From a virus, in IMG/VR virus record IMGVR_UViG_3300044678_003869, positions 1 through 32,435 of that record: 32,435 bases of DNA. The stretch is one strand, 5' to 3'. The translations under genes were made by a program, and so were the position numbers. This document shows positions 1-32,435 of the stretch, one piece after another (the stretch's first letter is position 1; each line of letters starts with the position of its first letter). The notes under the pieces are model-generated. The model had not been told where the DNA came from and searched no databases. It saw only the letters and a list, made by a program, of their open reading frames with translations.

Positions 1-31
1 ATTATAGAAAATAAAATAGTAAAAAACGATT

Positions 32-3000
32 CTAATTAATTATTGAACTGTCACGCTCTTGACCGCTCTTATTCTGTTTATCTTTTTCATCGCAAGTAAA
101 CAGATCCTTGTAGACCTGCTTAAAGAAGTTTTCAACATTAACCTTTATATTTTCATATATTTTGGCAGGATCAAATATTTCGCCCAACCTATCAACAATT
201 TTTTCAAATTCATCCTTAATTGCTTGGCCTATCTCGCTTGGTTTAAATTCCATTTTGATTAACTCTTCAACTATAGGCCAATCAATAAACGGTAGCTGAA
301 AATTACATACTATGTCATTTATTTCTTTTGCAATGTTATATGCTTGACTAATCGATTTAGGAGGACCGCTAGTCCCTATTTCTGATGCTATATTGATAAA
401 ATCTGCAAACGAACCAAGAGAGACACTAGGTATAATTCCCTGAATGTTAATATCGATATAGTTAAAGGGATTTAATGAGTCGAAAATATCACCTGTAGTA
501 GGTAACACACCACCGCTAATAGCGTTAAGCTCACCTGCTATTTGATCATAAATAGCAGAATTAGTACCAATAGTTCCCATTAGATCAGTTGGAAGACGTT
601 GTGATACAAGACTAATAAACGTTTGATAGCCTTGGGAAAGATTACTACTTGTAAGGCTCTTTTGATTTAAAATGCTTTTTAATTGATTGTATAGTTGACC
701 CGTTGCACCAGACTGATTGGGTGATATTCCTAATTGTTCAAGAATCAAATCAGCATTATTACCACTAAAAATATTTTTAAGATCTGCGCGTGCAAGTAGG
801 CGAGCATAATCTTCTAATGTTTGACCACTTTCACCACTGTCTTGTGTGCCCTGTATTAAGCTAGCTGCTATACCTGAAGCTAATGTGTTAATTCGTGTAT
901 AAGGATTAAAGTTATCAGATACTATTTTCTTTAGTAAGTAGTCAACCTCTATATAATTTGATGTACCGTCTATATCTTCTGTACGTATTAAAAATGAGAA
1001 CGGAAACATACGCTGACGGTTACTGTAGGGTCTGCTGCTTGCACTTGATGCGTTAGAAACAGCTGCGTTTTGTTGTGCAGAAGTTACCTCTGTTCCATTT
1101 ACTGATGGTTGAGGTACTTTATCTGAAAGTACTATTTTTTCTTCTTCTATAGTAGTAGGTGGTAAAGCGTCTGCAGTTGCTTCAGTTAGTCTGTTTTGAG
1201 GTTCAGTGTAAGTGCTAAATTCCGTTTCTTCTGCTGATAAATCAAATGCCATTGGATCTACTAGGGGATCTAATGGTGCCTCCTTACCTGTTGTAGGGTC
1301 AATAAAATTATCTGTTTCACGTAACTGTAAAGGTGTTGTTCTAAATTGTATAGTACTGTTGCTTGAGGCTCCACCTATAGGCGGTAGTGGTACATCTGCA
1401 TCCTGTACAACAGGTGTCGATGCAATATATGTGGGTTGTCTACCGTAGTAATAGCTTATTAAACTTGTATTAGTGACTGCCCCGTTTGCATCACGCCACC
1501 CTGGATTAGCTAGAGCTTCTCTTGAGCCTGCTGCATATATTATAGTGTTTGCCGGCGCGTTGGTTAATCTCTGTGACCAACCAGGGGCCGCCTGCATAAT
1601 TGGTAGAGGGGCAGCACCAGTATAATTAAATGTTGAGAGATATTGGTCATAATACTCAAGTTGCTGTGCAGGTGAGGAATTTCGTATTGTTGAAAGCGAT
1701 AGACCTTTTGACGCTGCCCACTGACCACCGACTTGAAATAGGCCCACATAGCTACCTGTTTGAGTGGTGGGGTTAAAGCCTGATTCACCTTGCATTATTG
1801 CATATAGTTTTTCTTTAGTAAACCCGGGATACTTTGCTTCCATTTCTCTTATTTTAGCTTGAAAAGCGGCGTCATTATCCAATATTGATGCCCGTTCTTC
1901 GAGTGTTTTAGAGTTACGAAGCGTTTTGGTAACTTCTTCATTTTCTGAGGTGACTTGAGGGAGTTCTCCTATAAAAGGACCATACGCTTCATTGCTAAAT
2001 GGTTCCTCTCTGCCCCCAGTACCATAAACATTTGACCATCCATTACTGTTAAATGCTATATTTTTTGATATAAAGTTTTGACCTATAAAATCACCATTAG
2101 CATCAGCAGTATTGGCGTATAAATTTCGCGCAATAGTAGCATCAGCAATAGCAAAATTATTAATTTCACTAATTTGTCGATCAATTGAAGATTGATCAAG
2201 ACTATTGACAGCGATATCAGTAGTACCTGGAGTTACTACAAAGTCCTTGTCATAGCCGTCAATAGGGGCATATATATCTCTTAAATTAACCGCACATCTA
2301 TTACCAATATTGCTTATATACTGAATAAAGTTCCATAACCTTCCGCCAAAACTTGTAAATTTTGTTTTTACTAAATTCATACGACCTTCTGCGTCCTGTG
2401 CAAAATCAACAAAAAATGCAATATCATTTACAAGGTTACATGCATGTGGTACTCTTGAGCTTACTTTAAAATTTTGCTTATATGCGGCATTGTAGTATGC
2501 TAAATTCATTAAATTGCGTCTCATCGATGCGGTTGTTAATTTGCTTAAATTATACATTAAATTACGAGCTGTTGGCCCTATTTTGTTTTCCATATTTGCT
2601 GTGAATGGAATGGGTACCCCATAATTTTGCTGTGTAATATCGAAGATTGGTTGTGTGGAATCGAGTTGATGGTACTTGGAATTACCTAATAAACCTATAC
2701 TGTCACTAAAGCTACCAAAAAAAGATTTGGTATCAGCTGCATATTTTTCTAAAATAAATTTCAAGTGAATCTGACTATAATTTGCAGAGGACCATGATTG
2801 ACGATAAAACGAAGAGGTTGCGTTTCTAAATTTTGATAATTCAGGTAAAGCGAAATATTTTTTAACCCAAAATAAAATAGAATCGTTTGAAAATTGACCG
2901 CCATTATAAAACAGTGCGGCCGTACCACCAAAGTATTTTGATTCTATGGTTTGAAAAAAATTCACATATTCTGTAAGCGGAGCTCCGCTTTTAAAGCTGT

Positions 3001-3427
3001 TTCTATATGTTATAGCTGCTTCTACTTCTTTTGTAGATATTACATCTTCCGGTGAGCCGCCTGCAGGTACAACAGTGAAATAGGTAGTTGAGTCGGTCAA
3101 TCTACTTAACTTGCTTGTTATATTAATATCAGCTAAATCTGGTATAGATGTTACAGAGTTATTATTAGGTGATCTTGCAAAAGCTCCTCCTGATGACGCT
3201 GATGATCTTCTAATTGAGTCATCTATCCATGATGTTGCTTGTGAGGTTGTTAGGGTATTATTTGTGCCTGTAAAAAGATTAAGAGATTCGTTACCTGCAT
3301 CAATACCGCCCACAGACGGCTGGGTAGTACCGGTATTAAGAGTAAGAGCTGTATCACCGCCCTCTAGACTAATACTAGAAGCAGAAGCTGTACCTTCAGA
3401 TGAATTTAATGTAAAAGACTGTGACAT
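32..3427 (-). CDS. Large baseplate protein with internal lytic transglycosylase (SLT) domain
   Basis: This 1131-aa protein is the last tail gene in the window and starts one base into the hub gene upstream of it. Around residues 530-650 it carries a soluble lytic transglycosylase signature: ESGFNP with the probable catalytic Glu548, then GLFQVG and a YY(D)QYL segment. Such a domain would cut peptidoglycan during DNA injection, the job done in T4 by the lysozyme domain of gp5. The N-terminal ~500 and C-terminal ~450 residues are not recognised. They are Ser/Thr/Asn-rich and look structural. The start ATG is supported by a CATAAATA late box a little upstream. The role as a hub or spike-associated lysin is inferred from the domain and from its place next to the hub gene. 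The SLT call is firm, the exact baseplate position is not. Confidence 0.75.
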   Translation of the reverse strand: MSQSFTLNSSEGTASASSISLEGGDTALTLNTGTTQPSVGGIDAGNESLNLFTGTNNTLTTSQATSWIDDSIRRSSASSGGAFARSPNNNSVTSIPDLADINITSKLSRLTDSTTYFTVVPAGGSPEDVISTKEVEAAITYRNSFKSGAPLTEYVNFFQTIESKYFGGTAALFYNGGQFSNDSILFWVKKYFALPELSKFRNATSSFYRQSWSSANYSQIHLKFILEKYAADTKSFFGSFSDSIGLLGNSKYHQLDSTQPIFDITQQNYGVPIPFTANMENKIGPTARNLMYNLSKLTTASMRRNLMNLAYYNAAYKQNFKVSSRVPHACNLVNDIAFFVDFAQDAEGRMNLVKTKFTSFGGRLWNFIQYISNIGNRCAVNLRDIYAPIDGYDKDFVVTPGTTDIAVNSLDQSSIDRQISEINNFAIADATIARNLYANTADANGDFIGQNFISKNIAFNSNGWSNVYGTGGREEPFSNEAYGPFIGELPQVTSENEEVTKTLRNSKTLEERASILDNDAAFQAKIREMEAKYPGFTKEKLYAIMQGESGFNPTTQTGSYVGLFQVGGQWAASKGLSLSTIRNSSPAQQLEYYDQYLSTFNYTGAAPLPIMQAAPGWSQRLTNAPANTIIYAAGSREALANPGWRDANGAVTNTSLISYYYGRQPTYIASTPVVQDADVPLPPIGGASSNSTIQFRTTPLQLRETDNFIDPTTGKEAPLDPLVDPMAFDLSAEETEFSTYTEPQNRLTEATADALPPTTIEEEKIVLSDKVPQPSVNGTEVTSAQQNAAVSNASSASSRPYSNRQRMFPFSFLIRTEDIDGTSNYIEVDYLLKKIVSDNFNPYTRINTLASGIAASLIQGTQDSGESGQTLEDYARLLARADLKNIFSGNNADLILEQLGISPNQSGATGQLYNQLKSILNQKSLTSSNLSQGYQTFISLVSQRLPTDLMGTIGTNSAIYDQIAGELNAISGGVLPTTGDIFDSLNPFNYIDINIQGIIPSVSLGSFADFINIASEIGTSGPPKSISQAYNIAKEINDIVCNFQLPFIDWPIVEELIKMEFKPSEIGQAIKDEFEKIVDRLGEIFDPAKIYENIKVNVENFFKQVYKDLFTCDEKDKQNKSGQERDSSIIN

Positions 3428-5106
3428 TATATTGTTATTTGGTTATTTATGTTTTGATTGTTCGGCCCTACCTGACCCTTATAAATCTGTAAATCTGTGT
3501 ATGTCTTAATGCATGTTACTTCATTATAGTAATTGTTGCCTTCAAATATATGTTTCACTTCTGTTACAAAATATATTCCTAAAAATTTTTGATCATATTC
3601 ATTAGCTGGTGAAGAACCATCACGATCCAATCCAACAAATTTACCCGCTTGTCTAAACGTTGATCCCGGTGCTTTGAATTTCACTTGGTTGTTACCAAAG
3701 ATAGCTGTATAAAGCGCTTTATTCCTACCGGTAACAAGTCTTTGTAGGGGATCTGCCTCAACGGTTGAAAAGTGGTTTTGTACGTTTTTGTGTTTAAGTC
3801 TATTAATTCCAGGTACAATACTTGACCATCTATTTGGCTTAATACTGTCAACGTAATTTTTTTGGTATGTACTCATTATTTCTTCTATACTGTTACGCTC
3901 ACCTTCTACTCTGAACTCTTTTTCATCAGTATCATAGCTATGAATTATTTGTGAAGTAAGTTCTCTTTGTGTTATTAGTCCTATAGAAGGTTCAAGAGCA
4001 AAATTAACTGACGCACCTGTTTGCAATAGTCTAAAAGCGCCCTTCTTGGGTGTAAAATTCGAAACAGTTGCATAAACAGCATTATCCTCATCACCTTGAC
4101 CATAACCGCCAAGCATCACGGTTTCAATATAAAGAGGGCCACCCCTGTCATCTGATGCATAGGCGTTTTTAAAATACGTACTTAGTGGGCGAAAAGTAAA
4201 ACATCTATAGGCTCTATCCAGCCGTAAAAACGACTGATCGTAGAGTGTTTCAGGGTTACTCACATGCCGTGAAAGTATATAAACCATACCATCAAGTGCT
4301 TTGTATCTTACCGGGCTTGAGAAAAAAACAGACGATGAACCTAAATCCCAATTGATATCATTCTCGTAAATAATTGCACTGGATGTAACTTCACCGTTTT
4401 CATTGAAATTTTGTGTAGGAAAAAGAGCAGGGTATTTATCTTCTTCAGGCAGCGCTGCTGCAATTAGCTTTTTTAAAGCTTCACCTGTTGGTATACTGCG
4501 ATCATTGTCTGAAAAGTTAGCAACATTTTTAACCTTTAAATTTTTTAAATATTCAATGTTATCGCGAAAAAAAGGATCTTCTTCAATAACAGTGTTTGTA
4601 TCATCTCCACCTGTAATTCTGTTTTCTACAACCTCAGCTGAGCTCCAAAATATATTTTTTTCGCGCAAATATTCATAATATTTGTCCCAAAAATACAGTT
4701 TTTTAAACTTAACATCAGGTGTATCGGTAGATATTTCTTCAACGTTATAAATTGCAGCTTGAAAGTTTATTTCAGAGTGTCGTCTAATATCTACTTTATC
4801 GAGCTCATTATTCTCACCAACAGGAAATATATCGATACTCAGCCAATCACGTGCATCACCCATAAAAATAAAACTAGGCACTTTATCATTTGTTTGAACA
4901 TTTTCAACTACCGATCTCTCAATAGCATCGTATCTATTATCAATAATAATATAACCCTTATGATAAAAGTCGTAAAAATCATCTTCAATCACCAAAGACT
5001 TTATGCCTGTAGGTGCTAGTCTTTGTGCCTTACCATCAGCATTATACAATGTAACACGAAACTGATAGTAATCGTTATTAATTCTATGTCTATAGAGTTC
5101 GCTCAT
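3427..5106 (-). CDS. Baseplate hub protein, gp27-like candidate
   Basis: A 559-aa protein lying between the gp53-like wedge gene and the lysin-containing baseplate gene. The N-terminus (NNDYYQFRVTLYNADG, then a beta-rich stretch with DDFYDFYHKGYIII) and the C-terminus (FLGIYFVTEVKHIFEGNNYYN) look like the barrel domains of tail hub proteins (T4 gp27 / gpD type). The end 'G.YFVTEVKHIF...Y.NEVTC' is typical of proteins that form the ring at the tail tip. T4 gp27 is shorter (391 aa). The start ATG lies one base after the stop of the upstream gene, with no late box of its own, so it is probably read from the gp53-like transcript. Hub assignment is inferred from pattern and synteny. Confidence 0.55.
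   Translation of the reverse strand: MSELYRHRINNDYYQFRVTLYNADGKAQRLAPTGIKSLVIEDDFYDFYHKGYIIIDNRYDAIERSVVENVQTNDKVPSFIFMGDARDWLSIDIFPVGENNELDKVDIRRHSEINFQAAIYNVEEISTDTPDVKFKKLYFWDKYYEYLREKNIFWSSAEVVENRITGGDDTNTVIEEDPFFRDNIEYLKNLKVKNVANFSDNDRSIPTGEALKKLIAAALPEEDKYPALFPTQNFNENGEVTSSAIIYENDINWDLGSSSVFFSSPVRYKALDGMVYILSRHVSNPETLYDQSFLRLDRAYRCFTFRPLSTYFKNAYASDDRGGPLYIETVMLGGYGQGDEDNAVYATVSNFTPKKGAFRLLQTGASVNFALEPSIGLITQRELTSQIIHSYDTDEKEFRVEGERNSIEEIMSTYQKNYVDSIKPNRWSSIVPGINRLKHKNVQNHFSTVEADPLQRLVTGRNKALYTAIFGNNQVKFKAPGSTFRQAGKFVGLDRDGSSPANEYDQKFLGIYFVTEVKHIFEGNNYYNEVTCIKTYTDLQIYKGQVGPNNQNINNQITI
3444..3451 (-). promoter_or_regulatory. Probable late promoter CATAAATA
   Basis: Minus-strand CATAAATA, 16 nt before the ATG at 3427; the same variant stands before the tape measure gene. 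A weaker ACCAAATA at 3436-3443 is nearer (8 nt). It lies inside the end of the hub gene. Confidence 0.35.
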
Positions 5107-5107
5107 T

Positions 5108-5476
5108 TTAACGTGTTAAAGTTCTATTTATCTCATCAATGATATCTGGTAAATATTGTGGGCGTATTATTTTTAAAACAGTACCACCCGCCGGCGAGAT
5201 AACAGGATTGTAAATATTATTAACTAGTGCAATAAGCCACCATAGTAGGGTTGTACCATAGGCATTATAGCTAATAATCGACCAAGGTAGTTGGTCTTTT
5301 ACAGTCATATAAAAAACTTTATTATTATCGATTTCACCGTCAACATAGATTGATTGAAGAAGATTATAATAGTACTGGTTGTTCTGCGTATTATATAAAC
5401 GAAATATATTTTCGTAATTATATTTCGATAAATCAGGTAATTTGTCTATTTGTCCTTGAAATTGTCCTAATACCAT
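5108..5476 (-). CDS. 53: Baseplate wedge protein, gp53-like
   Basis: A 122-aa protein with the core W-S-I-I-S-Y-N-A-Y-G-T-T-L-L-W-W-L-I (about residues 73-90), followed by N.YNPV..PAGG..L.I (residues 95-108). This is the LysM-like fold pattern of T4 gp53 and of small tail proteins in contractile systems: a 'Y-G-T' turn, a Trp-rich helix, then a 'P-x-G-x-x-L-x-I' strand. T4 gp53 (196 aa) clamps neighbouring baseplate wedges. A perfect TATAAATA box at 5482-5489 ends exactly 5 nt before the ATG, so the mRNA should begin at or next to the start codon. The hub gene follows with a one-base gap. Confidence 0.6.
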   Translation of the reverse strand: MVLGQFQGQIDKLPDLSKYNYENIFRLYNTQNNQYYYNLLQSIYVDGEIDNNKVFYMTVKDQLPWSIISYNAYGTTLLWWLIALVNNIYNPVISPAGGTVLKIIRPQYLPDIIDEINRTLTR

Positions 5477-5481
5477 ACAAG

Positions 5482-5489
5482 TATTTATA
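5482..5489 (-). promoter_or_regulatory. Late promoter TATAAATA
   Basis: Perfect octamer on the minus strand, exactly 5 nt before the ATG of the gp53-like gene, in the 38-bp gap between genes. Confidence 0.75.
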
Positions 5490-5514
5490 TGGTGTTTTGT
5501 ATTTTAAAACATAA

Positions 5515-6711
5515 TTATGCTGGTGTCGCGTTTCGAACACCGACACGTGTTCTATCACCTTTATCTATCATATGGTACATAAAGTTTTTAGTATTGCCTA
5601 ACATGCTCTTTAGTGTTATAGTTACATAGTAAGCATCAGGTATTATAGTGTTAATGGTTTTAAAAGACCCTATACTGCTAATGTTAACCGCCGACCCCGA
5701 GCTGTTTGTACCTATCTGTTGCTCTGAATACGGAATATTTATAGGTAGTTCCCTTCTCGATCCTTGAAATTTTATATCTATTGACGCAATATAACAAAAA
5801 GGCAGAAAGCGTACACCTGGAACTTCAACCTCATAGATAACTGGTTGCTCTATTTGCGTAGGCGATTTGCGCCCAGGTTTATTATTATAAAGAAGTAAGA
5901 ATAATAGCTGCCAGTTATTGACAACATCATCGTAGGTTACGCTCCCTGTATTGATGAGTGGAAATGAAAATGAGACTTCATCACCGTCAGTGGGAAAGTT
6001 AAAAAACTTTGCTCGTTCTATGTATGTAATATTAGTTGGGTTGTTTATCGCACCAGCAATTTCAGCAACCTCCATTGCTACGCCACCAGCAGCTTGATAT
6101 ATACCAGCTAAAGCATTGGTAACACCTTCAGAGGAAAATTGATTTCCCTGTGTTTCAAATTTATCATCAAAATAAGGAAATAAAAACTCCCATGAAGTAG
6201 GTTCTGTTATGTAAAGTCCCTTATAAGGCTGCAGCCATGGGCTGGTTCTTAACGTAGAATTATTATCCTCTTCAATAAGCCTACTTATTTCATCGCTAAT
6301 TGTTTGAGCTGTTCTGGTAACAGTACCTCCAACATTACTTGCTACATCAAGAAATAAATCGGGTAGCCCAAGATCGCTTCCGAAGCTTGTTAATGTTCCT
6401 ACGGCTTGCGACGCTTCAAGTGCAGCAAAACCAAGTGAGTATTTTAATTGACTAACAAGAGCGTTTACTTTTAAACGTTTTTCTTTTAAATAAATAGCGG
6501 GTATTTCTTCTCTTGATTCGGGTTTTGAATATGTCCAATAAAAGTCTTTAACTACATCAAGATATGATGTAGTGTTTAATGCTCCTGCTATACCTCTACT
6601 TGTAGATGTGGATGAATTGCTATTACTGTCCAGTCTTGTAAGCTGTGGCAATACAACCTCTTGTGAGGTACCTGGTTGCGCTGGTTGTGAATTAACAATA
6701 CCCCAAATCAT
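5515..6711 (-). CDS. Baseplate / tail-tube junction protein, gp48-like candidate
   Basis: A 398-aa protein. The last 100 residues have the layout of T4 gp48: FLPFCYIASIDIKFQG, a variable loop, then IIPDAYYVTITLKSMLGNT. T4 gp48 and gp54 form the two rings between baseplate hub and tail tube and carry tube-like folds. The middle contains the motif TSWEFLFPYFDD, and the N-terminal ~60 residues are Ser/Thr/Gln-rich. It sits between the tape measure and gp53-like genes, a usual place for baseplate-tube genes. ATTAAATA at 6717-6724 ends 5 nt before the ATG. The structural role is secure, the gp48 identity is a pattern-based inference. Confidence 0.45.
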   Translation of the reverse strand: MIWGIVNSQPAQPGTSQEVVLPQLTRLDSNSNSSTSTSRGIAGALNTTSYLDVVKDFYWTYSKPESREEIPAIYLKEKRLKVNALVSQLKYSLGFAALEASQAVGTLTSFGSDLGLPDLFLDVASNVGGTVTRTAQTISDEISRLIEEDNNSTLRTSPWLQPYKGLYITEPTSWEFLFPYFDDKFETQGNQFSSEGVTNALAGIYQAAGGVAMEVAEIAGAINNPTNITYIERAKFFNFPTDGDEVSFSFPLINTGSVTYDDVVNNWQLLFLLLYNNKPGRKSPTQIEQPVIYEVEVPGVRFLPFCYIASIDIKFQGSRRELPINIPYSEQQIGTNSSGSAVNISSIGSFKTINTIIPDAYYVTITLKSMLGNTKNFMYHMIDKGDRTRVGVRNATPA

Positions 6712-6716
6712 ATTAA

Positions 6717-6724
6717 TATTTAAT
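6717..6724 (-). promoter_or_regulatory. Late promoter ATTAAATA
   Basis: Variant octamer, exactly 5 nt before the ATG at 6711, overlapping the stop codon of the tape measure gene. Confidence 0.5.
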
Positions 6725-9057
6725 TATAAAGCTGAAAACTCTGAACCGTTAAACGCCTTTCGACCATTTTTATATGAAGAACTACCTCCGCCAAAAGTAA
6801 TATTTGTACCACCCTGGTAAATACTTGTTTGAGCTACAGGTGATCTTTCCATGTTTGCATTACTTTTATCAATTGATGCAAGGTGCTCGTTGTTATATCC
6901 TAATTTAATAGCTATATCTTCTAGTAAATTTAACTTATCTAGTTTTTGTAGTAAGGGCTTATTATGTTTTTCTATTGCCGCGGCAATATCCATTGTATCT
7001 TTTGTTGTTGCTTCTCTAATAGGTGCAATATTCGAATCAGAGGGTTCAAGTGAAGAGTCAAAAATAGGTCTAGCCTGCGCAGTTGGTTTAGCTTTATACT
7101 TTTCTTCTCTTTCCTTCAGCTCGTTTAACTTTTCCTCTGCTTCATCAATAGGTTGTTGTGTTTGTCTTATAATTTCATCTCTTTTTTCTATAAAACGCTG
7201 AGATCTTTCGTCCCACTTACCCCATATACTTGTATTAATATCATCTATATTATATGCTAGCTGTTCTATTACACCTACACCTGCGCCAACCGTACCCATA
7301 ATAACACTATCGTACTCATTATATGCTTCACTTGCGCGTTTCCACATTCTATTCCAGTATGCTCCCGGTTCCCACGAAGGTCTATATTCTTCCTGTAATT
7401 CAGCTAACTGCTGTTCTTGTTTAGCAGCCGCTTCTTGTTTACCCATCATGGCTTTTTCACGATCTTTTTGTATTTGTAGTTGCTCACGCTCTGCACTACC
7501 CTCAGGTAGCGTTTCAATCTGCGTTTGAAGTTGTTTTTGCTCTTCTTTAAACGTTTCTTCTCTTGAAAACCGGCCTTTTGTTGAAATTCCTTGTGTACCT
7601 ATTTTCCAAAGAATGTCCATAAGGTTATCACCCTCTTTTATATTAAGTTGTCTAAAGCTATCCGCTACATTTAATGCGGTTCTAAGAAAAGATCCTGAAC
7701 CAGGTGAAAATTGCTCAATGGTTCTTAGGGCCATCGCCTGTTTTCCATAGTCTCCACTAAAAACATCACCTATTGCTGTTAAAAACACACCTACTTGATC
7801 AAATATTATTGCTATTTTTTGAAAAAAGCCTGAAATGCCATCGTAAATTTTGCTAAATGTTTCTTTTGCAACATCAACAAGTGTAATTTTACCCAAAGCA
7901 CTAGGTTTGTTTTGTTGGGCTGACATCGCTATTGAAGATTCAAACACCGCATCAGTCATTCCTTTGAGAAAATCTACTACAGGTGTTAAAATAGGAAAGT
8001 AATCTGCTAGGGTTGATAGTCCATTGTTTATACCACTCCATGTTCCTTCCATCATTGGTGCAAATGCTGCTTGTATTTTACTGAAAAAACCTGTAATACC
8101 TGAAAAGGCATCACTTATTTTATTCGCTATGTTGTCATAAACACGCTGAATACTAAAATTTTTAATAAATTTATTACTACCGCCCGGTGCAAGGAAGGCC
8201 TTTTTAGATGTTCCAAGAATATCCATAATAAACTCTGCACCTGGTATAGCAAACGCTAGATGTTTAAGTCCTTGTTTCCAATCGCCTTTAGTAAACGCGT
8301 TAAACGCGTCGTAAATATCAAAAAATCTACCTATAAAAGGCAATCCTCTTAGCCATTCTGTCACAGTTTTGTCTTGAGGTTTTACTTTGCTCAATAAATT
8401 AGATAATACCTGCTTAATACCTCCCTGTTTTAAGTTATCTAAAAGCTTTTTAGCAAAGGGAAACTTCTGTGTAGCAAATGCCAATGCGGCAACACCGCCA
8501 AAAATTAACAGTAACGGTGAAAGAAACTTTAATAAACCACCATCTTTTTTCTCTTTTTTAACGTCTTGAAATTCCTTTACTAATAACCCCATTTTTGAAT
8601 TAAGAGAAACTAGTTCTTTTTTAGTAAGTTTAAGTTGTTTTGATTCTTCAGTTTCTTTCTGTATCTCTACTCTTTGTTCTTTTTTCTTAGGAGCCTCTGT
8701 TAGTGTCGATTCTTGCCCTTCTCTTGTTAAAAATGCTGATGCAATAGATTTAAAACTATTCGATATAGTCTTGTCAAGCTTCTGGGTAGCAAGGGTTTGT
8801 TGTGATTGCTGTTCTACTAAAGTCTGTGCAGCTGATTTTAAATCTGCACTATCGGCTTTTTGTTGACTGCGCGATTGCTCTGTTTTCTTTGTTAGCGAAA
8901 TAACCGCGTCTCTCATCGAATTCATAGAATCGGTAATACGAGCAAATTTCTCACTTACGAGTTGCTCTATTTTTTCTAATGTATTCTGTTGAGCTTGTTG
9001 TGCTTTAGTGAGATCACCAAAAACACTATAAATCTGATCTGCTGTCAATTCACCCAT
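6724..9057 (-). CDS. Tail tape measure protein
   Basis: A 777-aa protein with the usual tape-measure architecture. There is a long Gln/Lys/Glu-rich coiled-coil region (about residues 10-170), a hydrophobic segment (FLSPLLLIFGGVAALAFA, near 178-195), several amphipathic and hydrophobic stretches to about 480, and a second Gln/Glu-rich coil near 510-570. It is the longest coiled-coil protein of the tail module and lies between the gp26/gp51-type and gp48-like genes. T4 gp29 has 590 aa; if about 1.5 angstrom of tail length per residue applies, this phage should have a longer tail tube than T4. CATAAATA at 9064-9071 ends 6 nt before the ATG, and there is no Shine-Dalgarno sequence. Confidence 0.7.
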   Translation of the reverse strand: MGELTADQIYSVFGDLTKAQQAQQNTLEKIEQLVSEKFARITDSMNSMRDAVISLTKKTEQSRSQQKADSADLKSAAQTLVEQQSQQTLATQKLDKTISNSFKSIASAFLTREGQESTLTEAPKKKEQRVEIQKETEESKQLKLTKKELVSLNSKMGLLVKEFQDVKKEKKDGGLLKFLSPLLLIFGGVAALAFATQKFPFAKKLLDNLKQGGIKQVLSNLLSKVKPQDKTVTEWLRGLPFIGRFFDIYDAFNAFTKGDWKQGLKHLAFAIPGAEFIMDILGTSKKAFLAPGGSNKFIKNFSIQRVYDNIANKISDAFSGITGFFSKIQAAFAPMMEGTWSGINNGLSTLADYFPILTPVVDFLKGMTDAVFESSIAMSAQQNKPSALGKITLVDVAKETFSKIYDGISGFFQKIAIIFDQVGVFLTAIGDVFSGDYGKQAMALRTIEQFSPGSGSFLRTALNVADSFRQLNIKEGDNLMDILWKIGTQGISTKGRFSREETFKEEQKQLQTQIETLPEGSAEREQLQIQKDREKAMMGKQEAAAKQEQQLAELQEEYRPSWEPGAYWNRMWKRASEAYNEYDSVIMGTVGAGVGVIEQLAYNIDDINTSIWGKWDERSQRFIEKRDEIIRQTQQPIDEAEEKLNELKEREEKYKAKPTAQARPIFDSSLEPSDSNIAPIREATTKDTMDIAAAIEKHNKPLLQKLDKLNLLEDIAIKLGYNNEHLASIDKSNANMERSPVAQTSIYQGGTNITFGGGSSSYKNGRKAFNGSEFSAL

Positions 9058-9063
9058 TACATA

Positions 9064-9071
9064 TATTTATG
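9064..9071 (-). promoter_or_regulatory. Late promoter CATAAATA
   Basis: One base from consensus, 6 nt before the tape measure ATG. Confidence 0.55.
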
Positions 9072-9081
9072 GGTCTACTAA

Positions 9082-9843
9082 TTAAACAGTAAAGAAGTTT
9101 CCGTCTATATCAATACTTGTACCATCAAGTTGTGTAAACTGTGTCTCAAATTCTCTGTATTTCTTCACATAATCAAAAATCTTACTAGTAATAGTGGAAG
9201 GAAATTTTTCAATTATTGTCATTCTTTCAGACGGCTTGATGTTATCAAATACTATCTCATTTATAGCATCATCTGTTTTAACTGATACACTCTCTATAAA
9301 CTTTGCAAATTCATATACTACCAGATCACTTATTACTGTTTTAATATCTACATCCTGTGTTGTCTTTATTTTATTGAGAGCAAAACTATTCACCTCTTTG
9401 TCTGCCAGTAGTTTGGGTATGGTGAGTTTGATAGTGACGCTGTTGTCGGTTAGTGTTTCATTAAACTTTTGCAAATCAAAAGGAAGATTCGGCAGTTCTT
9501 CTAATTTATCAAGTAAGTTAATAACCTTATTATCAATAGATAGATTTTGATCTAAACCTTTAGCGCGTAGACCGAGAGCAATTACTGATCGATCGAACGT
9601 ATAAAGTGCGTTTACGTTTATTTTATCGATAGCATTATCAGCAATAATATTTGTAAGGAGATTGTTAAAAGCTAATTTGACGAGACTTTCATCTATTGTT
9701 GTTCTAAGTAATTCTTTTTGCTGCTTTAAATTAAGTGGCTTAAATTCAACAGTTCGTTGTAGTGATGGTACAAAAATATGTAGGCTGTTTTCTAAATTTA
9801 ACGCATCAAGTTGCTTTAAAACTTCATTAATATTACTACCCAT
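9082..9843 (-). CDS. Baseplate assembly/hub protein of the gp26/gp51 type
   Basis: A 253-aa protein starting MGSNINEVLKQL. The motif LHIFVPSLQRTVEFKPLNLKQQKELLRTTID (within residues 20-55) matches the 'vPSt-gk-v-f-RpftvkeeK-LL' pattern of the T4-type baseplate family that contains gp26. In T4 these small proteins take part in building the central hub. I chose the ATG at 9843 over a TTG at 9876: the longer form adds only 11 hydrophobic residues and begins inside the preceding gene. No late box stands at the standard distance, so it is probably expressed from the transcript of the upstream gene. Confidence 0.5.
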   Translation of the reverse strand: MGSNINEVLKQLDALNLENSLHIFVPSLQRTVEFKPLNLKQQKELLRTTIDESLVKLAFNNLLTNIIADNAIDKINVNALYTFDRSVIALGLRAKGLDQNLSIDNKVINLLDKLEELPNLPFDLQKFNETLTDNSVTIKLTIPKLLADKEVNSFALNKIKTTQDVDIKTVISDLVVYEFAKFIESVSVKTDDAINEIVFDNIKPSERMTIIEKFPSTITSKIFDYVKKYREFETQFTQLDGTSIDIDGNFFTV

Positions 9844-9872
9844 ACTATTATATATAATCTTTATTATTAATA

Positions 9873-10757
9873 TCAACGAGAAGCTGCTAGAGGGTTAGTA
9901 AATTGCTTTTGTTCTGCTTTTTCCTGTCTCGCCTTTTCTTCGTTATAAAACCCTATATAAGTCATTAATTCTGCATATGTTGAATTCATTACCACTTCAT
10001 GTGAAAGCTTAAGCTTTGAGAGTAAAAAATATTCTAATTCATACATTGATATTAAATCACGCTTATAACAAAGCTTTAAAAATTCTAATGATGAATTACT
10101 AAAAATACTTGGTGTAATAACTATACCTGCTTGTTCCTGTGGTGTTTTAACACTTAACAGTGTAAGTTTAGAGATTTCTTCCTCTACTTGTTTAACATGC
10201 TCTTTTGCGTCCTTTAATATAAATGCAGGCAATTTATCAAAAATATCTTTTTTAAACTCTGTAACATTATCGTATGTTTTATTTTTGTTTTTAAATTTTA
10301 TTTCTTTAAGAGTTGAGTATATTAAATCTTCTTCACTGGTGTAAAATAGTTCACTAGGTATTCCGTAGGTAACTTCAAAGTTTTCATAGGTAATAGTATT
10401 ATTATTAAACGTTTTAAACAGCGAAGAGTCATTTATTCTTTTAACTATTTCTGATATTTCAAATGTTAAGTTGTAGCCCTGTTTGTTACCTGGCTGGGTG
10501 AAGGTAAGCTCTAGAGTTGGAAATATACAAACTGATCTAATTGTTAGAAGTAAGACAATCTTATCTAAAAATGTAAGATTGTATTGTTTATCACAGCAGA
10601 GATTATTAATAACATCATTAAAAGCACTAACAATGTATGTGTTATTATCGTTTAATATTAATTTAAGTAATTGCTTGTATTCAGCAAAAGTTAATTCATA
10701 AAGCTTTGTTTCCTGTTGTGTGCTTGGTGTAATAGCAGTGTATGTAAAGCGTACCAT
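9873..10757 (-). CDS. Second baseplate hub/assembly protein of the gp26/gp51 type
   Basis: A 294-aa protein. The N-terminal third (LYELTFAEYKQLLKLIL, then LTFLDKIVLLLTIRSVCIFP) resembles baseplate hub-assembly proteins of T4-like phages (gp51/gp26 family), with the 'lTf-eyk-L-K-LL ... lDkl-lLl-iR' layout. The rest is helical, with a C-terminal region of charged and Ala residues. Translation probably begins at the ATG at 10757; the codon before it is TTG. It stands directly upstream of the other gp26/gp51-type gene, as neighbours in tail assembly often do. It could instead be a tail assembly chaperone. Low to moderate certainty on the exact name. Confidence 0.4.
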   Translation of the reverse strand: MVRFTYTAITPSTQQETKLYELTFAEYKQLLKLILNDNNTYIVSAFNDVINNLCCDKQYNLTFLDKIVLLLTIRSVCIFPTLELTFTQPGNKQGYNLTFEISEIVKRINDSSLFKTFNNNTITYENFEVTYGIPSELFYTSEEDLIYSTLKEIKFKNKNKTYDNVTEFKKDIFDKLPAFILKDAKEHVKQVEEEISKLTLLSVKTPQEQAGIVITPSIFSNSSLEFLKLCYKRDLISMYELEYFLLSKLKLSHEVVMNSTYAELMTYIGFYNEEKARQEKAEQKQFTNPLAASR

Positions 10758-10784
10758 CAATATAATTAGTTCAACAAAATCTCG

Positions 10785-11693
10785 TTATCCACCGAAGGGA
10801 TTAAACGGACCCGTTGTTAATCCCGAATCGGTTATTATAGTGTTCAATCCACCCTGAGCAACAGTATCAATTATAGATCCTACCGGTAAATACAGGCTAT
10901 CAGCAATAGTGTAGTTTGTATAGGTCCATCTTGTTGTTAAAATTTGTAGTTTTTCTTCAGAATACTCTAAGGATTGTTCGCTAATATTGTAGGGTGCACA
11001 ATTATAAAAATACCAAGCTTTTCTCGGTATCATTGATATGTTTTGTATAGAGCGAGTAAATTGCATTATAACCATATTTGTTTTCATGTTTTTATCGTCA
11101 TATTGATTGCCTAATACACTATACTGATCACCAGGTCTAACCGTTAGCCCGTAGTGGGATGTTAGAATTGACCACGGTCTAATTACAGAATCAACAAAAG
11201 AAGTATTGGTTTCGCGAAACTCTAAAACCAAAGTTGGTGGGTCGGTATTGCGCCCACCTGCTATTATACCTGGTAAAAATCCTCTATTATTTGGCACAGA
11301 AACAGACCCTACATCATACTGTTCAGAGGGAATAGTAACACCGTGGGTAAACAAACAACCTATTACACGTTGATATGGAAAAGATTTAAGCAAATTGACC
11401 GCGGTTGTAATATCAAAACCTTGTCTGCTTGCGTCTACACGTTCTAGACCTTGAATAAAAGAAGAGTTTAATGCAGTAGGAAATCTTTCAATAACAACAA
11501 TCCATTGCGTAGTCATAGGGATGGTTGTTAACCATGACGTCATTTGCGCTAAAAAATAGTCGCGTGCACTTATTAAAGGTTTACCGGGTATATTAAACCC
11601 GACTAAATCAGCAACCGAAGGTGCAAAGGGTGGGTTAGTACCTGTAAATACCCCGCCTACATTACTTAAAAATGAACTAAAAGGATCATTCAC
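10785..11693 (-). CDS. Tail-tube-fold baseplate protein, gp54-like candidate
   Basis: A 302-aa protein with a tube-like core: QWIVVIERFP near residue 64, GVTIPSEQYDV, NNRGFLPGIIAGGR, and LVLEFRETNTSFVDSVIRPWSILTSHYGL near 150-185. The 'eFRetN-sf-D-virPW' block is the segment that in tail tube and tube-initiator proteins describes the outer beta-sheet and helix. As a larger relative of the 188-aa tube protein next door, it fits the T4 gp54 role (ring on which the tube starts). The start is GTG at 11693; ATTAAATA at 11699-11706 ends exactly 5 nt before it and fixes the start. The nearby ATG at 11689 is out of frame. Confidence 0.45.
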   Translation of the reverse strand: MNDPFSSFLSNVGGVFTGTNPPFAPSVADLVGFNIPGKPLISARDYFLAQMTSWLTTIPMTTQWIVVIERFPTALNSSFIQGLERVDASRQGFDITTAVNLLKSFPYQRVIGCLFTHGVTIPSEQYDVGSVSVPNNRGFLPGIIAGGRNTDPPTLVLEFRETNTSFVDSVIRPWSILTSHYGLTVRPGDQYSVLGNQYDDKNMKTNMVIMQFTRSIQNISMIPRKAWYFYNCAPYNISEQSLEYSEEKLQILTTRWTYTNYTIADSLYLPVGSIIDTVAQGGLNTIITDSGLTTGPFNPFGG

Positions 11694-11698
11694 CTAAA

Positions 11699-11706
11699 TA
11701 TTTAAT
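11699..11706 (-). promoter_or_regulatory. Late promoter ATTAAATA
   Basis: Exactly 5 nt before the GTG at 11693. It supports that GTG as the real start. Confidence 0.5.
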
Positions 11707-11723
11707 TAAGTGAACTAGATTTA

Positions 11724-12290
11724 TTAAACAGATCTTGTAAAGTAATGATATGAAATAGTTGCTGCAAATTCTATAGTGGTACCTGTTCCTTCAGCAATAT
11801 TATAGTTTAGTGCACCAACGGATCTAGGTGATACACCGATCAAGCTATACTGTGCGACTTTATTCATTTGATTATCAAGCTGAACAAGATCAATCACTGA
11901 CGTAGGACCGGGTGTAAAATAAAAACCTGTACTGTTTGCATCATCAAACACATAACGTGACCAATCTTCAAATTTCTGACGAATTGTTGAGTTGGCGTCA
12001 GCATAGAATGTAAGTGTATATGCGTCACTTCCTGGATATACGGCATTTCCTGGCAAGTTAAAATTAAGACCCATGTAAGGTACAGGTACATTCGTTATTG
12101 CACGCTCAGGTAATGTAGCTGATTTAACGTAAACTAGGTCCTGCTCTTCATCGAACCTTAACGGTTGACCAGCGGAGTTAGTTACCCCTGGTGTGGATAT
12201 TGATAAAACACGGAAGTTAAAATCACGAGCAAACTCACGTTCGCGAGCTACTCTGTAGAAGTTTTGTATTAGTTGATTGACGTCTGCCAT
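11724..12290 (-). CDS. 19: Tail tube protein gp19
   Basis: A 188-aa protein, close to the T4 gp19 length (163 aa). It has the gp19 family pattern: ARDFNFRVLSI near the N-terminus, LVYVKSATLPERAITNVPVPYMGLNF, then the DAYTLTFYADANSTIRQKFEDW block near residues 88-107, and a C-terminal beta-strand. It would stack as hexamer rings inside the sheath. It lies directly downstream of the sheath gene, the order usual in contractile tails. ACTAAATA at 12296-12303 ends 5 nt before the ATG and there is no Shine-Dalgarno sequence, although this should be one of the most abundant proteins made. Confidence 0.85.
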   Translation of the reverse strand: MADVNQLIQNFYRVAREREFARDFNFRVLSISTPGVTNSAGQPLRFDEEQDLVYVKSATLPERAITNVPVPYMGLNFNLPGNAVYPGSDAYTLTFYADANSTIRQKFEDWSRYVFDDANSTGFYFTPGPTSVIDLVQLDNQMNKVAQYSLIGVSPRSVGALNYNIAEGTGTTIEFAATISYHYFTRSV

Positions 12291-12295
12291 AAAAT

Positions 12296-12303
12296 TATTT
12301 AGT
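12296..12303 (-). promoter_or_regulatory. Late promoter ACTAAATA
   Basis: Two bases from consensus, exactly 5 nt before the ATG of the tail tube gene. Confidence 0.5.
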
Positions 12304-12305
12304 CG

Positions 12306-14603
12306 TTATGATACTATCTCCTGGAAGTTAGTACCAGTTCTTGTTGCATAAAAGTTAACCAAAATAAACTCAGCTGATCTAACCGGCTTTAAGTAGATAT
12401 CTACAACAAGCGAGTTATCATCAATTACTTCTGGTGTGTTATTTCTTTCATCGCAAATAATTAGATAGTCGTAAACACCCTGTGTATTTTTAGCTAAATC
12501 AAATATAGGTGATAGAACGTTCTTAACCTGTGTTCTTGTAAATAGTGAGTTAGGTTCAAATACAAAGAAACGAACTGTATCACGTGTCTTTACTTCAAGG
12601 TCAAGGAATAATCTTCGTACATTGATACGATCAAAAGCACTTGGTGTCTTTTGTGATGTCTTTTGACCAAAGATTACAAACCCTTCATTAGGGAAGTAAA
12701 CTACTGGGTTAAGAGAGATCTTATAGATTGCATCACGTTGAGTTTGTTTTGGATATAATCCCAAGTCAGTAATGCCTGTTATTATGCCTCGTGTAAAGCC
12801 TGCTGGTGCAAACCATGGTTGTGTATCGCTATCTGTCTTAGCCATTGTCGAGGCTGCAAAGCCAGAGAACGGTACCCACACAAGTCTATTAGCGCCGGCA
12901 TCAGCTACTCTTGCAACGTTTGCATACATTGCAACATAGCTAGTGTTTATAGTGCTAAACTGGTTGCGTAGAGGCCAGTAAATATTAGAAGAGAAGTTTT
13001 TGTTAGGATCATCTAATGTTTTTATATTTTGTCCTTGTACAAAAATGTTTGTAATAGGATCAGCAATAAACATATGATCTTTTCTCTTATCCTTTGCAAA
13101 AACAACAAACGGATTAACAGCCGCAAGATAGTTTTGCACCATTTGTGGAATCGTTGTAGGGTTTTGTACAGAAAGAGCGTTAACCGCTGTGCTGTATGCC
13201 ACGGAATCATCAAAGTAGCCTGTTGTGGCTGGGTTCAGAGAATTTGCATAAATAGTACCTAAGCCCGCCTCTACAGTAAGTGATATTGGATATACTTCGC
13301 TGTTTTCAACCTTATCTAACATTAATTGGACTTTATCAGGTACATTACCGATAATTTGTGTTGATAGTTTTTGACTCGAAAAATCACCAAGCGCAAAAAG
13401 TGAGTCTGTAGATCCGATAAGAGATACGAGATTCGCATAAACACCTGACGGACAACCCATACGTGTTTCATATGTTACTGTTGTATCAGTATCAAATGGT
13501 GTAATACGCGGTGTACTTAAAAATCTTACTTTCTTAAGAGGAACACCATCAAGACCTTGCCACTTTTCACCGGTATCCTTTGTAGAAATAAATGGATTTA
13601 CAAGGGTTATAATATTACGCGATGTGTCGTCAAGATTTTCAATAAAAAAGCTCTCAGGATCACCAGCGTTCACAGATTGCTGTTCACGAGATGAGTCTAG
13701 CGACCCTGCGTATGCCTCTTCAAGAATATAATCAAGAGCAATGGTATTGGGTGAAAATACCGATTGACGAAGCTTGAATACGCCTAATGAAATGGTATCA
13801 TCAAATGAATTTTCAGATAACTCATAAGTTGTAAGATTTTCCATTATCTCTGATACACTGCCTTCTAATCCACCAGAATTAGCAGAGAGCGGGAAGTTTA
13901 TTCTAACTTCTGGTAGTTCGACATAATCTGCTTTAATGTAAGAAGCAGAATTACCAATAGATAAAATAGAATTAATATTATCGAAAGGTGTTGCGATATT
14001 TAAATTAGTATTGTCAATAATACCAACATAATAGCCTTCGTACTTTGTGTTAATGGTTGATTGAGCCTTGTTTAACACAATTATACCTGCATTGCCGAGC
14101 GATGCTAATGTAGCAAAATTACCGTTAGTAGTACCTGTAGATGACCATGCAAAAGCGTCGCCGCGTAAAATACCTAGATACTCATTTTCTGTTAACTTTA
14201 CGTGTGTTGGTTTACCAAAATAATATGTACCGCTAACACCAATATTGAGATTTGTACTTGAAGCGCCGTTAACATATGAAACGGCTGGGTATACTAATGC
14301 ACTATAGTTGTTTGAACTATCTAAACCGCGACCCTCACCATAAGGCAGTCTATATACCATAACATTAGCAGGTGATTGAAACACAGCTTTAGCTGTGTGG
14401 TAAAAATATCTTTCAGCACCGTTTGTTGGTATACCAAAAATTTGTTCAAATTCTGAAAGTGACCCAACTAAAATTGGCTCACTTGTAGGGCCTTTTGCTG
14501 CGAAACCAGGAATAAATACTGTAGTAGGAGGTGCACCTACCGCTCTTAATGAAAGATCGACTTCATTTATTTGTACACCCGGACTTTGAATTGTTCTTGC
14601 CAT
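12306..14603 (-). CDS. 18: Tail sheath protein gp18
   Basis: A 765-aa protein starting MARTIQSPGVQINEVDLS, the classic N-terminus of contractile sheath proteins ('spGV-i-EvD'). It continues with TTVFIPGFAAKGPTSEPILVGS and FEQIFG, as in T4 gp18 (659 aa). The C-terminal domain has LVWVPFSGFA, NPVVYFPNEGFVIFGQKT and RINVRRLFLDLE, the conserved sheath C-terminal block that interlocks with neighbouring subunits. The longer length is due to extra surface domains in the middle. TATAAATA at 14610-14617 ends 6 nt before the ATG. Confidence 0.95.
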   Translation of the reverse strand: MARTIQSPGVQINEVDLSLRAVGAPPTTVFIPGFAAKGPTSEPILVGSLSEFEQIFGIPTNGAERYFYHTAKAVFQSPANVMVYRLPYGEGRGLDSSNNYSALVYPAVSYVNGASSTNLNIGVSGTYYFGKPTHVKLTENEYLGILRGDAFAWSSTGTTNGNFATLASLGNAGIIVLNKAQSTINTKYEGYYVGIIDNTNLNIATPFDNINSILSIGNSASYIKADYVELPEVRINFPLSANSGGLEGSVSEIMENLTTYELSENSFDDTISLGVFKLRQSVFSPNTIALDYILEEAYAGSLDSSREQQSVNAGDPESFFIENLDDTSRNIITLVNPFISTKDTGEKWQGLDGVPLKKVRFLSTPRITPFDTDTTVTYETRMGCPSGVYANLVSLIGSTDSLFALGDFSSQKLSTQIIGNVPDKVQLMLDKVENSEVYPISLTVEAGLGTIYANSLNPATTGYFDDSVAYSTAVNALSVQNPTTIPQMVQNYLAAVNPFVVFAKDKRKDHMFIADPITNIFVQGQNIKTLDDPNKNFSSNIYWPLRNQFSTINTSYVAMYANVARVADAGANRLVWVPFSGFAASTMAKTDSDTQPWFAPAGFTRGIITGITDLGLYPKQTQRDAIYKISLNPVVYFPNEGFVIFGQKTSQKTPSAFDRINVRRLFLDLEVKTRDTVRFFVFEPNSLFTRTQVKNVLSPIFDLAKNTQGVYDYLIICDERNNTPEVIDDNSLVVDIYLKPVRSAEFILVNFYATRTGTNFQEIVS

Positions 14604-14609
14604 ATAAAG

Positions 14610-14617
14610 TATTTATA
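14610..14617 (-). promoter_or_regulatory. Late promoter TATAAATA
   Basis: Perfect octamer, 6 nt before the tail sheath ATG, in the 40-bp gap between the tube-like and sheath genes. Confidence 0.75.
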
Positions 14618-14643
14618 TTTTTTGATGTGCACTTTTTGACGGT

Positions 14644-15273
14644 TTATAAACTTTCTATTCCGGGTGGTACAGGTTTAACTATTAATTGTGAGTAACTATA
14701 TGTAAAAGAGGACTCAATTTCACCGCTATCTCTATAACTATATTCTATTCCACCCAAATTAATTGGAAAGGCATTTGTATATAAAAATTCAATTATTCTT
14801 TTATTATACTCATCAAGAGCAAATATTGAAATATCGCTACGATACTCCATATTAGGTAATGCTTTAAGTTTTGTTCTATCGCCCCCTGCTATAGAAGATG
14901 TGAGGTCTGTGTGGTCGTAAACACCTTCTTTATCATCGTTTAAAAGATTGAGCCATCTATAAATGACCCAGTAATTGTTAAATCTATTATCGACGGTAAA
15001 GCGCACAGTATTAGGTTCATATGGTTGGCGCGAGTGTGTTGATACGGCCATTGTTTGACCTGCGTATCTTACATTCACAGGTGGTATATCTAGTGAAGGT
15101 ACAACAGAACCGTAGACAGAAAATTGTAACGTATCAGGTTGAATGGTCGACTCGGATCTCTCAAATTTTGAAGAAATTTGTTTAAGAGCTGAAGGTAAAT
15201 TCAGAACAATAAGAAATTTATCCTTTCTGGATTTATTAAAAGGACTTTGAATGTAAGAAATTTCGTTTGCCAT
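14644..15273 (-). CDS. Tail-tube-like (gp19-family) structural protein
   Basis: A 209-aa protein between terminase and sheath. The segment DKFLIVLNLPSALKQI near residue 20, followed by FSVYGSVVPSLDIPPVNVRYAGQ and VRFTVDNRFNNYWVIYRWLNLL (near 95-125), is the tail tube / gp19-like fold: beta-strand, loop, then 'vtf-vd-..-yw-i..W' helix. It is a second tube-type protein besides the 188-aa gp19. It may be a tube terminator, a completion protein or a minor tube subunit. The ATG lies 2 bases after the terminase stop, with no late box of its own, so it is probably translated from the terminase message. Confidence 0.5.
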   Translation of the reverse strand: MANEISYIQSPFNKSRKDKFLIVLNLPSALKQISSKFERSESTIQPDTLQFSVYGSVVPSLDIPPVNVRYAGQTMAVSTHSRQPYEPNTVRFTVDNRFNNYWVIYRWLNLLNDDKEGVYDHTDLTSSIAGGDRTKLKALPNMEYRSDISIFALDEYNKRIIEFLYTNAFPINLGGIEYSYRDSGEIESSFTYSYSQLIVKPVPPGIESL

Positions 15274-15274
15274 A

Positions 15275-16999
15275 TTATAAGAATTTCCACCCTTGTTCTT
15301 CTAAATCATTTACATCAGAAAATGGATCACCATTATTATTGCCCTGTATTAATATAGGTAGCGGCATAGAGGCGTCACTATTGAATTGTTGATTAGAATA
15401 AATTGAAGTTGGATTTATAAAATATTTAATACCATAATCGAGAGATTTTAGTTTTAATGGCTTTCTATTGTCATCATATTGCTCTACTTCAAAATACTTT
15501 TCAACTAACTCATCTTCTAAAATTACTAAAGCCCAAATTAAACTCATTACTCTATCATCCCATTGATCAGCCCCGGGTTTAGCGGCCCATGTACCATTGG
15601 GATATCTTACAAAGTTTTTAAGCTCATTGAGAGTTTTTAAATCCCTTATTTTAACACTTTTTAATTCATTTACCCAATATCGCATATTGGTAACACCTTT
15701 GTACTTGGTATTAGTATGTGCAACAATACCCACTTTATTAAAATTTAATTTACCAGCCTTTGCGCCGTAGGAAACAAGATTTTCATAGCCATGATTAAAT
15801 TTTAACTGATCAACTACTTGTGCACCACAGTTATTTCGCTCTACCAAGGCTAGTGGTGACCCCCAGTGCTGTAGTATTTCTAATAATTTTGTAGTAAAAT
15901 TTATGGGGCTAATATTACGGTTATGATATGTAGCAACCTGCTTAATATTTCTCAAATCAGTAATATCAAGTATTTGAATAACACTTGCAGCCTCACCTAC
16001 ACCTTCACTAATATCTACACCTGCAACATATATGTGATCTTCGTTTGGTTCTTCCCACAGTAAATAATGACCATCGTCGAACATAAATGTTGGCTGGGTA
16101 CATTCGGATTTTAACTCTTCAAATAGTTTTTCGTTTACCGCACTTTCACCTGTCTGTAAAAATACATTTCCAAATTCTTGATCGAAATACTCTTGGCTAC
16201 CTAATTCTCTAATCGTATTTTTTTTCCATTGTTCATCTCTACCTGGTACTTCCCACCAATCTACCCGCTCTGCATACCACCCATTATGTTTTTCGGGATC
16301 AACTTCAGTTGCTCCTGAATATAGAGTGTGAAACAAGTTGCCTGTGCCTTTAGGTGTACTTGCTATAAAAATTTTTGATTTCTTCGAAGATGAAATAATG
16401 GGATAGACAGATTTCCAAAAATCCTGAACTAAGTGCTCATCAATAAAGGCCAACTCATCAAGAATAAGACAGTTACAACTATCGCCTCGACCAGCATCAC
16501 TACTAGTAGTAGAAATACCAATACTAGAACCGTTACCTAACGTCATGGAGGTTTTTCCATACTCTATGGTGCCTGGCTTAAGGTAGTTTGGAAGTTTTTC
16601 ATAAGCCATTCTTATACGTTTAAATATGTTAATGGCGGTTTGTTCCTTGTTAGCAACAACAAGTATTCTCTGATCCTCAGTAAAACATGCTATCCATAGT
16701 GCGTAAATTGTCATTAACGTCGTTTTACCAATTTGTCTGCTTGCTAAAAGTACAACAAATCTATTATCTCTTAAACTTCTTAATATCCTTTTTTGAAAAG
16801 GTCTTAATTTAATTTTAATTTTACCCTCGTCAAGATTTGTTATATAAAAAAAGTTTTCTGCAAAGTATAAAATATTTTTCTTGCATTTTTCTATATCTGC
16901 AACCCATTGTGGGTTACTGCTATAATCAAAGGTTGCTTCGGGTGTAGGAAGAGAGGTATTACCTAAATAGAATTCCTTTTTTTGAGTTTTACTCGGCAT
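15275..16999 (-). CDS. 17: Terminase large subunit gp17
   Basis: A 574-aa DNA-packaging ATPase and nuclease. Walker A is SRQIGKTT (residues 87-94), Walker B is LILDE (178-182), and the coupling motif STPKGTG is near 214-220. The nuclease domain opens with AGVDISEG (near 326-333, Asp329 a metal ligand), with further acidic residues near the C-terminus (ADQWDD). The ATG at 16999 is preferred. Upstream in-frame candidates at 17020 (ATG) and 17095 (TTG) would run over the start of the divergent plus-strand gene and add residues unlike the family. The first tail genes follow downstream with gaps of 1 to 40 bases. Confidence 0.93.
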   Translation of the reverse strand: MPSKTQKKEFYLGNTSLPTPEATFDYSSNPQWVADIEKCKKNILYFAENFFYITNLDEGKIKIKLRPFQKRILRSLRDNRFVVLLASRQIGKTTLMTIYALWIACFTEDQRILVVANKEQTAINIFKRIRMAYEKLPNYLKPGTIEYGKTSMTLGNGSSIGISTTSSDAGRGDSCNCLILDELAFIDEHLVQDFWKSVYPIISSSKKSKIFIASTPKGTGNLFHTLYSGATEVDPEKHNGWYAERVDWWEVPGRDEQWKKNTIRELGSQEYFDQEFGNVFLQTGESAVNEKLFEELKSECTQPTFMFDDGHYLLWEEPNEDHIYVAGVDISEGVGEAASVIQILDITDLRNIKQVATYHNRNISPINFTTKLLEILQHWGSPLALVERNNCGAQVVDQLKFNHGYENLVSYGAKAGKLNFNKVGIVAHTNTKYKGVTNMRYWVNELKSVKIRDLKTLNELKNFVRYPNGTWAAKPGADQWDDRVMSLIWALVILEDELVEKYFEVEQYDDNRKPLKLKSLDYGIKYFINPTSIYSNQQFNSDASMPLPILIQGNNNGDPFSDVNDLEEQGWKFL

Positions 17000-17003
17000 T
17001 TTA

Positions 17004-17011
17004 TATAAATA
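17004..17011 (+). promoter_or_regulatory. Late promoter TATAAATA before the acidic head-type gene
   Basis: A perfect TATAAATA octamer followed by C, 7 nt before the ATG at 17019. T4 late promoters consist of just this box, recognised by the gp55 sigma factor. It lies in the ~20-bp divergent gap between terminase and the plus-strand gene. Confidence 0.7.
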
Positions 17012-17018
17012 CTTATGC

Positions 17019-17840
17019 ATGAACTTAACGCGTACAATGGAAGATATGGGTAATCTGTATGAAGAAAAAGTGTTTGTACCTAAAGACACTTTCAAAGTAC
17101 AGGTAGAAAAAAAACCAAAAAAAGCAGAAGCAGATAAAAAGGCCTTTATTTCAAGTCCTTCAGGCCCTGCAGAGGCTGATGGCTTTAATAAAGAAATAAT
17201 TGATCCAAAAACAGCTAAAAATGATAACTTTTACGAGCCTAAGAAATTCTCACAAAATTGTGAAAAAACAGAAACAAAAACTATAAATAATTTTATGAAC
17301 AAATCTATTTTTGATAAACTATATGAAGATGTAATGTCAGACCGCGTGGATGACATGGCCTCAGACGATCTCGATGCTCTTGGGTTGCCAGGTGATAAGC
17401 CAGCAGCTGAAGGTGAAGCAGGAGAAGTAACAATAACTTTAGATAAAGAATTAGCACAAAAACTTCACGATGTGTTAATGGCTGTTTTAGAAGATGGTGA
17501 AACAGAAGGTGAGATGGAAGGTGAACCTGAAGCAGAAGGCGAATCAGCAGAAAACGTTGGTGATGATGCTGATGAGCAAAACGAAACATTCGGTGAAGCA
17601 ACAGACCTTGAACATCTACCAGATTCAAAAGGTGCTGCACTTCAGAGCAAAAACAACAAGGTTGGAGATGTAACATCAAGCCTAAAATCAAGTGGTGAAG
17701 GTGATGGTACAGTAACAGCTGAAGTTGACGGAAAAGGTAAAGACCTACCGCACAGCAAAGGTGCATCGCTTCAAAGCAAAAATAACAAAGTAGCCAGCAA
17801 GACTTCAAAAGTTGGCGCTTATCTCGCAGGACTCAAATAA
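17019..17840 (+). CDS. Acidic head-type protein (long form), unknown function
   Basis: A 273-aa highly charged, low-complexity protein without a recognised domain. It can be read in two parts. Residues 1-92 have an N-terminal GNLYEEKVFV segment and a Lys/Pro-rich stretch. Residues 93-273 begin MNKSIFDKLYEDVM and contain a run rich in Glu/Gly (near 160-185) and two copies of a 16-residue repeat (LPxSKGAxLQSKNNKV). Acidic, charged proteins of this kind are typical of T4-type prohead cores (gp22, gp67, gp68) and of internal head proteins. Internal ATGs at 17037 and 17046 are possible alternative starts. A second late promoter and start lie inside the gene (see 17295). Ends 24 bases before a strong terminator. 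Function is inference only. Confidence 0.6.
   Translation: MNLTRTMEDMGNLYEEKVFVPKDTFKVQVEKKPKKAEADKKAFISSPSGPAEADGFNKEIIDPKTAKNDNFYEPKKFSQNCEKTETKTINNFMNKSIFDKLYEDVMSDRVDDMASDDLDALGLPGDKPAAEGEAGEVTITLDKELAQKLHDVLMAVLEDGETEGEMEGEPEAEGESAENVGDDADEQNETFGEATDLEHLPDSKGAALQSKNNKVGDVTSSLKSSGEGDGTVTAEVDGKGKDLPHSKGASLQSKNNKVASKTSKVGAYLAGLK
17282..17289 (+). promoter_or_regulatory. Internal late promoter TATAAATA
   Basis: Perfect octamer inside the reading frame of the 17019 gene, ending exactly 5 nt before an in-frame ATG at 17295. The spacing equals that of the best late promoters in the window, which is why it is taken as real. Confidence 0.6.
17295..17840 (+). CDS. Nested short form of the acidic head-type protein
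   Basis: An in-frame start inside the 17019 gene gives 181 aa beginning MNKSIFDKLYEDVMSDR. Three things support it as a separate product. It has its own TATAAATA box at the standard 5-nt distance. Its first codons (ATG AAC) match those of the late genes at 20810 and 29401. Its N-terminus carries a LYE-D motif at residues 9-12, like the candidate capsid-targeting peptides of other late proteins here. The nested layout recalls lambda Nu3 scaffold inside gene C. Whether the long form is also made is not known. Confidence 0.5.
   Translation: MNKSIFDKLYEDVMSDRVDDMASDDLDALGLPGDKPAAEGEAGEVTITLDKELAQKLHDVLMAVLEDGETEGEMEGEPEAEGESAENVGDDADEQNETFGEATDLEHLPDSKGAALQSKNNKVGDVTSSLKSSGEGDGTVTAEVDGKGKDLPHSKGASLQSKNNKVASKTSKVGAYLAGLK
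17616..17663 (+). repeat. Coding repeat, copy 1
   Basis: Sixteen codons encoding LPDSKGAALQSKNNKV in the acidic protein. A second copy (LPHSKGASLQSKNNKV) is at 17745-17792. Third codon positions differ between copies while the protein is kept, which suggests selection on the peptide. Confidence 0.8.
17745..17792 (+). repeat. Coding repeat, copy 2
   Basis: Second copy of the 16-residue unit, LPHSKGASLQSKNNKV, differing from copy 1 at two residues. It lies close to the C-terminus of the acidic protein. Confidence 0.8.
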
Positions 17841-17863
17841 AGCGAGATCAAAAATAGATTAGA

Positions 17864-17894
17864 GGGCCTTATTTCTAATAAGGCCCTTTTTTTT
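17864..17894 (+). terminator. Intrinsic terminator
   Basis: Perfect 10-bp stem GGGCCTTATT / AATAAGGCCC (17864-17873 and 17877-17886) with a 3-nt loop, followed by eight T. It stands 23 bases after the acidic-protein stop codon and just before the late promoter of the next gene. This separates the two plus-strand units. Confidence 0.93.
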
Positions 17895-17895
17895 G

Positions 17896-17903
17896 CTTAA
17901 ATA
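17896..17903 (+). promoter_or_regulatory. Late promoter CTTAAATA
   Basis: One step from the TATAAATA consensus, directly behind the terminator T-run and exactly 5 nt before the GTG start at 17909. Both context and spacing support it. Confidence 0.55.
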
Positions 17904-17908
17904 ATATT

Positions 17909-18232
17909 GTGGATAACTTTAAGGATTATTTTAATTTAAAGAGTATTGAGCCGACAAAGAAACGTCACATGCATCCTGTTGGTAGAGACCCTATGTCGTA
18001 TCCAAAGACGCCAGGAAAATTTGTTCCTGATATGTGGAAAACAGATAACGATGCTGTGCAAGAGTTTGAGTCTCTTAAAAGAGCACCTTCCGGTAAAAAG
18101 CTTATTAACTATAAAAAGGCGGCTAAATTACGCATAAAGTTTCCTTTAAAACATGATGGAAAATTAGGTAATACAGGAATTACAATGTATCAAAATCCTA
18201 ACGATCCTAAAACTTTTATACTTCAAAAATAA
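17909..18232 (+). CDS. Small late protein of unknown function
   Basis: A 107-aa basic protein starting at GTG (VDNFKDYFNLKSIE). The start is fixed by the CTTAAATA box 5 nt upstream and by the terminator behind it. I recognise no domain. It is rich in Lys and Pro (RHMHPVGRDPMSYPKTPGKFVPDMW) and ends in a beta-rich tail (GNTGITMYQNPNDPKTFILQK). Its stop codon is followed after one base by the neck gene gp14, so the two are probably co-translated. Head-completion or packaging is a guess from position only. Confidence 0.65.
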   Translation: MDNFKDYFNLKSIEPTKKRHMHPVGRDPMSYPKTPGKFVPDMWKTDNDAVQEFESLKRAPSGKKLINYKKAAKLRIKFPLKHDGKLGNTGITMYQNPNDPKTFILQK

Positions 18233-18233
18233 T

Positions 18234-18965
18234 ATGGCTGAAACAAAAGAATACTACACAGGAGGTCTTCAAGTTGGCTACTATCCTTTTTCATTTCAGG
18301 ATAATGAATGCTTTAGATTCACTGATATAAATAATAATCAGTCAGAACAAATATTAGTATCTAACTGGTGGCGTGAGCAGCTAAACCTTTATGGTCAAAA
18401 AGTAAATTATTATGTAAATAATTTTAGTTTATCAAGTGCAGATGCTCTTTACGGGGAAGAACCGACACAACGATTCTCACCACCTGAGCAAATTTTAATG
18501 GCAGTAAACTTAAACGATAATGCTCTTATGTTAAGCAAATACGGCTTACTGGCAGAGGATGAGGTTACAGCGTTTATACACATTAGTGCATTTTATCAGA
18601 CTTACGGTTGGGGTGCAGAGCCCAAATCTGGTGATGTATTTCAGTTATGGGAATTTGGTAGAACGAGACCAGGTGGTCGTGATGGTAAATTTTTTGAAAT
18701 AACTGAACGTTTAGATGAAGATGTGTCTACTATTAATTTTTTAGCCGGGCACTACGTATGGTTAATAAAGGCTAAGAGATTTGAGTGGTCATTTGAGCCT
18801 GGCCTATCAGGTGACGCGGTGAATCAACAAGTATATGACGATACAAAAAGCTCGTCGGTAACGGGTGCAGAAAAGCCTTATGATTATAGTGTTGATACTG
18901 ACTCTAAAAATATTTTTGATTATAGTAGAACAGATTATAGCAATGTATATGGTGGATATTATTAA
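18234..18965 (+). CDS. 14: Neck protein gp14
   Basis: A 243-aa protein, close in length to T4 gp14 (256 aa). The block SADALYGEEPTQRF, then a Leu-rich helix, YGLLAEDEVTAFIHISAFYQ, EPKSGDVFQLWEFG and KFFEITERLDED follows the order found in T4 gp14 (SPDLIFGED..., GMQVQDEVTLSINPGLF, EPKEGDLIYFP, LFEINWVE). gp14 joins the neck between the filled head and the tail. It lies next to a small gene on one side and ends with a 4-bp stop-stop overlap with a convergent gene. No Shine-Dalgarno sequence is visible. It is expressed from the promoter in front of the 107-aa gene. Confidence 0.85.
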   Translation: MAETKEYYTGGLQVGYYPFSFQDNECFRFTDINNNQSEQILVSNWWREQLNLYGQKVNYYVNNFSLSSADALYGEEPTQRFSPPEQILMAVNLNDNALMLSKYGLLAEDEVTAFIHISAFYQTYGWGAEPKSGDVFQLWEFGRTRPGGRDGKFFEITERLDEDVSTINFLAGHYVWLIKAKRFEWSFEPGLSGDAVNQQVYDDTKSSSVTGAEKPYDYSVDTDSKNIFDYSRTDYSNVYGGYY

Positions 18966-19252
18966 TGCTCTTCTATTTCAGGCCGCGGATTGTAGTTAGG
19001 TAAAACTTCATTGAGGTGCTTAGCAATAAAAATATCTGCATCTCTACATGAATCAAATGTTGCTACATACTTGTTGCCGTCTGAAGCAAGAAAATAGTAT
19101 TCAAACCGGTTATCTTTCTTAGATATGTGTATCAGCTGATAGAGAAGTCCAGGCGGCAATATTTTTTCTTTACGTACTATAGGTACACCCGGTCGACCAA
19201 GCTGTACCTTTTGTTGAGCTATACCGAAACGGGTTCCGACAATGTAGTGCAT
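18962..19252 (-). CDS. Small protein of unknown function
   Basis: A 96-aa protein, not recognised. It has a beta-rich middle (LLYQLIHISKKDNRFEYYFLASDGNKYVATFDS) and a helical end (DADIFIAKHLNEVLP). Its stop codon overlaps that of gp14 on the other strand, and its start lies inside the preceding 105-aa gene. A TATTTAAT stretch on the plus strand at 19272-19279 (ATTAAATA on this strand) could be a late box with a 13-nt leader. Confidence 0.55.
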   Translation of the reverse strand: MHYIVGTRFGIAQQKVQLGRPGVPIVRKEKILPPGLLYQLIHISKKDNRFEYYFLASDGNKYVATFDSCRDADIFIAKHLNEVLPNYNPRPEIEEH

Positions 19253-19536
19253 GTGTTTTGAATTCCGTTAATATTTAATTCAGCAGTCTTATCCATCTCT
19301 TCAATTTCATATTTCATAGATTCATATCTCTCTGCAATATATTTCTGAAAAGCTAAAGGCTTAATCCAGTCGAGATTTTCATTTTTGAGCCTATTACCAA
19401 ACTGTTTCATTTTCTTTGATACAAGCTCGACACCCTCTAATAAACTTAACCATCGTACATAGGTTTCAAGATCCATATCAATATGAGAACCGTTATGTTT
19501 TAGTGAGATATATTTTTCTGATTGTTTCGATTGCAT
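19219..19536 (-). CDS. Small helical protein of unknown function
   Basis: A 105-aa protein, mostly helical and charged (WLSLLEGVELVSKKMKQF, YIAERYESMKYEIEEMDK). No domain recognised. It overlaps the genes on both sides (44 and 34 bases), a sign of one tightly packed minus-strand unit that begins at the late promoter before 20777. An internal ATG at residue 21 (MDLETY) is a possible alternative start. Confidence 0.55.
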   Translation of the reverse strand: MQSKQSEKYISLKHNGSHIDMDLETYVRWLSLLEGVELVSKKMKQFGNRLKNENLDWIKPLAFQKYIAERYESMKYEIEEMDKTAELNINGIQNTCTTLSEPVSV

Positions 19537-19948
19537 ACCCTAGCATTATGTAGGAAATTTCCTCGGCGTCAATAATTTTTTTATCCTTACTAATACTATT
19601 TAACAAGATCTGCTGACAATCAAAAAGCTGAGCTATTAAATTGGTAGTATTCTCGAAATTAGATATAACTGATGCCTTAATAGTATCATCAACGTTAGAT
19701 GTTCTAATCGTCCTTGTAATCGTATCAACATATAAGCTTAATACACCGCGTATAAAGCTTCTGTCCGTTGTTGCTACTTTATAAAATGCTGCACCTTCTT
19801 CAAATAATTTTAATTGATCAAGTTTAAGTTTTTGTTTAATCGTAAACAGTAAATCACTTATATCAGGTTTTTGATCCAATATTTTTTTTATGAATGGATC
19901 ACTTTGTGTGCTAGTTGTAATGTTTTCAATACTTTCAGGTAAGTTCAT
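19493..19948 (-). CDS. Helical protein of unknown function
   Basis: A 151-aa protein predicted to be almost all helix. Features are DLLFTIKQKLKLDQLKLFEEGAAFYKVA, a Ser/Thr-rich loop, and FENTTNLIAQLFDCQQILLNSI. Not recognised. It overlaps the zinc-ribbon membrane gene by 14 bases and the next gene by 44, so it belongs to the late minus-strand unit 20777-18962. Confidence 0.6.
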   Translation of the reverse strand: MNLPESIENITTSTQSDPFIKKILDQKPDISDLLFTIKQKLKLDQLKLFEEGAAFYKVATTDRSFIRGVLSLYVDTITRTIRTSNVDDTIKASVISNFENTTNLIAQLFDCQQILLNSISKDKKIIDAEEISYIMLGYAIETIRKIYLTKT

Positions 19949-20366
19949 TTAGTTTGTTATTTAATAATTTTTCAACAGAAGATAAATCAGTATCAGCTAT
20001 AGGCTCTGTTACTAGTGCAGTTTCAACCGCTACAAAAATTGCTACAGTTCTGTCACATTTTTTACATTTATAGTAGTTGGGTTTATTAAGTCGAATAGGT
20101 ACAAATTCCTTTGCACTTTGCGAACATGGACATGTAACTTCAACTCCCTGATATGAAAGTTCGCGCAATTTAGCAACCTCAAGTTTTTTAATTTTAAATG
20201 CTACAAAAGCATCAACACCATAAAGAAAAGCATTATATAGTGCATATTGTACTATAATACCTAATAATATAGCAATAACAATATTAACACCAATATTTGT
20301 CAATGTTATAGCTACACAACCCGTTATAACGATAAAAAGAAGCAATTGCTTTAACAGTGTATTCAC
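19935..20366 (-). CDS. Membrane protein with C-terminal zinc ribbon
   Basis: A 143-aa protein starting at GTG. Two strongly hydrophobic segments lie near residues 5-50 (LLLFIVITGCVAITL, VIAILLGIIVQYALYNAFLYG). They are followed by a soluble part with CPC (residues 78-80) and YKCKKC about 18 residues later, a C-x-C ... C-x2-C zinc-ribbon arrangement. The cytoplasmic ribbon would be attached to the host membrane. A TTAAATTA stretch before the GTG is too weak to call a promoter. Not recognised as a known family; late expression is inferred from its place. Confidence 0.6.
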   Translation of the reverse strand: MNTLLKQLLLFIVITGCVAITLTNIGVNIVIAILLGIIVQYALYNAFLYGVDAFVAFKIKKLEVAKLRELSYQGVEVTCPCSQSAKEFVPIRLNKPNYYKCKKCDRTVAIFVAVETALVTEPIADTDLSSVEKLLNNKLNELT

Positions 20367-20393
20367 TGTTTTAATTTAATTATATAATTAATA

Positions 20394-20777
20394 TTAATCA
20401 ACTCGTCTTTGCAGTCTCAGTATAAGCTTACTTAAAATATCCGAACAAGCTTTTAAAGCAGTTATAATTAAAATTATTTCTGCACGTGCTTTTTTATCTT
20501 CTTGTACGACCGAGTTTTTTAATGTCTGTCTAAACAACACCAATGCATTAGATAAATATGTTACAAGTTCGCCAATTGTCGATACAGCATTAGGTAGTGG
20601 GTAAGGAAGAACATTATCAGCTTTGGCTAAATTAGGATTTTGATCCATGTGTTCATCATTTTGCTTAAGTATGTCCTTTAAGCCTATTTTTTGAGTAGCC
20701 ATATCCCTGCTAGCAATGCCTGATACCCATTTATTATAGTACATAGAGGCATCTTCAAATAAGATACGCTTTTTCAT
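20394..20777 (-). CDS. Late protein with candidate capsid-targeting N-terminus
   Basis: A 127-aa helical protein starting MKKRILFEDASMYYN. The LFE-D motif at residues 6-9 matches the N-terminal peptides of four other late proteins in this window. The remainder has two amphipathic helices (VSTIGELVTYLSNALVLFRQTL and ARAEIILIITALKACSDILSKLILRL). No known domain. A perfect TATAAATA at 20783-20790 ends 5 nt before the ATG, so the mRNA should be leaderless. Head location is inferred from the motif only. Confidence 0.65.
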   Translation of the reverse strand: MKKRILFEDASMYYNKWVSGIASRDMATQKIGLKDILKQNDEHMDQNPNLAKADNVLPYPLPNAVSTIGELVTYLSNALVLFRQTLKNSVVQEDKKARAEIILIITALKACSDILSKLILRLQRRVD

Positions 20778-20782
20778 TAAAT

Positions 20783-20790
20783 TATTTATA
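20783..20790 (-). promoter_or_regulatory. Late promoter TATAAATA
   Basis: Perfect box on the minus strand, 5 nt before the ATG at 20777. It is the first promoter of the five-gene late unit 20777-18962. Confidence 0.75.
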
Positions 20791-20796
20791 AGCTGC

Positions 20797-20804
20797 TATA
20801 AATA
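20797..20804 (+). promoter_or_regulatory. Late promoter TATAAATA
   Basis: Perfect box on the plus strand, 5 nt before the ATG at 20810, 6 bp from the opposing box. Confidence 0.75.
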
Positions 20805-20809
20805 ATTAC

Positions 20810-21214
20810 ATGAATTTGTTTAGCAAAAGATTTGCGTATGTCTTAGAAGCGGGCGAAAACGAAGAGCCTCAACCAACACCTGCTTCTGACCGTGAAGCAA
20901 TGGAACAACAGCTCGATACAGCCCAACCTCAAGATTTCGATGTACAACAACCGGGTAGAGAGCGATTAATGGATCAGCATAGAGCTGGTCAAATAAAACT
21001 TTTAGATGAATGGATTGGTCAATTGGATGCTTTCATTGAGTTCTTAAACGGTACATCATCTGAGTCCATTCAATCTAAACTACATGAAGCTCCTTGCGAA
21101 ACAATATTTCAAGATATAGCTCGTAGTGAAAAGAAAAAAATAGCTCGATTAGCTGCTGAACTCAGCTCTCTTAGTGAGTCTTTTAAAGGTTATAAGATTT
21201 CCGCTAACGACTAA
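20810..21214 (+). CDS. Late protein with candidate capsid-targeting N-terminus
   Basis: A 134-aa acidic, Gln/Glu-rich protein starting MNLFSKRFAYVLEAGENEE. The VLE-A site at residues 11-14 resembles a T4 prohead protease site. The region after it is disordered-looking (QPTPASDREAMEQQLD), and the C-terminal half is helical (IKLLDEWIGQLDAFIEFLNG, KKKIARLAAELSSLSESF). Not recognised. It is the only gene of its plus-strand island and ends by overlapping the primase gene by 11 bases, tail to tail. Confidence 0.65.
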   Translation: MNLFSKRFAYVLEAGENEEPQPTPASDREAMEQQLDTAQPQDFDVQQPGRERLMDQHRAGQIKLLDEWIGQLDAFIEFLNGTSSESIQSKLHEAPCETIFQDIARSEKKKIARLAAELSSLSESFKGYKISAND

Positions 21215-22235
21215 TACTAGCAAGCTTTAACTTGCCTTTTAGTCCTGTAAAAGTGTTTTTAATAAAAAATTGCGGTTCAATACTATCTCTCTGTGCTGCG
21301 ATACATAGATCATTAATGTCTTTATATTTTTTTCCTATTTGTTCAGGCCAAATAAATACCGCTTCTTCACTATCTAATAATTTCTGCGTCTTAGCATAGC
21401 TTGCACTATCTAGCCACTGACTATCTAATACCCATATTTTTGTATATAAACGAAACCCCGATATTTGATTATCTTGAAGTGTGGTAAAGTTTTTATTACT
21501 GTGTTCTTGTATGCCAGCCACGGCTGTCCCGTTTTTTACAAAAAAAGCGTCAATAGGTCCCTCAAAAATAAAAATGTAATCAAGATTAGGTGTTATTTTA
21601 TTAATGTTGTATAATGACCGTTCGCCATTAATTTTACCAAGATATTTTGGTTTAAACTTTGTGTCTCTTTCATATATTGCACGCGACTGATAAAATATAA
21701 TTTCATCGTTTATATCATGGAAGGGTATAATTATTCTATTTTTATGAATCTTATCCGTCAGTGAGAGCCATAATGCATTGGGTCTGTTGATAGCTGTATC
21801 AAGACGTCTTTTTTTAAGAAACTCAATAGCGTCCCTTACTACAGAGTTGTCTTTATAAAAGTTTACCTGATTACTATCAAGCAGATTAATACAGTCAAGA
21901 GGTAGGCTAGGTTGCTTTACTATAGTTACTTCTTGTTGTTCTTTTGCTATATCTAAAGGAAGTATGTCGTAGCTTTTAGTTTCCTTTTGAATTTCTTCAT
22001 AGGTCATTCCCGATGTTTGTTTAATCCAATTTAAGGGAGACCCAAACCACCCGCAGTTATGACAACAAATTACATTATCCTTAACAATATAATAGCATCT
22101 TCTTTTTTTGCCCCAAGATTTGCCTTCGCGGCATATAGGGCAACTAGCTTCGTACACCTGAGTGAGTCGTTTATACTTAGGAAAACCTGCATATTGATAA
22201 AACTTTTGAATAATGTAATCTTGAGGAAGAATCAC
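21204..22235 (-). CDS. 61: DNA primase, gp61-like
   Basis: A 343-aa primase. The N-terminal zinc ribbon has CPIC (Cys32, Cys35) and CCHNCGW (Cys57-Cys61), a CHC2-type arrangement. The TOPRIM domain shows FIFEGPIDAFF (Glu225, Asp229) and IWVLDSQ (Asp271). It would make RNA primers for lagging-strand synthesis together with the gp41-like helicase encoded at 26611-27933. T4 gp61 has 342 aa, nearly the same. The start is GTG at 22235; the ATG at 22237 is out of frame and closes at once. A sigma70-like promoter lies directly upstream. The stop lies inside the convergent plus-strand gene. Confidence 0.88.
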   Translation of the reverse strand: MILPQDYIIQKFYQYAGFPKYKRLTQVYEASCPICREGKSWGKKRRCYYIVKDNVICCHNCGWFGSPLNWIKQTSGMTYEEIQKETKSYDILPLDIAKEQQEVTIVKQPSLPLDCINLLDSNQVNFYKDNSVVRDAIEFLKKRRLDTAINRPNALWLSLTDKIHKNRIIIPFHDINDEIIFYQSRAIYERDTKFKPKYLGKINGERSLYNINKITPNLDYIFIFEGPIDAFFVKNGTAVAGIQEHSNKNFTTLQDNQISGFRLYTKIWVLDSQWLDSASYAKTQKLLDSEEAVFIWPEQIGKKYKDINDLCIAAQRDSIEPQFFIKNTFTGLKGKLKLASISR

Positions 22236-22241
22236 ATATAT

Positions 22242-22269
22242 AGTATATTTTAAAAAAAATATTTTACAA
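22242..22269 (-). promoter_or_regulatory. Sigma70-like promoter for primase
   Basis: On the minus strand TTGTAA (22264-22269), a 16-bp T/A-rich spacer, then TATACT (22242-22247). The -10 box ends 6 nt before the GTG start, so the transcript would also start at or next to the start codon. It is a host-type early promoter rather than a late box. The whole area is AT-rich, which weakens the call. Confidence 0.4.
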
Positions 22270-22273
22270 GAGG

Positions 22274-22453
22274 TTATTTACTCTCTATATCACGCACAGA
22301 GACAACACCTTTACGGATAAAGGCTCCAGATGCAGGGTCGTAATACTCTGCTTCGGTAATTTCCTTGCCTTCTCTGACGTATGTTTTAATTTTTGGTCGT
22401 ACAGGCTGTCCGCTAATAGGTGAAGTTATAATTTTTGGTTGAATAATATCCAT
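22274..22453 (-). CDS. Small late protein (59 aa) of unknown function
   Basis: An open frame from ATG at 22453 to TAA at 22274, starting MDIIQPKIITSPISGQPVRP. The body reads KTYVREGKEITEAEYYDP, then GAFIRKGVVSVRDIESK. It fills the only larger gap of the window (22236-22461). A perfect TATAAATA at 22459-22466, partly inside the end of the upstream gene, ends exactly 5 nt before its ATG. That is strong support for a real gene. The family is not recognised; the short strands around SGQP..P resemble small nucleic-acid-binding or structural proteins, but no function can be assigned. Confidence 0.7.
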   Translation of the reverse strand: MDIIQPKIITSPISGQPVRPKIKTYVREGKEITEAEYYDPASGAFIRKGVVSVRDIESK

Positions 22454-22458
22454 AACTT

Positions 22459-22466
22459 TATTTATA
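22459..22466 (-). promoter_or_regulatory. Late promoter TATAAATA
   Basis: Perfect box overlapping the stop codon of the 98-aa gene and ending 5 nt before the ATG of the 59-aa gene. Confidence 0.75.
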
Positions 22467-22758
22467 GTGCCACATTATTGTCATCAACGTTTTTAGCATA
22501 TTGTGCAGTACACACCTTAAAGACGGGGTTAGGTATTTTTCTCACTACTTCTACAATTTTTTCTCTTATACCGAAGTCAAATTTATCCATTGGAATAGCT
22601 CTATTTTTCATTAGGGGTAAAGAAAGAAAAACATAATCTGTATTGTCTTTTTTGATGTAAACTAACAGCTCACCCAAAAAGCGGCCTGCAGTTACAGCGT
22701 ATATGAAGCGTCTTTTTGGGTGGTTAAATAATTTTTTAATCGTTTTCAGGAAAATCAT
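22462..22758 (-). CDS. Small protein of unknown function
   Basis: A 98-aa protein. KRRFIYAVTAGRFLGELLVYI and a middle segment with FLSLPLMKNRAIPMDKFDFGI suggest a compact alpha/beta fold. The end contains a Cys and a helix (VFKVCTAQYAKNV). I do not recognise a named family. It starts 23 bases inside the preceding gene and ends at the late promoter of the 59-aa gene. Confidence 0.6.
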   Translation of the reverse strand: MIFLKTIKKLFNHPKRRFIYAVTAGRFLGELLVYIKKDNTDYVFLSLPLMKNRAIPMDKFDFGIREKIVEVVRKIPNPVFKVCTAQYAKNVDDNNVAL

Positions 22759-23077
22759 TTCTTAAAAGAGCGTGTTGAAAAAACTTATTTACGAGAGTGG
22801 CGAGTGAATCGGCTTGCTGCTGGTTGTGTGCACAAATAAATTGAACTGGTATACCGTCCATAGTATAACCTAAAATAATAAAGCTGTTTAAAAATTCTTG
22901 AACAACATGAATTAAGGCCTCAGTGTTTTTACGTGAATTGTTTCTCTCATCAATTTGATCTTTTAAAAATGATGCCAGTGCACTACGCAGAACATCTTTA
23001 ATGTCCTCATCAATAGGCAACAACTGCTCATTAAGCGGTTGTTTGCTGCTTTTCTTCGATGGTTTTTTGTCCTTCAT
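22736..23077 (-). CDS. Small late protein of unknown function
   Basis: A 113-aa protein (MKDKKPSKKSSKQPLNEQ...) with a basic N-terminus followed by helices (DVLRSALASFLKDQI, ALIHVVQEFLNSFIILGY, QQADSLATLVNKFFQHAL). The second of two adjacent ATGs (23077) is preferred because the ACTAAATA box at 23084-23091 is then 6 nt away, as at other late genes. It overlaps both neighbours. Not recognised. Confidence 0.6.
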   Translation of the reverse strand: MKDKKPSKKSSKQPLNEQLLPIDEDIKDVLRSALASFLKDQIDERNNSRKNTEALIHVVQEFLNSFIILGYTMDGIPVQFICAHNQQQADSLATLVNKFFQHALLRNDFPEND

Positions 23078-23441
23078 CATTATTATTTAGTCGATTTGTT
23101 ACATACCTGTTCCGGCCTGTGTAGTGACTATTATTGCTAACACCATGCGAAATAAGATAATCAACAATTACCTCAATACTATTAGTGTTAATAAACATAT
23201 TCTTAGGCATATTGAAACCACCATCGTTTATTTCAAAACTTACATCACCGTATTCGTTTTTGTTGTTATAACATGTAATCATAACAGATCTTTCACTTGG
23301 ATTAACCATTACAGTCCATCGTCTAGGATCTTGCTTCCCATATACTGCAAATAGTTTAAGAACAATAAACCCATTGTCACGTAAACGCTTTACGAAATAA
23401 CCTGGAGTTTTTAATTTATTACGGCTTGTTGATGTATGCAT
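23031..23441 (-). CDS. Small protein of unknown function downstream of the clamp gene
   Basis: A 136-aa protein with a beta-rich core (GFIVLKLFAVYG, RRWTVMVNPSERSVMITCYNN, DVSFEINDGGF) and a C-terminal Asn/Gln/Lys-rich tail. It starts one base after the clamp gene stop, so it is probably co-transcribed with it. In T4 the genes next to gp45 code for clamp loader subunits and RegA; this protein shows neither an ATPase motif nor RegA similarity that I can see. Confidence 0.6.
   Translation of the reverse strand: MHTSTSRNKLKTPGYFVKRLRDNGFIVLKLFAVYGKQDPRRWTVMVNPSERSVMITCYNNKNEYGDVSFEINDGGFNMPKNMFINTNSIEVIVDYLISHGVSNNSHYTGRNRYVTNRLNNNDEGQKTIEEKQQTTA
23084..23091 (-). promoter_or_regulatory. Late promoter ACTAAATA
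   Basis: Same variant box as before the tail tube gene. 6 nt before the ATG at 23077, inside the end of the 136-aa gene. Confidence 0.5.
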
Positions 23442-23442
23442 G

Positions 23443-24174
23443 TTAGTTTGCTAAAGCAGATACTATAAACGTTATTTCCGTGGTACCTGTTGTCATATTG
23501 AATATGAATACTCCAGTATCAGCGGCTAATTTACCTTTTAGTGTATCAAACTTTATAGAAGAAATTATTCTAAATATTTCAAAATTCAACGGTATACTAT
23601 TAGGTATAGGTACCCCCGAATAATCTTCGGAAATTTTTAGTCCGTATGAGTCAACATTAGCTCGCGCTTTATCTGTTAGTTCACCATAAACAACACTCTC
23701 TCTGAAACCTACATATATTTTGTTAGTATCGGTAGCAATAGTGCTACCTTTAATTAGGGATAAAATAGTAGCTTGTTTTAAAGAAAAAGTACCGTTAAAG
23801 TTTAACTGCTCTAATTTTGCTAAATTTAATTTAGGTACAGAAATGATACTATCATCATACAGATGGTACTTGAATCTTACACTTTCAGAAGTATAGCTAA
23901 TGCTGTTTGTATCGACTGTAAACACTATACTCTGTTCATCGATACACTGTAATATGCGGCAGAGTTTTTTAATATCCGGTATGTTTAATTTTTTAGCTAA
24001 TTCATTAGCACTCTCTGTATAGATGGCATTTACAATAACAGTATTATCCTGTGTAGCAATTAAGGCCTGTATTTTATCCTTATTAATATCAAGGACAACA
24101 CTGTCTGATACTTTGCTTATAGGTATAAGAAAATTATTTAAAAAACTATCTTTATTAGATACTTTAAGAGTCAT
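23443..24174 (-). CDS. 45: DNA polymerase sliding clamp gp45
   Basis: A 243-aa protein, close to T4 gp45 (228 aa). It shows the beta-alpha-beta rhythm of a clamp: FLNNFLIPISKVSDSVVLDI at the N-terminus, SIVFTVDTNSISYTSESVRFKYHLYDD in the centre, and a C-terminal strand FIFNMTTGTTEITFIVSAL. It would form the trimeric ring that holds the replicative polymerase and, in T4, also activates late transcription together with gp33 and gp55. That link matters here because of the many late boxes. It follows gp32 and a small gene in the replication block. Confidence 0.75.
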   Translation of the reverse strand: MTLKVSNKDSFLNNFLIPISKVSDSVVLDINKDKIQALIATQDNTVIVNAIYTESANELAKKLNIPDIKKLCRILQCIDEQSIVFTVDTNSISYTSESVRFKYHLYDDSIISVPKLNLAKLEQLNFNGTFSLKQATILSLIKGSTIATDTNKIYVGFRESVVYGELTDKARANVDSYGLKISEDYSGVPIPNSIPLNFEIFRIISSIKFDTLKGKLAADTGVFIFNMTTGTTEITFIVSALAN

Positions 24175-24204
24175 ACGACCATAATAATCTCTTAGCTAGA
24201 GTAA

Positions 24205-24699
24205 TCAAGCTTCTGCTTGAGCCTTTTTTTTATTAAGACGAGAGATATCTTGAGAAAGTGCATCGATTTTTTCCTCAATGCGCTTCATCATAAAAACCAA
24301 ATCAGAAAGCTTATAATCAACATTTTTTGAAATAGTTTGAATGGTCTCTACAATGGAAGGTGTTTTGTTTAAATCATTAACAAAATTAAACAGTAGCTGA
24401 TTTGGATCGTCAGCGGGTGCTGTCTGCTCGGGCTGTAGCACTACCTGTTGTTGTGCTTGCACTGGTGTTATGTCAATTTGTGGTAATGGCTGAGGCTGAG
24501 GCGGTCTGGTCGGTGCTTGCGGGGTTGGAATAGATTTAAGAATAGCTTCAGGCTGAAGAGTAAGCCCTTGAAGAGTGTTGCTTTTAGTTAATAAGCTTGA
24601 ATCTAGCTGTTTAAGCTCTCCAATATTCTCACCCATAAATTGAATGAGAGCGTTTTTTATTTCATGCGATTCTAACGCTCGAAATGTTTGATCACTCAT
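24205..24699 (-). CDS. Pro/Gln-rich protein coupled to gp32, unknown function
   Basis: A 164-aa protein. It has a helical N-terminus (HEIKNALIQFMGENIGELKQL), a Pro/Gln-rich linker (near 75-110), and a C-terminal coiled coil (VFMMKRIEEKIDALSQDISRLNKKKAQ). Its ATG overlaps the gp32 stop by 4 bases, so the two are translationally coupled. No enzymatic motif. A gp32 partner or structural adaptor is possible but not shown. Confidence 0.6.
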   Translation of the reverse strand: MSDQTFRALESHEIKNALIQFMGENIGELKQLDSSLLTKSNTLQGLTLQPEAILKSIPTPQAPTRPPQPQPLPQIDITPVQAQQQVVLQPEQTAPADDPNQLLFNFVNDLNKTPSIVETIQTISKNVDYKLSDLVFMMKRIEEKIDALSQDISRLNKKKAQAEA

Positions 24700-25571
24700 G
24701 ATTCAAGACCCTTGAGAAGACTTTCAATTGAATCATCAACAAGTTCAGTGACTGGCTTTTCTTTAGGTAATGATTTTTCTTGAGTTACGGTCTCAAGCTT
24801 GTCAATAGCAGGTTTGCTATTAGCAATAACAGGTGTATCGTTTTCTGGCTCATCAGCTTTGCAGTGATAATGTACATCCATTATTTCCTTAATTTCCTCT
24901 AAACTACGCGATGTAACATATGTTTCAAGATCGTGAATACTTTCGTAAATTTTCTTATATTCGTCGGGCTCTAGGCCTTCAATCTCGCGAGGCGAAACAA
25001 ATTTCGAAGAAACATACGTCGGGTATTCTCCCTGGCGTTCTACTTTAATGCGAAAGCTGCAACCCTTGGGAGACAAATCAAAAATACGCGGTCCAAACTC
25101 TTCTGAATCCTCGCCATTAATAGCATCCATAATAATTTTATGTAATTGTCTACCAAAACGTAAGACCTTAATCTGTCCATTGTTATCAGGGTTAACGGGG
25201 TCACTGACAACATATATGTTCACCATCCAATTTTCTCTGCGGGTTAAAGCAACAGCTTTTTTCTTCTCTTCTTCGGTCCCAGTACGAAGAATGCGATACC
25301 GCTCTTCCGCAATAGGATCACGTTGATCCCATGTAGCAGGGCTAACAACAGAAATAAACTGTCCATTTGAAAAGCTGTTCCAGCCATAGCTGTATGAGTG
25401 GAAAAAGGTTTTAGCCGGGTCTTTAATATTAGGCAACAGGCGGACGGTATAGGTGTTGCCTGGTTCAGTTTTTAGAAAATCCTTATACTTAGGAGGAGTA
25501 TTTTCGTTTTGCTTTGTTAGTGCTGATTTAATGCTTTCAAACATATTAGAGTTAAACGCGGTTGTATTCAT
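24696..25571 (-). CDS. 32: Single-stranded DNA-binding protein gp32
   Basis: A 291-aa protein (T4 gp32: 301 aa) with the family order. A basic N-terminus for cooperativity is followed by the core YTVRLLPNIKDPAKTFFHSY, RRENWMVNIYVVSDPVNPDNNGQIKVLRFGRQLHKII, and SFRIKVERQGEYPTYVSSKF. An acidic C-terminal tail follows (near 250-291, DDSIESLLKGLES). Between FFHSYSYGW and the RRENW block, where T4 gp32 has Cys77, Cys87 and Cys90 for zinc, this protein has no cysteine. A GGAGA sequence 11 nt before the ATG is a proper ribosome binding site, unlike the late genes. Confidence 0.88.
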   Translation of the reverse strand: MNTTAFNSNMFESIKSALTKQNENTPPKYKDFLKTEPGNTYTVRLLPNIKDPAKTFFHSYSYGWNSFSNGQFISVVSPATWDQRDPIAEERYRILRTGTEEEKKKAVALTRRENWMVNIYVVSDPVNPDNNGQIKVLRFGRQLHKIIMDAINGEDSEEFGPRIFDLSPKGCSFRIKVERQGEYPTYVSSKFVSPREIEGLEPDEYKKIYESIHDLETYVTSRSLEEIKEIMDVHYHCKADEPENDTPVIANSKPAIDKLETVTQEKSLPKEKPVTELVDDSIESLLKGLES

Positions 25572-25582
25572 AGATTAATTAT

Positions 25583-25587
25583 TCTCC
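25583..25587 (-). promoter_or_regulatory. Shine-Dalgarno sequence of gp32
   Basis: GGAGA on the minus strand, 11 nt before the ATG. One of only three clear ribosome binding sites seen in the window. Confidence 0.6.
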
Positions 25588-25617
25588 ATAATATATAATG
25601 CCACTTCGGAAATCAAC

Positions 25618-26280
25618 TTACTTTTTAAGATTTTCATTAATTTTAAGTAATCCTTGGGTTATGAGTGAAAAAGCTTTTTTAGAAGAGAGTAATTTGTTTT
25701 TATTTGTCTGCACCCTATTATATGTCTCTTCACCAAGGATGAATTTTGTCAACTCCGCATCTATTTTACTAAATTCTTTAATAAAATTCTTTAAACCGAG
25801 CAGTGTGTATAAATTAACTTTATGTTCCTTTAAGTGCACGAGAAAACAGGGTAGTTTGTCTTCCTGGTAAGTAAGATATTGATCTAAAGTTATATGTTTA
25901 TTTTGACAAAAGCTTTGCAAATATTTTAACGATTCAACAATATTGTTAATTTGCTGTAAGCTATCGGGGTCTTCGTATAACAGGCTATTTTGATAGAGGG
26001 AATAAGCTTTTGTAGCCTTAAGCGTTGTATAATAAGTAATATCAAAAAAATCTTCGTCCTTATATATTTTGTAAGGAGCTAAAATAAAATCCTCTAGTTT
26101 AATATGTTCAAATTTTTGGAGAAACAAAGAAATCTTTTTAAGAGCAGCTTTTGTTTTATCACTAACATTGCCAAAGTCTTTCCTATACTTGAACGGTAAA
26201 TTTTTGTGTTGTCTAGAAATTTTTAAGTGTGTATTGTAAATATGTTCTTCAAATTTTGACAACTGTAAGATATCAGGCAT
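25618..26280 (-). CDS. 59: Helicase loader, gp59-like
   Basis: A 220-aa all-helical protein; T4 gp59 has 217 aa. The arrangement follows gp59: an N-terminal DNA-binding helical domain, KFEHIKLEDFILAPYKIYKDEDFFDI in the middle, SLKYLQSFCQNKHITLDQYL, LPCFLVHLKEHKVNLYTLLGLKNFIKEFSKID. The last two blocks match T4 gp59 segments around 'KVQSSYIFKLLQSN' and 'FILLDSFLNIIDKHD'. gp59 loads the gp41 helicase on gp32-covered DNA. It stands immediately upstream of gp32, as in T4, which supports the call. Confidence 0.65.
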   Translation of the reverse strand: MPDILQLSKFEEHIYNTHLKISRQHKNLPFKYRKDFGNVSDKTKAALKKISLFLQKFEHIKLEDFILAPYKIYKDEDFFDITYYTTLKATKAYSLYQNSLLYEDPDSLQQINNIVESLKYLQSFCQNKHITLDQYLTYQEDKLPCFLVHLKEHKVNLYTLLGLKNFIKEFSKIDAELTKFILGEETYNRVQTNKNKLLSSKKAFSLITQGLLKINENLKK

Positions 26281-26282
26281 TC

Positions 26283-26567
26283 CTATATTATAATTTTCTT
26301 TTTTGAATTATTCAAGAACTTCATTACATATTTACTTTTATGCAAACTTGGGTCAAATTGCAAAAATGCTTGTACAACAGCATAGTCACTAGAAATATCA
26401 CAGTACAATTTAAAAAAAGATCTTAGTTCTCTATCCTGTAGTAACAATAAAAATATGTTCGCCAAGTTTAACTTTTTAGTATGTGTTAATGTAGCAAAAG
26501 AACAAAAAGATAAAAATAAGTGCATTGATTCGTATTCTAGTAATGTATTGCTATGTTTTGGTATCAT
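26283..26567 (-). CDS. Small protein in the gp33 position
   Basis: A 94-aa helical protein (LANIFLLLLQDRELRSFFKLYCD, YAVVQAFLQFDPSLHKSKYVMKFL) ending in a basic/hydrophobic tail. It starts just upstream of the gp59-like gene with a 2-base gap. In T4 the order 33-59-32 is fixed, and gp33 (112 aa) is the small helical coactivator of late transcription that binds RNA polymerase and the clamp. By position and size this could be gp33. The sequence itself does not let me confirm it, and the acidic/hydrophobic C-terminus of T4 gp33 is not evident. Confidence 0.45.
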   Translation of the reverse strand: MIPKHSNTLLEYESMHLFLSFCSFATLTHTKKLNLANIFLLLLQDRELRSFFKLYCDISSDYAVVQAFLQFDPSLHKSKYVMKFLNNSKKKIII

Positions 26568-26610
26568 CGGATCACTAATATATAGTTAACCCGCTTTTTT
26601 AATCCATCTT

Positions 26611-27933
26611 TTACTGTGATAATGAAGCTAATAGCCCGGCAGAGGATGAGCTGGCCTCGGTGTCATTAGTGTGTTCATCTTCGGTGATTGTCAGTGTACT
26701 GTAATCAATTCTCATAACACAGTTACCGAAATTTGGTCCGAATCGGTTTTTCATCGTACCCATTCTTATTACTCCTAACTCTCTATCTTGGTCTTCTTGC
26801 CATATACTAAAAATTGCATCAGCTGTCATACCCAAACCCATACTTTCAGATAGAGTATTTAGACCTGGGTCCGATATTGCATATCCTGAACGATTTAATT
26901 GAGTTGCAGAAATAATAGGACAATTAAATGCATAGCTTAGTGCTCTCAACTGCTCCGTTACATCTTTAACTCTTTCATAGCTATTAGTACCTTGCTTAGA
27001 ATTTAGCAGATTGACATAGTCAACTACAATTGCATCAAACTTAAATCCTTGATGCACGAGCTTTTGGATAAAAGATTTTAAAAATAGAGGTGTAATAGTT
27101 GACGGTGGAAACTCTTTAATAAGAATACATGCCTCAGGTATTGAGCTAGCATGTTCTTTTAGCTGTTGCTGTAGAGTATTGCTTTCTGAACGTAATCTAC
27201 TGAGAGGTATTTTTGTAATGCTTGAACTAAGTCGCTGTGCATAGATCAACTCGGGCATCTCTAACGTTACTAGTAAGACACTTTTTCCTTGATTAGCGAT
27301 ATTTACCGCAATATTTCCAAGAAAAATACTCTTACCGATATTTGTCTCACCAGTAAAAATATAAAGAGAGCGACCTGATTCTAAAAACCCACCTCCAAGT
27401 TTTTCATCTAACCATGCCCAATTTGATGGGATATGTTTTACCTCAGAATTAATACTGTCTATAACTTTATCAACATCTTCAAGTAAATTTAAACCACTTT
27501 CTGTGACAAGAGATATATTACATGCTTGATCAAATTTACTCAATATTTCAGAGGTGTTAACACCGCTTTTGGCAATGTTATCTACTACATCCTCCATTGT
27601 ATGGAAGACGGCTTTTTCTTTCAAAAACCTCTCTGTATTCGAATAAAGCTCATCTTTATTGAAGTTTTTATCAATTTCAGAAAAATCGTTTACTACACGT
27701 TTGAGTGAGTCTTTTAATTCATCAGTAGTGAGGCGTGCAGCTATTTCTGTTTTTGTAGGTACTGTTCCACGCTCCTCAAAAAACTGCTTTATAATTCCAA
27801 AAATAGCTTTAATGTCCTTATTTTTAAAAAATCTCGGATTTAAAAAAGGTGTTACAGATGCTAGATATGTTTCGTCAGTTAACGACTTATATACAATAAT
27901 TTTTTCAAAAAAATCTAAATTAAGATCAGACAT
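26611..27933 (-). CDS. 41: Replicative DNA helicase gp41 (DnaB family)
   Basis: A 440-aa protein (T4 gp41: 475 aa). The N-terminal helical domain (residues 1-150) precedes the RecA-like ATPase with Walker A GETNIGKS (195-202), LLVTLEMPELIYAQR (a DnaB H1a/2 type segment), Walker B-type IVVDYVNLLN (Asp305) and the ISATQLNRSG motif near 340. It unwinds the replication fork ahead of the polymerase and works with the primase at 21204 and the gp59-like loader. It precedes the gp33/gp59-like pair, so loader, SSB and helicase are adjacent. No clear Shine-Dalgarno sequence. Confidence 0.9.
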   Translation of the reverse strand: MSDLNLDFFEKIIVYKSLTDETYLASVTPFLNPRFFKNKDIKAIFGIIKQFFEERGTVPTKTEIAARLTTDELKDSLKRVVNDFSEIDKNFNKDELYSNTERFLKEKAVFHTMEDVVDNIAKSGVNTSEILSKFDQACNISLVTESGLNLLEDVDKVIDSINSEVKHIPSNWAWLDEKLGGGFLESGRSLYIFTGETNIGKSIFLGNIAVNIANQGKSVLLVTLEMPELIYAQRLSSSITKIPLSRLRSESNTLQQQLKEHASSIPEACILIKEFPPSTITPLFLKSFIQKLVHQGFKFDAIVVDYVNLLNSKQGTNSYERVKDVTEQLRALSYAFNCPIISATQLNRSGYAISDPGLNTLSESMGLGMTADAIFSIWQEDQDRELGVIRMGTMKNRFGPNFGNCVMRIDYSTLTITEDEHTNDTEASSSSAGLLASLSQ

Positions 27934-27965
27934 GTACTACAATTTTATATTGTTCAGCTTTTAAT

Positions 27966-28658
27966 TCAATATGAATTATACTCTTTCATGAAAATAGATT
28001 GGCTTTCTACAAAAACTGGGTCATTTATTGATCTAAGTCCAGGAGATTTATGATAAAGTAAAATTGGCCAAACTCCTACTTTCATCTTAAGTTTATTAGC
28101 ATCCAGACAGCTAGCAATATCATAGTGATGGAAGGTAAATTTCTCGTTAAATCTCCAACCTGTTTGTTTTATTTTTTTTGTACTGACAGACAAAAATACG
28201 CCATCTGCAATAGCGACCCTTGATGGTGATACACCAAAATTAGTTATTGATATAGTTTGATCATTGACATAGTGACCTGCAAAACCGCGTAGGTTTGGTC
28301 CAAATCCTCCACACATTATATGCCATAAGGCGGGCTCTTTTATAGAGGGGTTTATACCGCCCGCTACACCGACTATATCAAAATGTTTATGTGCTGTAAT
28401 AATCTTCTGTCTTATTTTACCGTCATCAAGAAAAACATCATCATGTATAAAAACTATAAATTCATAATCATCAATATATTGATCAATAAATTCATTGTAT
28501 CTCTTACTTAAACCTTCCGTATTGTTACAGAAGAAATGAACATAATCAAAAACTGAATACATATCATCACTTTCGGTAAGCTGTGAAATACTTTTATGCA
28601 AAAGTGTTTCAGCGTCATTACTTGCTTTAGTACAGGAAACAAGAGCTATTGTATTCAT
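27966..28658 (-). CDS. Glycosyltransferase-like protein (GT-A fold)
   Basis: A 230-aa protein. The N-terminal MNTIALVSCTKA strand, EFIVFIHDDVFLDDG (residues 67-80, with a DD pair that would bind the metal-nucleotide sugar), FDIVGVAGG and VADGVFLSV-like segments follow the GT-A layout of the StrF-like family 2 relatives. The C-terminal FHHYDIASCLDANKLKMKVGVWPILLYHKS contains the usual His/Asp end of such enzymes. Substrate unknown. Its ATG overlaps the stop of the upstream amidotransferase by 4 bases, so the two are translationally coupled. Possible targets are phage DNA bases or host/phage surface sugars. Confidence 0.65.
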   Translation of the reverse strand: MNTIALVSCTKASNDAETLLHKSISQLTESDDMYSVFDYVHFFCNNTEGLSKRYNEFIDQYIDDYEFIVFIHDDVFLDDGKIRQKIITAHKHFDIVGVAGGINPSIKEPALWHIMCGGFGPNLRGFAGHYVNDQTISITNFGVSPSRVAIADGVFLSVSTKKIKQTGWRFNEKFTFHHYDIASCLDANKLKMKVGVWPILLYHKSPGLRSINDPVFVESQSIFMKEYNSY

Positions 28659-29350
28659 AATACGAAAAATGGTGAATTAGGCTCAAATCCACCCACAGTA
28701 GTAAGCCCCTCATTTGTCATTTGATATATAATACCTTCTTTTAGAGGAATATACTTTTTGTATGGTAGTGATGAAAAATCGTTTGTTAGAATATCGGCAT
28801 AAAGAGTACTGCCCGATCTCGCTAGATAGGTAGTGTTACTCAGAGCATGGTGTATCCATAAACCAAAGGTACCTTCAAGCTGACTTAACACATCTCCTAT
28901 TACTTTCACTTCTTTCTTATTTTTTTTGGAATGCTCATGAAGTAGTGCAGGAATTACAGAACTATCTACCTTATTAAAATCTTTAGGGTTTTTAATTTTT
29001 TTCTTTAAGATTTCGTGATTAGATATAACACCATTATGTGCAACAAACCAGTTTCCACATCTAAAAGGATGTGATGTGTCAATATCAAATTTGCGTTGTG
29101 AGCTTGTAGGCGCTTGAGTATGGCCAAGAAATAGATCCATATCTTTTAACAAAAAAGACATATCATCGTATAATAAAGCGTCATTATTTTTTAATTTTAC
29201 TGTTCCCTCGGCTTTTGCAGTAACAAGAAACTGGCCCTCTGTACTGTGAAAGAGATAAAGACCACCGTAAGCAAAATTACCACGCACTTTACCTAAATCA
29301 TATAATTTCTTATATGTCTGAAGTTTTTTTGATCCAAAAATAGCACAAAT
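28655..29350 (-). CDS. Class II glutamine amidotransferase starting at ATT
   Basis: A 231-aa N-terminal-nucleophile amidotransferase. The motifs follow GlmS-type order: GHTQAPTS (residues 76-83), HPFRCGNWFVAHNGVISNHEIL with the oxyanion HNG (105-107), VDSSVIPALLHEH near 128-140, and LEGTFGLWIHH. An ATG or GTG start is only found at residue 22 (GTG, 29287), which would remove the N-terminus. Reading upstream in the same frame gives (M)CAIFGSKK, the expected start with catalytic Cys2, if translation begins at ATT (29348-29350). A strong GGGAGG lies 9 nt before that ATT, and the frame is closed by TAA further up. It hydrolyses glutamine and passes ammonia to a partner. The gene for the coupled glycosyltransferase follows, and QueC is 1.7 kb away. 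Confidence 0.75.
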   Translation of the reverse strand: MCAIFGSKKLQTYKKLYDLGKVRGNFAYGGLYLFHSTEGQFLVTAKAEGTVKLKNNDALLYDDMSFLLKDMDLFLGHTQAPTSSQRKFDIDTSHPFRCGNWFVAHNGVISNHEILKKKIKNPKDFNKVDSSVIPALLHEHSKKNKKEVKVIGDVLSQLEGTFGLWIHHALSNTTYLARSGSTLYADILTNDFSSLPYKKYIPLKEGIIYQMTNEGLTTVGGFEPNSPFFVL

Positions 29351-29359
29351 ACTCGTTAA

Positions 29360-29365
29360 CCTCCC
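29360..29365 (-). promoter_or_regulatory. Shine-Dalgarno sequence deciding the ATT start
   Basis: GGGAGG on the minus strand, 9 nt before the ATT-TGT-GCT start of the amidotransferase. The GTG at 29287 has no such site in front. Confidence 0.7.
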
Positions 29366-29385
29366 AGGAATATATTAATATATAT

Positions 29386-29393
29386 AATAAATA
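29386..29393 (+). promoter_or_regulatory. Late promoter AATAAATA
   Basis: One base from TATAAATA, 7 nt before the ATG at 29401, in the divergent gap to the amidotransferase gene. Confidence 0.5.
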
Positions 29394-29400
29394 ATTCAAG

Positions 29401-30372
29401 ATGAACAGAGATAATAAATTACTATTCGAAGCATACCAAAACAAAGTTTTATTAAATGAGCTTGATTTAGGTGCTGATTATGCAGCAGCGGGCCCCGAAA
29501 TTAAAAAGCGCCTACGAGAAAGAGAAGCAGGAGGTAAAGATACCTACCTATTTAAAATTCTTAAAGATGCCCTTGGTAAAAGTTCAGATGAAGTAGCTGA
29601 AATTTTATCAAAGCCGCTTTATGATATCTTGTTCCCAGGTGGCAAATTTGCCGCGGGTGGTGATCAAAAAACCCAATTGAACAAATTACAAAATTCTATT
29701 GCTGCTAATTTACCTAAAGTTGTAGAGCAGTTGCAACAAAGCGAGGAATATGGTGAAAAGCTGCAAAACGTTAAAGGGTTGATGTCAACAGCAAAACACG
29801 GATACACTGCAAGAATTTTGAGAGACTTTTTAACAAATACCTTAAACTTTATTGAAGGAGAAACTGATGGTAATGAAGTACCGACAGAACAAGAAGTACA
29901 AACAGCGGTAGCAAAAGCAGCTAAAAAGACAGCTGTAGAAGCGATGCCTGAAGGTGAGGCTCCGGCTGCTACTACAGCAGCGCCAGATGCATCGCAGGAT
30001 CCAGCAACGACAAGAATTACTAATTGGGCTTTTGATGAAATAGATCCGATTGCCGGTGCACCCGAACAGGACGTTATAAGCTCAATTCAAAGAAAAATTA
30101 TGTCAAGTGGTGGTCTTGGTATGGAGGAAAAAAGTATTGTTAGCAAAATTAAAGCGGTTATTAATATTTTAGTAAGCTCCAAAGTTTTAGACAGAAAAGC
30201 TGGTAAGCTTGTTTTTGGAAGCAATTTTGAAAAATTTGAGGATGCTTCTGATGATACAAGTAATATCGGTAAAGATCCTTTAACTATAGCTCAAGAATTA
30301 GGTTTTATGGGATCTTCGGAACAACAAAGATATCAAAGAGGCTCTGATTATTGGTCTGTACAGCCCGATTAA
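29401..30372 (+). CDS. Candidate internal head protein
   Basis: A 323-aa protein starting MNRDNKLLFEAYQNKVL, with the LFE-A site at residues 8-11 that fits the (L/I)-x-E rule of the T4 prohead protease. The body is helical and charged, with an Ala/Pro/Thr-rich linker near 175-205 (AVEAMPEGEAPAATTAAP) and a second helical domain after it (DVISSIQRKIMSSGG, KAVINILVSSKVL). It ends with an aromatic tail. No known domain. Together with the next gene it forms a plus-strand late unit. A head-packaged protein is inferred from the N-terminus and composition; an alternative is a scaffold or tail-associated protein. Confidence 0.6.
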   Translation: MNRDNKLLFEAYQNKVLLNELDLGADYAAAGPEIKKRLREREAGGKDTYLFKILKDALGKSSDEVAEILSKPLYDILFPGGKFAAGGDQKTQLNKLQNSIAANLPKVVEQLQQSEEYGEKLQNVKGLMSTAKHGYTARILRDFLTNTLNFIEGETDGNEVPTEQEVQTAVAKAAKKTAVEAMPEGEAPAATTAAPDASQDPATTRITNWAFDEIDPIAGAPEQDVISSIQRKIMSSGGLGMEEKSIVSKIKAVINILVSSKVLDRKAGKLVFGSNFEKFEDASDDTSNIGKDPLTIAQELGFMGSSEQQRYQRGSDYWSVQPD

Positions 30373-30375
30373 TTA

Positions 30376-31011
30376 ATGAAAAATCAACAAGAGTACAAAG
30401 ACTTATCTCTTCTTTATGAGTCAATTTATGAAGAAGGTATTCTTTCACGTGCTGGCGCAAGAGTGGCAGGCGCAAAGGCAGCAACCGGTCAATATTTTAA
30501 AAATATCGGTAGCACTGTAATGGGCAAAGCAGCTCCTACTGGGGCAGGTCAAGCTGCAGCAGCCGCAAAAACACAATACGCTTTTCAAGCAGCTGCTAAA
30601 AATTTATTAAATGATTTACAAAAACTCGGTCTTCTTCCAAAAGGTCAGATACCTGCACAGGCACAAAATCAAATACAAAATGTACTAAATGATATGGTAC
30701 AAAACTTGCAGCAACAACAGCCAGCATCCCAGCAGCAAAAATCTCAACAACAAACAGCACAACCGGAGCCTATTGCTGCCCCAGAGCCTGCTACAGTTCC
30801 TCAGCAAGAGCCAACACCTAAACTGCCCCAGCAACAACCTGAACCTGCTGCAGCACCTAACCCAAAAAGAAAGAGAACAAAGAAGGCTAAACCTGTAACG
30901 GATGATAAAGGGTTTAAGCAAGTGAGTTCTTCAAAAATTCGAAAAACTTATAGTCAATCAGATGAAGAGCTAGCTCCTATGCCAAGTTCTTTTGAATATT
31001 TTGGTAGCTAA
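30376..31011 (+). CDS. Candidate internal head protein, Gln/Pro/Ala-rich
   Basis: A 211-aa protein starting MKNQQEYKDLSLLYESIYEEG, with the LYE-S site at residues 13-16. Then come an Ala/Gly-rich stretch (ARVAGAKAATGQ), a long Gln-rich and Pro-rich linker (about 105-160), and a basic patch (KRKRTKKAKP) that could contact DNA. It starts 3 bases after the preceding gene and has no late box or Shine-Dalgarno sequence. Its stop codon overlaps that of QueC on the other strand. No known domain. Confidence 0.6.
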   Translation: MKNQQEYKDLSLLYESIYEEGILSRAGARVAGAKAATGQYFKNIGSTVMGKAAPTGAGQAAAAAKTQYAFQAAAKNLLNDLQKLGLLPKGQIPAQAQNQIQNVLNDMVQNLQQQQPASQQQKSQQQTAQPEPIAAPEPATVPQQEPTPKLPQQQPEPAAAPNPKRKRTKKAKPVTDDKGFKQVSSSKIRKTYSQSDEELAPMPSSFEYFGS

Positions 31012-31706
31012 ATATACTTTTCCCAGGGTATATCTTTAGAATAACAAATTGGATCCTTTACTTTTGCGTCAATAAACCCTTTTATGCGCAAAGCACATGC
31101 TGTACACTCACCACAAGCCTTTTCACCGCCTTCATAACAAGTCCAAGTATCAGCATAATCAACACCCAAGCTTAAGCCAAATTTAATTATTTCACCTTTT
31201 GACATTGTTAATAGAGGTGCCTTAATAGCAACTCTATTTCTACGATTCAAAGCTGTTACTTTGTTAATTTCATCCAAGAATTCTGGACTACCATCCCAAT
31301 AACCTGCAACACTATCTGCCTGCGCGGCTCCATGGTAAACTGTGGATGCACCTACAGTTTCAGCATAGGCACATGCAATACTAAGAAGCATCATATTACG
31401 AAAGGGTACGTAGTTTACAGTTTGAGGATCGCCCATTACATCTTTTGCTTTAGCTACATCTATGTCGTTGTTTGTAAGAGAACTGGTTGAAGCGATGTCC
31501 TTAAAAAAGGATATATCAATTAACTTATGGTCATTAACTTTAGCTTTTTGTGCAGTTAATTGAGCAATAGTTAATTCTTTCTTATGCTTTTGTCCATAAA
31601 AAAATGAAAGGGTATATACTTCATCATACATTTGTTTTACATGATAGAGGATAGTGGTACTATCCATTCCACCGCTAAAAGGTACTACAGCCTTTGTTTT
31701 ATTCAT
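31008..31706 (-). CDS. queC: 7-cyano-7-deazaguanine synthase (QueC family)
   Basis: A 232-aa enzyme of the PP-loop ATPase family: SGGMDS at 11-16 binds ATP, FFYGQKHKKEL follows as in bacterial QueC, YVPFRNMMLLSIA near 99-112, and the zinc-binding Cys190, Cys198, Cys201 and Cys204 (TCYEGGEKACGECTAC). QueC makes preQ0 from 7-carboxy-7-deazaguanine. In phages the product feeds either queuosine-type tRNA or 7-deazaguanine modification of phage DNA. The stretch that in E. coli QueC reads YPDCRDEF is YWDGSPEF here, so the substrate pocket may differ. A strong GGAGG lies 6 nt before the ATG. The start overlaps the uvsX stop by 8 bases. Confidence 0.88.
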   Translation of the reverse strand: MNKTKAVVPFSGGMDSTTILYHVKQMYDEVYTLSFFYGQKHKKELTIAQLTAQKAKVNDHKLIDISFFKDIASTSSLTNNDIDVAKAKDVMGDPQTVNYVPFRNMMLLSIACAYAETVGASTVYHGAAQADSVAGYWDGSPEFLDEINKVTALNRRNRVAIKAPLLTMSKGEIIKFGLSLGVDYADTWTCYEGGEKACGECTACALRIKGFIDAKVKDPICYSKDIPWEKYI

Positions 31707-32435
31707 TACCTTCCTCCGTCATCTCTTCAGAATTTTTATATTTGTAATCAGTAATAAGTCTCTCATCTAAAGCGGGTATTAAAAAGTCTTCAAAAAAGCT
31801 TACATCTTTAACAAAGTTTTTAGCGTAACCTAATTTATCACCTTTTTTATACTTACCACTATCCATACCGATAACATATGTAGATCCTGTTTGCTCTATT
31901 ATGCCTCGTGCTGTTGCCATCTGGAGCAACCCACTATACTTGTTCAAGCCAGAAGTAAAAGATAGATACATTTCTGCTTCTAAAAATGGAGGAATAAATC
32001 TATTTTTTACGGTCAGTGCACGTAGCGTGGTTCCCGAGTACTTATTTGCTTCCGCAAGCTTACTTGTATTAACGTTACCAGAATCACCTTCACCTTCCTT
32101 TTCATTACGCTTAGCTAATTGAACGAGAATACTAGCCATATATGTAGGACCTGATCCACCGGCTTGATTCTTTACAAGAGAGGGGAACATTGCACCGGGG
32201 TCAGCATATGTATGATTAGTAAACAGAATTGTAACACCGGCCCTACCTGCTTTATATGTTAGGGCACGCAACATACTCTTTAATGATTTGGCGCGAAGAC
32301 CCATATCTGCAGCTGACTTATCCTTAGCAATATCATCAATTTCTTTTTGAGCTGCTAAGTTGCCAAGACTATCAATGCTAATAATAAACTTACCTTCCTG
32401 CTTTGCCTCAATAACGCTATCAGGAAAAGCTGCTA
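31699..32435 (-). CDS. uvsX: Recombinase UvsX, C-terminal part (cut by window end)
   Basis: The reading frame stays open to the last base of the window. The first visible residues give FPDSVIEAKQEGKFIISIDSLGNL, the Walker B strand (FIISID) of the RecA-like core. MGLRAKSLKSMLRAL, AGVTILFTNHTY, KNQAGGSGPTYMASILVQLAK and LRALTVKNRFIPP follow, as in T4 UvsX. The C-terminal part (KGDKLGYAKNF, LDERLITDYKY) completes about 245 residues of an expected ~390. The Walker A and start codon lie beyond position 32435. UvsX drives strand exchange and recombination-dependent replication together with gp32 and gp41. Confidence 0.92.
   Translation of the reverse strand, partial: AAFPDSVIEAKQEGKFIISIDSLGNLAAQKEIDDIAKDKSAADMGLRAKSLKSMLRALTYKAGRAGVTILFTNHTYADPGAMFPSLVKNQAGGSGPTYMASILVQLAKRNEKEGEGDSGNVNTSKLAEANKYSGTTLRALTVKNRFIPPFLEAEMYLSFTSGLNKYSGLLQMATARGIIEQTGSTYVIGMDSGKYKKGDKLGYAKNFVKDVSFFEDFLIPALDERLITDYKYKNSEEMTEEGNE
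31713..31717 (-). promoter_or_regulatory. Shine-Dalgarno sequence of queC
   Basis: GGAGG, 6 nt before the ATG at 31706, inside the end of uvsX. A classical ribosome binding site. Confidence 0.75.

Follow-up and report, generated by a model that had tools for sequence, protein, structure and literature searches.

To our knowledge, AUU start codons are so far known from a handful of isolated cellular genes. In Escherichia coli they have been described for infC, in connection with IF3 (La Teana 1993, listed in PMC4611024), and for pcnB (Binns and Masters 2002, cited in PMC13009471). IF3 rejects AUU more than AUG, GUG and UUG, and AUU, AUC and AUA are all subject to this discrimination; the same factor antagonises leaderless mRNAs, the translation of which depends on AUG (PMC4611024). 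Initiation is known to be aided by a U at position -1 that pairs with A37 of the initiator tRNA (Esposito et al. 2003, as cited in PMC9841429). With regard to enzymes of the type considered here, phage 9g produces deoxyarchaeosine by means of Gat-QueC and DpdA (PMC6884629).

In the present study, we analysed a glutamine amidotransferase gene (GAT) within a stretch of 32,435 nucleotides of viral DNA (IMG/VR record IMGVR_UViG_3300044678_003869, hereafter the window). Its true start codon is, with very high confidence from sequence comparison, AUU, and its relatives in other phages carry either AUU behind a strong Shine-Dalgarno sequence (SD) or AUG without one.

Results

The features of the locus are compiled in Table 1. 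On the minus strand, the GAT frame leads from TAA through TAT ATT CCT to the GGG AGG of the SD, continues with TTA ACG AGT, reads ATT TGT GCT ATT TTT GGA at the proposed N-terminus and closes with TGA.

Table 1. Features of the GAT locus in the window (positions are those of the window).
Feature	Position	Strand	Remarks
Class II glutamine amidotransferase (GAT), read from ATT	28655..29350	-	231 aa/codons; TGA at 28657-28655
Start codon ATT	29348..29350	-	Sequence; ATT and ATG are the sole states in 143 distinct homologues
Catalytic cysteine codon TGT (residue 2)	29345..29347	-	Cys invariant in alignments A1 and A2
Shine-Dalgarno (SD) GGGAGGT	29359..29365	-	GGGAGG at 29365-29360, 9 nt to ATT
T at -1, possible partner of initiator tRNA A37	29351	-	Base counts across ATT and ATG genes
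Upstream in-frame TAA, limits possible start	29375..29377	-	Sequence
First canonical start in frame, GTG	29285..29287	-	20 codons past the Cys codon; not conserved
Glycosyltransferase-like gene	27966..28658	-	PF13712; ATG overlaps GAT stop
gp41-like replicative helicase	26611..27933	-	Query for syntenic relatives
QueC (7-cyano-7-deazaguanine synthase family)	31008..31706	-	PF06508, 217.8 bits
Divergent gene, 323 codons	29401..30372	+	Late-promoter-like AATAAATA at 29386-29393

The GAT protein matches the profiles PF13522 GATase_6 (37.2 bits, cut-off 27) and PF13537 (29.2 bits, cut-off 25) as well as glutaminase domains of GlmS (phmmer), and alignment A1 of the family shows an invariant C2 together with the motifs GH.Q.PTS, HPF, HNG and VD. 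Judged by these matches, GAT is an ordinary kind of enzyme, namely a class II (N-terminal nucleophile) amidotransferase, for which glutaminase activity is predicted. It has GHTQ where GlmS has GHTR. The GAT stop and the ATG of the glycosyltransferase-like gene overlap as ATGA (window 28655-28658), which suggests that translation of the latter gene may be coupled to that of the AUU-started GAT.

QueC is encoded in the window and in most loci. It is a gene separate from GAT in the window, and also in L014, L015 and L018, in which GAT follows directly after QueC. FolE was found in 11 and QueD in 10 of 15 long records, and both are absent from the 32 kb window fragment. Two queries for DpdA gave neither a PF01702 (TGT) nor an R7M-type match in these possibly incomplete records. 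GAT most likely works with the phage QueC pathway, bringing ammonia into 7-deazaguanine base chemistry, a role which, as no DpdA was found, is likely but unproved.

A query of viral contigs with the GAT protein returned no close relatives, near relatives were not detected among cultured phages by DNA comparison, and a GAT scan of bacterial genomes likewise gave no relatives. Among cultured phages, the protein had a single match, in Alteromonas phage R7M (21% identity). Relatives were collected via the neighbouring helicase (30 loci, nearly all with a GAT gene), by an alignment-based scan (80 further loci) and by a scan that started from a distant member (another 80). The start codon is ATT in 48 and ATG in 95 of the 143 distinct GAT genes; GTG, TTG, CTG, ATA and ATC starts do not occur in this set. 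L140, L130, L148, L159 and L163 were considered as additional non-ATG amidotransferases and discarded as short or unrelated frames, with L140 lying inside a gene that by eye is carbamoyltransferase-like.

The initial annotation had proposed that the amidotransferase starts at ATT in order to have Cys as residue 2. This is borne out by the family, in which Cys2 is invariant and the ATG of other members sits at exactly the same codon; in the window, a start at ATT is required for the cysteine to follow the initiator Met directly. All elements had been placed correctly (the in-frame TAA, the GGGAGG 9 nt from the start, ATT and the Cys codon), and the claim that ATG, GTG and TTG are absent between this TAA and the Cys codon is correct. 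The same holds for the observation that the GTG at 29287 misses the cysteine. This GTG is moreover not conserved among relatives and was consequently rejected as a start, as were a second ATT (29371) and an ACG (29356) in the same frame, which are neither conserved nor correctly spaced. In L009 and similar relatives, the next canonical codon lies 366 nt downstream of the GAT start.

The suspicion that ATT reflects a sequencing or assembly error, or that the true start lies elsewhere (at the upstream ACG or ATT or the downstream GTG), arises naturally from the rarity of ATT starts and from the choice of GTG 29287 by gene callers, but it is hardly tenable: dozens of independent contigs from more than 20 metagenomes carry the identical ATT, by which a base error is refuted, in-frame stops stand as near as 6 nt upstream of ATT in L089 and L090, and a start at GTG would delete the invariant cysteine. 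ATG in close relatives had been regarded as evidence against an ATT start. Both codons do occur, the nearest relatives and one further group having ATT and others ATG, some of the latter being close (e.g. L004, 55% identical). The ATT start nevertheless stands, and the ATG relatives do not refute it, since the ATG genes also lack a strong SD.

SD and start codon were found to switch together. An SD of at least 6 nt precedes 47 of the 48 ATT genes (47 of all 143 distinct homologues, from more than 20 metagenome data sets) and none of the 95 ATG genes. In a first set of 84 genes, with the SD scored in the ATT rows as a match to AAGGAGGTGA, all 44 ATT genes have an SD of 6-8 nt placed 5-9 nt before the codon, and the 40 ATG genes have one of 0-5 nt. 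The pairing energy of the SD in the ATT leaders has a median of -11.6 kcal/mol (range -16.9 to -10.2), compared with -1.1 for other phage genes. The one exception, L346, combines ATT with a weaker purine-rich leader, and its near-identical ATG sister L349 differs in that very stretch. A scan of viral contigs for GGAGG-N3-11-ATH-TGY yielded 50 real GATs, all with ATT, the few matches with ATA, ATC or other codons being short or unrelated frames. Conversely, SD plus ATG followed by Cys-(Gly/Ala)-Ile-Phe-Gly-(Ser/Ala) had no match in 2.9 million viral contigs, a pattern the ATT form of which fits 42 of the 44 ATT genes. Judged from these sequences, GAT has two start designs that exclude one another, an AUG without SD at or near the mRNA 5' end and an AUU with SD, and the AUU start is directed by the SD and would hence be weak or conditional.

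On the gene tree of the 84 rows, the codon state changed at least 9 times, at least 7 of which are forced by supported branches, and all seven independent pairs are concordant for SD and codon (p = 0.016). A quick tree of 142 rows gave 12 changes, at least 6 of them forced, and concordance in five of six supported independent pairs (p = 0.06). GATs of different clades (L038, L040, L042, L045, L054, L060, L136) share the identical or nearly identical leader CAAACAGGAGAGGAGGGTAACGCT-ATT, and the 5' module consisting of leader SD and ATT has evidently been spread in part by recombination. As a consequence of this recombination, independent mutational origins are fewer than switches.

The two groups also differ in the position of their promoters. 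In ATG GATs, the end of a TATAAT box most frequently lies exactly 6 or 9 nt upstream of the start, whereas in ATT GATs it lies 18-20 nt upstream. Assuming an ordinary distance from the -10 box to the transcription start, leaders of about 0-3 nt (ATG) versus 12-14 nt (ATT) are predicted from this spacing, and most ATG GAT mRNAs are accordingly predicted to be leaderless. The transition can be seen in L053 and L046, which share the promoter TATAATATTAATG: one of them continues as an SD leader to ATT, the other has ATG two bases later.

Strong SDs are otherwise foreign to these genomes. Among 475 conserved genes from the window and five long related contigs (G001-G004, G009), not one has an SD of at least 6 nt and 334 are without any SD. 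In 104 of the 475 genes, the end of a late-promoter-like TAAATA lies 5-6 nt upstream of the start codon, and in 25 that of a TATAAT lies 6 nt upstream, a spacing from which widespread leaderless or near-leaderless mRNAs, including GTG-started ones, are predicted. The GAT site is the sole strong SD before any start codon of ORFs of at least 60 codons in the window, and likewise in G007. In a comparison of 533 conserved genes, no gene besides GAT had an SD-preceded non-canonical codon at the start of homology.

Within the ATT leaders, the SD, the T at -1 and the ATT are constant in 44 genes with 29 different SD-ATT spacers. Of the 48 ATT genes, 46 have T at -1, compared with 48 of the 95 ATG genes and 193 of 385 other ATG genes of the same phages. 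Codon 4 can serve as a control for the choice of the start codon: it encodes Ile in every ATT gene and is ATA in 34 and ATT in 10 of the 44, whereas the start is always ATT. Codon 4 has, however, changed just three times on the tree among the ATT rows, so that after correction for shared ancestry the strict use of ATT versus ATC is only weakly above chance. The comparison is thus suggestive of selection on ATT itself. While ATA-TGY would create an out-of-frame ATG, ATC-TGY would not, yet it was never found.

Discussion

From our point of view, the data as a whole are probably best explained by an AUU that is placed by the SD, gives low or conditional output and alternates with a leaderless or near-leaderless AUG. 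The unusually strong SD, 7-9 nt away, would place fMet-tRNA on AUU, which would depend on this SD to work at all, and the U at -1 probably assists by bringing A37 of the initiator tRNA into the pairing as well. Once fMet has been removed, the catalytic cysteine would stand at the N-terminus, the same as in the ATG homologues. Structurally, the SD-AUU design would correspond to an inserted leader of 10-12 nt that brings the SD. Since AUU is a poor start codon and is discriminated against, only SD-pairing ribosomes would use the site, and we infer that GAT output is low or conditional. The initial annotation had likewise suggested that AUU may keep output low or make it responsive to IF3.

It is plausible that this output is controlled by IF3, or that it depends on ribosomes whose anti-SD is free, for instance because bS21 is lacking or exchanged. 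Both start designs could respond to IF3, as this factor rejects AUU and antagonises leaderless mRNAs. An IF3 gene was not found in the 15 phage records, and a search for a phage tRNA that reads AUU as initiator gave no general candidate, the only initiator-like tRNA-Met (anticodon CAT) being that of G003. This tRNA-Met (L192:14018-14094) has a T1 x T72 mismatch like the bacterial initiator and is without the three anticodon-stem G-C pairs.

One could alternatively imagine plain attenuation, namely that AUG plus SD would be too strong and AUU sets a fixed low output without any regulation, as has been proposed for E. coli pcnB. The pairing of a strong SD with a weak codon, and of a weak or absent SD with ATG, fits such a constant output, and in Staphylococcus aureus the output from AUU or AUA starts behind extended SDs is about 10% of that from AUG (PMC13009471). 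A simpler route to low output would, however, be the loss of the SD, as in nearly all other genes of these phages, and attenuation leaves the gain of the genome's only strong SD unexplained. We therefore regard it as possible, though on the unlikely side.

Another explanation, which we consider unlikely, involves specialised ribosomes: a Bacteroidota-like host would hide its anti-SD with bS21, and SD plus AUU would limit GAT to ribosomes that lack bS21 or carry a phage bS21. In its favour, the phage genes are SD-less, a bS21 match was found in 8 of 9 ATT-type long records (among 15 searched, window excluded; one just below the cut-off), and 26 ATT loci have a bS21 gene downstream, about 3 kb from the GAT start. 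In the phage bS21 of G001, the only one aligned, Gln64 takes the position of Tyr54 of Flavobacterium johnsoniae, the residue that holds the anti-SD. Furthermore, an obvious SD is confined to rpsU in F. johnsoniae, a gene favoured by bS21-less ribosomes (PMC9976891), and a strong SD precedes Flavobacterium rpsU in all 80 loci fetched. On the other hand, all these 80 rpsU genes start with ATG and their SD is stronger (-19.8 kcal/mol versus the GAT median of -11.6 in the same calculation); the GAT median also misses the threshold of -13 kcal/mol named for the extended SD of rpsU (PMC9976891). In addition, a Bacteroidota host is indicated by indirect signs only (SD-less genes, phage bS21). Twelve ATT loci, among them the window, extend far enough downstream but have no bS21 there, while three ATG loci do have one. 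An adjacent bS21 gene was also considered as the cause of ATT and dropped, as it follows the clade and not the codon. The TATAAT-like boxes found here are presumably not of the Bacteroidota promoter type.

Several observations were made alongside. Divergent phage bS21 genes are co-directional with GAT and the helicase (G001:84906-85037, G003:80554-80682, G009:37060-37176 and others), and in the bS21 of G001 a Trp stands two residues after the Gln at the Tyr54 site. In infC of Flavobacterium relatives (L293-L295, L297, L301), there is no canonical start in the expected place, and a conserved ATAGCA suggests a putative AUA start without SD.

If the SD-AUU site escaped ordinary initiation and could be read only once the anti-SD is free, e.g. 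after a phage bS21 has replaced that of the host, GAT would represent one gene set aside for a second ribosome class, with all other genes being read from leaderless, near-leaderless or SD-less mRNAs. We put this forward as a doubtful, tentative extension; if true, the repeated swaps between leaderless AUG and SD-AUU would mean that evolution toggles one gene between two initiation pathways.

An improbable possibility is that ATT replaces ATG to avoid an ambiguous start, as AUGUG behind an SD may start out of frame at GUG. AUGUG is indeed present in every ATG GAT, and in E. coli the ambiguity of AUGUG depends on SD spacing (PMC9841429). By those same data, however, the spacing of 7-9 nt in the ATT leaders already favours the 5' codon; ATT-TGY itself creates an overlapping UUG, and ATC, which would escape the overlap, was never seen. 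Lastly, it is very improbable that ATT is fixed by an element on the opposite strand such as the promoter of the divergent gene, whose start is at a distance of 43-53 nt in most ATT loci, as that gene has a late-promoter-like box of its own (Table 1), a divergent neighbour 35-54 nt away is also found in many ATG loci, and L119 combines SD and ATT with no divergent neighbour by the same scan.

The preferred reading, an AUU placed by the SD, has a number of implications. Since cysteine is obligatory at residue 2, the GAT family itself reports which start codon it uses, and its roughly 140 phage genes show that AUU has been kept and exchanged with AUG, almost always alongside a strong SD. As such, the family constitutes a natural experiment on the trade-off between SD, start codon and leader length, as well as a testable case of SD-dependent translation where the genome otherwise manages without SDs. 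In practical terms, gene callers that accept only ATG, GTG and TTG would mis-start or drop such genes.

Compared with described systems, GAT shows the traits of conserved AUU genes, namely a conserved AUU, no canonical start for an essential N-terminus and a strong SD. With regard to the enzyme, the closest cases are the phages with Gat-QueC (Enterobacteria phage 9g, Alteromonas phage R7M), and the N-terminal part of the fused R7M protein is homologous to GAT; here, GAT and QueC are separate genes and DpdA of the TGT or R7M type was not found. Streptomyces sigR also uses a non-canonical start, for IF3-dependent repression (PMC5472188), but its codon is GTC and it is a bacterial regulator. The rpsU gene of F. 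johnsoniae, which is autoregulated by bS21, resembles GAT in that its strong SD stands alone in a genome otherwise without SDs (PMC9976891); it has AUG and a longer SD, whereas GAT is a phage gene with AUU for which control by bS21 is putative. In S. aureus, cvfC1 (AUU) and ccpN (AUA) combine a conserved non-canonical start with an extended SD, like GAT; unlike the GAT phages, S. aureus uses SDs generally, and alternation with a leaderless AUG is not among the features reported in the accessible part of PMC13009471. Finally, E. coli infC and pcnB share with GAT a conserved AUU start, the use of which is weak (in GAT, by prediction), that of infC being repressed by IF3. These are single cellular genes, whereas GAT is a metabolic gene of phages that alternates between AUU and AUG, with AUU tied to the gain of an SD.
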